A DNA stretch of 64,000 nt from contig CAJXLV010000009.1 in the NCBI GenBank assembly GCA_913056185.1, positions 1 to 64,000 of the forward strand. The letters run 5' to 3'. Position 1 is the first letter of the stretch. Each line of letters starts with the position of its first letter. The translations under genes and the position numbers were made by a program. This document shows positions 1 through 64,000 of this stretch, piece after piece. The notes under the pieces are model-generated. The model ran no database searches. It had not been told where the DNA came from and saw nothing but the letters and a program-made list of their open reading frames with translations. Source of the DNA: an uncultured Bacteroidota bacterium. GTDB taxonomy: Bacteria; Bacteroidota; Rhodothermia; Rhodothermales; Salinibacteraceae.

Positions 1-176
1 GCCAAAGCCGTCAGGGCGAACACAGAAGGTATCACACAGGAGGTATCTCGGGGCAACCCGAGTAGCTGGCATCATGGCACTGCCCGCAAGCATGGCACTG
101 CCCACAAGCTCTGCTTGTGTAATCCAGCGAGCGGAGAAACTCCCACGGTTCGGGTTTGCACGCGTGCTGGGGGCGG

Positions 177-542
177 CTACACGGGCCCCGTGTCTCCCTT
201 CCGCCGCCCCTGAAAGAGCCGCTTCTGCTCGAGAATGCGGCGGTCGGCCGTCACGGCGTCGCCGAACTGCTGGGCGCCCTGCCGGCGCATTTCCTCGGCA
301 TGCTCGTCGAAGTAGGCTTGAAGCGCGGGCCGGTCGCGCACCTGGTACTGCACGGTCCAGGCGCGGTCGCCCGTGGGCTCGTCCGGCGCGGGCACGGTGT
401 CGCCGTCCTCGGTGGTGGCGTACCAGACGGCGGCCTCGAACCCGTCGAGGGCGAGCATCTCGCGGATGTGTTCGCGGAGCCACGAGCTGTAGCGGGGCGC
501 CACCTCGCCGTCGACAGTCAGGGTCACTTCGTAGATCAGCAT
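177..542 (-). CDS. DUF4286-like small protein
   Basis: ORF 177..554; MLIYEVTLTVDGEVAPRYSSWLREHIREML resembles DUF4286 proteins; start chosen at the internal ATG (542). Confidence 0.65.
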   Translation of the reverse strand: MLIYEVTLTVDGEVAPRYSSWLREHIREMLALDGFEAAVWYATTEDGDTVPAPDEPTGDRAWTVQYQVRDRPALQAYFDEHAEEMRRQGAQQFGDAVTADRRILEQKRLFQGRRKGDTGPV

Positions 543-668
543 CGAAGAAAGCAATCGATTGGTAGGAATCAGCGTCCACGGCCCAAGCTAAGGGTCAGCC
601 GGGGGAATGGCAGATGATTTGCGAGTGGGGGAGAGGGAAGTCGGAAGAGGAAAGAAAGGGGGCAATTT

Positions 669-1643
669 TTAGAAATCGTCGGTGGGGGCGGCGTGCTGTG
701 ACTCTGGTGGTTTGGGGTGGCGGAGGGTGACGCGGCAGCGGTCACGATTGCGGTCGAGGGTGAGCTCGCGGAAGCGAGCGCGGGTGATTTGCGGGAGGCC
801 TGCGTCGTTGCGGGTGAGGTCCACCTTCAGCATGGCGCCTTCGCCGAGCACGGGGAGTTGCTTGCCGGTGACGAAGTTGCCCAGGGAGTAGGCCACGAGT
901 TGCCCGGTGTCGAGCTTTTTGAATGGTTGGGGAAGGTGGGTGTGGTGCCCGGTCGTGAGCGTGTATCCCGCCGGGGGCGTTTGTTCGGGGCGGGGCCGGC
1001 GCTCGTGCTCGTGGCCCCAGTGCGGCAGGGCAATGTGGAGGCCGGGGGCAGCGGGCGCGCCCGGATCGCGGCGGGCCACCCCCGTGCCACCCCTGTTGAG
1101 CCACCAGGTCCAGGCCGTTACCGTAATGCCGTCGTCGATGGGGAGGCGGGGGCGGTCGGTGGTGCCGACCCAGCGCAGGCCGTGGTCCTCCAGCCGCCGC
1201 AGGGTGCGCCGCAGGGCGTCGGGGCCGTAGTCCGTCGCGTGGTTGTTGGCGATGGAGACGACCCAGCGGTCCAGCGGCCGCAGTTGCGCGAGGGCCGGGA
1301 AGATGTCCGGCGCGTGCTTCATCAAGAACGGCTTCCAGGCGCGGTCCGAGAAGACGCCCTCGAAGTTGCCCACGACCACGTCGCAGCCCGTCAGAAAACG
1401 GTGCACGCCGTCCCCAAACTGCGCGTCCCGCCCAAAGAGCGGGCAGATGTCGCCGACGAAGCCGATCGTCTGAGTGGGCGTCGCGTCTCGAATACGGAGA
1501 TTCCTGTCAAGGCAAGGGGGGCGGGGCGACGGGCCGGTGAAGCGCCGCCACACCATGGGCACAAATTCGCGGAGCGAGTAGGGGCTGAGGGGGACGCGCA
1601 CCGAATCGGAGGGGGGAACGATGAGGGGACGAGGGGAGCGCAC
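669..1643 (-). CDS. CapA-family (poly-gamma-glutamate synthesis-like) metallophosphatase
   Basis: Motifs GFVGDICPLFG, VGNFEGVFSD, SIANNHATDYG, LPHWGHEHE typical of the CapA fold; start uncertain. Confidence 0.75.
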   Translation of the reverse strand: MRSPRPLIVPPSDSVRVPLSPYSLREFVPMVWRRFTGPSPRPPCLDRNLRIRDATPTQTIGFVGDICPLFGRDAQFGDGVHRFLTGCDVVVGNFEGVFSDRAWKPFLMKHAPDIFPALAQLRPLDRWVVSIANNHATDYGPDALRRTLRRLEDHGLRWVGTTDRPRLPIDDGITVTAWTWWLNRGGTGVARRDPGAPAAPGLHIALPHWGHEHERRPRPEQTPPAGYTLTTGHHTHLPQPFKKLDTGQLVAYSLGNFVTGKQLPVLGEGAMLKVDLTRNDAGLPQITRARFRELTLDRNRDRCRVTLRHPKPPESQHAAPTDDF

Positions 1644-1753
1644 TGGCGACTCACGCTGCCCCCCACACGTCCGGTTCCCGAACTCGGTTTCTGAAAACTG
1701 CGAGACTCTTCTTGGAGCGACGGGGCTCTCCGAAGAAGTAGAACGGCGCCTCC

Positions 1754-2323
1754 CTATGGCAAGAGGTCCGCCACCGCAATCGATTGGTCTCGTAGAGACA
1801 CAGTGTCGTCGGGGGAATGCACCGTGGTCTCGGCGTACGAGTCCTCCGTGGGGACTCGATGCACCTCCAACTGCCGGTCGACGAGATTGACAATCCAGTA
1901 TTCCGGGAGGTCGTGCCGGGCGTAGAGGGGGCGTTTCCGCGTGCGGTCGAACTGGAGGGAGGCGTCGGCCACTTCGACGACGAGAGCGGCCGACGACGGA
2001 TGGTCGTCGAGAAAGTCGCGCGGATGGCCCTCGATCACAGACACGTCCGGTTCCGGCTCGGAATCAGGACTGAGGGCAAGAGGAAGCTGATCGTGCACCA
2101 AATACCTGTCCTCCGGAAATACGCGTCGCAGAACTTCATGGACGAGGCGGATGGCGACGGCGTGCGGCGTGTTTTGCGGACTCATTCGGATGATCGCCCC
2201 TTCGATTAGTTCGACGGGATCGTCCTCGCCCAGAAATCCCGCCTCCGCAAGATCGTGGTACTCCTCGCGCGTCCAGCGATGGGTTGTGGGGGCAGTGGCG
2301 GTTGACACTGGTGTAGTCCCCAA
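1754..2323 (-). CDS. Uma2-family (DUF820) putative endonuclease
   Basis: TREEYHDLAEAGFLGEDDPVELIEGAIIRMSP...EPDVSVIEG...LVVEVADASLQFDRTRKRPLYARHDLPEYWIVN pattern. Confidence 0.85.
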   Translation of the reverse strand: MGTTPVSTATAPTTHRWTREEYHDLAEAGFLGEDDPVELIEGAIIRMSPQNTPHAVAIRLVHEVLRRVFPEDRYLVHDQLPLALSPDSEPEPDVSVIEGHPRDFLDDHPSSAALVVEVADASLQFDRTRKRPLYARHDLPEYWIVNLVDRQLEVHRVPTEDSYAETTVHSPDDTVSLRDQSIAVADLLP

Positions 2324-2358
2324 TGGTGAGGGAAAAAGTGAGGAGGAAATCCAAGGTG

Positions 2359-3927
2359 CTAGGCGAGGGCGGGCTCGGTCGTAATCGAGTCGGTCCGCGC
2401 CGCCTCCTTCAGGGTTGTCTTTTCAATCGCAGTGCCCAGAAGCGTACTGGAGGTGCAGTCCTCGATGCGGACCCGCACGTAGTCGCCCTGCTCGTAGTCC
2501 TCGCGGTCGAAGACGACGCCCTTGTTCGTGTCCGTGCGGCCAAAGAGTTGCGCGTCGCTCTTCTTGCTGGGGCCCTCCACGAGCACCGTGTGGACGGCGC
2601 CGATCTCCGCCTCGTTGCTTTCCATCGAGTGCTTGTTTTGCAGCTCGATAATCTCTTCGAGGCGGCGCTGCTTCACGTCCTCGGGCACGTCGTCCTCCAG
2701 CTTGCGCGCGGCGTAGGTCTGCGGCCGCTCGCTGTACTTAAACATGTAGGCAAAGTCGTACCGCACCGCTTCCATCAGCGAGAGGGTGTCCTGGTGCTGC
2801 GCCTCGGTCTCTCCACAGAAGCCCGCGATGAGGTCGGTGGAGAGGGAGACGCCCGGGCACAGCTCTTCGGCCCGCTCCGTGAGCGCCAGGTACTCCTCGC
2901 GGGTGTAGGTGCGGCGCATGCGGTCGAGCACCTCCGTGTTGCCGTGCTGCACCGGCAGGTGGATGTAGTTGCACACGTTGGGCCGCTCGTGGTGCACCTG
3001 CAGCAGCTCGTCGGTGCAGTCCTTGGGGTGGCTCGTGGAGTAGCGCACCCGCAGCTCCGGCGAGACGCGACTGACGCGGTCCACCAGCTCGGCGAAGCTC
3101 ACGGACGTGCCGTTGTCGTCGGTGTAGTGGTAGGAGTTCACATTTTGGCCGAGGAGTGTGACCTCCTTGTAGCCCTCCTCCACCAGCTGCGCCACCTCCG
3201 ACAGGATGGTGGTAACCGGGCGGCTCTCCTCGCGCCCCCGCGTGAAGGGCACCACGCAGAAGGTGCACATGTTGTCGCAGCCGCGCATGATGGAGACGTA
3301 GGCGCTCACGCCGTTCGAGTCGTAGCGCACCGGCTGGATGTCCTCGTACGTCTCCTGCTTGGAGAGTTGGACGTTGACGGCGGCCTGGCCGGTGGCGTCG
3401 GCTTCGTAGAGCAGGCGCGGGAGGTCGCGATAGGCGTCCGGGCCCACCACCACGTCCACCAGGTCCTCCTGCTCCAGCAGCTTCTCGCGGAGGCGCTCGG
3501 CCATGCAGCCGAGGACGCCCAGCATGAGCTCCCCGTCCCGCTTTTTCTTCTCCGAGCGCAACATGCTGAGGCGCGCCCGAATCTTCCGCTCGGCGTTTTC
3601 GCGGATGGCACACGTGTTTAGGAGGACGACGTCCGCCGCTGCCTGGTCTCGCGTGAGGCCATAGCCACTCTTCTCCAGCACCGAGGCCACGATGCCGGAG
3701 TCGTTCACGTTCATCTGGCAGCCGTAGGTCTCGATGTAGACCTGCTTGTCGCCGGCCGTGGCGTCGTAGCCGTGCTTCACGCGGTCGAGGTTCTCGTCGG
3801 CGGGGGCGTCTGCGCCGGCCTCGCGCTGGCGGACGCGCTCCTCGTCGAGGACGTCGAGGTCTTCAATGGGCTCCATGGCAGGACAAAGCTTGGGGGACGG
3901 GCGGCGTGTGTTGGAAACTTGTTGCAT
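2359..3927 (-). CDS. miaB: tRNA-2-methylthio-N6-dimethylallyladenosine synthase (radical SAM)
   Basis: [40 protein letters not shown]-like C-terminus. Confidence 0.95.
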
Positions 3928-3979
3928 TCGAGGCCGGGCCGAACGTTCCCGGTGGCGAGGCGGCCGCCGGGACGTTGGG

Positions 3980-4666
3980 CTACGCGTCTGCCAGGACCGC
4001 CGCCATCGCCTCTTCTACGGGTTCTTCCCCCAAGAGCGCCGTTAGGTCGGCCAGGGTGGGGCCGTCGCCGGACGTGTCGCGGTTGTGGGGCTGCGGGGCC
4101 CGCCGCTCGGCGTGCGCCGCGAACCAGTACGCGATGGAGGGGCGCAGCTTGGGAATGGGAATGCAGGTGTCCTCCTCCCCGGCCGCCACGTACGCGAGGT
4201 CGTAGTACCCGTCGGCCATGGCGCCGGTAGGGGGGGCGGGCGACTCGCGGACCGACAGCGAGCAGTCCACGCGGGGAAAGAACCGGTGCAGCACCAGCGC
4301 AACGGCGGCGTTGGCGGCCGGGTACTGCCCGCCGTTTTTGGCCATTTCGGCAAAGGCAAGAAGGGCCTCCGGCGAGCGCGGTGGTTGCATCGCGGCGGGC
4401 TCGGAGGCGAGCGCATCGTGGCCGGTCATGCGGGCGCCGTCGTGCCGCGCCACCGCCACGAGCCGAGCCGGGCGCTCCGCGTGCCCCGCCTCGAGGTAGA
4501 GCGTTTCCGGTGCGTCCACCCCGGGGCGGGCGTCGGGGCGCTGCCGGGACGCCAGGGAGCGGTGGCGCATGTCGCGGAGGTAATCGAGCCGGCGCGTGAG
4601 TTCGGCGGGGGGAAGCGGAAAGAGCGTATCGCCGTGGCGGTGTCGCGTTTGGTAGTCTGCGTCCAT
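3980..4666 (-). CDS. Conserved hypothetical protein, third member of a MoxR/vWA module
   Basis: ORF 3980..4996, start trimmed to ATG at 4666 ([20 protein letters not shown]); directly downstream of the vWA gene on the same strand; no family recognised. Confidence 0.6.
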
Positions 4667-4686
4667 CAAGAAGCGTGGGGCGGGGG

Positions 4687-5850
4687 TCAGGGGCGAATTT
4701 TGCGGACGAGGGTCCGAAATGCGTCGCGGTCGGGGCAGTGGAAGTGGCGACCGCGGTACCGACGGCGAACGCGCCGGTGGCGGTCCCGGGCGCTGTCCCA
4801 GTAGTCGGCCGGGGGGCAGTTGTCGAACCAGTAGAGGGTGCAGGTGCGCGAGTGCTGCACGAGCTCGTCGGTGCCGTCCCAGTCGGTAAAGTAGAGCACC
4901 ACGCGTCGGTCGAGGGCCCAGTCGGAGTCGCGGTCGTCCTCCACGAACCGCATCGGCTCGGGGTCGAAGCGGGCCTCGATGCGCCCGTTCGGGCACAGGA
5001 AGAGGTCGATGTCGTCTCGGAGCAGGGCCCCGGTGGCGATTTTCGAGTAGAAGGCTGCCTCGTCGCGGCAGGAGGGGGAGGTGTCCACCAGCAGGGCCAG
5101 GCGGCGCTTCGTGTAGTCCATCTTGCAGTGGCGGAGGGGGCGCCGGTCGATCTGGCGGCGCATGATCTTGCGCGCGTCCCAGAACGCGTCGCCCGGGGTG
5201 CGCTGGTAGCTCATGTCCTCGGCCACCTTGCTTGCGAGGCGGGCAAACATCGACGCGATCCGGCGGTCTTCTCGCTCGGAGGGCGTCCAGTCGGTGCCGG
5301 CCGCGCCCTCGTTGATGTCGTAAGCGACGTCTTGAAGCTCTTCCTCCACCTGCTCGGCGCCGGGGACGTGGCGGTGCGTGTCGGTAAAGAAGTCCTCGTC
5401 GGACGGGGCAGACGCAGAATCGGAGGGCGCTCGCATCTGGTCGGCCCAGGAGCCGTCGTCGGCGTCCGCAAAGGCCTCCTCGTTGACCTGCCTGCCTGCT
5501 TCGCGGGCCATGTCGGCGGCCTCGGGGGGCGAGGAGTCCTGCGCGGCCTCACTCTCGGGGGCGCCATCCGCGGGCGGGGACACAGACGGTTCGCTGGGCG
5601 CCTCGTCGGGGACGAGTGGGTCGTCCGCTGTCGCGTCACCCGGAGACGAGTCGGCCGCTTCCCCCCTGCGCGCGTCGTCCTTTTCGCCGGCGGGGGCGGC
5701 TCCAGTCGGAGCGGACGGGGATGCGTCTTGCTCCGGCAGCGCGGCGGACGGCCCCGATGCCTGAGGGACGGGCCGCCACGGGCGCTCCACCACGGGCGTG
5801 GGCTTGTCCTCCTCGGGGGCAGCGTCGGAATCGGGCGATGCGTCAGTCAT
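4687..5850 (-). CDS. vWA-like (CoxE/CobT-like) protein with acidic/Pro-rich N-terminus
   Basis: MIDAS-like LLVDTSPSC (DxSxS) in the C-terminal half; long low-complexity N-terminus; adjacent to a MoxR-type AAA. Confidence 0.7.
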   Translation of the reverse strand: MTDASPDSDAAPEEDKPTPVVERPWRPVPQASGPSAALPEQDASPSAPTGAAPAGEKDDARRGEAADSSPGDATADDPLVPDEAPSEPSVSPPADGAPESEAAQDSSPPEAADMAREAGRQVNEEAFADADDGSWADQMRAPSDSASAPSDEDFFTDTHRHVPGAEQVEEELQDVAYDINEGAAGTDWTPSEREDRRIASMFARLASKVAEDMSYQRTPGDAFWDARKIMRRQIDRRPLRHCKMDYTKRRLALLVDTSPSCRDEAAFYSKIATGALLRDDIDLFLCPNGRIEARFDPEPMRFVEDDRDSDWALDRRVVLYFTDWDGTDELVQHSRTCTLYWFDNCPPADYWDSARDRHRRVRRRYRGRHFHCPDRDAFRTLVRKIRP

Positions 5851-5867
5851 GGCAGGGGGGCAGAGGA

Positions 5868-7970
5868 TTACGCGGCAAGCGTGTCGATCGTCTCGTCGAT
5901 CCGGCGGAGCAGCACCTCCACCCGGCGCGCAGTGATTTGTCGCCCCGTCAGCTGCGTCCCCACCGTCAGGCGCCCCTCCCGGTAGATGCTTTTAACGCCC
6001 TCCTGCACGCGGACGAGTTTCTTGCCCGGGTTGGGGCGGCCGTCGGACGGGCGGGCGACCTCGAAGCTGTGTTCTTGCACGAGCGTCGTGGCCGGCCGCT
6101 GCACGGGGGCCTTCCGGCGCAGGGAGAGCCTGGCGTTGGGGAGCCAGTGCTGGAGGTACGACTCGACTGCGGCGTCGAACGGACCGGTAACCGACACCGC
6201 AAGGTAGTCGTTCTCGTCCCCGATAAGGCCCAGCATCAGTCCGTCGAAGAGGGCGTACGCGGCGTCGCCCGTCAGAATCAGCGGGTCGGCGTGTGCTTCC
6301 GCGTGGTCCATAAATCGATCGTATCCCGGGACCTCGGCGGATTCTACGGTGTCTTGCTCGCTCCGGGTCCAGTAGTCGAACACCCCGGCGAAGTACGGCG
6401 TTGCCACCGGCTCGCCCGCGTGCCGGGCTTCGATGGTGCCAGCCTGCGGCGTTCCCAGGCGGGCCAGGACCGGCGTCGGCAGGTCCGCCGGCCCCGTCAC
6501 GTCCCTGGCATTGAGCCACGTGCCGCAGAAGAGGGCGTCGAACGCGTCGCGCCGGGCGGTTTGCGCGATGATTTCGGCGCCCGTGTCGGGGGTCCAGCGG
6601 AGGTGGAGGCCGTCGGTGCGGGCAATGATCTCATCGTCGGCGTAGGAGATAAACTCCAGCCCCTGCTCGTCCTGCAGGAGGCGCAGGTCCTCGCGGGTGG
6701 CGGTCTCCTCCACGAACACCACCTCGCCGGGATGCCCCCACAGATCGGCCGCGTAGCCGTCGTGCTCCCGGAGCGGGACCGGGGCGTCGAACGTGAGGGT
6801 GTCCCCCTGCACCCGCACCCGCCCAAAGTGGTCCGGGGCGTCGGAGGGTGGCTCCTGGCGGGTGAGGGCGTCGTACACCGAGGGCGTGCGCTCCAGTGCA
6901 GCAAACGCGGCGGCGAGGTCGGGCGTCTCGTCGTTCTGGGGCGGCGCGTACCCCTTCACGTCCGCCATGGGCGGCAGGCGCGGCGCATCGTCCGCGTCGG
7001 AGACTGCGGGGTGGTCGGCGCGGGCCGTCCGCTCCGGCAGACCGGTAGGGCCGTAGGCAGAGGGATCGAGCGGCTCCGTGTCGCGGTCCTGCGTCCACTC
7101 CGCGTCGTCCCAGTCGGTGGGGGTCACGTCCTCAGCCTCCTTCAGAAGGCGGTGGTTGTCGCGGTCCTTCGTCACGTAGTCCAGCACGAGCCGGTCCCAG
7201 TCGGCATCGTTGGGGCCGAGGACGCGAATCGCGTCGAGCAGCTGCTGCAGCTCCTGGATCGTGCAGCTCTTGTCCATCATCGACAGCTCGCACCGCACGT
7301 ACAGGTGGACCGCCGCCTCCAGGTACGGGTGGTCGTCGTGCGAGCGGCGCAGCGCCTCGCGGACGAGCGACGGGTGCAGCGGCTCGAAGTGGAGGTACGG
7401 CATGCGTCGGTGGGCCGGCCCCGACAGGTCGCGCTCGTCGTTGAGCGTGATGCAGACGTAGAGGTTGTCCATGTTCGCCTGCACCTGAATGTCGCCGTAG
7501 TTGACGCGCCCGTTCTGCAGAAAGTCGAGCAGGAAGGCGTCGGCGGTGGGGCGAGTCTTGTCCCACTCGTCGAGAATGAGGAGCGTGTTGCCCTCGTGAC
7601 TGGCGCGGACGGCCTTCGGCAGTTCGCCCCACTGCTTCTTGATGCCGCTCTGCGCATCCTCGTCGGGCAGGAGGTCGAGGATGAGGTCTTCCTCGCGGCT
7701 GCCGGGGCTCACCTGCTTAAAGAAGGTGTTCATGCCCAGGATGTCGCCGAGCACCTCCAGCAGCCACGTCTTGCCGGTGCCCGGCGGGCCAAAGGCAAAG
7801 AAGCCGCCGAGGGGATTGGTGAGGAGGGCCGCCAGCACGCTCCGGGCGCGGTCGCGCGAGCAGATGTAGCCCGCATCGTTGAGGGCGGCGTGGAGCGTAT
7901 CGACCGTGAGGGCTGCCACCGGGTCGTCCGGCGGGTCGGGAGACGACCCACGGGAGGGCGCGTCGGGCAT
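5868..7970 (-). CDS. MoxR-family AAA+ ATPase with long C-terminal extension
   Basis: GPPGTGKTWLLEVLGD (Walker A), TLLILDEWDKTRPTADAFLLDFLQNG (Walker B); start set at ATG 7970 (MPDAPSRGSS). Confidence 0.85.
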   Translation of the reverse strand: MPDAPSRGSSPDPPDDPVAALTVDTLHAALNDAGYICSRDRARSVLAALLTNPLGGFFAFGPPGTGKTWLLEVLGDILGMNTFFKQVSPGSREEDLILDLLPDEDAQSGIKKQWGELPKAVRASHEGNTLLILDEWDKTRPTADAFLLDFLQNGRVNYGDIQVQANMDNLYVCITLNDERDLSGPAHRRMPYLHFEPLHPSLVREALRRSHDDHPYLEAAVHLYVRCELSMMDKSCTIQELQQLLDAIRVLGPNDADWDRLVLDYVTKDRDNHRLLKEAEDVTPTDWDDAEWTQDRDTEPLDPSAYGPTGLPERTARADHPAVSDADDAPRLPPMADVKGYAPPQNDETPDLAAAFAALERTPSVYDALTRQEPPSDAPDHFGRVRVQGDTLTFDAPVPLREHDGYAADLWGHPGEVVFVEETATREDLRLLQDEQGLEFISYADDEIIARTDGLHLRWTPDTGAEIIAQTARRDAFDALFCGTWLNARDVTGPADLPTPVLARLGTPQAGTIEARHAGEPVATPYFAGVFDYWTRSEQDTVESAEVPGYDRFMDHAEAHADPLILTGDAAYALFDGLMLGLIGDENDYLAVSVTGPFDAAVESYLQHWLPNARLSLRRKAPVQRPATTLVQEHSFEVARPSDGRPNPGKKLVRVQEGVKSIYREGRLTVGTQLTGRQITARRVEVLLRRIDETIDTLAA

Positions 7971-8028
7971 GCGTGTGGGGAGCAGGTGAGGGACAGCAGG
8001 AGAGGCGGAGGGGGGCGCCCGTGGAGGG

Positions 8029-8631
8029 CTATTCGTTGGGGGTGCGCACGAGGGCGCGCACAACCTCCACCCCAACGTCGAACCCGAGCGAGAAGGCTGT
8101 GCTTTGCAGGGCGCGGCCGGGGGCCCACCGCCCGCGCTCCCAACGGGTCTGGGCGAGGGCACCGGCGTAGGTGCCGGCCACGTTTGGCAGGTTGGGCACG
8201 GGAGTGCCGGAGGCGGTGCGGGCGCGGAAGGGGGCTTGTACGGCGGCACGGAGCCGAGTCCCGAGGCTGGCGTCGGGGCGCAGGCGGGGACGGAGGTCCA
8301 GGCGCAGGGCGGCGGCCAAGGCGTGGGTGGACCCGATTTGCAGCAGCGCGCCGCCCGCGTTCGAGCCCACGCGGGCCGCGTAGCCGCCCAGGGTTTCGTG
8401 CCAGGCGCCGGGCTGGTCGCCCAGGTGTGCCCCCGTGCCCGCCCCGATGCTCTGGAAGGCGAAGCCGGGATTCAGAATCTCACTTCGCAGGGAGTGCCAG
8501 CGGGCGTCGGCGTCCGGGGGAGAGGGATGGGCGGGCTGTGCGCGCGCCGCGGGGCTCCTCGCTCCGCCGAGCAGCAGGAGGCTGCTGAGCAAGAGGAGCA
8601 GGCCTACACGAGAAGAGAAATCCATGGGCAA
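8029..8631 (-). CDS. Predicted secreted/outer-membrane hypothetical protein
   Basis: N-terminal signal peptide (MPMDFSSRVGLLLLLSSLLLLGGARSPAARA). Confidence 0.6.
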   Translation of the reverse strand: MPMDFSSRVGLLLLLSSLLLLGGARSPAARAQPAHPSPPDADARWHSLRSEILNPGFAFQSIGAGTGAHLGDQPGAWHETLGGYAARVGSNAGGALLQIGSTHALAAALRLDLRPRLRPDASLGTRLRAAVQAPFRARTASGTPVPNLPNVAGTYAGALAQTRWERGRWAPGRALQSTAFSLGFDVGVEVVRALVRTPNE

Positions 8632-8637
8632 GCGTCG

Positions 8638-10383
8638 CTATTCCAGGTGATGATAATCGAGCTCGTGCTCCTCATCGACGGCCTCTTGCACGCGGCGGGA
8701 GGGCGTGCCGGCGGCGGCCACATCGATGTCCATGTTTCCGTCGCCGGCCGGGAGGCAGCGGATGTTTTGGCGCCAGGCGGGGTCTTTGGTGTCGTGGTCG
8801 GTGCGGGCGTGGGCGCCGCGCGACTCGGGGCGTTCCAGGGCGCCGCGCAGAATGGTCTCGGCCGTGGTGAGCATGACGCCCAGGTTCTGCGCGCGCTCGT
8901 AGCGGCGGCTCGTGCGGTCGGCCTGCACCGCCAGGTCGTCGGCGTCGGCCCGGAGCTGCTGAAGTGCCCGGAGGCCCTGCAGAAGCCCATCCTCGTCGCG
9001 CAGGATTCCGGCGTGGTCCCACATGAGGCCACGCAGGCGTTCGATCAGATCGCCCGGGGCGTGGCGGCCGTCGGCGGTCGCCAGGGCGTCCTGCGCCGCC
9101 ACCTGATCTCGAACCGCCGCCTCCGACAGGGCAGGGCTCGGGCGCGTGCCCAGGGTCTCGGCGATGTGCGTGCCGGCCACTTCGCCAAACACCACCGTCT
9201 CAATCAGCGAGTTGCCGCCCAGGCGGTTGGCCCCGTGGACGCCCGCCGTACATTCGCCGACCGCGTAAAGGCCGTCGATCTGGGTCTCGGCCGTCTCAAA
9301 GTTCACCTCAATGCCGCCCATCGCGTAGTGGGCCGTGGGCGCCACCTCCATCGGCTCCGCGGTGATGTCCACGCCGTGCTCCGCAAACTCCTCCACCATG
9401 CGGGGCAGCCGCTCGTGGACGTAATCGTCGTCGCGGTGCGAGATGTCGAGCAGCACCGCGTCGTTCTCCGTGCCTCGCCCCTCGCGGATCTCCTGCTCAT
9501 TGGCGCGGGCCACCACGTCGCGGGCGTCCAGCTCCATTTGGGCCGGCGAGTAGCGCTCCATAAAGCGCTCGCCCTCCGTGTTGTAGAGCCGCCCGCCCTC
9601 CCCACGGACCGCCTCGGTGACGAGGTGGCCGACCTCCGCCTCGGGCTTTACCTTCCCGGTGGGGTGAAACTGCACAAACTCCATGTCGCGCAGCGGCACG
9701 CCGGCCTCGAAGGCCAGCGCCTGCGCGTCGCCCGTGTTTTCGTCGGGCCGCGAGGAACTGCGGCGGTAGAGCGAGGTGTGCCCGCCCGCCGCGATGACGA
9801 CCGCGTCCGCGTCGAACGCCACGGGCCGCCCCGAGTCCATGTCGAAGCCCACCGCGCCCGCCGCGCGGCCGCCCTCCGTCACCAGGTCGGTAATGTAGAG
9901 GTTCTCGCGGTACGGAATGTCCAGGTCCATCGCCTTCTGGACGAGCGTGTCCATGAGCGCCTGTCCAGTGCGGTCACCCACGAAGCAGGTGCGCCGGAAC
10001 GACTGCGCGCCGAAGTAGCGCTGGTTGATTGTGCCCGCGTCGGTGCGGTCAAAAGCCATGCCCCACTCGGCGAGCTCGCGGATGCGGTCCGGGGCGCGTC
10101 GGCAAAGCATCTCGACGGCCGTGGGGTCGTTGACGAAGTGGCCCTCGTCGAGGGTGTCGGCGGCGTGGATTTCCCAGCGGTCCTCGGGGTCGAGGCTGCC
10201 GAGGGAGGCGTTGATGCCGCCCGCGGCCCAGATGGTGTGAGCGTCTCCGTGGGCGCGCTTGCCCAGGACGAGGCAGTCGATGTCGTGCTTGGCCAGTTCA
10301 ATACTGGTGCGAAGGCCGGCTCCCCCGGCACCGATGACGAGAACGTCGGTAGAAACGGACTCAGAGGCAACGTGTGTTGTCAC
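8638..10383 (-). CDS. nadB: L-aspartate oxidase / fumarate reductase-type FAD flavoprotein
   Basis: VLVIGAGGAGLRTSIELAKHDIDCLVLGK, FVQFHPTG, HYAMGGIEVN, GECTAGVHGANRLGGNSLIE; GTG start at 10383 (VTTHVASESVSTDVLVIG). Confidence 0.8.
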   Translation of the reverse strand: MTTHVASESVSTDVLVIGAGGAGLRTSIELAKHDIDCLVLGKRAHGDAHTIWAAGGINASLGSLDPEDRWEIHAADTLDEGHFVNDPTAVEMLCRRAPDRIRELAEWGMAFDRTDAGTINQRYFGAQSFRRTCFVGDRTGQALMDTLVQKAMDLDIPYRENLYITDLVTEGGRAAGAVGFDMDSGRPVAFDADAVVIAAGGHTSLYRRSSSRPDENTGDAQALAFEAGVPLRDMEFVQFHPTGKVKPEAEVGHLVTEAVRGEGGRLYNTEGERFMERYSPAQMELDARDVVARANEQEIREGRGTENDAVLLDISHRDDDYVHERLPRMVEEFAEHGVDITAEPMEVAPTAHYAMGGIEVNFETAETQIDGLYAVGECTAGVHGANRLGGNSLIETVVFGEVAGTHIAETLGTRPSPALSEAAVRDQVAAQDALATADGRHAPGDLIERLRGLMWDHAGILRDEDGLLQGLRALQQLRADADDLAVQADRTSRRYERAQNLGVMLTTAETILRGALERPESRGAHARTDHDTKDPAWRQNIRCLPAGDGNMDIDVAAAGTPSRRVQEAVDEEHELDYHHLE

Positions 10384-10767
10384 GAGACGGAAGGAGCGTG
10401 TGTGGAGGAAGTCGAAAAGTAGGGTCTTCGATGCAACCTCGGAGACCCTCAGCACTCCCCTGCAACGCGCACGAAGAGGACGGTTTTCGGGATGTGGATC
10501 GACACGGGCAGGTATCGGAGGAACGTAACACCTCCGCCGATCCTCCGTGTGGCCTCGACGAGCGCCCTTGGCATTCTGAACGGAACGAAGGCGGCGTGCG
10601 TGGATCATTCTCGAAGAGTGCCGCGCACGCCCCGGACAGACACCGCCCTGGGGTCGACATTGCCGCTGCCTGCCCCTACGTTGTACGCGCTCCCATCGGC
10701 TCGCGGAGTCGGTCCCGGCCGCCCCGCCTGCCCGCCGCTGTTCCTCCGAATTCAATTTTGCCGCCTC

Positions 10768-12792
10768 ATGGCTCAGGACCTTCTTGACTCCGTTGACCTC
10801 GAGACGCAGGCCATCAACACCATCCGATTTCTCTCGGCCGACGCCGTGCAGCGCGCCGAGAGCGGCCACCCGGGCACGCCGATGGCCCTTGCCCCGGTGG
10901 CGTACGTGCTCTGGACGCGCCACCTGCGCCACCACCCCGAACGCCCCGACTGGCCGGGCCGCGATCGCTTTGTGCTCTCGGCCGGCCACGCCTCCATGCT
11001 GCTCTACAGCCTGCTCCACCTCAGCGGCTACGACCTGTCGATGGAGGAGCTCAAAAACTTCCGGCAGTGGGGCAGCCAGACGCCGGGCCACCCCGAGGCG
11101 CATCTCACCGCAGGCGTGGAAACCACCACGGGACCGCTCGGGCAGGGCTTCGCCAACGGTGTGGGCATGGCCCTTGCCGAGCGGGTCCTGGCCGACGAGT
11201 TCAACACCCCCGAGCACCCGATTGTCGATCACTACACCTACGCCCTCTGCTCGGACGGAGACCTGATGGAGGGGATTTCGCACGAGGCGGCGTCGCTGGC
11301 CGGTCATCTCGGGCTCGGCAAACTGGTGTACCTCTACGACGACAATCGCATCACCATCGACGGCTCTACGGACCGGGCCTTCACGGAGGACGTGGCCCAG
11401 CGGTTTGCGGCGTACGGCTGGCACGTGACGCGGGTGGACGACGCCAACGACCTCGATGCGGTCGACCGGGCCATTCAGGAGGCCAAGGCGGCTCCCGAGC
11501 GCCCGTCGCTGATTACGGTCCGCTCGCACATCGGCTACGGGAGCCCCAACAAGCAGGACACGGCCGCGGCGCACGGCGCGCCCCTGGGCCCGGAGGAACT
11601 GCGGCGCACGAAGGAGAACCTCGGCTGGCCCACCGACGCGCCTTTCCACGTTCCCGATGCGGTCTACGACCACATGCGCGAGGCGAAGGCGCGTGGGGCG
11701 GAGGCGGCGGCGGGGTGGGACGCGCGCTTCGAGGCATACGAGGCGGCCCGTCCGGACGCGGCGGCCCGGTACCGGCGCTGGATGAACCGCGAGCTGGAGG
11801 CGGGCTGGGAGGAGGCGCTCCCCACGTTCGCGCCCACCGCCGAGAGCGGAGAGCAGATGGCGACCCGCAAGGCCAGCGGCCTCACGCTCAACACGCTGGC
11901 GCCCGAGGTGGAGTACCTGATCGGGGGCTCCGCGGACCTGACGGGCTCCAACAAGACGGACGTGCCGGGGCGGTCGGATTTCCAAAAGGAGACGCCCGGC
12001 GGGCGCTACCTCCGGTTTGGGGTGCGGGAGCATGCGATGGCGGGCATGGCGAACGGCATGGCCCTGCACGGTGGCCTCCAGCCCTACGCGGGCACGTTTC
12101 TTATCTTTAGCGATTACCTGCGGCCGTCGCTCCGCCTGAGTGCCCTGATGGAGCAGCCGGTCGTGTACGTGTTTACGCACGACTCGATTGGCCTGGGCGA
12201 GGACGGACCCACCCACCAGCCCATCGAGCACCTGATGGCCCTGCGCGCCATTCCCAACCTGACGCTGCTCCGCCCGGCCGACGCCAACGAGGCGGTCCAG
12301 GCGTGGGCGGTGGCGGTGCAGCACACGGACGGGCCGACGGCGATGGCCCTCACGCGCCAGGCGCTGCCGGTGCTGCCCCGCGACCATGGAGGGGCCGATG
12401 GCGTGCGCCGCGGAGCGTATGTGCTGCGGGCGTGCGAGGGAACGCCGGACGTGATCTTGATCGGGACGGGGAGCGAGGTGCAGCACGCCCTGGGCGCGGC
12501 GGAGCAGCTCGAAGAGGAGGGTCGGCAGGCGCAGGTGGTCTCGATGCCGTCGTGGGAGCTCTTTGCGAACCAGCCGACGGCCTACCGCCACACGGTGCTG
12601 CCGCCGGAGGTGGAGGCGCGCGTCTCGGTGGAGGCGGGCATTACGCAGGGGTGGGAGCGCTACGTGGGCACGGCCGGGACGGCCCTCGGGATTGATCGCT
12701 TCGGGGCGTCGGCGCCGGGGACGGTGAACATGGAACGGTTTGGCTTTACAGCGGACCACGTGGCGGACGCGGCGCGCGCGCTGCTGGCGTAG
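10768..12792 (+). CDS. tkt: Transketolase
   Basis: [43 protein letters not shown]...[18 protein letters not shown]...[19 protein letters not shown]; start ATG 10768. Confidence 0.95.
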
Positions 12793-12803
12793 TGGGCCCT
12801 GCC

Positions 12804-13595
12804 TCACGCCTGCCGGGGCCGGCGCACGAGGGGGGCTGCCGTGCGCCAGGCCACCGGGTGGGGCAGCGCGCCTCGGCGGACGACCGCGCCCACGAGGTTG
12901 GTGGGGAGGGCGAACGGGCACAGCGCCCACGCCTCTGCGGCGGTGCGGGGCGACGTGGGCACGTGCCCCTCCGCGTCGGACAGCGCCGTTGCGGTGCCGC
13001 CGTCCAGGTCGCAGGCAATGGTGTCGGCCCCGCGGCCCAGGCCCTGGCCCGTGGCTTTGACGAACGCTTCCTTGCAGGTCCACAGATGCAGCAGGGCCGC
13101 GGGGCGCTTGGCGGCGGGGAGGGCCCGCCACTGGGCCTGTTCGGCCGCCGTGAGGATGCGCCCGGCGAGCGCGCTGGTGTCCACGTCGCGGCCCAGCGGC
13201 TCCACGTCCACCCCCACTGGCTCGTCCTGGCTCACCGCCACCACCACCGTGGTGCCCGTGTGGGCGATGTTGAAGTGCAGGGACGGATCGTCCGGGACAG
13301 TCGCGTCCAGACGTGGCTTTCCGTGCGGCCCCTCCGTGAACGCGACGGCAGACGGAGGGCAGCGCAGGCGGCGGGCGAGAAGGCGGCGGGCAAGGGCGCG
13401 CCCGGCGAGGTGGCGGTGGCGGTCGGCCGTTGCACGGTACTGGCGGGCTCGTTCGCGCTCGGCGGGCGTGGTCCACGGACGGAGGACCGCGTCGGGAGCG
13501 TTGGGCAGGGCGTCCAGGCACAGGCGCCACACCGCCAGGGGTGATCCCTGGGGCGTGCGCGGCGGGGAGGGCCAGCGAGGAACACGCAGCGGCAT
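12804..13595 (-). CDS. 4'-phosphopantetheinyl transferase (Sfp-type)
   Basis: FNIAHTGTTVVVAVSQDEPVGVDVEPLGR and WTCKEAFVKATGQGLG motifs; start ATG 13595. Confidence 0.9.
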   Translation of the reverse strand: MPLRVPRWPSPPRTPQGSPLAVWRLCLDALPNAPDAVLRPWTTPAERERARQYRATADRHRHLAGRALARRLLARRLRCPPSAVAFTEGPHGKPRLDATVPDDPSLHFNIAHTGTTVVVAVSQDEPVGVDVEPLGRDVDTSALAGRILTAAEQAQWRALPAAKRPAALLHLWTCKEAFVKATGQGLGRGADTIACDLDGGTATALSDAEGHVPTSPRTAAEAWALCPFALPTNLVGAVVRRGALPHPVAWRTAAPLVRRPRQA

Positions 13596-13621
13596 GCGAG
13601 GAGGGGCAGGGCCCGGCGAGG

Positions 13622-14044
13622 TTAGCAGGTGGAGTGGAAGAGGCCGCCCACGGCGTGTCCGTCCGCTTGGAGCTTGTTGTAGCGCTCCACGGCCTGTTTG
13701 GTCGGGAGCACGTAGGCCTCCACGTCCGCCTCGTCGAGCCGGTCCAGTGTGTCGGGCATTACCTGGAGGCGTTCGTTCATGCCGCGGGACAGCACCACGA
13801 CCGACGCGCCGTGCTCCAGAAGCTCTTCTACGTCGGCCGGCTGGATGCCCGGTGTGTGCGAGGTCCCGGTTTCGGTCCAGTCCCACGCGCGGACTCCGCC
13901 GGGATACAACTTTGCGTCCTTGAAGGTCTGGGGGGTCCCGTTTTCCACCTCCAGGCGGCCCCACGAAACATGCGTGATGCGCGGTGCTTGGGGAGACGGT
14001 GCCATGTCAGTTCGGGACAGGCTGTGTGGCAAGAGCTCACTCAA
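13622..14044 (-). CDS. Mth938-like domain (PF04430/DUF498-type) protein
   Basis: ITHVSWGRLEVENG...KLYPGGVRAWDW...VVLSRGMNERLQV...AVERYNKLQADGHAVGGLFHSTC; start may be 14005. Confidence 0.75.
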   Translation of the reverse strand: MSELLPHSLSRTDMAPSPQAPRITHVSWGRLEVENGTPQTFKDAKLYPGGVRAWDWTETGTSHTPGIQPADVEELLEHGASVVVLSRGMNERLQVMPDTLDRLDEADVEAYVLPTKQAVERYNKLQADGHAVGGLFHSTC

Positions 14045-14119
14045 AAACGGGAAGCCTCCACGCGAGGTTCAGCTCTCTGCGGCGCGCCGCCTCCACCGAA
14101 TAGAGTCCCGGCACAAGAA

Positions 14120-15523
14120 TCACACGACAATGGTGGGGGTGCCCGTTTCGTACGCTTCGCGGAGGGCCTTCGTCGCCTCCGACCGGAGGGCTTCCGGGGT
14201 TTCTTCGCTCCACACCGCGACCCCCACGCTTACGCCTCCCTCCAGTTCGCCCTGTTCCTGGTCCATAGCCGCCTCCAGGTCGGCGACCCAAGACTCCACC
14301 ATCTCGGGCGTTTCATGGAAAAACACGCCATACGTAAGCTCCCCGAAGCGTTCGACGCGTTGCGTAGGCGCCATCTGGTCGAGGCGAGCCTCAAACAGCC
14401 GTTCGGCGGAGGAGACCGCCTCCTCCCCGCGCCGAGCGATGGACTCCGCCCGATTCAGGTGCACGAGGGCAAGCGCCAAGGGGGCGTCTGCCGCTTCTGC
14501 CGCCTGCATCTCTTCCGCAATGATCTCGCGGCGTGGGCGCGGTGGATCAGACGCGTTCTCGGTCTCCGTCTCGGGGGCGGTGGCCCCCGAGGTGTCCACA
14601 GGGGCAGTTCCGGACGCCTCATCCGCCCCGGACGCCTCATCCGCCCCGGACGAATCAGAAGGCGCCGGGGGGGTACGGTCCAGGTCGTACAGAAGCGCAA
14701 CGGTTTTGGTGAAGCGCTTCAAGAGGGTACGCGCTCGCTTTGTGCCCAAGTCGGCGGGCGCAGCGGCATCAAGCAAGAGAAAAGTGGTTGTGGAGGAGTC
14801 GGGCTGTGGGAGGGGGGCCACCGCCAAATGATCAACGGCCGGAGGGGCAGTGTAGTAGCCCAGATCCTCAACCGCAATCTGCGAGTGGGAGAGCGATCGG
14901 AGCGTGATGTCGTCCCGCGACATGGTGGCAGTCACGAGCGGCGTCTGGGTATCGAAGGCTCCCTGCTGTCGGATGTCCGCGTGTGTGCTGGCCAGCGCTT
15001 CGATGCGGTAGGTGAGCGCCACGTGTTCCTGTGCCAGCAAGGCGACGGTGCGGGCATCTACGGCCGCCCGAAGTGCTTCCAGGAGGGGGTCCAAGACCGG
15101 ACGCTCGTATGTTGTGGCGACTGAGTCGTCAGGGATGGGGCGTGCTTGCGAGATGGGCGTCTCCGGCGCGGGCGCTTCCGAGGGGGGCGCCTGTGAGGCA
15201 GAGGCCTCTGAGGCAGGACGGCGTGCCTGAGAGGAGGAGTCGGGAGAAGGCGCGGGCGCATCGGGCGAAGAGGCGGCGTCGTCTTGGGGAATGCCCGCTG
15301 GATGGATGTCCATGATGCCGACCTCGTCGAGCGCAATGTCAGAGGTGTCCGAAGAGGCGCGGGCATCCTCGGTCTTCAGGTACACGGTCCAGATCCACCA
15401 CCCCAGGAGGCCGAGTCCTCCGGCAAGAATGGCGCCGGTCGCCATGTAGAGCCAGGGATGTTCGAAGAGGACTGCCAGACCTGCTACAAGCACGGCCAAC
15501 ACGACCAGCAACAAACGAAGCAT
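14120..15523 (-). CDS. Membrane-anchored protein with possible GAF-like and degenerate GGDEF-like regions
   Basis: Two N-terminal TM segments, Ser/Pro/Ala-rich linker, C-terminus RVERFGELTYGVFFHETPEMVESW...GVSVGVAVW resembling a GGDEF fold without the GGDEF motif. Confidence 0.45.
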   Translation of the reverse strand: MLRLLLVVLAVLVAGLAVLFEHPWLYMATGAILAGGLGLLGWWIWTVYLKTEDARASSDTSDIALDEVGIMDIHPAGIPQDDAASSPDAPAPSPDSSSQARRPASEASASQAPPSEAPAPETPISQARPIPDDSVATTYERPVLDPLLEALRAAVDARTVALLAQEHVALTYRIEALASTHADIRQQGAFDTQTPLVTATMSRDDITLRSLSHSQIAVEDLGYYTAPPAVDHLAVAPLPQPDSSTTTFLLLDAAAPADLGTKRARTLLKRFTKTVALLYDLDRTPPAPSDSSGADEASGADEASGTAPVDTSGATAPETETENASDPPRPRREIIAEEMQAAEAADAPLALALVHLNRAESIARRGEEAVSSAERLFEARLDQMAPTQRVERFGELTYGVFFHETPEMVESWVADLEAAMDQEQGELEGGVSVGVAVWSEETPEALRSEATKALREAYETGTPTIVV

Positions 15524-15778
15524 GCGGTCAGACAGCGGTTAAGAGTGGTAGGAATGCGCGAGGAAGCCGTAACTCCTCCGAAGAACATTGGGGCGGGGCC
15601 CCAAGGGCGTTTGAGACTGTATTTTGGCGACGGAAACGGTCAAATTAGCTTCGAGAAAGGAGCGTGACCTAAGAACGTACCTTGATCGTACGGTAATGTC
15701 AATCCAGGGGGCATGCGCCCCAGTGCTTTCGTTCGGTGCAGAATGTAAACAGACCCGAAGAAATACGTGTATCCAAGC

Positions 15779-16001
15779 GTCATCCTGAGCGACTGACGAC
15801 CAGGGCGCGGAGGGAGGCGGGCCCACAGGGGTATCCCCTGGCACCCTCGTTGCACGAAGCGGACACCGCTCGTCGGGGTCGTGCCCGTCCTTCTTCCGAG
15901 AGATTCTTTCCAGGAGCACTCGCTCCGCTGCGCCTCGGCTCCGCTGCGCCCCCCGAGAGGACGGCCTCGCTGGTGCTCAGAGCGCTCCGCCCGGCATGAC
16001 G
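15779..16001. repeat. Candidate dispersed intergenic repeat bounded by CGTCAT...ATGACG
   Basis: Non-coding gap; inverted ends CGTCATCCTGAGCG ... GCCCGGCATGACG, a pattern seen in intergenic elements of many genomes. Confidence 0.4.
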
Positions 16002-16028
16002 ATGTGCACCGTTGCTTTGCCGGCCGAC

Positions 16029-17237
16029 TTAATCGAGGGCGGGGGCTGGGGGAGAGGCGCGGCTGCCGGTGGGGATGGTATCCACGCCCGGCGGCAGGCT
16101 CACCGGGGGAAGGCGAAGGGGCACGTCCACGCCGTCGGGAATGGGATTGGGCTCGGCCCAGAGGGTGCCGTCGTAGCTCTCCATGAGCACGTGATCGCCG
16201 GCGCGGCCCTTCACGTAGCTGCGGTTGAGGGGCACCTTGCCGTGGGGCGTATCGAGGACGTAGGTCGGGATGGCGAAGCCGGAGGTGCGCCCCCGGAGCT
16301 CCCGCATAATGTGCATGCCCACCTCGATGGGCACGCGCAGGTGCCCGGTGCCGCCGATGAGTTGGGCCTGGTAGAGGTAATAGGGCCGCACCCGCATCCG
16401 CACGAGCCGTTCGTTGAGGGCTTTCATTGTGCTGGGGTTGTCGTTGATGCCGCGCAGGAGCACCGTCTGGTTGCCCACCGGCACCCCGGCGCGCTTGAGG
16501 CGGTCGATGGCGGCGGCGGCCTCCTCGGTGCACTCACGCGGGTGGTTGAAGTGGGTGTTCACCCAGAGGGGATGGTGGGCCGCCAGCAGGGCACACAGGT
16601 CTTCGGTGATGCGGTAGGGCAGCTTCACCGGCATGCGCGAGCCGAACCGGATGAGCTCTACGTGGTCGATGGCCCGCAGCTTGCCGAGCAGCCACTCCAG
16701 GTTGGCCTCGTTGAAGGTGAGCGGATCGCCGCCCGTGAGGAGCACGTCGCGAATCTCATCGTGGGCGGCGATGTAGTCGATGGCCGCCTGGTGCTCGTCG
16801 GTGCGCATGAAGTACTCGGCGTCGCCCACCATGCGCTTGCGCAGGCAGTAGCGGCAGTAGATGGCGCACTCGGCGGTGACGCAGAAGGCCACCCGGTCGT
16901 TGTAGTTGTGGATGAGGTTCTTGACCGGCTCGTGGCCCGTTTCGTCGAGCGGATCGATCTCGTCGACGATGTCGGGCCCAAACTCGTCCAGGGTGGGCAC
17001 GGCCTGTCGGCGCACGGGGCAGGCAGGGTCGTGCGGGTCCATCAGGCTTGCGTAGTAGGGCGTGATGTTCCACCGAAACTCGCCCTCCGTTCGTTCGATG
17101 GCCGCCAGTTCATCGTCGGTAGGACAGATCCAATCGCGGAGGGCCTCGGCGCTGTGGATGCGGTTTTGCATTTGCCAGCGCCAGTTGGTCCAGTCCGACG
17201 AGGCGGGGCGGGGGCGCGGAGGAGAGGACATTGGCAC
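16029..17237 (-). CDS. kamA: KamA-family lysine 2,3-aminomutase (radical SAM/PLP)
   Basis: CAIYCRYCLRKRMVGD radical SAM motif, DVLLTGGDPLTF, THFNHPRECT, PTYVLDTPHGKVPLNR. Confidence 0.9.
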   Translation of the reverse strand: MPMSSPPRPRPASSDWTNWRWQMQNRIHSAEALRDWICPTDDELAAIERTEGEFRWNITPYYASLMDPHDPACPVRRQAVPTLDEFGPDIVDEIDPLDETGHEPVKNLIHNYNDRVAFCVTAECAIYCRYCLRKRMVGDAEYFMRTDEHQAAIDYIAAHDEIRDVLLTGGDPLTFNEANLEWLLGKLRAIDHVELIRFGSRMPVKLPYRITEDLCALLAAHHPLWVNTHFNHPRECTEEAAAAIDRLKRAGVPVGNQTVLLRGINDNPSTMKALNERLVRMRVRPYYLYQAQLIGGTGHLRVPIEVGMHIMRELRGRTSGFAIPTYVLDTPHGKVPLNRSYVKGRAGDHVLMESYDGTLWAEPNPIPDGVDVPLRLPPVSLPPGVDTIPTGSRASPPAPALD

Positions 17238-17327
17238 GGAGGGACGAGAGACAAGAACGCGTGGGGGGGTGCACGAGGGAGGCGAGCCGAACGGTGTGCG
17301 GCGGGGCCGGGGAGCGGGCTACAGAAC

Positions 17328-18326
17328 CTACACAAGCGCGAGCCGCCGCAGCCCCCGCTCAAACACCTCCGAGAGGTAGTCGATGTAGTCGCGCCCCATC
17401 AGTTCCGCAACGATGGCGAACGTATCGTCGGGGTTGAACGTGGGCAGCGGGTTGATTTCTAAGAACCAGGGCTGGCCGTCGGCGTCGACCCGAAAGTCGG
17501 CCCGGGCAAAGTCGCGGCAGTCGAGCGTGTCGAAGAGGCGCAGAGTGAGCGTCTGGAGGCGCTCTTCGAGGGCCGAGTCGAGCGTGCCGCGAAGCTCATA
17601 GTCCCAGTCGGTGTCGGCCGTCGGGGCGCCGCGGTGCTCCAGAGCGTGCAGGCCGATGCCCGTGGTTGGCTCCACGCCGCGCTGCAGGACCGGCAGGGCC
17701 TCGGGCGGGGCGTGGCCCACGACGGCCACAGTGAACTCGCCTCCGCCCGCCACGAACCCCTCCGCGATCGCGTCCTGGTCGTAGGTCGTCGTGATGCGCT
17801 CCACCTCGCGCCGCAGGGCCGCCACATTGTCGACCCGGCTCTGCGGCGTGATGCCCTTGGAGGTGCCCTCGTAGCGCGGTTTCACAAACAGGGGAAACGG
17901 CGGCAGGGCGTCCGGGGCGATGGCATCGGCCGCGCCGAACACGCAGTGGGGCGGCGTGGGCACCTCCGCCGCGGCGGCGAGGTCTTTCGTCCACGCCTTG
18001 TCCAGCGTTACCGACAGCGTCAGGGCGTCGGAGCCGAGGCAGGGAACGTCGGCCATCTCCAGGAGGACGGGGGCGTAGGCCTCGCGGTTGCGGCTGCGGG
18101 CGCCCTCGGCGATGTTGATCGCAGCGTCCAGCGCCAGCCCTGCGTCCAGCCGTTCGCGCAGGTCGAACGCCGTGCCCACCCGCACCGGCGTGTGGCCGAG
18201 GTGCTCCACGGCCGCCGCCAGGGCGTCGACGGTCTCCGCGGGCTCGTACTCCGCGTCGGCATCGGGCGGGGCGTCGTCGGTCCACGGGTAGGCGTCGAAT
18301 GTATCGTAAATGAGGCCGATGCGCAT
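17328..18326 (-). CDS. ATP-grasp ligase (D-Ala-D-Ala ligase-like)
   Basis: MRIGLIYDTFDAYPW...FPLFVKPRYEGTSKGI...RADFRVDADGQPWFLEINPLPTF; start ATG 18326. Confidence 0.85.
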   Translation of the reverse strand: MRIGLIYDTFDAYPWTDDAPPDADAEYEPAETVDALAAAVEHLGHTPVRVGTAFDLRERLDAGLALDAAINIAEGARSRNREAYAPVLLEMADVPCLGSDALTLSVTLDKAWTKDLAAAAEVPTPPHCVFGAADAIAPDALPPFPLFVKPRYEGTSKGITPQSRVDNVAALRREVERITTTYDQDAIAEGFVAGGGEFTVAVVGHAPPEALPVLQRGVEPTTGIGLHALEHRGAPTADTDWDYELRGTLDSALEERLQTLTLRLFDTLDCRDFARADFRVDADGQPWFLEINPLPTFNPDDTFAIVAELMGRDYIDYLSEVFERGLRRLALV

Positions 18327-18402
18327 GGGAAAGGGCGAAGAAGGCGGTCGGGGTTGTTCGCACGGTATCGTGGGGCGGGCTCCTGCCAGGACGGGTGTCG
18401 TG

Positions 18403-18423
18403 ACGTGAAGCGTGATACGTGAG
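18403..18423. repeat. Short intergenic repeat ACGTGAAGCGTGATACGTGAG (related to 57283..57349)
   Basis: Shares ACGTGAAGCGTGA with the arm of the intergenic palindrome at 57283..57349. Confidence 0.35.
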
Positions 18424-18515
18424 GAATCGTCCCCGTCACGAGTCACGGCTCATCCGAATAGCCTGACGCGACTTTTGACTTCTCCCCCGGCTGAAGCCGG
18501 GAGATTCTTCGCGTT

Positions 18516-18943
18516 CTACACGAACTGCCTCGAACCGACAGGTTCTTTGGTCTTACGTTCGCTCCGCGAGCTACACGAGAGATGAGGATGAAACCGCACT
18601 TCCGAGGGGGAAGCCATGACCCCAGGTAGACGGGATTGAGAACCTGTCGGTTCTTGCCCGACATACTTGCTGCTCTTTGGACCTGTCGGTCCATGGGCGG
18701 AGGCTTTGGTGCGACTCCTTCTTCAAGGAACCGTAGAAAAGCGCGGTCGGACGATGCTGAACACCTTCACATTGCCGCTTGCCTACCGACCCAAGAGCAA
18801 ATGCCTTTGGAGCAAATGCCTTTGGAGCAAATGCCTTTGTGGTTTTGCCACGCTCCCAGGACGTTGGGAGCCAACCGTTTACCACGTCAAAGAGCTGCAT
18901 GAGAACAACCTCGTCAGCCCATGAATGTTCCGGTTCGCTTCAT
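18516..18943 (-). pseudogene. tnpB: tnpB remnant (N-terminal MKRTGTF..., C-terminal ...ERKTKEPVGSRQFV*)
   Basis: ATG at 18943 starts MKRTGTFMG* (TnpB-like MKRT-TF start); sequence ending ERKTKEPVGSRQFV-stop at 18516; only about 430 nt between them and no intact frame. Confidence 0.5.
18795..18839. repeat. 3 x 15-bp tandem repeat GAGCAAATGCCTTTG
   Basis: Three exact adjacent copies inside the TnpB remnant. Confidence 0.9.
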
Positions 18944-19205
18944 GCTCACCGGACGAGACGAGTCCCGAACCGACAGGTTCATATCCCCCGGTTAAAATCG
19001 GAGGGGGTATAGCTCTTCTCGCGCTCACTCAATGCTATCCAAAGGCTGCCTGGGCATATTTGAAAAGCGGAGGCGTGCAGGGTTGGTTCGGGTGCGCCGG
19101 GGCCCCTGACGGGCCCGTCCCGCAGCAGAAGTGTCGTCCTGGTTGGCGTCCCTGGTGCACAGTTGCTTACTTGGGCCTGGATTTGCTTCTGGATTAACCT
19201 GCCTG

Positions 19206-20828
19206 ATGCCCATGCCCGACGCCGCCGAGCCCGACGCCTCAATCACTGACGTGCAGGAATCCGGATCTGTTGCTCCCGAGTCCGACGAGAATCCTGATGA
19301 AGGGACGCCGTGGTGGCGGCGCTGGCTGGTGGCGGCGCTGGTGCTGGGCGGCCTCGGCGCGGCGGTGCTGCTGGCGGGCGACATCCCCAAGACAGACGCC
19401 GGGCACTACGGAGTCTGGTCGGTGCTGCCGCCGCTCATCGCCATCGTGCTGGCGTTTTGGCTGCAAGAGGTGGTGAGTGCGCTCTTTGTTGGGATTGTGG
19501 CCGGGGGGCTCATTGCGGGCGAGGTAAACATCATCGACGCCTTTCTGCTTCCCGCCATCGGCACGGAGGACTTCGCGCTCATCCTGCTGGTGTACCTGTG
19601 GGCACTGGGTGGGCTGATCGGGCTCTGGACGCGGACTGGGGGGGCGCTGCGGTTCGCGAGGTGGGCGGGCCAAAAGATGGTGCGTGGGCCCCGGACGGCC
19701 AAGTTTTTTGCCTGGATCATGGGCCTCCTTTTTCATCAGGGCGGCACCATTTCCACGGTGCTCACCGGCGCCACGGCCCGCCCCATCGGCGATCAGCACA
19801 ACGTATCGCACGAAGAGCTCTCCTACGTGGTCGACTCGACGGCCTCGCCCGCGGCCACCATCATTCCGTTCAATGTCTGGCCCATTTACGTGGGCGGCCT
19901 GGTGGCGGGGACCATTCCGCTGTTTGAGACGGCGCAGGACGGCATCGCGTTCTTCTTCTCGTCGATCTGGGCCAACTTCTACGCCCTCTTCGCGGTGGCC
20001 CTTACGCTTCTCTTCGCGTGGGAGAAGTGGCCCTACGTGCCCAGCCGAAAGATGCGCGACGCCGCCGAGCGGGCCCGCACCACGGGCAAGCTGGACCACG
20101 AGGACGCCACGCCGCTCACCTCGCGCGAGCTGACGGAGATGGACATTCCGGAGGACTACCGCCCGAGCCTCGTGGACTTTGTGGGGCCCATCGGGACGCT
20201 TCTGGCCGTGGCCATCCTGCCATACCTCTACACCTACTTCTATCTCGGCAACACGGAGGCCCCCACGCTGCTGATTGCGGAGGCGTTTGTGCTGGCCGTG
20301 CTGGCGGGCATGGGCATCGCGCTCTTTCGGGGCATGGACTTCTCGGCGGTGATGGACGGCTTTATCGACGGCTGCAAAGGGGTGACCATCGGGGCCATTA
20401 TCCTCGCGCTCGCCGTGTCGCTGAAGGAGGTGGCCGACGCCGTGGGCACTGCCGAGTACGTGGTGGCGACCGTGGGCGCGTCCCTCTCGCCGACGATCCT
20501 GCCGGGGCTCCTGGTGGTGCTCTGTCTCGTCATCGCGTTTTCCACGGGCACCTCGTGGGGCACGTACGCGGTCGTCTTTCCGGTGGCCATGCCGCTGGCG
20601 TGGAGCGTTTCGCAGGACCCGCTCTTTATCACGCTCTGCTTCGGGGCCGTCATCGGCGGGGCGGTGTACGGCGATCAGTGCTCGCCCATCTCGGATACGA
20701 CCGTGCTTTCCTCGCTGGCCACGGGAGCGGACCTGATGGACCACGTGAACACGCAGCTCCCCCTCGCGTCGGTGGCGGGCGGTGGCGCGATTCTTCTGTA
20801 CACCGTGCTGGCCGCACTCCTCGTGTGA
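19206..20828 (+). CDS. NhaC-type Na+/H+ antiporter
   Basis: Multi-TM protein; GGTISTVLTGATARPIGDQHNVSHEELSYVVDSTASPAATIIPFNVWP and STGTSWGTYAVVFPVAMPLA...GDQCSPISDTTVLSSLATGAD typical of the NhaC family; start ATG 19206. Confidence 0.9.
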   Translation: MPMPDAAEPDASITDVQESGSVAPESDENPDEGTPWWRRWLVAALVLGGLGAAVLLAGDIPKTDAGHYGVWSVLPPLIAIVLAFWLQEVVSALFVGIVAGGLIAGEVNIIDAFLLPAIGTEDFALILLVYLWALGGLIGLWTRTGGALRFARWAGQKMVRGPRTAKFFAWIMGLLFHQGGTISTVLTGATARPIGDQHNVSHEELSYVVDSTASPAATIIPFNVWPIYVGGLVAGTIPLFETAQDGIAFFFSSIWANFYALFAVALTLLFAWEKWPYVPSRKMRDAAERARTTGKLDHEDATPLTSRELTEMDIPEDYRPSLVDFVGPIGTLLAVAILPYLYTYFYLGNTEAPTLLIAEAFVLAVLAGMGIALFRGMDFSAVMDGFIDGCKGVTIGAIILALAVSLKEVADAVGTAEYVVATVGASLSPTILPGLLVVLCLVIAFSTGTSWGTYAVVFPVAMPLAWSVSQDPLFITLCFGAVIGGAVYGDQCSPISDTTVLSSLATGADLMDHVNTQLPLASVAGGGAILLYTVLAALLV

Positions 20829-20916
20829 AGCACTCCTGGCGGAAAGCACTCCTCGTGAGAGGCCTCGCTCGGGCGGCGCATGCCATGTGCGGCGCGGCGT
20901 GGGCGAGGGGGCTGGG

Positions 20917-21513
20917 CTACGCGGCGTCGGCCAGAAAGTCGTGGAGGGCGTCGAGCGCCCGGCGGCGATGGCTGATTTTGTTTTTGGCGTCCGCCGGCAT
21001 CTCCGCAAACGTCTGGTCGTACCCTTCGGGCTGGAAGAGGGGGTCGTAGCCGAACCCCCCAGTGCCGCGTGGAGCGGTAGAAATGGTGCCACGGCAGATG
21101 CCCTCAAAGGTGCGGGCGGTGCCATCGGCCTCGATGAGCGCCACCACGGTGCGGAAGCGGGCGCGCCGGTCGTCCACGCCATCCATCTCGTTGAGCAGCC
21201 GCTGCTTGTTGTCTGCAGGCGTCGCGTCGGGACCGGCGAAGCGGGCGGTGTGTACGCCGGGGCCGCCACCAAGAGCAGCAACCTCCAGCCCTGTGTCATC
21301 GGCCAGAGTGGCCTGGCCCGTGTGGGCGTGAAGGGTGCGCGCTTTCTTCTGAGCATTGCCGGCCAGGGTGCCAGCGTCCTCTACCACCTCGGGCGGGGCG
21401 TCCAGGTCCGCGGCTGGAATGAGCTCAACGGAAAGGTCGGCCAGAAGGGCCCGCAGCTCGGCAACCTTGCCGGGGTTGCCGGTGGCCAAAATCAGGGGGG
21501 ACGGAAGCGACAT
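20917..21513 (-). CDS. rdgB: XTP/dITP diphosphatase (HAM1/RdgB)
   Basis: LILATGNPGKVAELRALLADL...DDTGLEVAALGGGPGVHTARFAG...GTGGFGYDPLFQPEGYDQTFAEM. Confidence 0.95.
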   Translation of the reverse strand: MSLPSPLILATGNPGKVAELRALLADLSVELIPAADLDAPPEVVEDAGTLAGNAQKKARTLHAHTGQATLADDTGLEVAALGGGPGVHTARFAGPDATPADNKQRLLNEMDGVDDRRARFRTVVALIEADGTARTFEGICRGTISTAPRGTGGFGYDPLFQPEGYDQTFAEMPADAKNKISHRRRALDALHDFLADAA

Positions 21514-21656
21514 GGAACCGGGGGCGGACGGAGGCGGGGGCAGAGAACGAGGGAATGCATCCGGAGAAACATGCCGTGTGCCTTCGCGTTTCGAAATATT
21601 CCCTTGTTCTATAGCCTCACTCTTTTTAACAAACCGTTTTTACGGAGGGATCTATC

Positions 21657-21869
21657 TTGGCTGTTGGTGTCAAAGTCCGAAACAACGAAGACATTGATCG
21701 TGCACTCAAGCGCTTCCGGCGTCAGGTTAACCGCAGTCGCGTGCTGCGGGAGTACCGCCAAAACATGACGTACATGAAGCCCTCAGAAGAGAAGCGCCTC
21801 GACGAGAAGCGTTCTCGTCGGCGTCGCCACCGCGAGCGCAAGCGGGGCGACAACCGGAAACGCCTGTAG
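21657..21869 (+). CDS. rpsU: 30S ribosomal protein S21
   Basis: VGVKVRNNEDIDRALKRFRRQVNRSRVLREYR...KPSEEKRLDEKRSRRRRHRERKR; TTG start preceded by ACGGAGGGA. Confidence 0.9.
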   Translation: MAVGVKVRNNEDIDRALKRFRRQVNRSRVLREYRQNMTYMKPSEEKRLDEKRSRRRRHRERKRGDNRKRL

Positions 21870-21935
21870 GGCACTGCACACGTTCTGCAGCCTGTGGTGC
21901 GGCTGGGGGGCAGCCGCACATGGCGCTCCCTTCGG

Positions 21936-21968
21936 GACGGGCCCCTCGCGGGGTCCGTCCCGTTTCTG
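21936..21968 (+). terminator. Rho-independent-like terminator downstream of rpsU
   Basis: GGGACGGGCCCCTCGCGGGGTCCGTCCCGTTTCT stem-loop. Confidence 0.6.
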
Positions 21969-22013
21969 CATCGGGAGAGCATTGAGGCGTCTGTAGTGCC
22001 CCTGCGGAGCCCT

Positions 22014-22049
22014 CGAAAAGCCCCGCCTACGACCGGGCGGGGCTTTTCG
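22014..22049. terminator. Bidirectional terminator between convergent rpsU and kgd
   Basis: CGAAAAGCCCCGCCTACGACCGGGCGGGGCTTTTCG: GC-rich stem flanked by A and T runs. Confidence 0.85.
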
Positions 22050-22099
22050 GTCCAAGGCTTCTGTATGAGGAGTCGGATGGGCAGGGGGGCGGCCAGGGC

Positions 22100-25000
22100 C
22101 TACGCGTCGAGAGCCTCGCCGACAAGCTGTTCCTGTTCGCGATCGTGCACCTTGGCCGAGCCGGTGGCCGGGCTCGCGCTGGCCGGGCGTCCCACGTACT
22201 CGATCCGCTGCTCGCAGGGGCCGTGCACGTCTTCGAGCAGGTCGTTGAGGCGGGGCTGGACGAAGGTCCAGGCGCCCATGTTCTGGGGCTCCTCCTGCAC
22301 CCACACCGTCTCGTCGGCACTCGCGTACCGCTCCAGTTCGTCCTGCAGCTCCTCCTTGGGGAACGGGTAGAACTGCTCGAGGCGCGTGATGGCGATCGCA
22401 CCGCGGCGGGGCTCGGTCTCCAGGGCCTTCAGCAGGTCGTAGTACACCTTGCCGCTGCACAGGATGTGCCGCGTGGTGTCGTTCGGGTTCGTCTCCGCGG
22501 GAATCACCGTCCGCACGCCGCCGTCCGTCAGCGCCTCGGGCGGGGAGACGCACTTCGGGTGTCGCAGCAGGCTCTTGGGGGTCATGACGATGAGTGGCTT
22601 TTTCACGTCGCGCTTCACCTGTCGGCGCAGGGCGTGGAAGTAGTTGGCCGGGGTGGAGAAATTGGCGACGATCATGTTTTGCTCGGCACAGAGCTGCAGG
22701 AACCGTTCCAGCCGGGCGGAGGAGTGCTCCGGCCCCTGGCCCTCGTAGGCGTGTGGCAGCAGGGCCACGAGGCTGGAGGTTTGGCCCCATTTCTCCTCGG
22801 CCGCGCTCACGAACTGGTCCCACACCAGCTGTGCGCCGTTCCCAAAGTCGCCGAACTGTGCCTCCCAGCAGACGAGCGCCTCGGAGTCCATCACTGAGTA
22901 GCCGTACTCGAACCCGGCCACGGCGTACTCCGAGAGGAGGCTGTCGTAGATCAAAAAGCGCGCCTGATCGTCCGAGAGGTTATTGAGCGGCGTGTATTCC
23001 TCGCCAGTCTCCTGATCGATGAGCACCGCGTGGCGCTGGCTGAAGGTGGCGCGGCGGGAGTCCTGTCCACTGAGGCGCACCCGCGTGCCTTCCTGGAGCA
23101 GCGCCCCGAACGCAAGCGCCTCCGCAAAGGCCCAGTCAATGCGCTCTTGCTGGTGAAACAGCTCGTCGCGCTTGCCAAAGAGGCGCTCCAGCTTGCGGTG
23201 CACGTGGAAGTCGTCGGGGAATTGCGTGAGTACCTCCACGACCCGCTCCAGGTGGGCGTGTTTGGCCGTGGTATCCACGGCGGGCAGTCGTCCGTCGCTC
23301 TTGCGCTGGGTGCGCTCGTCGAGGGCCTCATCGGCGTCTTTTTCCTCCAGGTCCTTCGTGCGGTCGAAGGCTTCCTGAAGGCGGCCTCGATAATCGTCCA
23401 GCAGCTGCTCGGCCTCGTCGGGCTCCACATCGCCGCGGCGCAGCAGCATTTCGGTGTAGAGCTTGCGGGGCGAGCGTTTCTCTTCGATCTTCTCGTAGAG
23501 CAGCGGCTGGGTGAAGGTCGGCTCATCGCCCTCGTTGTGGCCGTGGACGCGATAGCACAGCATGTCGATCACCACGTCCTTGTTGAAGCGCTGCCGGTAC
23601 TCGTACGCCAGCCGCGCGATGCGGACGCACGCCTCGGGGTCGTCGCCGTTGACGTGGAAGATGGGCGCCTCGATGGCCTGCGCCAGGTCCGTCGCGTAGG
23701 TGGAGCTGCGGGCGTCGCCCGGGGGCGTGGTGAAGCCAATCTGGTTGTTGATGACCAGGTGGACGGTGCCGCCGGTGGTGTAGCCGCGCAGCTTGCTGAG
23801 GTTGAGCGTTTCGGCCACCACACCCTGCCCCGGGAAGGCTGCGTCGCCGTGCACCAGGAGCGGCATCACGGCGTCGTGGTAGTCGTCCTCGTCGGCCTCC
23901 GGATGCTCGTCGCGCAGCAGGTTTTGCTTGGCGCGCGACATGCCCTCCACCACGGGGTTGACCGCCTCCAGGTGGCTGGGGTTGGAAGCGAGCGTAACGC
24001 CGATCGTGTTGCCGTTGGGGGAGGTCACGTCGCCTTTGGCGCCCAGGTGGTACTTCACGTCGCCCGAGCCCTGGGTGGTGTTCGGGTCGATGTTGCCCTC
24101 GAATTTGGAGAAGATCTCCTCGTAGGGCTTGCCGATGATGTTGGCCAGCACATTGAGGCGGCCGCGGTGGGCCATGCCCATCACTACGTCCTGCACCGCA
24201 TCGTCGGCCGCGTCGGAGAGAAGCGTGTCGATGATGGGGATCATGGTCTCGGCCCCCTCCAACGAAAACCGCTTGTGACCGATGTACTTGGTGTGGAGGA
24301 ACCGCTCGAAGGCCTCCGCCGCGTTGAGCGTTTCCATGATGCGGTGTCGCTCTTCCTGCGAGGGGGGCTCTGCGTCCCGCATTGGCTCGATCCGGTTCTG
24401 GATCCACTGCTTCTCCTCGGGATCGGAGATGTGCATGAAGGCCGTCCCGATCTTGTTGGTGTAGGCCTTCCGCAGGATCGACAGGATCTCGCGCAGCGGC
24501 AGCTTGTCCTCGCCGCCGAGGCCGCCGGTAATGAACTCGCGGTCGAGGTCCCACACCGTCAGGCCGTAGGTGGCGGGGTCGAGCTCGGAGTGATACTCCC
24601 ACTGGTAGCCGAGCGGGTTGATATCGGCCTGGAGGTGGCCCCGCACGCGGTAGGCGCGAATGAGCTGGAGCACCGCCGCCTGCTTCTCCGTCATGTCCAG
24701 CGCGTCCTCCGGGGCGTGCTGGCCGAGCTGCGGCGTGGAGTCCTGCGCCATGCGGAACGGCTGGTGGGGGACGCCGAGGTCTGCAAAGAGGGTGCGGTAG
24801 TAGTCGTGCCGGCCCTGCAGGAGCTCCTCCATGTGGTTCAGGAACGCGCCGCTTGTAGCGCCCTGAATCACGCGGTGGTCGTAGGTGGAGGTGACGGTCA
24901 TCACGGGCGAGACGCCGGCCGTGCTGGCGACGGAGGAGGCGTAGCCGCGGTACTCCGGGGGGTAGCCGATGGCCCCGGCGCCCACGATCACCCCTTGGCC

Positions 25001-25828
25001 CGGCATCAGGCGGGCGACACTCATGGAGGTGCCGATCATGCCAGGGTTGGTCAGTGTGGCCGTGGTGCCCTGAAAGTCGGAGAGGTCCAGGTCGTTGTCC
25101 AGGGCGCGGCTGACGATGCTGTTGTACGTCCCGACAAACTCAGCGAAGTTGAGGCTGCCCGCGTCCTTGATGTTGGGCACGAGCAGAGTGCGCTCGCCAC
25201 GCCGCTCCACGTCAATGGCGAGGCCGAGGTTAATCTGGTTGGGCTGGACGTGCTCCGGCGTGCCCTCTTCGTTGCGCCGGAAGGTGGTGTTCATGTCCGG
25301 GTATTTCTGGAGGGCCTGCACCATCGCGTAGGCGATGAGGTGCGTGTAGGACACCTTCTCGCCGCCCACCTGCTTCTGGTAGTCGTTGAGCAGGGTGCGA
25401 TTCTCGTCCAGCAGCTTGACGGGGATGGTGCGGACGGAGGTGGCGGTGGGGATGCCCAGGCTGTCTTCCATGTTCTCCACCACCTTCGCAGACGCGCCGC
25501 GAAGGGGGGTGACGTGGGCCGTCTCCTCGTCAACCGCGGGGGCAGAGGCGGGGCGCAGGGGCTCGACGACGCCATCGTCATGGGGGCGCTCTGAAGGCGT
25601 CGACCGTGCCTCCGGCGCCGTGTCGGTAGGCTCCTCGGGGAGCGTCGTGGCTTCCCCGTCGCCGGTGGTGGACGGTTCGGGCGAGGGCTGGGTGACGGGC
25701 ACGAAGGAGGCATCGGGGTCGTAATCCGCGAAGAATTCCCGCCAGCTTTCACTAACGCTGTCCGGGTCCTGCTGGTACTGCTTGTACAGCTCTTCGATGT
25801 AGCCCGTGTTAAATCCGAGGCTGCTCAC
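22100..25828 (-). CDS. kgd: Multifunctional 2-oxoglutarate dehydrogenase E2-E1 fusion (Kgd/OdhA-like)
   Basis: N-terminal FNTGYIEELYKQYQQDPDSVSESWREFF, E2-like catalytic domain (STYDHRVIQGATSG) without lipoyl domain, followed by E1o (GMAHRGRLNVLANIIGKPYEEIFSKFEG, VWVQEEPQNMGAW). Confidence 0.93.
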   Translation of the reverse strand: MSSLGFNTGYIEELYKQYQQDPDSVSESWREFFADYDPDASFVPVTQPSPEPSTTGDGEATTLPEEPTDTAPEARSTPSERPHDDGVVEPLRPASAPAVDEETAHVTPLRGASAKVVENMEDSLGIPTATSVRTIPVKLLDENRTLLNDYQKQVGGEKVSYTHLIAYAMVQALQKYPDMNTTFRRNEEGTPEHVQPNQINLGLAIDVERRGERTLLVPNIKDAGSLNFAEFVGTYNSIVSRALDNDLDLSDFQGTTATLTNPGMIGTSMSVARLMPGQGVIVGAGAIGYPPEYRGYASSVASTAGVSPVMTVTSTYDHRVIQGATSGAFLNHMEELLQGRHDYYRTLFADLGVPHQPFRMAQDSTPQLGQHAPEDALDMTEKQAAVLQLIRAYRVRGHLQADINPLGYQWEYHSELDPATYGLTVWDLDREFITGGLGGEDKLPLREILSILRKAYTNKIGTAFMHISDPEEKQWIQNRIEPMRDAEPPSQEERHRIMETLNAAEAFERFLHTKYIGHKRFSLEGAETMIPIIDTLLSDAADDAVQDVVMGMAHRGRLNVLANIIGKPYEEIFSKFEGNIDPNTTQGSGDVKYHLGAKGDVTSPNGNTIGVTLASNPSHLEAVNPVVEGMSRAKQNLLRDEHPEADEDDYHDAVMPLLVHGDAAFPGQGVVAETLNLSKLRGYTTGGTVHLVINNQIGFTTPPGDARSSTYATDLAQAIEAPIFHVNGDDPEACVRIARLAYEYRQRFNKDVVIDMLCYRVHGHNEGDEPTFTQPLLYEKIEEKRSPRKLYTEMLLRRGDVEPDEAEQLLDDYRGRLQEAFDRTKDLEEKDADEALDERTQRKSDGRLPAVDTTAKHAHLERVVEVLTQFPDDFHVHRKLERLFGKRDELFHQQERIDWAFAEALAFGALLQEGTRVRLSGQDSRRATFSQRHAVLIDQETGEEYTPLNNLSDDQARFLIYDSLLSEYAVAGFEYGYSVMDSEALVCWEAQFGDFGNGAQLVWDQFVSAAEEKWGQTSSLVALLPHAYEGQGPEHSSARLERFLQLCAEQNMIVANFSTPANYFHALRRQVKRDVKKPLIVMTPKSLLRHPKCVSPPEALTDGGVRTVIPAETNPNDTTRHILCSGKVYYDLLKALETEPRRGAIAITRLEQFYPFPKEELQDELERYASADETVWVQEEPQNMGAWTFVQPRLNDLLEDVHGPCEQRIEYVGRPASASPATGSAKVHDREQEQLVGEALDA

Positions 25829-26129
25829 GGTAGGACGAGAGTGGTTGATCCTGGAAAAGAGGGACGGAGATCCAAACGGACAAGAGTGTACGGGGCGTTC
25901 GTCAAGAGGGTTCGGGACGAGGGGCGTGCTCGTGGGTCTGTGTGCACGGAAGCGAGGAGGAAGTGCGGGGCACGGGGCTGAACCTCACCGAGGATGCGTG
26001 GTAGACATAGTGTTACGGCATTTTTGCAGCCTCCTGTGCACGGTCCTGTCACAGGCGGATGTGTTGCCACCGCTCTGCTGTGGCGAAATGCATACAGCCG
26101 AGAACGCTGTCCCCACCTGTTTGCTACCA

Positions 26130-28868
26130 ATGTTGACGCGTATTCTTGCCGCGTTTCACGTGCTTAGGGCCTTGTGCTCCCTGCCTGTGTTCTCCCCCAC
26201 GATGGCTGCCGGCGGTGTGCTTGTGGGGCTGGGGCTGTGTGCCGGCTTGGCGCCGCCGGTGCAGGCGCAAGAGCGGGCGCGGTTGTCGTCGTTCCCCACG
26301 GCGGAGACATGGGAGGCCAGGGCCGATTCGTTGCGCACCCGCCGGGAGGTGGACGCAGCCCTGCGGGCCTATCGCCGGGCGCGAGCCCTGTACCAGCGGG
26401 CGGGGGCGCTGGGGCGCGCGGCAGAAATGACGGGGGACATTGGGGTGATGCACTGGCTGCGCAACCGCTACGATGAGGCGCTTGCGGCGTTTCGGGCAGC
26501 CCGAAAACAGGCTGGCACGAGTGGGGACCGGGCGGAAGTGGCGGACAATCTGGTAAATATTGGACTGGTTTATAAAAACCAGGGCCGCTACGAGAAGGCC
26601 CTGCGGTGCTACCGGAAGGCCCTGGCGATTCATCGGGAGCGCGGCGACCGGGCGGGGGCTGCCGTCGTGCTAAACAATCTGGGGGAAATCTACCGTCGGC
26701 GCGGCCAGCCCCGGAAGGCCCGCTCTCCACTTCGGGCCTCCTTGCGCATCCACCGGGCACGTTCGGATTCGTTGCGGATGGGCATCAATCTGGTAAACCT
26801 CAGCTTTGTGCAGATGGCGCAGGGACAGTATCCGCGAGCGCTGGAAAGCGGACGGGAGGCGCTGGCCATCAGCCGGGCTCTCGGCAACCGGTATGGGGAG
26901 GCAAATGCCCTCAATACGATCGGCAATGTGCAGCTGAGACGAAATCAGTATGAGGCGTCGCGTCGTTCCTATCGTCGCTCCCTCTCCCTGAACCGCCGCC
27001 TGGGGCGTCGGAGCGAGGTGGCACGGCTTCACAACAACATCGGGGTGCTGCTGGAGGTGCAGGACAGGCGCGGGGAGGCCCTCGTGCACTACCGGAGCGC
27101 ACTCGCAATTAACCAGGACCTGGGCCACCGAAGCCGGATTGCACGCAACCTGTCGAAAATCGGGCACATTCATTTTGCGGAGAATCGCCTCGCCGCGGCC
27201 GATTCCGCCCTGCGGGCGTCGGTTCGCCTCACCAGTGCCCTGGTGCGCTCGGCGGGGACGGGAGGGCGGCGCAACTACCTGTCGAAGACAATCAGCCGGT
27301 TCCACACGCTCGTTTCCACCCAGGTGCGCCGGGGGCGTCCCGATTCTGCCGTGCAGGTGCTTGAGCGGACCCGTGCGCTGATCCCATCGGGACGGCTGAG
27401 CGGGGCCGATTCCTCGGCCCGTTTCTTCTCCGACGCCCTGGTCCCTTCGACGGAGACGCTGCAGCGGACGCTCGCCCCCGACGAGGCGGTTGTCCAATAC
27501 GCCAATGCGAGCACTGTGCGTCCCCTCGTGGCGGTCGTGATCCGTGCCGATACGGTCTACGCACAGGAAATCCCGCTTTCCCTGCTGAACCAGACGAATG
27601 AGGTCTTTGAGCGGGGCCTTTTGCGCATGGGGCGGCGCACGGCTCTGGGACGCTTGCAGGGAGGTGCCCTGCGCGAGACGCAACAGTCGGGCGGGGCGGC
27701 CCGCAAGCGCGACGACCGGCTGGCGGACCTGGTGCACTTGTACCGGCACGACTTGGCGGTTGCGTCTCCGTTCCAGGTGCTCTCCACGGCGCGCCGCCAG
27801 CGCCTCGGGAAGCATCTTTATGCCATGCTCCTGGAGCCCATTATGGAGGGGCTCGTGGGGGTGAAAGACCTGGTGATTGTGCCGGACGGGGTTCTTGGAT
27901 ACCTCCCGTTCGAAACGCTGCCGGACTGGGCGGGAACGCCGCTTGTCATGAAAATGCCGGTGCGCTACGCTCAGTCGTTGCGAGCGCAGCGGCGTTTGCG
28001 CATTCGGGCTCGTGTGCGACCGACGGCAAAGGCGGGCCTGCTTGCTCTCGGGGACGTCACATACGGCGGGTCCGCCCCCCTGGCGCAGCGCCGTGAGCGC
28101 AGCAGCCAGCCCCCCGATGGGCCGCCGCGGGACTCGGCGTGGGCCATTGCGCTGGACGCTGAAGCGCGCCTCTACCGCCCCGGCCTGGTGGAGGCTGGGG
28201 CCCAGCAGATGGACTACGAGCAACTCGGGTATCGCCCCTCGCAGTGGACGGCCCTTCCGGGCACCCGCCGAGAGGTGCGCCGCCTTCGTGAGATTTCCGG
28301 CACGACGCACCTCTTGACGCGAGCGGCCGCCAGTGAGCGCACCCTGCGGCACTGGTCGCGCACCGGACGCCTGAAAGACTTCCGGGTGTTGCACTTTGCC
28401 ACGCATGGCCTCGTCTCGCCCGCCCGCCCCTCCCTTTCGGCCCTGGTCCTCTCGGAGGTCGGCTCTGAGGCATCGCCCGCGGAGGATTCCCTGCCCGGGC
28501 CGGCGCCCGACGGCTATCTGAATGCGCGCGAAATTGCGTCCATGGACTTAAACGCGGAGTTTGTCGCCTTGTCTTCCTGCCGGAGCGGACTGGGGCGGGC
28601 GTACCGGGGCAGCGGGGTGACGGGGCTCGCCCAATCGTTTTTGGAGGCCGGGGCGCGCTCCACGGCTGTTTCACTGTGGGCCGTGTACGATGCGGCCACG
28701 GGGCGCTTCATGGAGGCATTTTATCGCCGCGCCTGGGGCACCGATGCCTCGTGGGCGGAGGCCCTTACCGAGACAAAGCGCGCCTTCGCGTCTGGCAAGT
28801 ATGGGGAGCGGTTGCAAGACCCTCGGTTTTGGGCCCCCTTTGTGCACTACGGATGGGAGCGTCGATAG
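26130..28868 (+). CDS. Secreted TPR-CHAT domain protein
   Basis: Signal-like N-terminus, tandem TPRs (NLVNIGLVYKNQGRYEKALRCYRKALAIHRE...), CHAT motifs VLHFATHGLV and EFVALSSCRSGLGRAYRGSGVTGLAQSFLEAGA; start ATG 26130 proposed. Confidence 0.85.
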   Translation: MLTRILAAFHVLRALCSLPVFSPTMAAGGVLVGLGLCAGLAPPVQAQERARLSSFPTAETWEARADSLRTRREVDAALRAYRRARALYQRAGALGRAAEMTGDIGVMHWLRNRYDEALAAFRAARKQAGTSGDRAEVADNLVNIGLVYKNQGRYEKALRCYRKALAIHRERGDRAGAAVVLNNLGEIYRRRGQPRKARSPLRASLRIHRARSDSLRMGINLVNLSFVQMAQGQYPRALESGREALAISRALGNRYGEANALNTIGNVQLRRNQYEASRRSYRRSLSLNRRLGRRSEVARLHNNIGVLLEVQDRRGEALVHYRSALAINQDLGHRSRIARNLSKIGHIHFAENRLAAADSALRASVRLTSALVRSAGTGGRRNYLSKTISRFHTLVSTQVRRGRPDSAVQVLERTRALIPSGRLSGADSSARFFSDALVPSTETLQRTLAPDEAVVQYANASTVRPLVAVVIRADTVYAQEIPLSLLNQTNEVFERGLLRMGRRTALGRLQGGALRETQQSGGAARKRDDRLADLVHLYRHDLAVASPFQVLSTARRQRLGKHLYAMLLEPIMEGLVGVKDLVIVPDGVLGYLPFETLPDWAGTPLVMKMPVRYAQSLRAQRRLRIRARVRPTAKAGLLALGDVTYGGSAPLAQRRERSSQPPDGPPRDSAWAIALDAEARLYRPGLVEAGAQQMDYEQLGYRPSQWTALPGTRREVRRLREISGTTHLLTRAAASERTLRHWSRTGRLKDFRVLHFATHGLVSPARPSLSALVLSEVGSEASPAEDSLPGPAPDGYLNAREIASMDLNAEFVALSSCRSGLGRAYRGSGVTGLAQSFLEAGARSTAVSLWAVYDAATGRFMEAFYRRAWGTDASWAEALTETKRAFASGKYGERLQDPRFWAPFVHYGWERR

Positions 28869-28877
28869 CCCTTGTGG

Positions 28878-29882
28878 CTACAACCATCCCTCGGCCCGGT
28901 ACCAGTCAATGGTGGCGGCGACGCCCGCATCCAGGGCAATCGACGGGGCGTACCCGAAGTCCTGGCGGGCCTTTTCGGAAGAGCAGGCGGTGCAGGCGTG
29001 TCGGATTTCGCGGGCCTTGTCGCGGTTGAGCGGCGGGTGCGTCCCGATGAGGCGGCCCCAGGCCTCCGACGCGGCCCCCACCAGGCCAAGGAGGGGCCCC
29101 GGGACGGGCACAGAGACCGCCCAGGTATTGAGCGCCGCGGTGGCGGCCTGCTTGACATCGCTCCAGGCATAAGGCTGCTCGCTGCCGAGAAAATACGTCT
29201 CGTTGGCTGCGTCCGGGTGGCGGCATGCATCGACCATGCCCGCTGCAAGGTCGCGGGCGTGAACGAGGCTTAGCGACCGGGCGGAGCTCCCCCCGACGAT
29301 GGGGCAGACATGCCGCTGCACGGCCCGAAAAAAGTCCAGGATGTCGCGGTCGCGGGGCCCATATACGGCCGGCGGACGAACGACGGTGATGGGCAGCGCC
29401 TCGGCGTACGATTCGGTCATCTGGTGCGAATCGGTCAGTGCCGTCTCCATTTGTGCCTTGCTGCGCCCGTACCGGCTCACAGGGCGCAGGGGGACGTCTT
29501 CCGTCGCCACGGTCTGCTCACAGCGTCCCACGGCCGCCAGGCTGCTGGTCACCAGCACGCGGCTCAGGTTCGGAGCGGCGTGCTTCACGGCGCCCAGCAG
29601 ATTCAACGTGCCCTGCACGTTGGCCGCGTGGAACGCCTCTTCGGTGGGGGCACGGGTGCGCCCGGCCACGTGGTACACCTCGTCTACCCCATCGAGCGCC
29701 TCCCAAAGCGTCTCCACGTCCGACAGGTCGCCGCGCACGGGGGTTACGTCCAACCCCGACAGCCACTTCGGGTCGGTGCGCACGAGGCACCGCACCTCTG
29801 CGGTGCCGCGGTCCAGAAGCGCCTCGACCACGTGGCTGCCCACAAAGCCGGTGCCGCCGGTCACAAACGCGATGTTGGCCAT
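28878..29882 (-). CDS. NAD-dependent epimerase/dehydratase (SDR)
   Basis: MANIAFVTGGTGFVGSHVVEALLDRG, YGRSKAQ; start ATG 29882. Confidence 0.9.
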   Translation of the reverse strand: MANIAFVTGGTGFVGSHVVEALLDRGTAEVRCLVRTDPKWLSGLDVTPVRGDLSDVETLWEALDGVDEVYHVAGRTRAPTEEAFHAANVQGTLNLLGAVKHAAPNLSRVLVTSSLAAVGRCEQTVATEDVPLRPVSRYGRSKAQMETALTDSHQMTESYAEALPITVVRPPAVYGPRDRDILDFFRAVQRHVCPIVGGSSARSLSLVHARDLAAGMVDACRHPDAANETYFLGSEQPYAWSDVKQAATAALNTWAVSVPVPGPLLGLVGAASEAWGRLIGTHPPLNRDKAREIRHACTACSSEKARQDFGYAPSIALDAGVAATIDWYRAEGWL

Positions 29883-30167
29883 GCGAAATACAAAGGGTGG
29901 AATGAAATTGGGGCGTGCGGTGGGGGCGTACAGCCGCCTTCGTACGAGGGGGCGGCAAGGACAGGCCCTCCGGCGTGTGGAGGCCGGGCACAATCCGCCC
30001 CGCTCTGGAAGGCGATCGTGAGGGATATCGGGAGATCTCGGAAGAGAATTTGAGCCACGGCCCTACGCATGTGTCCCCCGACGTTATATTTCCGGGATGA
30101 ATGTGTCTGTACAGGTGTCGTTTTGAGGAAACAATATACACACTTACAGACCGACCCCTACAGGAAA

Positions 30168-30548
30168 ATGGCTACGAGCTATTCGTTCCGAGATTCGGAG
30201 GTGTACCAGCGTGCTCAGGTGCAGTCGCAACGCATTTGCGAGTGGTCGCGGCAGCTCCCAGAGGAGGAGCAGCCGAGCTTAGGCGCGCCCGTCCGGGAGG
30301 CTGCAGGGGCTGTGGCAGCACTGATTGCGGAGGCGTGGGGAGCGCGCCATTGCGAGCAGGCGTTCCAGGAGACGCTGGCAAAGGCCCATGCGAAGGCCAA
30401 AAAGACACAAGCTTTGCTCGACCGTGCGTGGATGCATTCGCACCTGGGCGACGAGCAGCACCGTCTCTTTGACGAGGCATGGGGGCGGATTTGCACCCTC
30501 CTGCGGCGGATTATGCGATGCACCCATAGCTTTTGCCACCTCAATTGA
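30168..30548 (+). CDS. Four-helix bundle protein (S23/IVP-like)
   Basis: YSFRDSEVYQRAQVQSQRICEWSRQLPEEEQ...VREAAGAVAALIAEAWG pattern; start ATG 30168. Confidence 0.65.
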   Translation: MATSYSFRDSEVYQRAQVQSQRICEWSRQLPEEEQPSLGAPVREAAGAVAALIAEAWGARHCEQAFQETLAKAHAKAKKTQALLDRAWMHSHLGDEQHRLFDEAWGRICTLLRRIMRCTHSFCHLN

Positions 30549-30848
30549 TGCCCGGCGGCCTCGGAGCGCTGAGGCGGGCGGCCTGGAGCGCAAGGCTCGT
30601 CTCATGCTTGACTTTTCCCCCGGCCAAAGCAGTCTCCCCCCACTTCTTTCCGGCGGTCAGGGCGCCGGGAGCTCCCTCCTCACGGAAAAGGCGTTCTGGT
30701 TCAAGGGGCTGGCTTCGGCCCTCCGCGTGCTTCGAGAGCAGAGGCGAGCCGAAGCCGTACGCGCTCTTCACACGCACCCTTCACACGTGTCCTCCGCAGA
30801 CACTGGCCTCGAATGAGGCTCCCGTCAGCCCGTTTGCCAGGGAAGACA

Positions 30849-31586
30849 TCAATCGGGGGAGGCGGATGCGTCGGCGACGAACTTATAGCCAATCCCGTAC
30901 ACCGTCGTCAAGTAGATGGGCGACTCTGGACGGGGCTCGATTTTCTTGCGGAGGGAGGCCATGTGGCGGTCGATGGTGCGCGTCGTGATGGTGCCACTGA
31001 TGCCCCAGACGTCGCGGAGCAGCTGTTCGCGGCTCACGGTACGGCCCCGGTGCCGAACGAGGTAGGCCAGGATGTCGAACTCCAGGTCGGTGAGGTCGAC
31101 GTCCGCGTCAGGGGTTGCGACGGTTTCCGTGGGAAAGTGAATGGTACAGTCGCCAAAGGTGAAGGCATCGTCCGGGGTGGGCAGGGCAGGAGCGCTTCGG
31201 GCAAGCACGGCACGCACCCGAGCCACGAGCTCGCGCGGGTCGAACGGCTTTGTCACGTAGTCATCGGCGCCCAGGTCGAATCCCCGAATTTTGGACGTAT
31301 GCTCGTCCTTGACGGTGAGCAGGATGACGGGAGAGTCGACACCGCCCTGGCGGGCTTCACGCAGGACCTCAAAGCCGGTTTTTTGAGGGAGCCGAAGGTC
31401 GAGCAGGACGAGGTCGTACGGGGGTAGGGTCGTCATTTCTTGGAGCGCGTCCGCCCCGCAGGCAGCGGGCTGTACCGCATAGCCCTCCTGAGCGAACAGG
31501 TCGACGAGGCTGTTGCGCACGTCGGGGTCGTCATCGGCGATGAGGAGGTCGGCCTTGGGGGAGGAAGAACCAGGGGGCGGAGGCAT
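30849..31586 (-). CDS. OmpR/PhoB-family response regulator
   Basis: ADLLIADDDPDVRNSLVDLF...YDLVLLDLRLPQKTGFEVLRE...VTKPFDPRELVARVRAVL plus winged helix; start ATG 31586. Confidence 0.92.
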   Translation of the reverse strand: MPPPPGSSSPKADLLIADDDPDVRNSLVDLFAQEGYAVQPAACGADALQEMTTLPPYDLVLLDLRLPQKTGFEVLREARQGGVDSPVILLTVKDEHTSKIRGFDLGADDYVTKPFDPRELVARVRAVLARSAPALPTPDDAFTFGDCTIHFPTETVATPDADVDLTDLEFDILAYLVRHRGRTVSREQLLRDVWGISGTITTRTIDRHMASLRKKIEPRPESPIYLTTVYGIGYKFVADASASPD

Positions 31587-31738
31587 ATCCGTGGAAGAAA
31601 CCGTGTGGGGCCAACGGAGAGGAGGAAGAGCGACTCGGTTGCCCAACGCACCGCCGCAGAAGTGTTTGAGGAGACACCTGCTGCTGCGTGCCCTACTGCG
31701 TGCCGGGCGCAAGGTTCGCTCGCAGTGCGTCCGTTCCG

Positions 31739-33076
31739 CTACTTGTGCGCCGCCCCGTCGGGTGCCATCCAGTCGCGGTGCGGGCGGAGCCGGGCACGGA
31801 TGAGGTCGGGGCGTTCGTGTCCGGGGGTGCCGTCGGTGGCATAGGCATCGAGGAGGGCATCGGGGGAGGGCAGGGTGGGGGGCGAGGAGGCGGCGGCCTG
31901 CTGGTAGGCGGTACGGAAGGGGACGCCGTCGGCAACGCGGGTCAGTGCCTGCTGCGTGGCAAGCAGTGCGGGGGAGCAGGCGCGCCAGGTGGCGTCGGCC
32001 GAAAACTCCGTGCTCCGCACGACCGTTGTGAGGGCCGTAAGAACGTCCCCCGCGATTTGAACGCTGCGCATCACCGCGCCTTTGGTCAGCTGTAGGTCGC
32101 GGTGGTAGCCGCTGGGCAAGTTGGCGGGGCCAGTGCTCAGGTGCTGCATTTCAGCAGCGAGGCGGTGATGGTAAGCGCGGGCCAGTTCCAGGACGTCGGG
32201 GTTTTGTTTTTGTGGCATAATGCTGCTGCCCGTGCACGAGTCGTCCGGGAGTGTTACAAAGTCGAACTCGGCGCTGGCAAACAGCACAAGGTCCGAGGCG
32301 AGCCGGTTGCAGGCAGCGCCGACCTGCGTGCAGGCGTGCGCGACAGCGAGCTCGTGCTTGCCGCGACTCAGCTGGACGGCCGTGGCGTGGGTGTGCGCGG
32401 TGCGAAAACCGAGGCGATCAGCGATGGCGGCCCGGGGAAGATCGAGAACGGGCACGCCGTAGCCGGCGGCACTTCCGAGGGGGGAGACGTTGATGCGGCG
32501 GCGGGCCTGGTGGAGGGTGTCGAGGTCGTCGGCCAGGGTTTCGGCATAGCCCAGGGCCCAGAGGGCGACGGTGGAGGGCATGGCCCGCTGGAGGTGAGTA
32601 TAGCCGGGCAGGGGCTGGCGCGGGTGCCGGTCGGCAAGGGCACAGAGGGCCTCGGCGAGGCGCGCGGTGCGGCGGCCCAGCATTGCGAGGGCATCGCGGA
32701 GGTAGAGGCGAAGCGCTGCGAGGACCTGGTCGTTGCGCGAGCGACCTGTATGCAGCTTGCGCCCGGCCGGGCCGGCCCTGGCGGTCACGAAGCGTTCGAT
32801 GACCGTGTGGCTGTCTTCATCGTCGGGGGTTACAGTGCGCTCGCCGGCCTCGTAGGCGGCCAGGAGTGCATCCAGGGCCTCCTGAAGGGCATTCCATTCC
32901 TTCTCCGACAGGACCTCGATCTGCCGAAGCCCCCAGGCGTGTGCCCGGCTTGCCCGGATGTCGTAGGGCAGCAGTTGGCGGTCCCATTTGTAGTCGTCGC
33001 CCACCGTGAAGCGATGCGCCCAGTCGTCTGAGTCGGGGGCACTGCTGGAATCTGTATGCCAGAGGGGAGTACTCAT
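31739..33076 (-). CDS. argH: Argininosuccinate lyase
   Basis: HTGRSRNDQVLAALRLYLRDA, GSSIMPQKQNPDVLELARA. Confidence 0.95.
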   Translation of the reverse strand: MSTPLWHTDSSSAPDSDDWAHRFTVGDDYKWDRQLLPYDIRASRAHAWGLRQIEVLSEKEWNALQEALDALLAAYEAGERTVTPDDEDSHTVIERFVTARAGPAGRKLHTGRSRNDQVLAALRLYLRDALAMLGRRTARLAEALCALADRHPRQPLPGYTHLQRAMPSTVALWALGYAETLADDLDTLHQARRRINVSPLGSAAGYGVPVLDLPRAAIADRLGFRTAHTHATAVQLSRGKHELAVAHACTQVGAACNRLASDLVLFASAEFDFVTLPDDSCTGSSIMPQKQNPDVLELARAYHHRLAAEMQHLSTGPANLPSGYHRDLQLTKGAVMRSVQIAGDVLTALTTVVRSTEFSADATWRACSPALLATQQALTRVADGVPFRTAYQQAAASSPPTLPSPDALLDAYATDGTPGHERPDLIRARLRPHRDWMAPDGAAHK

Positions 33077-33123
33077 GAGGGGCGAGGATAAGAAAAGGGA
33101 CAGCGAGCGGGGTGGAGGGACCG

Positions 33124-34188
33124 TCAGTGCGATCCAAAATAGCGCTGGAGGAGGGTCTGGTAGACGTCGACCGCGCAGCGGACCTCCGCAATTGAAATGC
33201 GCTCATCGGCCGTGTGGGAGCGGGGGCTCTGCCCCGGCCCCATCTTCACCGTGGGCACGTCGTTCAGGAACACCCAGTCGGAGGTGGTGGAGGAGCCGAT
33301 GGCAGTGGGGCGCGGACAGGCGGCTCGGGCGGCGTGGGCGATGCGGGCATCCGGGGGCGTGGCGCAGGGAACGAGGCGGTCGCTGTGGACCGTCACGTCC
33401 GCGTCTACGGCCGCCTGGATGTGGGCTACGATTTCATCGTGGGAATAGGCGGGGGTGGTGCGCAGGTCCACCACGAAGACACAGTGGGCGGGCACCGTGT
33501 TGCGGGCACTTCCGCCCTCGATCGTGGTCACAGTTTTGGTGATTGGGCCGAGGTGCGGATCTTCGCGGTCGAAGGACACCGCGGCAAGCTGATGGAGAGC
33601 ATCTGCGGCGGCGGAGATGGCGTTGCTCCCGAGGTGGGGCCGGGCAGCGTGGGCCGCCGTGCCGTGGGTGTGGATTTTAAGAATCAGCAGCCCCTTTTGG
33701 GCAACACACGGGCGAAGCGCTGTGGGCTCGCCCACGACCGCCGCAGAGAGAGGCGGAAGGTGGGGGCGCAAGTCTTGAAGGCCGTTTTTGGACCCGCCGC
33801 CTTCCTCATGCGTCGTGAGCCCCACGACAGCGCGTCCGCCATCGGGCACCCACCCGTCGGCCGCCAGGCGGAGCAGGGCCGTCGTCATGGCCGCGCCGCT
33901 CGCCTTTGCATCCACGCTCCCCCGTCCGTACAGCACCCCCTGCTTCGTAACCGGAGTAAAGGGGTCGTACGGATGAGATGCCGCAGGCGGCACCACATCC
34001 AAATGAGAATTTAGCAGCAGCGTATCCCTGCCGCTCCCGACGCCGAACGCGACGTTATCTTCGTGCCGCAGGACGTCCACCCCGGCAGAGCGGGCGCGGC
34101 GCTCAACGTAGTCGGCCACGTCTGTCTCCTTGCCCGTGAGGGACGGAAACCGAATGAGGGTTTTCAAGAGGTCGACAACGTCGGGCAT
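33124..34188 (-). CDS. argE: M20-family deacetylase (acetylornithine/acetyl-lysine deacetylase-like)
   Basis: LIRFPSLTGKETDVADYV, LLNSHLDVVPP, YGRGSVDAKASGAAM, VGLTTHEEGGG; position in the arg operon. Confidence 0.85.
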   Translation of the reverse strand: MPDVVDLLKTLIRFPSLTGKETDVADYVERRARSAGVDVLRHEDNVAFGVGSGRDTLLLNSHLDVVPPAASHPYDPFTPVTKQGVLYGRGSVDAKASGAAMTTALLRLAADGWVPDGGRAVVGLTTHEEGGGSKNGLQDLRPHLPPLSAAVVGEPTALRPCVAQKGLLILKIHTHGTAAHAARPHLGSNAISAAADALHQLAAVSFDREDPHLGPITKTVTTIEGGSARNTVPAHCVFVVDLRTTPAYSHDEIVAHIQAAVDADVTVHSDRLVPCATPPDARIAHAARAACPRPTAIGSSTTSDWVFLNDVPTVKMGPGQSPRSHTADERISIAEVRCAVDVYQTLLQRYFGSH

Positions 34189-34242
34189 GAGGGGCGGAGG
34201 GGCGAGACGAAGAGGGATGCGGAGAAGGCGTGGGGCGTGGGG

Positions 34243-35040
34243 TCAGCGGACAATCTCCGTGGCCCGTGCCCGCGTCACGAGGTCTGCCGCGCCGCAGATG
34301 TACACTTCGTCGACGGGGCCGCGGAGGGCGTCGAGTGCGGTTTCGACCTTCACCTGCATGCCGCCTGCGATCCAGCCGTCGCGGATGCCCTGTTCGGCGG
34401 TGCCTGCATCGCAGGTGGGCAGGCGGGTGGGGGCGGCCGAGGCGTCCCGGCGGACTGCCCCTGCCGCGGTAACGTACAGGAGCCGTCTGGCGGCGAGGGC
34501 GCGGGCCAGGGCGCAGGCCACGGTGTCCGCGTTGACGTTGTAGACGTGCCCTGCCTCGTCGATGCCGAGGGGCGCCACGATGGGCACCAGGGACTGCTGG
34601 AGTAGGCCATTCACAAGCGTCGGGCGCACCTGTTCGATGTCGCCGACCCATCCAAAATCAATCGTCGTGTCGTTCACGGTCCACGGCGGGCGTTTGGACA
34701 CGCGGACCAGGCCGGTATCGGCTCCGGAGAGGCCCACGGCAGAGAGGTCGTGGCTCTGCGCGGCGGCCACAAGCTGTGTGTTGAGGGAGCCGGACAGCGT
34801 CCACTGGGCGATTTTTAGGTCCAGGTCGGTGGTGATCCGTCGTCCGTCGATTTGCTTCGGTGTGTGCCCGAGGCGCTGGGCGAGGGCGGTCATCTGCACC
34901 CCGCCGCCGTGGACGATCACGACGGAGGCCTCCTGGCAGAGGGCTTGCAGGGGGGGCCAGAGGGCCTCCAGCGCGTCCGCATCGTCCAGGAGCGATCCGC
35001 TGACCTTTACGACGGTTGGGGGGCGAGAGGCGTTGGGCAT
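34243..35040 (-). CDS. argB: Acetylglutamate kinase
   Basis: TVVKVSGSLLDD, VIVHGGGVQMTALAQRLG, PIVAPLGIDEAGHVYNVNADTVACALARAL; start ATG 35040. Confidence 0.93.
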   Translation of the reverse strand: MPNASRPPTVVKVSGSLLDDADALEALWPPLQALCQEASVVIVHGGGVQMTALAQRLGHTPKQIDGRRITTDLDLKIAQWTLSGSLNTQLVAAAQSHDLSAVGLSGADTGLVRVSKRPPWTVNDTTIDFGWVGDIEQVRPTLVNGLLQQSLVPIVAPLGIDEAGHVYNVNADTVACALARALAARRLLYVTAAGAVRRDASAAPTRLPTCDAGTAEQGIRDGWIAGGMQVKVETALDALRGPVDEVYICGAADLVTRARATEIVR

Positions 35041-35093
35041 TGCAGAAAGGAGAGCGCTGGAGCAATGAAGGGCGGGCAGAGGCGAGGCGATGC

Positions 35094-36149
35094 TCAATCG
35101 AGGCGCCATACGTATTCGAGGAGTGCCTTTTGGGCGTGGAGCCGGTACTCGGCCTGGTCGAGATGGGCAGCGTGAGGGCCGTCGAGCACCGCCCCGTCCA
35201 CCACCACGTTGCGGCGTACGGGGAGGCAGTGCAGGAAGGCGGCCCTGTCGGTGTGAGCCATGTCCTCCGCAGTGATGCACCAATCGGCATGGGCAGCCCG
35301 GGCTTCCGATTCGCGAGAAGGAGCAGTGTACTGCATCGGGCCGCCCCATGACTTCGCGTACACCACGTCCGCCCCGTCCAGGGCCGCGGCTTGGTCCGTC
35401 GTGGCGGTCACCGACCCGCCGTGCGCCTCGGCGGCAGAGCGGGCCGCGGCCCGCACGTCCGGATCGAGCGCATGCGTGTCGGGCCGCGCCACGGTGATGT
35501 CCAGTCCGCAGCGAGCTGCCATGCGAAGCGTCGTATTGGGAACGGCCATGGGAAGCGGCTTTGGATGCGGGGCCCAGGACAGCACGAACTGGGTTCCCGA
35601 CAGCGCGTCCCCACAGCGCTCCGTGAGCAGGGCGGCATCGGCAAGGCCCTGGCACGGGTGGGCCCAGGCCGATTCCAGATTGAGCACCGGAACAGTGGCG
35701 TAGTCGGCCACGGCCCGCATGAGCGTGTCCCGCTTGTCGGTGTCGTAGTGCGTGCCGGAGGCAAAAACGCGGACACCCAGGGCATCGTGGTAGCGTGAGA
35801 GAACGCCGATGGCCTCCCTGGCATGTTCGGCCGCGGGTCCGTCCATCACGGCGCTCGGGTCCCACTCCAGCCCCCAGCCTTCATCGTCGGGCACGAGGGT
35901 GGTGTGGTGGGCGCCCAGGTGTGCCGCGGCCCCCTCCATGGAGGTGCGAGTGCGGAGCGAGGGATTCATGAAGATGAGGCCGATCGACTGCGTGGACGCT
36001 GCGCCCCGGCCGCGGTCGTCGTTGTGCCGGTGCGCCACAGCCGCGTGGCGGAGCCGGTTCCAGGAGGCGTCCGGCAGGGCATCAATCCGAAGCACGTGCC
36101 GCAGGGCGGAGGGTGGGGACGAGGGCGGGGAGGAGGATAGAGAAGGCAT
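35094..36149 (-). CDS. argF': N-acetyl/succinyl-ornithine carbamoyltransferase (ArgF' type)
   Basis: FMNPSLRTRTSMEGAAAHLG, HPCQGLADAALLTE, FLHCLPVRRNVVVDGAVLDG. Confidence 0.85.
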   Translation of the reverse strand: MPSLSSSPPSSPPSALRHVLRIDALPDASWNRLRHAAVAHRHNDDRGRGAASTQSIGLIFMNPSLRTRTSMEGAAAHLGAHHTTLVPDDEGWGLEWDPSAVMDGPAAEHAREAIGVLSRYHDALGVRVFASGTHYDTDKRDTLMRAVADYATVPVLNLESAWAHPCQGLADAALLTERCGDALSGTQFVLSWAPHPKPLPMAVPNTTLRMAARCGLDITVARPDTHALDPDVRAAARSAAEAHGGSVTATTDQAAALDGADVVYAKSWGGPMQYTAPSRESEARAAHADWCITAEDMAHTDRAAFLHCLPVRRNVVVDGAVLDGPHAAHLDQAEYRLHAQKALLEYVWRLD

Positions 36150-36217
36150 GGCACGGGGAATCGCAAGGGGCAGCGGGCGAACTGTAAGCTGTCGGGAATG
36201 GAGCCGGGCGGGCGAAC

Positions 36218-37390
36218 TCAGGACTCGTCGAGGGCCGCCCGGAGCGCATCGGCAAACGTGTCCACGTGCGCGTCCGAGACGATGAGGGGCGGCATCAGGC
36301 GCAGGACGTGGGGGTCGGAGGAGGTTCCGGCAAGCACGTTGTGGGACCGGAGCGCCTCGACGACAGGCGCGACGGGGCGGTCACACCGAAGCCCGATCAG
36401 GCACCCGCGCCCACGGACCGCCTCCACCAGCGGGCCCACGCGTGCCGCGAGGCGGGCATGAATCTGTTCGGCGCGCGACATCAGCTCGTCGTCGACCAGG
36501 GTGCGCAGGGTAGCCTCCACGGCGGCCATCGCCAGCATGCCGCCGCCAAACGTGGAGCCCTGGTCGCCCGTCTCCACTGTATCGGCAACCGCATCGTCTA
36601 CGAGAACAGCACTGACCGGCACGCCGCCGCCCAGGCTTTTGGCAAGCGAGAGGAGGTCGGGGGTGGCGCCTAGGGACGTGCTCATCGAAAAAGTGCCCGT
36701 GCGCCCCACGCCGGTTTGCACCTCGTCGAATGCGAGGAGCGTTCCGTAGCGGTTGCACAGGGTGCGCAAGCCCTGTACGTAGCGGGGCGGCACCTCGCGC
36801 ATGCCGGCAATGCTCTGAATCGGCTCCAGCAGCACAGCCGCGTACTCTTTCGTCGACAGCACCCGCTCGGCCGTCTCCAGATCGCCCACCGGCAGCCAGG
36901 TCGTATCCGGGAGCACCTCGGCGTACGGTGCGCGGTCGGTCGCGTCGTGCGTGGTGGCGAGACTGCCGAGCGTGCGGCCGTGCCATCCGCCCTTCAGGGC
37001 GGCGATGCCGGACCGCCCCGTGTACGTGCGGGCCAGCTTGAGCGCCGTTTCATTGGCCTCGGAGCCGGAGTTGGCGAAAAAGACGTGTCCCAGTCCTTCA
37101 GGCGCGAGGGTTGCAAGCCGCCGGGCCGCCTGCGCACGCACAGGGCTGTGCGCCACGTTGGAATAAAACAGAAGCGTTTCGGCCTGCGACTGCACAGCTT
37201 CGACGACGGCCGGGGGGCAGTGGCCGAGCAGCGACACGCAGTGTCCGCCGTAGAAATCGAGGTAGCGACGTCCCTCCGTGTCCCACACGTACGCCCCGCG
37301 TCCGCGGACCAGAGCCATCGGCAGCTTGTCGTAGGTTGGGAGCTCGAGGCGTTGCTCCAAGGAAATGGGGTCGGTCGGGAGAGTCGACAT
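36218..37390 (-). CDS. argD: Acetylornithine aminotransferase
   Basis: VFFANSGSEANETALKLARTYTGR, LLAFDEVQTGVGRTGTF, GSTFGGGMLAMAAVEATL. Confidence 0.92.
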   Translation of the reverse strand: MSTLPTDPISLEQRLELPTYDKLPMALVRGRGAYVWDTEGRRYLDFYGGHCVSLLGHCPPAVVEAVQSQAETLLFYSNVAHSPVRAQAARRLATLAPEGLGHVFFANSGSEANETALKLARTYTGRSGIAALKGGWHGRTLGSLATTHDATDRAPYAEVLPDTTWLPVGDLETAERVLSTKEYAAVLLEPIQSIAGMREVPPRYVQGLRTLCNRYGTLLAFDEVQTGVGRTGTFSMSTSLGATPDLLSLAKSLGGGVPVSAVLVDDAVADTVETGDQGSTFGGGMLAMAAVEATLRTLVDDELMSRAEQIHARLAARVGPLVEAVRGRGCLIGLRCDRPVAPVVEALRSHNVLAGTSSDPHVLRLMPPLIVSDAHVDTFADALRAALDES

Positions 37391-37404
37391 GGAGAGAGAG
37401 GGAG

Positions 37405-38460
37405 TTAAGCGAGGGAAGAAGCGGAGGGGGACACCGACAGCCCGGCTGTTTCGGGAACGCCAAGGGCGCGGTTGAGGGACTGGAGGGCCTGGCTTGCCGC
37501 CCCTTTGAGGAGGTTGTCGAGGGCAAAGCCAACGACCAGCGTATTTCCCTCTGTGGTCCAGCCCAGGTCACAGAAAGGAGTACGGACCGTCGGTTTGAGC
37601 GACGGCAGCCCGTCCCGCAGCCGCACGCAGGGCGCGTCCGCGTAGGCGTCTTCGTACCATTCGGCAAGGGTCGCCGCCGGGACGGGCATCGTCCATTCCA
37701 CCTGCGCCGTCCCCCAGATGCCGCGGGTCCACGGCCCAGACGCGGGGACAAACTGGAGGGAGACGTGCGGCCCGAGCGTTTGACGGATCTCGGGCTCATG
37801 CTGGTGGGCCAGCACCTTGTAGGGCCGGACGTTGCCCGCCCGGTCGGGGAAGTGAGTGGTGGCAGACGGGAGGGCACCGGATCCCGAAGCGCCCGTGAGG
37901 GCGGTCACGTGGGCGGTAAAGGGGACCTTTTGGTGTGCCAGTGGGGCGAGGGCAAGGGCAATGCCGGTGGCATAGCACCCCGGGTTTGCAATCAACGGCG
38001 TGTCCGGCAGCGCATCAGTCCACTCCGGAAGGCCGTACACCGCAGTGCGAAGCAGGGCCGGCGCTGGGTGCGTCACGTCATACCAGTCGGCGTAGAGGGC
38101 CGGGGTGCGGAGGCGGAAGTCGGCACTCAGGTCCACAATCGGCCCATCCAGTCCGTTTGCAAGGAGGTCCGGCACCGTCTTCATGCTCTGGCCGTGTTCG
38201 CCGGCCACCAGCAGCGCATCCAGCGCGTGGAGATCCGCCTCGTCCGGCGCAACGAAGCGCAGAGGGGCCTGCCCGGCGAGCGACGGATGCGCGGCGCTAA
38301 GGGGCTCGCCGGCAAACGTGCGGCTCGTGACGGTGTGAAGGGTCGCACGGGGATGCCTCGCCAGGAGGCGAAGGAGCTCGCCCCCTACGTAGCCGGCGCC
38401 GTGCAGAAGCCCGATGCGGGCGATAGGGGCAGATGAAGAATCGGCGGGTGCAGGGGGCAT
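37405..38460 (-). CDS. argC: N-acetyl-gamma-glutamyl-phosphate reductase
   Basis: IGLLHGAGYVGGELLRLLARHPRA, LIANPGCYATGIALALAPL, TGASGSGALPSATTHFPDR. Confidence 0.93.
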   Translation of the reverse strand: MPPAPADSSSAPIARIGLLHGAGYVGGELLRLLARHPRATLHTVTSRTFAGEPLSAAHPSLAGQAPLRFVAPDEADLHALDALLVAGEHGQSMKTVPDLLANGLDGPIVDLSADFRLRTPALYADWYDVTHPAPALLRTAVYGLPEWTDALPDTPLIANPGCYATGIALALAPLAHQKVPFTAHVTALTGASGSGALPSATTHFPDRAGNVRPYKVLAHQHEPEIRQTLGPHVSLQFVPASGPWTRGIWGTAQVEWTMPVPAATLAEWYEDAYADAPCVRLRDGLPSLKPTVRTPFCDLGWTTEGNTLVVGFALDNLLKGAASQALQSLNRALGVPETAGLSVSPSASSLA

Positions 38461-38538
38461 GTAGGGGCAGTGCGTTGGTGAAGAGCAAACGGGGACAGTC
38501 CCGGGGGGCTTCAGGGAGCGGTGCAGGAGGGCGGCGCC

Positions 38539-39672
38539 TCAGTCTGCCGAGACAGTGAGGGCGTCGTCGGCGTCTGGCGGAGCCGTCTCGGGAGGCGGAG
38601 TCGCATCGTCCGGAACCGTAGACGCAGGCAGCGCCTCCAGCACCGCCGAGACGAGGTCCGTGCGTTCCTGGAGGGCGTTGTGGGCGGGGATGCCCAGCCG
38701 CTGGCGGATGTAGCGACGGCCGACGCCGCTATCCGTCACGGGCCCAGTGAGCGCCGTAATGGCAGCGCGGTACCGGCGCCGAAAGGTATGAGCGGCGGCC
38801 CAGGCCCCGGCCAGGTCGGTTGCGGCAACGACGTGCGCCTCGACAAACGACTGCAACTCCATGTCCGTGAGCAGGTCGTCCACGCCGTAGTAGCCCACAA
38901 ATCCATCGCCCATTTCGGCCACGATCACGTCCAGCGTCGCGGTATCGTTGAGGTGCTGGATGATGCCCTTCGCCACGGGGGTGATGGCGTCTTCCACCGT
39001 ACACGCAATGCCCACGTCGGTGAACGTAGAGACGGCAGAGGCTCCGTGTGCCTGCATCCGGCGAACGTCGCGCAAGAGCGCGGCGCCGGTCAGCTTGGCC
39101 GCCCCCACCTGTAGGCCGACTTCCGTGAGCCCCTCCACGATCTGGCAGGCCGCCTTCGTCTTTCCCGTATCCATCGCCGTGCCACTGATCACCACAAGCG
39201 GAACGGAGGCGGAAAGGCGGTCGACCATTTCCAGGGCCTCCTCCTGGATGCGAGCGTGCAGCCATTGCCCCTCCCGCTCCACCATGGCCGCCCCGAGCAC
39301 CTCCACCGGCAGCGCGGGGCCGAGGTCGGGGTGGGGGGCTGTGCAGCGCCCCATCAGGCCGCCCATATTGAGTACATGCAGGGTGTCGCCGGGGTCGATG
39401 TGGCGCGGAACCCGCCCGCTGTAGCCCTTGAGGGCTTGCCGTCCGCCCAGGGTGCCCACCAAGACGTCGCCCGCCTGGATGTGACGAAAAACGCCGTCGT
39501 CGCACTCGACCTCGTCGTACTGCGTTTTCTCATCCAGCGCCCGCACCACCACCAGGTAGCCGTGCTGGGCCACTACGTACGGAGAGAGAGGAACGGGCGA
39601 GCTCACCTCGCAATGGGCCGTGCTGGAGGCAATCTTGTCGACCGCACAGGTCTGTAGGGTGTCGTCGATCAT
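38539..39672 (-). CDS. P-loop NTPase-fold protein (BioD/CbiA-like, possibly DUF1611-like) within the arg operon
   Basis: LVVISGTAMDTGKTKAACQIVEGLTEVGLQVGAAKLTGAALLRDVRRM; EMGDGFVGYYGVDDLL; start ATG 39672 between argG and argC on the same strand. Confidence 0.75.
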   Translation of the reverse strand: MIDDTLQTCAVDKIASSTAHCEVSSPVPLSPYVVAQHGYLVVVRALDEKTQYDEVECDDGVFRHIQAGDVLVGTLGGRQALKGYSGRVPRHIDPGDTLHVLNMGGLMGRCTAPHPDLGPALPVEVLGAAMVEREGQWLHARIQEEALEMVDRLSASVPLVVISGTAMDTGKTKAACQIVEGLTEVGLQVGAAKLTGAALLRDVRRMQAHGASAVSTFTDVGIACTVEDAITPVAKGIIQHLNDTATLDVIVAEMGDGFVGYYGVDDLLTDMELQSFVEAHVVAATDLAGAWAAAHTFRRRYRAAITALTGPVTDSGVGRRYIRQRLGIPAHNALQERTDLVSAVLEALPASTVPDDATPPPETAPPDADDALTVSAD

Positions 39673-39736
39673 GGAAGGCAGCCAGGGGAAAAAGAGAGAA
39701 GCATGGGGAAGACGCACGTGCCGCGGGGGAGAGGCA

Positions 39737-40951
39737 TCAGCCCCTACCGCGTTTGGGGGCGGGGCCAGTTGCTTTTTGGGCCAGGAGCGAAGGGACTGCT
39801 GCAAGCCGGGTGTAGCCTGCGGCGTCGCGCCCATCCCACAGCGCGTTTTGCTCCCCGTAGGTGGCCGTATCGGCATCAAACAGAGAGTGGGGGCTGTCCA
39901 CGCCCTGCACCTGCACCCGTCCCTTGTAGAGCTGGACAGAGACGGTGCCAGCGACGACCGACTGGCTGTGGTCCAGGAAGGCTTCGAGGTCTCGCATGGC
40001 TGGGTCGAAGTACTGCCCCTCGTGCAGCAGCCGTCCGTAGGCTGCCCCCAGCTGTTGCTTGTGCACCTGTTGCCACTTCGAGAGCACCACCTTTTCCAGT
40101 TCGCGATGGGCCGTGATGAGAATATGGGCTGCGGGGGCCTCCACGCCGATCCGGCCCTTGATGCCCAGGATGGTGTCGCCCACGTGGATGTCGCGCCCAA
40201 TGCCGTGGGCGGCCCCGCGGGCATTGAGGGCTTCCACGAGGGCGACGCCGGAGAGGGCTTCGTCGTCTACGGCAATCGGGAGGCCGTCCTCGAAGGTGAG
40301 GGTGAGGGAGGCGGGCGTCTCGGGCGCCTCGATGGGGGGCACCGTATCGGGGTACGCAGACGCCGGGAGCGGGTGGGTGGCCGTCAGGGTCTCAGCGCCA
40401 CCGATGGTGGTGCCCCACAGCCCACGGTTGATCGAGTAGTCTGTGGTCGCCTCTGGCACCGCGATGCCACGGGCCTCCAGAAAGGCGGTGGACTCCTCGC
40501 GACAAAGGCCGAGCGAGCGGACGGGCGCAAGAATGTCCAGGTCCTCGTCCATCAGCCGCAGTGCCACGTCGAACCGCACCTGGTCGTTGCCCGCCCCCGT
40601 GGACCCGTGTGCGACCCGGGACGCCCCCACGTCCTGCGCTACGCGCGCCACCGCCCGCGCCTGCACGACTCGCTCCGGCCCCACGCACAGCGGATAGACC
40701 CCGCCGCGCAGGACGTTGCCCTTAATGAGGTACGAGAGATGATCCGCATAGAGCTCTGGCCGCCCCTCCACAAGATGGTGCGCCTCCGCCCCGAGGGCGT
40801 CCGCACGGTCCGCCACCGCCTCGCGGTCCGCCGTGGAGAGGCCGCCGGTGTCCACCGTCACAGTGTGGACGGACGTGTCGTAGGTTTCGCGCAGGTAGGG
40901 AACGCAAAAGGAGGTATCGAGTCCTCCGCTAAAGGCAAGAACAATGGGCAT
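39737..40951 (-). CDS. argG: Argininosuccinate synthase
   Basis: IVLAFSGGLDTSFCVPYLRETYDTSVHTVTVDTGG, VAHGSTGAGNDQVRFDVAL; start ATG 40951. Confidence 0.95.
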   Translation of the reverse strand: MPIVLAFSGGLDTSFCVPYLRETYDTSVHTVTVDTGGLSTADREAVADRADALGAEAHHLVEGRPELYADHLSYLIKGNVLRGGVYPLCVGPERVVQARAVARVAQDVGASRVAHGSTGAGNDQVRFDVALRLMDEDLDILAPVRSLGLCREESTAFLEARGIAVPEATTDYSINRGLWGTTIGGAETLTATHPLPASAYPDTVPPIEAPETPASLTLTFEDGLPIAVDDEALSGVALVEALNARGAAHGIGRDIHVGDTILGIKGRIGVEAPAAHILITAHRELEKVVLSKWQQVHKQQLGAAYGRLLHEGQYFDPAMRDLEAFLDHSQSVVAGTVSVQLYKGRVQVQGVDSPHSLFDADTATYGEQNALWDGRDAAGYTRLAAVPSLLAQKATGPAPKRGRG

Positions 40952-40993
40952 AGGACGGGGGAAGCTGGGATGGGGGAAGCTGGGGGCAAACAC

Positions 40994-41028
40994 AAAAAAG
41001 GCGCTGGCTCGTGAGAACCAGCGCCTTT
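40994..41028 (-). terminator. Transcription attenuator/terminator hairpin in the argG leader
   Basis: Minus strand AAAGGCGCTGGTTCTC-AC-GAGCCAGCGCCTTTTTTGTG: long GC-rich stem and 6-nt T run, located between the leader ORF stop (41070) and the argG start (40951). Confidence 0.88.
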
Positions 41029-41069
41029 GGCAACAAGGCGGCAATGCCGCGTCAAATGGGAGGGGCGCC

Positions 41070-41180
41070 TTATGCATCCATCCCCCAGACGCTGGTTCGA
41101 ACCGTGGACGTGTGCAGTCGTCGCACACGTCGGGCTCGACGTCGGGTCGTGGGGGCGATGTGAGAAAGGCGGCGTGTCAT
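41070..41180 (-). CDS. argL: Arginine-rich leader peptide (36 aa, 10 Arg) of the arg operon
   Basis: Minus-strand ATG at 41180 to TAA at 41070: MTRRLSHIAPTTRRRARRVRRLHTSTVRTSVWGMDA; Arg codons CGC CGC, CGA CGT CGA, CGA CGT, CGA CGA, CGA; 9-bp hairpin GACGTGTGC/GCACACGTC over the Arg cluster; followed by antiterminator/terminator segments. argL is my proposed symbol. Confidence 0.8.
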   Translation of the reverse strand: MTRRLSHIAPTTRRRARRVRRLHTSTVRTSVWGMDA

Positions 41181-41369
41181 AACGGCTTCTACACTAAGAG
41201 GTGGATCTGGCTTTCGCAAGGTCCGGCCCGGCCCTCTTCGGTAAAGAAATTGTTAATCAAGAAATGAAGGCGGTGCGGCCGTGCCCGAACGGCGAAGACC
41301 GTGGCGGGTATGAACACCGTCGTTCTCAAGTCCTTCTCCAATCTCTCAGAGATCCCCTGCACCGCCTGC

Positions 41370-41720
41370 ATGGATGCGTCGCCGTTGTTCGATCCCGAAT
41401 ACTTCCCCGTTATTGCCGCCACGCTGATTGGGTTTGCCGGCCTGGCCGCGGCGTTGCTGGTGCCCATCTGGCGGTTTTTGAACCGAGAGCAGGAGGTGGC
41501 GGAAGACTGGACGCCGGAGGCCGTCGAGAAGCGTCTCCGGGAGCTCCGCACCGAGGACGTTGATGGTGAGGCCGTCGACAACGAGGAGGCGCGCGCGAGC
41601 GCCCCGTCCTCCGATGCCCCGTCTGATGCCCCGTCCTCCGATGGCCCGTCCGATGCGGCGGCGGGGCAGGGCGCGGCGGGGCAGAGCACAGCGGAGACGT
41701 CTGCGTCCCCGTCCCACTGA
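41370..41720 (+). CDS. Small membrane protein with Ser/Ala/Asp-rich tail
   Basis: MDASPLFDPEYFPVIAATLIGFAGLAAALLVPIWRFLNREQE (one TM) then SAPSSDAPSDAPSSDGPSD repeats; start chosen at ATG 41370. Confidence 0.5.
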   Translation: MDASPLFDPEYFPVIAATLIGFAGLAAALLVPIWRFLNREQEVAEDWTPEAVEKRLRELRTEDVDGEAVDNEEARASAPSSDAPSDAPSSDGPSDAAAGQGAAGQSTAETSASPSH

Positions 41721-41749
41721 CACCAACTCAGATTGGCGACACGTCTGGG

Positions 41750-42211
41750 CTATTCGGTCGTGGCCGTGTCGGTTGGGGTCGTGTCGGGCGGGGCCACCCG
41801 GACCAGTGGGCGGAGGTCCTCCAGCGTCTTGGGGCCAATGCCGCGCACGTGCGTTAGTTCGTCGATGCTTCGAAAGGGGTGCTGCTGTGTGCGGTAGGTG
41901 CGAATCCGATCTGAGAGGGCGGGGCCAATGCCAGGAAGGGCTTGCAGGGCGGTCTCAGAAGCCCTGTTTACGTTGAGGGGCGCAGCGGCGGTGGGGGCTG
42001 TTTGGGGCGGGGAGGAGGCGGAGTCGGGGAGGGCGGACGCCGCCGCCCCGGATGGAGCCGCGAGCGAGTCGATTGCCAGGGGCGGTACCTGTTGCCGTTG
42101 CAGGTGCCGAACGGTGAGTCCCAACAAGAAAAGAAACGCGATTGTCAGCACCGCCAGGCTCTCGCGGCGCGTGATGGACAGGCGCTGTTGGAGCTCGTAG
42201 AGCCAGGGCAT
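41750..42211 (-). CDS. ComEA-like helix-hairpin-helix protein
   Basis: One TM then PLNVNRASETALQALPGIGPALSDRIRTYRTQQHPFRSIDELTHVRGIGPKTLEDLRPLV; start ATG 42211. Confidence 0.88.
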   Translation of the reverse strand: MPWLYELQQRLSITRRESLAVLTIAFLFLLGLTVRHLQRQQVPPLAIDSLAAPSGAAASALPDSASSPPQTAPTAAAPLNVNRASETALQALPGIGPALSDRIRTYRTQQHPFRSIDELTHVRGIGPKTLEDLRPLVRVAPPDTTPTDTATTE

Positions 42212-42341
42212 GGCGGCACGCGGAGGAAGGCACAATTCGACGGGCCGGATGTATGTACCAGACACATTCAGCGCCGGAATATAACGTCGCTCTGCCCCCC
42301 ACGCACCGTGTTCGGCCCCTCGTCGTTCTGCCTCTCCCCTC

Positions 42342-43109
42342 ATGGCCCAGCGCTCCATCATACGCACCCGGGCGATTGTGCTGCGGAGTCTCAACTACGG
42401 CGAGACCAGTCAGATCGTGACACTCTTCACAGAGGAGAAGGGCAAGCTGGGGGTGATGGCGAAAGGCGCCCGCCGTCCCAAGAGCTCGTTCGGGGCCACG
42501 CTCCAGCCGATGGCGTATACACAAGTGGTGTTTTACCACAAGCCCACGCGAACGCTGCAGATCCTGAGCGAGAGCAGTCATGTCGAGTCGTTTCATCGAC
42601 TCCGTGGCGGGTTGCGGCCCATCACGGTGGGACTACGCATTGTGGAACTGGTCGACGCGCTCATGGAGACGGAAGACGCGCAGCCCCGGGTGTTTGCGCT
42701 GTTGGTGCGGGCGATGCGCCGCCTCAATCGCCGTCAGCCGCGTGCCCACAATCTGTGGCCGTACGTGCAGTTGCAGTTGGCGCAGGGGCTGGGCGTGGCC
42801 CCCGCGGTGGAGCGGGCGCGGGTGGAGGCCGTGACGGGGGACGAGGGGCTGCTGTCGCTGGCCGATGGGGGGGTGTATCCGCCTGGCGCCTCCGCGGAAA
42901 AGCCCCGTCGTGCCTCGCGCGCCGCCCTTCGCGCCTACGCAACCTTCGCGCGCGCCGACCTTGACACCGTCATGCGCCTGGAAATGGCGCAGCCCGTACG
43001 CCGGGAAGTGGAAGCGCTCGTGCGCGACTTTCTTCGGTACCAGTTTGGCGACGCGTATCCGGACCGCAGCCGATCGGTCATCGCCCAGATCGAGGCGGCG
43101 GGGGGGTGA
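42342..43109 (+). CDS. recO: DNA repair protein RecO
   Basis: IRTRAIVLRSLNYGETSQIVTLFTEEKGKLGVMAKGARRPKS; Arg-rich C-terminus. Confidence 0.9.
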   Translation: MAQRSIIRTRAIVLRSLNYGETSQIVTLFTEEKGKLGVMAKGARRPKSSFGATLQPMAYTQVVFYHKPTRTLQILSESSHVESFHRLRGGLRPITVGLRIVELVDALMETEDAQPRVFALLVRAMRRLNRRQPRAHNLWPYVQLQLAQGLGVAPAVERARVEAVTGDEGLLSLADGGVYPPGASAEKPRRASRAALRAYATFARADLDTVMRLEMAQPVRREVEALVRDFLRYQFGDAYPDRSRSVIAQIEAAGG

Positions 43110-43111
43110 CC

Positions 43112-43633
43112 TTGTCGCACGGCCTCGGTACCCTCAGCGCCAAGCAGCACGAGTTCCTCCAGTTCCTCATCGACCGGACGCGTGAAACGGGCGTCTGGCC
43201 GACGTCCCGGGAAATCATCGACCACTTTGGCTACGGCTCGCCTGAAGGGAATCATCTCGGCCGGGACCTTACATGACGCGGTTGAGGCAGACCTGGGAAC
43301 CATTCCCCTGGACAGGCTCTTTTCGGACCTCGATGAGATCTTTGTCATTCGTGTTTTGGGACAGCCGATGCGCGGGGCCGACATTCACGACGGCGACTAC
43401 GTGCTTCTCATCGACGAGGTCATTTCGGAGGAGGGAATTGGGGCGATGCTCTACAACGGAGAAACGTCTCTGAAGCGCGTGTGCCACGATGAGGATGGCC
43501 TCCGACTGGAGCCCTGCAATCCGGAGTACGATGACATCCACATTCAGCCCGACGTACTCGAGGAGGTGACCATCCTCGGTCGGTACGGCGGCCACGTCAA
43601 CGAAGACGGCATCTACAAGAAGGGGCATGGCGG
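43112..43633 (+). pseudogene. lexA: lexA pseudogene (frameshift/deletion, catalytic Ser replaced)
   Basis: N-terminal HTH frame TTG 43112: LGTLSAKQHEFLQFLIDRTRETGVWPTSREIIDHFGYGS then stop (LGRDLT*); a different frame continues RLKGIISAGTLHDAVEADLGTIPLDRLFSDLDEIFVIRVLGQPMRGADIHDGDYVLL...IYKKGH; expected catalytic GxSM is GQPM. Confidence 0.75.
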
Positions 43634-43758
43634 CGGCCCCGTCGCGGCGGCCCCGTCGCGGCGGCGTAGGGGAGCAGAGATTCCCGCGCGCCGAAAGATG
43701 GCCCGCAGGGCAACGTGTACGCACCGTTTTGCATCTACACCACGAGTGAACCCGGTCT

Positions 43759-44385
43759 ATGAGCGAACTGCCAAACTGGCGAGACAATCTTGGGCGCGAC
43801 GGCGGCCACTGGGACGACGGCCGCTGGTACGACATTCACCTGGAGCGGAAGATGCCGCAGGCGATTCCCATGTTCGAGGAGCTGGCGATGGCGCTTCCGC
43901 CGTTGCCTCCTGGCGCTCGCGTGGGCGACCTGGCCTGTGGCACCGGCAATGCCGCCGCCACGGTGCTCGATGCCTATCCGCAGGTGGAGCTCGTCTTGAT
44001 CGACGAAGACCCTGATCTGCTCTCCATCGCGCAGGAAAAGGTGGGGCAGTTTACACGCAGCGTGGAGCCGCTTCGCGTGTCGGTGCCCACCGACGGGGCG
44101 CCGCTGCCGGGCGGGCCGTACGACGCGGTGGTGGCCTCGCTGGCCCTCCATGCCATCGTGGGGCACGAGGTAGACCGTGCCGAGGCGGAGTCGCGCTACG
44201 AATTGCTGTTTCAGAGCATCCTTGAGCCGCTTCGCCCCGGCGCGCACTGCCTGGTGGGCGACCACGTGGGCACGCTCGATCTCTACGCGCAACTGAAGGC
44301 GATGGAGCGCGCGGGGTTTGCGGAGGTGGACTGTGCCTGGCGGCAGGACGATTTCTTTGTGGCGGGCGGGCGCAAGCGGCCCTGA
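43759..44385 (+). CDS. Class I SAM-dependent methyltransferase
   Basis: ARVGDLACGTGNAAATVLDAYPQVELVLIDEDPDLL. Confidence 0.85.
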   Translation: MSELPNWRDNLGRDGGHWDDGRWYDIHLERKMPQAIPMFEELAMALPPLPPGARVGDLACGTGNAAATVLDAYPQVELVLIDEDPDLLSIAQEKVGQFTRSVEPLRVSVPTDGAPLPGGPYDAVVASLALHAIVGHEVDRAEAESRYELLFQSILEPLRPGAHCLVGDHVGTLDLYAQLKAMERAGFAEVDCAWRQDDFFVAGGRKRP

Positions 44386-44423
44386 GTGCACGCCGCGGGC
44401 GGGCGCCCGAAGCCATCCGGGGC

Positions 44424-45872
44424 TCAACGCTCGTTGCGGATGCGGGCGTAGGTCTTGTCGAGGTTTACCACCGGCTTCGGGTAGTCCGCGCCCAGCACGC
44501 AGCCGTACTTCTTTTGCTCCTCGTGGCTCATCTTGTGCGGCTCGTGGACGTAGTGGTCGGGGACGTCCTGGAGCTCGGGCAACCAGTAGCGGACGTACTC
44601 GCCGTTCTCGTCGTAGCGCTGGGCCTGCTTTACGATGTTGAAGTAGCGGGCCCGCGGGTCGTTGCCCACGCGGGAGTTGTAAGCCCAGTTGCCCCAGTTG
44701 GAGGCCACGTCGTAGTCCACCAGTTGCGACTCGAAGTAGGCCGCGCCCATGCGCCAGTCCAGCTTTAGGCTCTGCGAAAGCATGCTGGCTACGTTCTGGC
44801 GGCCCCGATTGGACATGTAGCCGGTGCGGTTGAGTTCGCGCATGTTGGCGTCCACGAACGGAATGCCAGTGGTGCCGGTGGCCCACCGCTCGAACGACTC
44901 GTCGTGGTAGCTCCAGTCGATGTCGTTGCCGATGATGCCGCCCGGGTGGAAGAGTCGGTCGCCCGCCTTCCACGTCACGTAGGTGAAGAAGTCGCGCCAG
45001 ATGAGCTCGAACTTCATCCAGTAGGTCGACTTGTTGTCAACCCGTCGCCGCTCGTAGCGCTCCACTTCTTCGTGGATCTGGCGGGGCGTAATGCAGCCGT
45101 GGGCGAGCCACGCACTGAACTTGGCGGAGTAGTTGGCGCCGAGCAGGCCGTTGCGGGTGGCCTTGTACTTTTTGAGGCAGTCCTCCCGCCAGATGTACTC
45201 GTCGATGCGGTCGAGCCCCCGCGTCTCGCCGCCTTTGAAGGGCAGCACTGCCCGTTCGTCGACGGTTCCGTCCGCGTCGAAGCCGAGGTCGCCAAGCGTA
45301 GGAATCGAGCCGGCGTCCAGGTCGTCGGGGAGCGGGGAGACGGTGTCGGGGGCGTCGGTCGTCGGGCGCACGCGGCTTTTCTTTTCCACGCCCTTCCGGA
45401 AATTGGTGTAGACGTCCGGAATGTCGTCCGGGCCCTCGAAGGGAATGTCGTCGATGTGGTAGAGCGTCTTGCCCCAGAAAAAGCCGGGGAGGGCGTCGGT
45501 CTCGGCGAGTGCGTCTTTGACCGCGTCCTCCGTCTTGCGCTCCTCGGTCCCAATTTCCTGGAACATGAGCACCTCATCGGCGCCCACCTGCCGCACGAGG
45601 TCGGGAAGCACAGCTTCCGGGCGGCCATTGCGCACCACCAGGTCGCTCCCGCGCTCCTGAAGGGAGCTGCGCAGGTCCTGCACGCTCTCGCGCAGGAAGC
45701 GGGCGCGGATGGCGCTCATCTTCGGCAGGTCAAACATTGTGGTGCCGACGTGGCGCGGGTCGAAGCAGTAGACCGGCACGGTGCGGTCGAAGTGGTCCAC
45801 TGCGTAGCGGAGCGGCGCGTGGTCGCGGACGCGGAGGTCGTTACGGATCCAGACAAGGGCGGTTGAGGGCAC
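44424..45872 (-). CDS. Cryptochrome DASH / photolyase family
   Basis: TALVWIRNDLRVRDHAPLRYAV, KYKATRNGLLGANYSAKFSAWLAHGCITPRQIHEEV, MRELNRTGYMSNRGRQNVASML; GTG start at 45872 proposed. Confidence 0.92.
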   Translation of the reverse strand: MPSTALVWIRNDLRVRDHAPLRYAVDHFDRTVPVYCFDPRHVGTTMFDLPKMSAIRARFLRESVQDLRSSLQERGSDLVVRNGRPEAVLPDLVRQVGADEVLMFQEIGTEERKTEDAVKDALAETDALPGFFWGKTLYHIDDIPFEGPDDIPDVYTNFRKGVEKKSRVRPTTDAPDTVSPLPDDLDAGSIPTLGDLGFDADGTVDERAVLPFKGGETRGLDRIDEYIWREDCLKKYKATRNGLLGANYSAKFSAWLAHGCITPRQIHEEVERYERRRVDNKSTYWMKFELIWRDFFTYVTWKAGDRLFHPGGIIGNDIDWSYHDESFERWATGTTGIPFVDANMRELNRTGYMSNRGRQNVASMLSQSLKLDWRMGAAYFESQLVDYDVASNWGNWAYNSRVGNDPRARYFNIVKQAQRYDENGEYVRYWLPELQDVPDHYVHEPHKMSHEEQKKYGCVLGADYPKPVVNLDKTYARIRNER

Positions 45873-45989
45873 GGCGCTGGTGCGTTGGAAGGGGGGAGGG
45901 GGAAGGCGAAAGAGGGCACGAACGCGGGGACGCGTCGGACGCACAGAGGCGTCAGGGCTCGTGCTCCAACTCTTCCGTTCGTCCGGGCA

Positions 45990-46151
45990 CTACTCTTCCT
46001 TTGCCCAGGGGATGTGGTCGCGATTTTTATTGCGTCGGCAGCGCTCGCTGCAATATTTTACATTTTCCCAGTCGTCTTCCCATTTCTTTCGCCACTCAAA
46101 CTCGCGGTTGCAGACCGGGCACGTCTTCGTCGGTAAGTTCTTGTGACTCAT
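45990..46151 (-). CDS. DUF2256-like zinc-binding protein
   Basis: [42 protein letters not shown]; start ATG 46151. Confidence 0.85.
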
Positions 46152-46397
46152 GAGAGGACCGGAGGGAGGTGGGAGTGTGGATGATGCGCGCCTGCAAACG
46201 ACAGGGGCACGTTCTCGTGCCGTTTCGGTGGGGGTTCTTACACGCTCGTCACGCACCCTGCCTTTGCACGGTTCTCACGTCAAACGGCCCGTTGGGGAGC
46301 GCGTGCGGCCCATCGTGGAGGAACAGACGCGGGAAGGGGGGCGTAGGGCCGTATGGTCATTTTAAAGACAGCAGCGGTCCTCCCGCTGCGCACCGCC

Positions 46398-46470
46398 GGG
46401 GCCATAGCTCAGTTGGTAGAGCGCTGGAATCGCACTCCAGAGGTCCTGGGTTCGAATCCCAGTGGCTCCA
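46398..46470 (+). tRNA. tRNA-Ala (CGC)
   Basis: Cloverleaf GGGGCCATAGCTCAGTTGGTAGAGCGCTGGAATCGCACTCCAGAGGTCCTGGGTTCGAATCCCAGTGGCTCCA; anticodon loop AT-CGC-AC; G3:U70 identity pair; CCA not encoded. Confidence 0.95.
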
Positions 46471-46476
46471 CATCCT

Positions 46477-46521
46477 CCCCCCGCCTGCTCCGAGTACACT
46501 CGGGACTGCGCGGGGGTTTTT
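46477..46521 (+). terminator. Terminator downstream of tRNA-Ala
   Basis: CCCCCGC...GCGCGGGGGTTTTTG stem and T run. Confidence 0.75.
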
Positions 46522-46628
46522 GTGTTGGGCCCTGCCCGGGTTGGGCCCTGTCCGGCTGCAACCAGGCTGCGCGGCAGAGCGCCGTGCCGCTTTCAGAAAT
46601 GCACTTTCACGTCGTCACGGACCCGCCG

Positions 46629-47297
46629 TCACGGACGGCGCTTCACGAAGACAGGTGTCTCCTCCGGAATCGTCCAGAGGTAGAGGACGTCGCCATTCAC
46701 GCGGGTGGTAGAGTCCGGGGCCCAGGCGTCCATGTCGAAGCTATGGGAGACCACGCGGGTGCCCGGCGCCAGTTGTTCGAAGAGCAGGGGCCGGAGCTTG
46801 ATGTTGATCTCCGGGAAGAGGTACAGTGTGACGACCGTGGCCTCACTGAAATCGGCCTCGAAGAGGTCTTGCCGGCGGAACTCCACCCTGTCGCCCACGC
46901 CCGATACGGACGCGTTCGTGCGGGCGCGCCGGACGAGGTCGGGTTTGATCTCGATCCCGACGCCCCGGGCGCCGTACCGCTCGGCGGCCGTAATGGGAAT
47001 GCGCCCGTCGCCGCTGCCCAGGTCGTACACCACGTCGTCGGCGGAGACGCCGGCCAGTTCCAGCATGTGATTCACGGTGGACTGGGGCGTCACCACGAAG
47101 GGCACGTCCGCCTCCACGGTGGTGTCCGGGGCCTCGGGCGGCGCCTGAAGTTGGGCGGTGCTCTGTGAAGTGTCGGTCTGCGAGGGGGGCGGAGCCTCCT
47201 GCTCCTGTGCGCAGCCGGCGAGGGGAAGCGTCCCCGCAGCGAGCAGGGCGCCGACGAGGAGGCGAGCGGCGACGGTGTGGACGCGGGACAGGCGCAT
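46629..47297 (-). CDS. SAM-dependent methyltransferase with lipoprotein-type signal peptide
   Basis: MRLSRVHTVAARLLVGALLAAGTLPLAGCAQEQ (lipobox LAGC); VVYDLGSGDGRIPITAAERYGARGVGIEIKPDLV (motif I). Confidence 0.8.
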   Translation of the reverse strand: MRLSRVHTVAARLLVGALLAAGTLPLAGCAQEQEAPPPSQTDTSQSTAQLQAPPEAPDTTVEADVPFVVTPQSTVNHMLELAGVSADDVVYDLGSGDGRIPITAAERYGARGVGIEIKPDLVRRARTNASVSGVGDRVEFRRQDLFEADFSEATVVTLYLFPEINIKLRPLLFEQLAPGTRVVSHSFDMDAWAPDSTTRVNGDVLYLWTIPEETPVFVKRRP

Positions 47298-47358
47298 TGG
47301 ACACGGGAGGTGAAGACGGGGAACGGGCCTCTCGGCCTGTGGAGCGCGATCGGCGCAG

Positions 47359-50300
47359 TTAGGCGCGGCGGGGACGGAGCGTGGAGTCGGGCAGCCACGA
47401 CCAGTCCGGCAGCTGTTTGCGCAGGGCGCGGGCCGCGTACTCGAGGCTTACGTAGGCCGCCGGGATGAGGACCAGGGTGACCAGGGTGGAGGCCAGCAGT
47501 CCGCCGATGACGACGCGGGCGAGGGCTGCCTGAATTTCGGCGCCGGCGCCGATGCCCAGCGCGAGGGGCACGAGGCCCAGCACTGTGGTGAGCGTGGTCA
47601 TGAGAATGGGGCGCAGGCGCAGGCGCCCGGCCTCCGCCACCGCGGCCTTCAGGGCCATGTCGTGCTCGCGTCGCATGAGGTTGATGTAGTCGACCAGCAC
47701 GATGGCGTTGTTCACCACGATCCCGATCAGCATCACCAGTCCCATCACGCTCTGGATGTTGACAGTGGTGCCGGTAAACACGAGCGTGGGGAGCACGCCA
47801 ATGAGCACGAGCGGCACGCTGAACATGACGACCAGCGGGTCGAGGAAGCGCTCAAACTGGCCCGCCATGACCATGTAGATGAGCACCAGCGCCATGATGA
47901 TGGCAATGATGAAGTCGCGCTGGGCCTTTTGCTGCTCGCGGTACTCGCCGCCGAAGGCGATGGAGAAGCCCTCGGGAAGCGACAGGGTGGAGAGCTCGGC
48001 GCGCGCCCGCTCCACCACCTCGCCCAGCACGGCATCGCTGTTGAGCGTGGCCGAGATGTAGGTGACGCGCTGGCCGTTGATGCGGCGGATTTCGGTGGGG
48101 CCGCGGCCCCGGTCTGTGCGCACCAGAGACGAGAGGGGCACCGACTGGCCCTCCGGCGTGCGGACGGAGACGTTGTCCAGGTCCTGCACCGAGAGCCGAT
48201 CGTCCGGCCGCAGGCGCACCACAATGGGGAATTGCTCCCCGCCGTCGCGGTACGCCGCCGCCCGGCTTCCGCCCAGGTTTGTCTGCACGGCCTGCGCCAC
48301 CTCCTGCACCGACAGCCCAAGCGAGGAAATCTTGCCGCGCAAAAAGCGGATGTTTTGCTCCGGGCGGCCCTCGCGCCGCTGGGACCGGACGCTGGCCACG
48401 CCGTCTACCGTCTCCAGCCGCCCCTGGATGCGGTTCGCAATCTTGCGGGCCTGTTCCAGGTCGTACCCGCGGAGCTCCACCTGCAGGGCCTCGGTGCCGC
48501 CCCCAGTGCTAAAGATGCGCCGCAGAATCCAGAGGCCCGACTGCGCGCTCACCCGGATGTCGGCCCCTGGCACCTGGCCCAGCACGGCCGAGCGGATGCT
48601 ATCGGCCAGCACAAAGGTGTTGATGGAGCGCTCCGAGGCGGAGGCGAGGCGAATTTCCACCTCCGCGCCCCAGGGCTGCACCTGCTTGGCAAAATTTTCC
48701 ACGTCCCGGTCCGGCAGCTCCGCCTTCACGCGCTGCTCCAGCTCATCGAGGTACTCCATCACCACCGCAATGTTGGTGCCCTGCTCCATGTCCAGGTCCA
48801 CGTCGATCTCGTTGGCGTCCGTCTGCGGGGCCAGCTCGATCGACACCATGGGCCAGAGGGCCAGCGTGCCGCCCAGCAGCAGGGCCGTGGCGCCGAACAC
48901 GAGCCAGCGGCGCTCCAGGGCGCCCCGGATGAGGGACGAGTAGCGGTGCTCCAGGCGCGCAAAGGCGCGCTGGAACCAGGACTTTTCGGGCGGGGCGGCC
49001 TCCGCATCGTCCCCGCCTGCGCCGATGGTCAGGAAGCGGCTGCCCATCATGGGCACCAGCGTTAGCGCCACCAGGAGCGAGCAGACCAGCGCAAAGACCA
49101 CCACCAGCGCCAGCGACTGAAAGAGCGCCGCCGTGGTGGTGCGCGCGAATGCCAGCGGCAGAAAGATGACCGATGTGGTGAGCGTCGACGCCACGATGGC
49201 GCCCGCCACCTCGCGGGTGCCCAGGGAGGCCGCCTCCCGCAGCGATCGTCCATTCTCCTCCCGCTGCCGCACGATGTTCTCCAACACCACGATTGCGTTG
49301 TCCACAATGAGCCCCACGCCCAGCGCCAGCCCGCCGAACGTCATCTGGTTCAGCGTGAGGTCGTTGAAGTAGAGAAGCGCGAACGTGGCGATGATGGAAA
49401 TCGGGATCGACAGCGCGATGATAAACGTCGTCGATCCGTTGCGGAGGAAGAGGTACAGCACCAGAATGGCCAGGAGCGAGCCCCAGATGGCCGAGTTCTG
49501 AACGTTGTTGATCGACTTGCGGATAAACTCGCTCTGGTCGCTGACCACGGTGAGCGCCACGTCGGCCCGCGTCTTGTTGATGCGGTCCACCTCCGCGCGG
49601 ATGCGCTCGGCCACCGACACGGTGTTGGCGCCGCTCTGCTTCTGAATCTGGAGGCGCACCACGGGGATGCCGTTCAGCTCCGAGACGCGCTGCAGGTCCT
49701 CGTAGCCGTCCACCACCTCGGCCACGTCCTGCACCTGCACGGGCGCTCCGTCGACGGTGGCAACCACCGTCTGCCGGATTTCGCGGAGCGACTGGTACTC
49801 GCCCTGGGTCCGCACGTAGAGGTCCTTCAGGCCCTCCTTCACGTTGCCGCCGGGCAGGGCGGCGTTGGCGCTGCCGATGGCCTGCTGCACCTGCGCGGCC
49901 GACATGTCGTAGGCCCGCAGGCGGTCGCGGTCCAGGTTGACACGGATTTGCCGGTAGATGCCGCCGCGAATGTTGAGGGTGCCCACGCCGGGGATCTGCT
50001 CGAAGCGGCGGCTCAGGTCCCGCTCCAGCAACCGCGTGAGCGACTCCAGGGTGCGGCTCGACTCCACCGCGATGGAGACGATTTCCTGGCTGTTGGGGTC
50101 AAATTTCCAGATGCCGGGCGGCTCGGCCTCCACCGGCAGGTCGTCGCGGATGCGGTCGAGCGCAGCGCGCACGTCGTTGGCCGCCGCGTTGAGGTCGGTG
50201 CCCTGCGCAAACTCCAGATTGACGCGGCTGCCGCCCTCGTCGGAGTTGGAGGTGATGCGCTCCACGTTCGGCACACCGGAGACGGCGTTGGCAATGGGGT

Positions 50301-50493
50301 CGGTGATGATCTTTTCCATCTCCTCCGGCCCCACGTTGCCGTAGTTGGTGTAGACCGTCACGCGGGGGTATTCGATCTCCGGCAGAAGATCGACCGGGAG
50401 GTAGTAGAAGCTGACCGACCCCACGACGATGATGGCCAAAAACGTCATCGCGGTCGCGACGGGCCGGCGGATGGAGGTGTCGTACAGAGCCAT
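47359..50493 (-). CDS. RND-family efflux transporter (AcrB-like)
   Basis: [82 protein letters not shown]. Confidence 0.95.
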
Positions 50494-50536
50494 CGGGGAG
50501 AAACGGGCTGTGGCGGGGGCAGTGAGGGGGAGAGGG

Positions 50537-51955
50537 CTACCGGGCGGCCGTGGTGGGGCCGTTGAGGGGGAAGCCGTTGGAGGCGGAGCCGTCAGCGGCG
50601 GAGGACTGCGTGGTGTCGGCGCGGCTGGTGTCCGGGGCGGTTCCGAAGCGGCGCTCGGCCATGCGCTGTTGGCGCTCCAGGATGCGGCGGAGCAGGTCGG
50701 TGTCTTGCAGGCGCTGCAGGGCCAGGAGGCGCGACCACGGAAGGGGGCGCACGCGGGCGTCCACTCGTTCCTCGGCGCTGGTGCTCAGCAGGTTTTGCCC
50801 CACCGTTACCACCCAGTCGCCGGGCTCCACCCCGCGGACGCCCGCCAGCTGCTGCCCCTCGGCCAGAATTTCAACGTCGCGGAAGCGCGTGGGCGTGGGT
50901 TGGGTGAGCGGGGGCGGATCGGCGGGGTCGTACGAGTCGGGCGTCTCTACGGGCAGCTCGGTGCCCAGCGTGGGCGCCACAAAGACGCCGCGCGTGCCGG
51001 TGGATGGGTCTTCGTAGATGGCACTCAGGGGCACGAGCGTGGCCTTCTGGCTCTCGGCGTAGGCCACGTCCACCTTCACAAACATGCCCGCCTTGAGAAG
51101 GCCGTCGGGGTTGGGCACGTCGATCTCGGCCTCGGCGCTGTAGCTTTCGCTGCTGATGAACGGAGAGAGCCGCGAGACCTCGGCGGTGACGACTGTGTCG
51201 CTGGGGGGGACGGCGATGCGGGCGGTCTGCCCCGGCTGAATGCGCCCGAGCATGCGATCGGTCACGCCGACCTCCACGCGCACCGAGTCGAGGGTGCCCA
51301 TGGTGTAGAGCTGCGTGTTCGGGCCCACGCGCTGCCCCACTTGCACGTTGCGGTTGCCGACCTGGCCGCTGATGGGGGCGCGCACCACCGTACGCCGAAG
51401 GTCGGCCCGGCGCTCATCGAGCGTGGCCTGGGCCTGCGCCACCTGCGCTTCGGCTCGCTCCACCTGGGCCTCGGCCTGCGCCACCTGCGCGCGCAGCGTT
51501 TCGAGCCGCTGCTCGCTCTCAAAGTTCTGCTCGGCCAGGCGCTGGGTGCGCTTCAGCTGTGCCTGGAGCTCCTGCAAATTGGCACGAGCACTCTTGGCGT
51601 CGGCCTCGGAAATGCGGAGCGACGCCTCGGCCTGCCGCACCCGCTCGCGGTACTGGTCGTCCTGGAGGCGAACGAGCGGGGCGCCCTGCTGCACAAAGTC
51701 GCCGTTCTGGGCCAGCACCGCCTCCACCGGGGCCTGGATCTGGGGAGAAATGGCGACCTGGTTCTTGGCCTCCACCGTGCCGCTCATCTGCTCCTCCAGT
51801 GGCAGCGAGCCGTAGCGCGCCTGCACCGCCTCCACGGAGGGGGTCGACGCCTCTCCGCCGCGCCGACCGCGGCGCTGCTCGCCCTCGCCGGACGAGCCGC
51901 CACAGGCGCTGAGCACAAGAAGGCTGGAGAGAACAACAGGAAAAAGCCGGGTCAT
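50537..51955 (-). CDS. RND efflux periplasmic adaptor lipoprotein (HlyD/MFP)
   Basis: LLVLSACGGS lipobox, coiled-coil Gln/Ala/Arg-rich hairpin, VRAPISGQVGNRNVQVGQRV; start ATG 51955. Confidence 0.92.
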   Translation of the reverse strand: MTRLFPVVLSSLLVLSACGGSSGEGEQRRGRRGGEASTPSVEAVQARYGSLPLEEQMSGTVEAKNQVAISPQIQAPVEAVLAQNGDFVQQGAPLVRLQDDQYRERVRQAEASLRISEADAKSARANLQELQAQLKRTQRLAEQNFESEQRLETLRAQVAQAEAQVERAEAQVAQAQATLDERRADLRRTVVRAPISGQVGNRNVQVGQRVGPNTQLYTMGTLDSVRVEVGVTDRMLGRIQPGQTARIAVPPSDTVVTAEVSRLSPFISSESYSAEAEIDVPNPDGLLKAGMFVKVDVAYAESQKATLVPLSAIYEDPSTGTRGVFVAPTLGTELPVETPDSYDPADPPPLTQPTPTRFRDVEILAEGQQLAGVRGVEPGDWVVTVGQNLLSTSAEERVDARVRPLPWSRLLALQRLQDTDLLRRILERQQRMAERRFGTAPDTSRADTTQSSAADGSASNGFPLNGPTTAAR

Positions 51956-52327
51956 CGTGAGCGTGCAGGCAAGCCAAGTGAGAGAGGACTGCGCGAAACG
52001 ATTCCGCCTGGACAAAGTGTCTCTGGGCTCCAGGCTTGGCAGCATTGTTGCGCTTTTGGGGCGGCCGTTCAATGCGGAAAGAGGGGGCGGGGAGCCCTTG
52101 TGCCCTGCTCCCCGCGCGACGGCCCCCTTGTCGATGAATCTCCTCGATACGTCTCCAACGACCCCTGCACCTCGCACAGGGCCACAAGTTTCTGGGGCAG
52201 CGATCAACTGCACGCAAAAGCGGTCCAATCACACCGTGCTGCCGCGGGGGCGCAGCCCCAACAGCACGCACCATCTCGCGATGGACCGCCCTCGCCGCCG
52301 TCGCCGTTTTCTCCAACGCTTTGCCGG

Positions 52328-53002
52328 ATGGGCAACACTCCGAATAACACTTCTCCCGACACTTCCGAGGACACGTACCGAACCCTGAGGGTGTCGGCTC
52401 GGGCGGAGCAGCGGGTGGACGGGTCCCGGTTTTTGGCGGAGGCATTCCCGGTCGAGAGTCGCAGCGCGGTCGAGGCGCGCCTGGAGGCCGTGCAGGAGCG
52501 AGAGCCCAAGGCCACGCACCACTGCTCGGCCTACCGCCTGGGCCGCGACGGCGCAGACGTCCACTACGACGACGATGGGGAGCCGAGTGGCACGGCGGGG
52601 CAGCCGATCCTTCGCCAGATTGACGCGCGCACCCTCACGAATACGCTCGTCGTGGTCGTCCGCTACTTCGGGGGCACCAAGCTGGGGACGGGAGGCCTCA
52701 TGCGGGCCTACGGCGATGCGGCCGCGGCCGCCCTGGATCACGCCACGCTCGTGGAGCGCACCGTGCGCACGCCGGTCCGGCTCCGCTTCGCCTACGACGA
52801 CACGTCGCCCGCCCAGCGGGTCCTTCGGCGCTTCGACACGGAGGTGCAGGACAGCAACTATACGGACGTAACGACCCTTACCGTGGGGGTGCGGCGGTCG
52901 GAGGTGGAGGCATTCGTCGACGCCTTCACGAATGCGCTCTCTGATCGGGGCGACGTGTTGCAGATCGGTAGCGAGAAGAAGCAGGACGGGGGGCAAGCGT
53001 AA
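52328..53002 (+). CDS. YigZ/IMPACT family protein (UPF0029)
   Basis: THHCSAYRLG...DDDGEPSGTAGQPILRQIDARTLTNTLVVVVRYFGGTKLGTGGLMRAYGDAA. Confidence 0.9.
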   Translation: MGNTPNNTSPDTSEDTYRTLRVSARAEQRVDGSRFLAEAFPVESRSAVEARLEAVQEREPKATHHCSAYRLGRDGADVHYDDDGEPSGTAGQPILRQIDARTLTNTLVVVVRYFGGTKLGTGGLMRAYGDAAAAALDHATLVERTVRTPVRLRFAYDDTSPAQRVLRRFDTEVQDSNYTDVTTLTVGVRRSEVEAFVDAFTNALSDRGDVLQIGSEKKQDGGQA

Positions 53003-53056
53003 GGGACCGGGAGCGGCAGTCCCTTCCCGTCGTGCTCGCCCCCCATGCCCCGATGC

Positions 53057-53503
53057 TCACGTAAACTGTTCCATGGCCGCCACGGCCAGCTCGTCTGCCA
53101 CAATATTGAGGGCGTCGTCCGCGTGGCCGCGCACCCAGATCCAGTCCACCTGATGCCGATCGGCCTCTTCCAGGAGGGCCCTCCAGAGGTCCTGGTTCTT
53201 GACGTCGCTGTTCGAGGACGTTTGCCAGTTGTTGCTCTGCCAGCTGTCCAGCCAGCCTTCGTTGAACGCCTTCGAGAGGTACTCGCTGTCGGTATGGAGC
53301 TGTACGCGGGCCGGGCCCTCCAGCGCGCGAAGCGCCTCCAGGGCCGCCGTGAGCTCCATGCGGTTGTTCGTAGTGTGCGGGTCGCCCCCTGTGATGCGTT
53401 CCGTTGCGTCGGGATCGTCCTCGGGAATGAGGAGGGCCGCCCAGCCGCCCGGGCCGGGGTTTCCGCTGCAAGCGCCGTCGGTATAAATGGTCACGTCCGT
53501 CAT
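53057..53503 (-). CDS. rnhA: Ribonuclease HI
   Basis: TIYTDGACSGNPGPGGWAALL, NNRMELTAALEALRAL, LHTDSEYL, WVRGHADD; start ATG 53503. Confidence 0.95.
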   Translation of the reverse strand: MTDVTIYTDGACSGNPGPGGWAALLIPEDDPDATERITGGDPHTTNNRMELTAALEALRALEGPARVQLHTDSEYLSKAFNEGWLDSWQSNNWQTSSNSDVKNQDLWRALLEEADRHQVDWIWVRGHADDALNIVADELAVAAMEQFT

Positions 53504-53675
53504 GAGGGGCGAAGAGAAAAGAACAGAGATGCTGCCTTGCAACGTACAGGGCGGGGGCGGGCTCATCCAGGCCATCGCCAAAAAAGCCCAGTGAAAACTT
53601 TGTGTCTGTACATGGCGTATAGAAATACGCATTTTGTAGACGCGTGTATTTTCTCCTCACGGTGCCCTGACCGCG

Positions 53676-54698
53676 ATGAAGTTTCTCGATCAAGTCGATC
53701 TCAAGGTCAGTAGTGGCGACGGGGGGAAGGGGATCGTCGCCTGGCGCCGCGAGAAATTTGTGCCGAAGGGAGGGCCTTCTGGCGGGGACGGCGGCGACGG
53801 GGGGTCGGTGTACGTGGAGGCCGACGAGAACCTCTACACGCTGATGGACCTGAGCCACAACAAACACGTCTATGCCGGCGATGGGGAGCCGGGCGGGCGC
53901 CGCAAGCAGGCGGGCGCGGCGGGCGCGGACAAGGTCATTCGCGTGCCGCCGGGGACGGTCGTGAAAGACAAGCGCACGGGCCGCATCCTCGGGGAGGTGG
54001 TGGAGCCGGGCCAGCGAATGTGCGTGGCGGAGGGCGGAGAGGGCGGCCGCGGGAACGCCCAGTTCAAGTCGAGCACCAATCAGGCGCCCCGTCACGCCGA
54101 GCCCGGCGAGCCGGGGGAAGACCGCGAACTGGTCTTTGAGCTGAAACTGATCGCTGACGTGGGGCTTGTGGGCTTCCCCAACGCCGGGAAGAGTACACTC
54201 GTCTCGTCCGTCTCCGCGGCGGAGCCGGAGGTGGCCGACTATCCGTTCACCACCCTCACGCCGCAGCTCGGCATGGTGTACGTGAGCGAGTACGAGACCT
54301 TCGTGATGGCAGACATTCCGGGCATCATTGAGGATGCGCACCAGGGCAAGGGTCTGGGGCTGCAGTTTCTGCGCCACATCGAGCGCACGTCGGTATTGCT
54401 GTTCGTGATTCCGATTACGGCGCCGGACCTGGGCGAGGAGTACCGCCAGTTGATGCATGAGCTGGAGGCGCACGAGGCCGATTTGATGGACAAGCCGCGA
54501 GTCGTGGCCCTGTCCAAGATCGACATCCTGGCGCCCGATGAGCGAGAGCTCCTCCCCGACGTGGTGGCCGGCGAGTTTCCGGACGAGGTTCCACTCCTGC
54601 CCATCAGTGCGGTGGCGGGCCTTGGGCTCGACCGTCTCAAGTACATGCTCTACGACACGGTATCGGCTGCGCGTGGCGCGGCGTCCCTTAACGCGTGA
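53676..54698 (+). CDS. obg: GTPase Obg/CgtA
   Basis: MKFLDQVDLKVSSGDGGKGIVAWRREKFVPKGGPSGGDGGDGGSVY, VGFPNAGKSTLVSSVSAAEPEVADYPFTTL. Confidence 0.95.
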   Translation: MKFLDQVDLKVSSGDGGKGIVAWRREKFVPKGGPSGGDGGDGGSVYVEADENLYTLMDLSHNKHVYAGDGEPGGRRKQAGAAGADKVIRVPPGTVVKDKRTGRILGEVVEPGQRMCVAEGGEGGRGNAQFKSSTNQAPRHAEPGEPGEDRELVFELKLIADVGLVGFPNAGKSTLVSSVSAAEPEVADYPFTTLTPQLGMVYVSEYETFVMADIPGIIEDAHQGKGLGLQFLRHIERTSVLLFVIPITAPDLGEEYRQLMHELEAHEADLMDKPRVVALSKIDILAPDERELLPDVVAGEFPDEVPLLPISAVAGLGLDRLKYMLYDTVSAARGAASLNA

Positions 54699-54711
54699 GT
54701 CTCTTTGACGC

Positions 54712-55905
54712 ATGCTCGCTCTGGCGCACGAGCCCCCCTGGCGCATGAGACTGCCCCTCCACGACGACACGACGAACCATCGGGACCCGAGCGTCGAGCG
54801 GCGCGCCCTCCTTGGGCTGTCGCTCGTGGCGGGCGTGGGACCGCAGCGCCTGCGGGCGCTCCTGGCGGCCTTCGAGGTGCCCAGTGCGGTCTTTCGGGCC
54901 TCGCGCACCGCCCTCACGAAGGTGGACGGCGTGGGGCCCCAGACCGCCGAGGCCATTCTTGCGTTCGATGACCGGGCGGCGGTGGAGCAAGAGGTGGCAC
55001 GGGCTGAAGAACTGGGCGCTACGCTCGTTCCGCCCTGGGACGACCGCTTCCCCGACCGCCTCCACGAGATTTACGACCCGCCGGCCTACCTGTGGATGCG
55101 GGGCACGCTCCCGTCTACCGACGCCCCCATGATTACGGTGGTGGGCACCCGCCGCTGTACCGACTATGGCCGCGCGCAGGCCCATCATCTGAGTGCCGAG
55201 CTGGTGCGCCGTGGGTTCACGGTCGTGAGCGGCCTGGCGTACGGCGTCGACGCGGCTGCGCACAAGGGAGCGCTCGACGCCGGCGGGCGCACGCTCGCCG
55301 TGCTGGGGTCTGGCGTGGGGCGCATCTACCCACAGAAACACACCGGGCTGGCCCGCCGGATCGCCGAAAGTGGCGCCGTGCTCTCCGAGTATGGCCTGGA
55401 TGCGGACCCCGATGCCCGCCACTTCCCGGAACGAAATCGGATTTTAAGCGGCCTTTCGTTTGGTACGCTTGTGATTGAGTCCTTCGCGGAGGGCGGATCC
55501 CTCATCACGGCGCGCTTTGCGCTGGAGCAGAACCGGGAGGTGTTTGCCCTGCCGGGCCGCATCACGAAGGAGACCAGCCGGGGCACCAACCGCCTCATCC
55601 AGCGTGGACACGCCAAGCTGGTGATGGACGTCGATGATCTGCTGCAGGAGTTGCCGGAGTGGACGGTGGCAGATCCTGGGGCGGTGGATGCGGAGACGGT
55701 GGCGGCCAATTCGCCCCCTGCTGCCGAGGCGCTGTCCGGCGATGCCGAGACGCTGTACGAGGCGCTCACGGATACGCCCGTCCACGTCGATCAACTGTGT
55801 GAGAAGACCGGTCTCGAGCCGTCGTCGGCTCTTCCCACCCTGCTCGAGTTGGAGTTTGAAGGGCTCGTGCGCCAGCTGGCCGGCAAGCAGTTTCGCCGGT
55901 CGTGA
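54712..55905 (+). CDS. dprA: DNA-processing protein DprA
   Basis: VVGTRRCTDYGRAQAHHLSAELVRRGFTVVSGLAYGVDAAAHKGAL, PERNRILSGLSFGTLVIESFAEGGSLITA. Confidence 0.93.
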   Translation: MLALAHEPPWRMRLPLHDDTTNHRDPSVERRALLGLSLVAGVGPQRLRALLAAFEVPSAVFRASRTALTKVDGVGPQTAEAILAFDDRAAVEQEVARAEELGATLVPPWDDRFPDRLHEIYDPPAYLWMRGTLPSTDAPMITVVGTRRCTDYGRAQAHHLSAELVRRGFTVVSGLAYGVDAAAHKGALDAGGRTLAVLGSGVGRIYPQKHTGLARRIAESGAVLSEYGLDADPDARHFPERNRILSGLSFGTLVIESFAEGGSLITARFALEQNREVFALPGRITKETSRGTNRLIQRGHAKLVMDVDDLLQELPEWTVADPGAVDAETVAANSPPAAEALSGDAETLYEALTDTPVHVDQLCEKTGLEPSSALPTLLELEFEGLVRQLAGKQFRRS

Positions 55906-56115
55906 CGGTGGGGCGTAATGCATTGAAGAGGGATGCGTGAGGAGTGAGTGATGCGCCATGCGTCTGGGTCGCAGATCGCGTCGATGGGTGCCTCGATGTC
56001 GAGAACGGAATCGATCATGGCGGTGCCGGGGACAGTGGCGCCGTCATGGCTGGCGAACGCTGGCGGGCATGATGCGTGAACGCAGAAGTGCTTCCAGAAC
56101 TGATTTTGTTTTTTT

Positions 56116-57288
56116 ATGACCCGCGCCGAGCTCCGCTCCCACTTTCCCCACACCAGGCACCAGACGTACCTCAACCACGCGGCGGTGAGCCCGATGAGCC
56201 GGCCGGTGCGCGAGGCCATCGACGCGTACGTGGGCGAACGGCACGGGGCCGATCCGGAGGCGCCCATCGAAAACTTCGAGTCCTTCCTGCCCGTGATTCA
56301 AGACACGAAAGACCGGGTGGCGACGGTGCTGGGCACCGAATCGAGTCGCGTCGAGTTCGTCCCCAACACCTCGGCCGGCCTCAACGTGCTGGCCCGCGGG
56401 CTCGACTGGGAGGCGGGCGACCGCATCGCCGTGCCCGACGGCGCGTTCCCGACCAACGTGTATCCGTTCTTGAACCTGGAGGCCGAGGGGGGCGAGGTCG
56501 ATTTTGTGCCGACGACAGAAGGGGCGTACACCGTGGAGGACGTAGCCGATACCCTGCGGCCCGAGACGCGGCTCCTCAGTGTCTCCTGGGTGCACTTCCT
56601 CTCGGGCTTCCGGGCCGACCTGGAGGCGCTCGGTACACTCTGCAACGAGCGGGACATCCTCTTCTGTGTGGACGCGATTCAGGGGCTCGGGGCGCTGCAG
56701 GTGGACGTGGAGGCGGCGGGCATCGACTTTTTGACCGCCGGCGGGCACAAGTGGCTGATGGCCGCGCAGGGCATCGGGGTGCTCTACTGCGACGAGGCGC
56801 TTCAGGACCACCTCCGGCCGCCCACCGGCTGGCTCCACGGGCCGGTCGATTGGGAGCACCTGGACGACTACGAGCTCACGTTCCACGACGACGCGCGCCG
56901 CTTCCGCACCGGCACCCTCAACAGCGTGGGCGTGGCGGCCCTGCACGCGGCGCTCGGCCTGTACCTGGACGCGGGCCCGGAGTGGTGCGAGGCGCGTGTG
57001 CTGGATCTCTCTGCGACCCTCGCCGACGAACTGGCGGCTCGTGGCCTGCCCCGCTACGGCACCGACGCCCCGGCCCACGCCAGCGGCATCGTCACCGTGG
57101 AGCCGGACGCGCCCGACGCGCTGTTCGACCACCTGAAGGAGCAGGGCATCACGGGTGCCCTCCGCAACCGGAAGTTGCGCCTCGCGCCAACGTACTACAA
57201 CGACGAATCCGACTTGGCCGCTGCTTTGGAGGCAGTGGATTCGTTTCGGGGAAGGAGGAGAGCGGATCGTACAGGGATTGATGCGTGA
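56116..57288 (+). CDS. Class V aminotransferase (cysteine desulfurase/isopenicillin epimerase-like)
   Basis: YLNHAAVSPMSRPVREAI, LSVSWVHFLSGFRADLEALG, VDAIQGLGALQVDVEAAGIDFLTAGGHKWLMAAQGIGVLY. Confidence 0.9.
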   Translation: MTRAELRSHFPHTRHQTYLNHAAVSPMSRPVREAIDAYVGERHGADPEAPIENFESFLPVIQDTKDRVATVLGTESSRVEFVPNTSAGLNVLARGLDWEAGDRIAVPDGAFPTNVYPFLNLEAEGGEVDFVPTTEGAYTVEDVADTLRPETRLLSVSWVHFLSGFRADLEALGTLCNERDILFCVDAIQGLGALQVDVEAAGIDFLTAGGHKWLMAAQGIGVLYCDEALQDHLRPPTGWLHGPVDWEHLDDYELTFHDDARRFRTGTLNSVGVAALHAALGLYLDAGPEWCEARVLDLSATLADELAARGLPRYGTDAPAHASGIVTVEPDAPDALFDHLKEQGITGALRNRKLRLAPTYYNDESDLAAALEAVDSFRGRRRADRTGIDA

Positions 57289-57349
57289 TGCGTGAAGTGT
57301 GATGAGAGCCCCGGCCCATTCTCACGCATCACAGTTCACGCTTCACGTA
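57283..57349. repeat. Intergenic palindrome (GCGTGATGCGTGAAGTGTGATGAGAG / CTCACGCATCACAGTTCACGCTTCACGT)
   Basis: Imperfect inverted arms around a GCCCCGGCCCATT loop between the aminotransferase and rluD. Confidence 0.6.
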
Positions 57350-57369
57350 CAGCAGGAAAGAGGTAGATT

Positions 57370-58497
57370 ATGGCCCCGACGCCGGATGCATTTGACCCTG
57401 CCGACTATGATGCGGACGTGGCGCGGCGGGAAAACGTCGTGGAACTCGTCGTGCCGGACACCGAGGCCGGCGGGCGGCGCATCGACAAGTACCTCACGCG
57501 CTTCTACCCCGAGGCCTCCCGCACCAAGATTCAGCGGGCAATCAAAAAGGGGCACCTCAAGGTAAACGGGGAAGACGTCAAAAAGTCGTACCCGGTGGCG
57601 CCGGGGGACGAGATTGTGTTTCGGCTCATCCGCAAGCCGCCGATGCAGGCCGAGCCGGAGGACATTCCGCTCGACGTGGTGCACGAGGACGAAGACCTGC
57701 TCGTGGTGAACAAGCCGGCGGGCATGGTGGTGCACCCGGCGCCGGGCCACCGGTCGGGCACGCTGGTGCACGCCCTGCTGCACCACGTGGAGGGGCAGGC
57801 CGTGGCGGCCGACGACGATCCCGCTGCGGCCGACGACGAAGCCGTGGGCCTGTCGATGGTGAACGCCCTTCCTGATGCGCCCGACCACCCGGTGGTGCGC
57901 CCCGGCATTGTGCATCGGCTCGACAAGGGCACCTCCGGGCTCCTTGTGGTGGCCAAGCGCGACCGCGCACACCAATCGCTGGCGGAGCAGTTTAAAGCGC
58001 ACACGGTGGACCGCCGGTACCGGGCGATCGTGTGGGGACGCTTTGCGTCGCCGCGGGGCACCATCGAGGGGGCCATCGGGCGCGATCCGCACCACCGGCA
58101 GCGCATGGCCGTGGTGGCAGAGGATCAGGGGAAGTGGGCCGTGACGCACTACGAGACGGTGGAAACGCACGCCCACACCTCCGTCGTCGAGTTCGAGCTG
58201 GAGACCGGGCGCACCCACCAAATTCGGGTTCATGCCCGCTCGCAGGGGCACCCGCTTGTCGGAGATCCGAAGTACGGAGGGCAGCGGGTCCGGTACGGCA
58301 CGCAGAGCGACTCACGGCGAGCCGTCTTTGATCAGCTCTTCCAGGCGCTTCCTCACCCCGCGCTCCACGCCTATCGGCTCGGCTTTACGCATCCCACGAC
58401 CGGCGAGACGATGCGCTTCGACGCCGATCCGCCGGCGGCGTGGCAGGAGGGCCTGCGTCGGCTGCGGGCGGAGGAGGGGCGGGTGGAACGAGGCTGA
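57370..58497 (+). CDS. rluD: RluD-family pseudouridine synthase
   Basis: S4 domain; VNKPAGMVVHPAPGHRSGTLVHALLHH; GIVHRLDKGTSGLLVVAK; LETGRTHQIRVH. Confidence 0.93.
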   Translation: MAPTPDAFDPADYDADVARRENVVELVVPDTEAGGRRIDKYLTRFYPEASRTKIQRAIKKGHLKVNGEDVKKSYPVAPGDEIVFRLIRKPPMQAEPEDIPLDVVHEDEDLLVVNKPAGMVVHPAPGHRSGTLVHALLHHVEGQAVAADDDPAAADDEAVGLSMVNALPDAPDHPVVRPGIVHRLDKGTSGLLVVAKRDRAHQSLAEQFKAHTVDRRYRAIVWGRFASPRGTIEGAIGRDPHHRQRMAVVAEDQGKWAVTHYETVETHAHTSVVEFELETGRTHQIRVHARSQGHPLVGDPKYGGQRVRYGTQSDSRRAVFDQLFQALPHPALHAYRLGFTHPTTGETMRFDADPPAAWQEGLRRLRAEEGRVERG

Positions 58498-58799
58498 CTG
58501 CTTTCCGCGGCATCGGGAAGGCCTGGACGGCTGCAGGTGTGGAATACAGGGCGAACGTTACAATTTCGAGTTTCCCGGGCTTTCAAGAACAGAAACAAAG
58601 GACGACGCCCCTAATACAGACTCACAGTGCATTGATGCATTACTCAAATCGATGACTCCCCAAAAGAAAACCGGGATCGCCCGGTGGAGGCACTCCCCTT
58701 CCGTACCCGTTTTAAGCAGGTCGTGTTAGAAAATCGGTCCGCTCCCCACCAATCGTTGAGCAGGCCGTGGGACGCCGTCGCACGGGAGGATTATACCCT

Positions 58800-59300
58800 A
58801 TGAACGGGAACGTCCTTGTGTTGAACCAAGACTACAGCGCGCTCACCGTCTGCAGCGTGGAGCGGGCCGTCATCCTCATGCATCTGCAAAAAGTGCATCT
58901 GGTAGAGGCGGCCGACGACCAGCACGTCCGATCGCCGAGTACCGAGATGCCCTGGCCCAGCATCGTGCGGCTGAAGCAGTACGCAAACGTGCCGTACAAG
59001 CGCGTGATGCTGTCGCGCAAGAACGTGCTGCGGCGCGACCGGAACACCTGCCAGTACTGTGGCGCAGAGTCCAACCTTACGATCGACCACGTCGTCCCCA
59101 AGTCGCGTGGAGGACGCGACACGTGGGAAAACCTGGTTGCCGCCTGTGTAACGTGCAACAACCAGAAAGGCGACGCCACGCCCGACGAGGCAGAGATGGA
59201 ACTGGAGCGTGAGCCGTTTCGGCCCAGCTACGTCATGTTTCTTCGCGACTTTGCCGGTGAGATCAAGGACGACTGGCGGCCGTATCTTTTCCTGTCGTAA
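58800..59300 (+). CDS. HNH endonuclease domain protein
   Basis: MNGNVLVLNQDYSALTVCSVERAVILMHLQKVHLVE...CQYCGAESNLTIDHVVPKSRGGRDTWENLVAACVTCNNQKGD; start ATG 58800. Confidence 0.93.
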   Translation: MNGNVLVLNQDYSALTVCSVERAVILMHLQKVHLVEAADDQHVRSPSTEMPWPSIVRLKQYANVPYKRVMLSRKNVLRRDRNTCQYCGAESNLTIDHVVPKSRGGRDTWENLVAACVTCNNQKGDATPDEAEMELEREPFRPSYVMFLRDFAGEIKDDWRPYLFLS

Positions 59301-59455
59301 TTGGTCCACGTAACTGGTTCACGTCGGCGGGGCGTGCGAGGTGGGGGCAAGGGGCATTTGCAATCCCGATGAGCCCTGACCTTCACAACCTGCCCCGCGT
59401 ACGTACGTCCCAAACCGCATATGTCTTTGCTTCCCCTCCCCAACGGCTCGCTCCG

Positions 59456-59983
59456 ATGACGCGCTGGATTGCCCGCACCGCCTGGCTACTCCCAATTCTT
59501 CTCGTGGGCCTCTCGCTGCACCAGACGAAGGTGGCCTACGACCTCCACGCTACAAAGCTTCAGGGCACCGACGCGACTGCAACGGTGCAGGAGGTGCACG
59601 CCTCCAACCGCACGCAGGTCACGTACGACTACGTGAGCATCCAAGTCCCCATGCCCGATGGCTCTACGCTCACGCGCGACCGGCTCTCGCTTCCGCACGG
59701 CATTGTCCCGGCCTTGAAGGGCCGCGAGACCCTCTCGGTGCGGGTGGCCCCGGAAAAAAGCCCTGCGGTGGTGGTCACGGAGGCCATTAACACCACGCCG
59801 GTGGTCGACACGCAGATGCGCATTGCCGGCATCAACGCCCTTATGAGCTTCGGCGCCGCACTGCTCTTTGGAATTGCCGTCTGGTTCTGGAACCGAAGCC
59901 TGCGCCGCGGCGGCGACCCGGCGGAGCGTGGGGTCACGGAGCCCGATCCCGATCATCCGGCCCGGAAAATTGTTCGGACGTAG
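59456..59983 (+). CDS. DUF3592-like two-TM membrane protein
   Basis: MTRWIARTAWLLPILLVGLSLHQTK...DATATVQEVHASNRTQVTYDYVSIQVPMPDGSTLTRDRLSLP; two TM segments. Confidence 0.55.
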   Translation: MTRWIARTAWLLPILLVGLSLHQTKVAYDLHATKLQGTDATATVQEVHASNRTQVTYDYVSIQVPMPDGSTLTRDRLSLPHGIVPALKGRETLSVRVAPEKSPAVVVTEAINTTPVVDTQMRIAGINALMSFGAALLFGIAVWFWNRSLRRGGDPAERGVTEPDPDHPARKIVRT

Positions 59984-60042
59984 AGACCTGCCGACATCTT
60001 TTCAGTCAAACGGAGAGAGCCCGATGGGCTGTTTGGGCTTTT

Positions 60043-61716
60043 TCACCACCGAATGTCCCGGCTCTTGGGGGATCCTTTTGCCATGTCGATCTTTCTGAGT
60101 TCCTGGATCACCTCGTTTTTGAGCCGCTGAGGAGCCTCACTATCTACCTTGATTGTGAGGGTTGAGTTTTCAGGGTCTGGCACCTCTCTCAGTATTTGCT
60201 CTGTAAGATGATCGAGTGAGGTGACGTCTCCGTTCAGCAAAATTTTTCCACTCGGACGGATTTTTAGAGTTGCCTTTTCTCTTCCATTCCTTTGTTCCAC
60301 CCTGCTCGAGGTCTCTTCTCCTTCCGGCGTCCCGTCCGGAAGCCGAAAAGTGACAGGCACTGACATTTGCACCTTCACGGGCTCGCCGTCCTGCCGGCCC
60401 GGGCTGAACGCCTGCTGCTTGACCGCTTCGAGGGCGGCCTCATTCAGCTGCTCGTGCACGCCCTTCGTGACTGTCGGGTTTGTCACAACTCCGTCGGTGT
60501 CGACAACGAACTGGACGATTACCCGTCCTTCGATCCCGGCCTCCTTCGCCACTTCAGGGTACTGGATGGACTTCTGGAGGGCCTTCATGCCCCCAGAGAG
60601 TTTGGGCGGGTCCTCGGCGACCATGTATACCTCGCCGCCCTCACCGGTGGCTGAGGAAGAGGACTCCGCGGCGGTAGAAGCCTTCGGTGACGGGGAGGGC
60701 CCGACGCTATCGGCGCAGGCGACCACGCCGAGCGTGAGGCCGAGCCCGACCACCACGAGGGCGGTGCTCAAGGCGGCACGAGAGGTGAGGAGGGAGGGCA
60801 TTGAAGAGCGCATGGCAGTGAGGCGATCGATGAGGGGGGAGGGCGATTCGGAGAGGGAGAGGGCGCCGAGACGAGGGGGTGCGGATCCGTCCGCAAAGGC
60901 CGCGAGGAGGCGGGCGTAGTCGCCCGCGGACGTCTCCCCATCGCTGAGGACCGCCGCGTCGCAGGCGCGCTCCCGCGCCCCGGCAATCTGCCGCCGGAGA
61001 CGGCCCACGAGCGGGTGCGCAGCGAACAGGGCGGCGACGAACCGCTCGGCCAGGTGCGCGCAGTCGTCCCAGCGGCGGACGTGGACGAGTTCGTGGCGGA
61101 GGGTCATGCGGAGGTCCGTCGTGGCCTCCGTAAGTCGCTCCGGCACCAGAATCGTGGGGCGGAGGCCGCCGAGCGTCATGGGCACGGCCGCGCCTGAGGT
61201 AGAGCAGACCTGGACCGGGCGGCGCACGCCCAGCCGTTCTCGGAGGCGATTCAGCTCGGCCTCCAAAGACGGATTCATCGTCGCCTCTAGGCGCCGACGG
61301 ACGCGCCCCACCGCTACGATCTGCAGCGCAAGGCGACCCAGTTGGAACAGCCCGATCCCCAACGCCCCGACGGTGAGCAGCCCCACCGCGTGCATCCACG
61401 TCCACGAGGGCGCGGACGCCGACACGGTCGTCGTCTCGATCACTGGCAGCACGACGACCGACTGCGCGGGAAGCATTGCGGAGCGGGTCGCATCGGGGAG
61501 CCTCTCGACGACACTCACCGCCGCGATGCCGATCGGCAGGGCGGCGAGGAGGACCTGCGCGAGCCGGTATTCGGCGTTCGGGTGCAGGCGGTCGGTTCGT
61601 TCCAGCAGGGCCCAGAAGGGAAGGGCGAGGACGGTCCACGCCAGAAGCGGACGCCACAACGGATCGACCATTGCTCTACCGAGGCTGGAGAGGCCGTCAA
61701 GCACCAGTTGCATCAT
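60043..61716 (-). CDS. BlaR1-type M56 metallopeptidase fused to a TonB C-terminal domain
   Basis: LRHELVHVRRWDDCAHLAERFVAALFAAHPLV (HExxH-type) and QYPEVAKEAGIEGRVIVQFVVDTDGVVTNPTVTKGVHEQLNEAALEAVKQQAFSPGRQDGEPVKVQMSVPVTFRL. Confidence 0.9.
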   Translation of the reverse strand: MMQLVLDGLSSLGRAMVDPLWRPLLAWTVLALPFWALLERTDRLHPNAEYRLAQVLLAALPIGIAAVSVVERLPDATRSAMLPAQSVVVLPVIETTTVSASAPSWTWMHAVGLLTVGALGIGLFQLGRLALQIVAVGRVRRRLEATMNPSLEAELNRLRERLGVRRPVQVCSTSGAAVPMTLGGLRPTILVPERLTEATTDLRMTLRHELVHVRRWDDCAHLAERFVAALFAAHPLVGRLRRQIAGARERACDAAVLSDGETSAGDYARLLAAFADGSAPPRLGALSLSESPSPLIDRLTAMRSSMPSLLTSRAALSTALVVVGLGLTLGVVACADSVGPSPSPKASTAAESSSSATGEGGEVYMVAEDPPKLSGGMKALQKSIQYPEVAKEAGIEGRVIVQFVVDTDGVVTNPTVTKGVHEQLNEAALEAVKQQAFSPGRQDGEPVKVQMSVPVTFRLPDGTPEGEETSSRVEQRNGREKATLKIRPSGKILLNGDVTSLDHLTEQILREVPDPENSTLTIKVDSEAPQRLKNEVIQELRKIDMAKGSPKSRDIRW

Positions 61717-62110
61717 CGGTCTCGGAGTCCTGTTCGTCGAGGGCGTCGATGAGGGCCTTGATCTCTTCCCGCTCGTCGTCGCTCAGGTCCTCCCGCTGCA
61801 CGAGCGTCTGCACCAGCGCCGAGGGCGATCCCTGAAAGACCTTCTCCATCAGGCGCTGCAACAGGCTGTGTTGTACAGCGTCTGGTTCTTCTGCGGGCTG
61901 GTACACGTACGACCGGCCCTCCTTGTGGTAGTCGAGGTAGCCCTTCTCGGCCAGGGTCTTGAGCACCGTCATGACCGTGGTGTACGCCACGTCGCGGTCG
62001 TCCAGGATGCGCTCGCGTACGTCGGCCACGGTGGCCTCGCCGAGGTCCCACACGTGGTGGAGGACCTCCATTTCCGTTTCGCCGAGATGAGTCAGGGAGT
62101 TTCGTTGCAT
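61697..62110 (-). CDS. BlaI/MecI-family transcriptional repressor
   Basis: LTHLGETEMEVLHHVWDLGEATVADVRERILDDRDVAYTTVMTVLKTLAEKGYLDYHKEGRSYVYQP. Confidence 0.93.
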   Translation of the reverse strand: MQRNSLTHLGETEMEVLHHVWDLGEATVADVRERILDDRDVAYTTVMTVLKTLAEKGYLDYHKEGRSYVYQPAEEPDAVQHSLLQRLMEKVFQGSPSALVQTLVQREDLSDDEREEIKALIDALDEQDSETDDATGA

Positions 62111-62134
62111 GGGGCATCGGCTGTTCTGAATCGA

Positions 62135-62164
62135 TACTATCTAAGTAGTACTATAAAAGTCGTA
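62135..62164 (-). promoter_or_regulatory. Tandem BlaI/MecI-type operators upstream of blaI
   Basis: TACTATCTAAGTAGTA (62135..62150), perfect 5-bp dyad with 6-bp spacer as in the MecI/BlaI TACTA-N6-TAGTA site; overlapping second site TACTATAAAAGTCGTA (62149..62164), one mismatch. Confidence 0.7.
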
Positions 62165-62214
62165 GAAAGACAAGCCGATTTGTTTAAAATTCATCTTGCG
62201 GCTCCAACGGAGCG

Positions 62215-62928
62215 TTAAGACGGGGGGCGGGTCTCCGTATCCGGGGGAGGCTCGTGGTAAAGGGGGGCCACCCGCTCCGGATCGGTTCCGAGCATGTAGT
62301 GGCCCCACAGGTATAGATTGCGGAGCTGTTGGCGCAAGAGGCCGTGTCGACGAAAGCGCCGCGCAGAAGTGGTGACGGCCGTGTCCAGAAATCGAAAGCC
62401 GCCGTGGGCGTGGAGCCGAGCCGCCAGTTCCAGGTCCTCGAAAAGGGGCCACTCTGGAAATCCGCCGACGGCCTCAAACGCCGAGCGCTGCATGAACTGG
62501 CCGCGGTCGCCGAAGCAGAGGCGAACCCAGGGCCAGCGCGTGCACCAGGCGTAGAAGCGGAGCAGGGGCGTGGGGGCGTCGAACTGCAGGCGGAACGTGC
62601 CGGCGGTCGTCTCGGGGGCATCGAGGGCCCGGCGGATGAGCGACAATCCGTTGCGGGGCAAAAGCGTATCGGCGTGCAGGAAGAGGAAGATGTCGCCGCT
62701 TGCCGCTTCTGCGCCACGGTTCATCTGCGTGCCGCGCCCCTTCAGCGCCTGCAGCACGGCAGCGTCCCGGGAACGGGCCAGGGCCTGGGTCCCATCCCCC
62801 GAGCCCCCGTCCACGACGATGGTCTCAAGCGGCCCCTCCTGGGCTTGGAGGCGGCGGAGCGTGGCGCCGAGTGTGTCCGCCTCGTTCAGCGTGGGAATGA
62901 TGACCGAGATGAGCGGGAGCGTCTTCAC
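62215..62928 (-). CDS. TIGR04283-like family 2 glycosyltransferase
   Basis: ISVIIPTLNEADTLGATLRRLQAQEGPLETIVVDGGSGDGTQALA...KGRGTQMNRGAEAASGDIFLFLHADTLLP; GTG start at 62928 proposed. Confidence 0.88.
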   Translation of the reverse strand: MKTLPLISVIIPTLNEADTLGATLRRLQAQEGPLETIVVDGGSGDGTQALARSRDAAVLQALKGRGTQMNRGAEAASGDIFLFLHADTLLPRNGLSLIRRALDAPETTAGTFRLQFDAPTPLLRFYAWCTRWPWVRLCFGDRGQFMQRSAFEAVGGFPEWPLFEDLELAARLHAHGGFRFLDTAVTTSARRFRRHGLLRQQLRNLYLWGHYMLGTDPERVAPLYHEPPPDTETRPPS

Positions 62929-63109
62929 GTCACGCAAGAAGGAATGAAACAGAGGGCTCTGCCGCGGGCATGTGGTGCGTACTGCGGGCGTGCGTTGTTC
63001 GTGCCCTCCATGTGCGATGTGCGCAACACGAGAGACACACACGAACCGCGGAGTCCCTGGTCGGAACGTCGCGCGCGGCCTTTGGCCCCCGACCCGCTGT
63101 TAAGTCGCC

Positions 63110-64000
63110 TTACCAGACCATCTGTTTCATGCAGAACACCGAGCCCCCAGCCTTCATGAACTCGCTGGTGTCGATCTCCACGGGAACGAAGTCGTGCGCA
63201 CGCAGGCGCTTGGTGGTTGTCTCGCAGCCTTCCTGAATAAGAACGTGGGTGCCGTCGGGGCAGTGGGCATTGCAGGCAAACTGGTGCCGCGCCTCGCGGT
63301 CGGGCACCTCGATGGGCGTGTCGAACAGCGTATCGATGAGGGCCCGGCCTGCGTCGTCGAACGCCTTTGGGGCCACGAGGGCGTGGTCGGCATCGAGCGG
63401 GCAGAGGCAGGTATCGAGGTGGTAGTAGTCGGGGTCCGTCAGGTGAAGCAGCAGGATCGGCACGTCCAGCAGGTCGCTGAGGGCGTCGTAGGCCTCCGGG
63501 CTCGTGCGGTAGCCGTACCCGCCCCACAGCAGTCGACGGCCGGGGTGCCACAGCGCATCGCCCATGCCCTCAAAGTCCGCGTCCAGGTCCTCGGGGAGCG
63601 ACTTGACGGCGTACCCGCGATCTTCGAAGAAGCGAGCGTAGTGCGGCACCTCGCCCGCTCGTTCGGGACGGTGCATGCGGCTCAGCACCACCCCTCGGGT
63701 GTTGGTGCGGGGGGTGTAGAACGGGAGGGTCTGGTTCGCGCAGAACACCATGTCGGGAAGCCCGGGCCGACCGTCAACGAGGGCGGGCGCACAGTCAAGC
63801 GCGGTGTAGGCGGCGCGGAGGGCTTTCCACTGCTGCCAGGCCACCTCCCGGGTTACCGCTCCCACATTGTCCGACATGTGGGGATTGATCACGTACTCGA
63901 TGTCGAAGTGCGTGGGGGTGGTTAGGACCACCCGGTTCGGGCGGGGAAGGGGGGGAAGATCCTTCGGGGCAACGTCGAGATCGTCGGGGGATCGGCAAAG
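63110..64000 (-). CDS. Dimethylarginine dimethylaminohydrolase / amidinotransferase-family protein (may be truncated by window end)
   Basis: FDIEYVINPHM, MVFCANQTLPF, FEGMGDALWHPGRRLLWGGYGYRTS, YYHLDTCLCPL, KAGGSVFCMKQMVW; frame stays open to 64000 (RPNRVVLTTPTHFDIEYV); alternative start 63931. Confidence 0.85.
   Translation of the reverse strand, partial: LCRSPDDLDVAPKDLPPLPRPNRVVLTTPTHFDIEYVINPHMSDNVGAVTREVAWQQWKALRAAYTALDCAPALVDGRPGLPDMVFCANQTLPFYTPRTNTRGVVLSRMHRPERAGEVPHYARFFEDRGYAVKSLPEDLDADFEGMGDALWHPGRRLLWGGYGYRTSPEAYDALSDLLDVPILLLHLTDPDYYHLDTCLCPLDADHALVAPKAFDDAGRALIDTLFDTPIEVPDREARHQFACNAHCPDGTHVLIQEGCETTTKRLRAHDFVPVEIDTSEFMKAGGSVFCMKQMVW

Follow-up and report, generated by a model that had tools for sequence, protein, structure and literature searches.

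In bacteria, arginine biosynthesis is the textbook example of a repressor-controlled pathway, with ArgR or AhrC as the repressor. The attenuators of trp, his, leu, thr, ilv and phe operons, described in Proteobacteria and in some Actinobacteria (PMC1262725), combine a leader ORF that carries codons for the end product with mutually exclusive antiterminator and terminator structures. A survey of Actinobacteria reported finding no RNA structure ahead of arginine operons (PMC1262725). In Sinorhizobium meliloti, the trpL (rnTrpL) transcript starts at the leader ATG and is thus leaderless, and the trp operon is not under transcription repression (PMC7298713). The nearest case in the open-access literature that we searched is the Arg-codon-containing leader of Salmonella speF, which works by a different mechanism (PMC6386406). 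An attenuator of a bacterial arginine biosynthesis operon was not found in that literature; subscription papers were outside the scope of the search, so that priority cannot be asserted. Likewise, no Arg-codon attenuator of an arg operon was found in Rfam, Pfam or NCBIfam, and the main texts of Naville and Gautheret (2010) and of a 2021 RNA survey of 26 genomes contain neither an arginine attenuator nor Salinibacter.

Here, we describe the region upstream of argG in the window, by which we mean the whole 64,000-nucleotide stretch of DNA that was analysed, and compare it with the corresponding loci of relatives. We conclude that this element is very likely a ribosome-mediated transcription attenuator of the trp/his/leu type, which senses the charging of tRNA-Arg and controls argG-orf-argCD-argF-argBEH, a conclusion that is inferred from sequence alone. 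The original prediction had proposed such an attenuator, and comparative tests of sequence support this interpretation. Its description of the leader ORF, the hairpin over the Arg codons, segment 2 and the terminator was confirmed base for base on the minus strand; the gap between the terminator and the argG start at 40951, given as about 43 nt, is corrected to 45 nt.

The argG leader and its distribution

The features of the locus are collected in Table 1. Taken alone, the window locus provides only modest statistical support for the clustering of Arg codons (p = 0.007), and its leader RNA is predicted to fold into a structure much more stable than those of shuffled sequences (z = -6.0). Segment 2 (41098..41087) and segment 3 (41026..41015) can form a pairing of 12 bp. 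The arg genes follow on the minus strand in the order argG-orf-argCD-argF-argBEH, and their cotranscription is inferred. Since the next gene upstream of the leader in the window appears to be divergent, the minus-strand terminator should act solely on the argG transcript. As a separate observation, the stretch CATTTGACGCGGCATYGCCGCC (41037..41058, minus strand) between the leader stop codon and the terminator is nearly invariant in five Salinibacter-type loci, where its conservation equals that of the terminator; it includes a small hairpin and has no known role.

Table 1. Positions of the leader elements and arg genes within the window
Feature	Coordinates	Strand	Remarks
Predicted promoter	41191..41219	-	-35 TTGCGA (41219..41214), 17-nt spacer, -10 TAGTGT (41196..41191), 10 nt before leader ATG
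Leader ORF	41070..41180	-	Read as 41180..41070, encodes MTRRLSHIAPTTRRRARRVRRLHTSTVRTSVWGMDA and a stop codon; 36 aa, of which 10 Arg; mRNA probably near-leaderless, translation inferred
Segment 1	41136..41156	-	Stretch of ORF with predicted protector pairing (1:2) to segment 2 absent a stalled ribosome
Putative regulatory Arg codon cluster	41118..41144	-	Codons 13-21: CGA CGT CGA GCC CGA CGT GTG CGA CGA
9-bp hairpin over Arg cluster	41107..41131	-	GACGTGTGC-gacgact-GCACACGTC; private to the window's genome
Segment 2	41087..41098	-	GAACCAGCGTCT; 5' arm of antiterminator; within ORF, some 30 nt ahead of its stop
Segment 3	41015..41026	-	AGGCGCTGGTTC; common to antiterminator (2:3) and terminator (3:4)
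Intrinsic terminator	40994..41028	-	14-bp stem (3:4) at 41028..40997, tetraloop, T run; -24.7 kcal/mol
argG, argininosuccinate synthase	39737..40951	-	First structural gene; TIGR00032
P-loop-like ORF between argG and argC	38539..39564	-	GTAMDTGKT stretch; no significant Pfam/NCBIfam family
argC, N-acyl-glutamyl-phosphate reductase	37405..38460	-	PF01118, PF22698, PF02774
argD, class-III aminotransferase	36218..37390	-	PF00202
argF-type carbamoyltransferase	35094..36149	-	PF02729, PF00185
argB, acetylglutamate kinase	34243..35196	-	TIGR00761; exact start undetermined
argE-type deacylase	33124..34188	-	ArgE/DapE family TIGR01910, E 5e-47, under curated cut-off
argH, argininosuccinate lyase	31739..33076	-	TIGR00838

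To place this locus among its relatives, argG genes were located by protein search and the DNA upstream was then inspected. Conservation of the Arg-rich ORF in relatives had been set beforehand as a test; it was passed, and the terminator and antiterminator are kept as well. A promoter, followed almost at once by an Arg-clustered ORF of 18-52 codons and then by an intrinsic terminator, precedes argG in 70 of 88 loci, all within one class and spread over about 20 families. The set recognised first comprises 66 loci from about 65 genomes, 39 lineages and 19 families (two of the loci, L024 and L045, represent one genome). In these 66 loci every leader peptide contains Arg-Arg and Arg accounts for 24% of residues, and the peptides share almost nothing except this Arg richness and clustering. 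The leader starts of this set were picked partly by Arg content, a bias that is addressed by two blind tests, one using the first ATG (see below) and one scanning the fetched DNA in full (2.44 Mb, the two strands taken together) for an Arg-cluster ORF followed by a terminator. The scan returned 44 matches, 41 of which are argG leaders and three background, and it contributed four argG leaders to the total (L131, L136, L151 and L154). At least five Arg codons per 12-codon window occur in 41 of 48 argG upstream regions vs 11% of shuffles, and Arg clusters are retained in AT-richer relatives, for example L145-L153. Outside the class, the arrangement is absent at all 74 argG loci sampled, and none of these 74 upstream regions contains six or more Arg in 12 codons.

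Of the 88 loci within the class, 18 lack the element or retain it in decayed form, namely most of those in family f15 (one family within the order), the examined loci of f18 and a few others; attenuation is therefore not the universal means of arginine control in this class. Individual leaders show further peculiarities, which we record as such. In two f15 loci (L138 and L140) a hairpin, GGCGCTGATT...GATCAGCGCC, still lies before argG with its T run broken, and resembles a decayed attenuator. In family f14, L024 and its duplicate L045 carry a second terminator-like hairpin inside the leader ORF and over the Arg cluster, formed by GCATTTTCGTCGCGCCTGCGACGAGGATGC and then TTTCTTTTT with a T-rich tail; the leader DNA of L026 and L028, from the same family, is similar by eye to that of L024.

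The transcription start, which could have refuted the original prediction had it lain downstream of the terminator, is partly addressed: in most loci the best predicted promoter match is found just upstream of the leader ATG. The match in the window itself is weak (7 of 12 positions); relatives have TTGACA/TATCGT-like boxes with the same spacing, and in 48 of the 66 loci the leader ATG follows sigma-70-like boxes at a distance of 6-11 nt. Where the promoter score is good (49 loci), the leader start coincides with the first ATG past the -10 box in 39 cases, and the mean number of Arg codons is 6.5 in the leader frame vs 2.9 and 2.8 in the other two. Because the promoter boxes adjoin the ATG and the first ATG is mostly the leader start, the leader mRNA is likely to be leaderless or nearly so. 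Both the start site and the translation of the leader remain inferences.

Competing pairings and codon choice

Covariation was measured by permutation, comparing the pairing of each segment with its own partner to pairings with partners swapped between lineages, without a covariance model. Segments were assigned from the best duplexes, a procedure in which the permutation handles own and swapped partners equally. For the antiterminator (2:3), the summed duplex energy over 39 lineages is -721.5 kcal/mol with own partners vs -566 +/- 17 kcal/mol with swapped ones (z = -9.0), and none of 50,000 permutations was as good (p = 2e-5, the lowest value that the test can return). The signal persists when each family is represented by a single locus (z = -7.0); the same test gave z = -0.03 for a control region upstream of the leader and z = -0.8 +/- 1.0 for dinucleotide-shuffled segment 2 regions. 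The arms of the terminator (3:4), used as a positive control, covary with z = -13.2. Thus the compensatory changes in the competing stems that the original prediction called for are found, with 2:3 and 3:4 both covarying between lineages, and for 2:3 they can be seen directly in pairs such as GAACC/GGTTC, GAATC/GATTC, TGGACTG/CAGTCCA, GAAGATT/AATCTTC and GAAGGA/TCCTTC.

The protector pairing (1:2) covaries more weakly than 2:3 (z = -4.1 to -5.6 vs -1.2 +/- 0.9 for shuffles), and in loci of the Rhodothermus type (L013) segment 1 can be seen to be almost a duplicate of segment 3. The bases involved are other than those of the 9-bp hairpin noticed originally, which is present in the window but is not conserved in the alignment of relatives. 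As a candidate for the conserved 1:2 stem this hairpin was rejected, being absent from sister species, and 1:2 pairing of other bases is supported.

The geometry of the leaders is also informative. By median distance, segment 2 lies 16 nt beyond the end of the Arg cluster, the ORF ends 29 nt after segment 2 begins, and the terminator follows 33 nt further on; the start of segment 2 falls within the ORF in 65 of 66 loci. We infer from this spacing that segment 2 is placed such that a ribosome on completing the ORF would mask it and one halted at the Arg cluster would leave it free. When the fold of the window leader begins at the edge of a ribosome that is stalled at codons 13-21 and takes in the whole of segment 3, the minimum free energy structure is the 12-bp 2:3 helix; folded without a ribosome, segment 2 is buried. 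At equilibrium, the full leader of the window reaches about -52.6 kcal/mol vs -41.1 kcal/mol up to segment 3, and with segment 4 present the terminator is favoured by roughly 11 kcal/mol. Because the terminator is the more stable structure at equilibrium, antitermination must be a kinetic trap in which the order of transcription events is decisive. Classical attenuators also depend on the order of events during transcription, and in the E. coli trp leader, too, the antiterminator is the weaker of the two helices.

The choice among synonymous Arg codons differs strongly between the leaders and the genes that follow them. Of the Arg codons, CGA accounts for 39% in the leaders and for 5.7% in the corresponding argG genes (odds ratio 10.7, p = 7e-45; 40 of 42 loci); relative to argG, CGT is raised too, and CGC and CGG are lowered. 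In a congener (G003), from which the tRNA-Arg genes were read, we identified the anticodons CCG, CCT, TCG and GCG (L185, L191, L193 and L195) and did not find a tRNA-Arg with an ACG (inosine) anticodon. With none of the latter kind found, CGA should be decoded by tRNA-Arg(UCG). Elf and Ehrenberg discuss a theory of selective charging in which attenuator leaders favour those codons that are most sensitive to supply (PMC1183508), and it is possible, by inference, that CGA is the most supply-sensitive codon in these leaders.

Proposed mechanism, ArgR absence and rival explanations

All the features of trp/his/leu-type attenuation that can be tested by sequence are met here, namely an ORF enriched in end-product codons, a terminator, an antiterminator that shares an arm with it, a protector and suitable spacing. 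Comparison between genomes establishes that the Arg-rich ORF and the terminator are conserved, that the 2:3 and 3:4 pairings exclude one another and covary, that the leaders have the spacing and codon bias described above, and that ArgR is missing. Ribosome stalling and the response to arginine are inferred, as are the start site, leader translation and cotranscription mentioned above, and there are no transcript, start-site, ribosome or expression data. In the mechanism that we propose, the transcript would begin at the leader ATG or a few nt before it, and a ribosome would trail RNA polymerase along the Arg-rich ORF. When Arg-tRNA is ample, the ribosome would reach the stop codon and segment 2 would be covered or paired to segment 1; with segment 2 sequestered, segments 3 and 4 would form the terminator and transcription would halt before argG. 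When Arg-tRNA is scarce, the ribosome would stall at the CGA/CGT cluster and leave segment 2 free to pair with the emerging segment 3, which would pre-empt the terminator and allow the operon to be transcribed. A bolder reading, which we put forward tentatively and consider slightly more likely to fail than to hold, is that the attenuator replaced ArgR early in the class as the main transcriptional sensor of arginine, reading chiefly the rare CGA codon via tRNA-Arg(UCG) and thereby reporting the charging of a single isoacceptor, as selective-charging theory predicts.

Neither the window's own genome nor any of the 120 sampled near-complete genomes of the class encodes the C-terminal domain of ArgR (PF02863), and 59 of 60 genomes of the order lack it as well; eight control genomes, including Bacteroides, were all positive in these searches. 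The sole ArgR of the order (G060; L144, G060:C181) is encoded directly before a divergent argG of 48% identity, and possibly reflects acquisition or a contaminating contig. Since the repressor is absent, the reading of the leader as an ArgR operator was rejected. Rfam covariance models, that of the T-box included, gave neither a match to the leader at gathering score nor a weaker one that was plausible, and a T-box, riboswitch or other Rfam family was rejected on this basis; known leader-peptide families were rejected as well, the leader peptides having no match in Pfam or NCBIfam, including the SpeFL domain. In a simple scan of six genomes, no His- or Leu-type leaders were seen before hisG and leuA.

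Among rival explanations, the one that survives best, and which we regard as unlikely, is an arrest peptide, in which the nascent Arg-rich peptide together with free arginine or ornithine as ligand would stall the ribosome and so choose between the same RNA structures. SpeFL, TnaC and the fungal arginine attenuator peptide are examples of such peptides. A leader peptide and alternative structures are expected under both mechanisms, and orf34 of the Salmonella speF leader employs two Arg codons in arginine-dependent control (PMC6386406). However, the leader peptides resemble each other in almost nothing beyond Arg content and clustering and match no family in the databases named above, the strong synonymous bias to CGA is not required by a mechanism acting at the peptide level, and arginine as the arrest ligand would give inverted logic for a biosynthetic operon. 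A second possibility is that a constitutive terminator or processing site is accompanied by a chance ORF arising from CGA/CGT-rich DNA, for example the operator of an unknown repressor. In its favour, Arg-rich ORFs are common in a GC-rich genome, the p values of single loci are modest, and CGACGT repeats could resemble a DNA motif. We nevertheless consider it very unlikely, given that the terminator should serve only the argG transcript, the upstream gene being apparently divergent, that the Arg codons follow the frame of the promoter-proximal ATG, that 2:3 covaries between families, and that the Arg clusters remain in the AT-richer relatives. Finally, direct binding of arginine by a riboswitch-like element, the ORF being incidental, would account for a structured leader with a terminator and a folding z of -6.0, but is all but excluded by the lack of any Rfam match, strong or plausibly weak, by the 1:2 / 2:3 / 3:4 competition being the sole conserved structure seen, and by the conservation of in-frame Arg codons.

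Comparison with described systems

If the attenuator reading that we favour is true, arginine joins the amino acids under ribosome-mediated attenuation, and a class-wide replacement of a repressor by an RNA switch is suggested. The leaders would also offer a natural test of selective tRNA charging (CGA vs CGC) and a regulatory element for Salinibacter and Rhodothermus genetics. ArgR/AhrC repression and arginine T-boxes serve the same physiological task, whereas nearly all the genomes examined here are without ArgR and the leader is without a T-box match. The speF leader orf34/SpeFL of Salmonella is similar in having consecutive Arg codons and an arginine-dependent choice of mRNA structure (PMC6386406), but it controls ornithine decarboxylase via Rho, RNase G and translation, and it is characterised by a conserved domain of the peptide (PF10940) rather than by a run of Arg codons with an intrinsic terminator. 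S. meliloti trpL resembles the Arg leader in its start of transcription at the leader ATG, which is a prediction in our case, and differs in its Trp codons, its alphaproteobacterial host and the trpE(G) operon that it precedes. The closest likeness in design is to the trp/his/leu-type attenuators, with which the element shares the end-product-codon leader ORF and the exclusive antiterminator and terminator, and in which segment 2 is likewise positioned for masking by a ribosome at the stop codon. Unlike these, the present element uses arginine and occurs in a Bacteroidota-related class, and its leader ORF starts a few nt from the predicted transcription start and apparently stands in for the missing ArgR.
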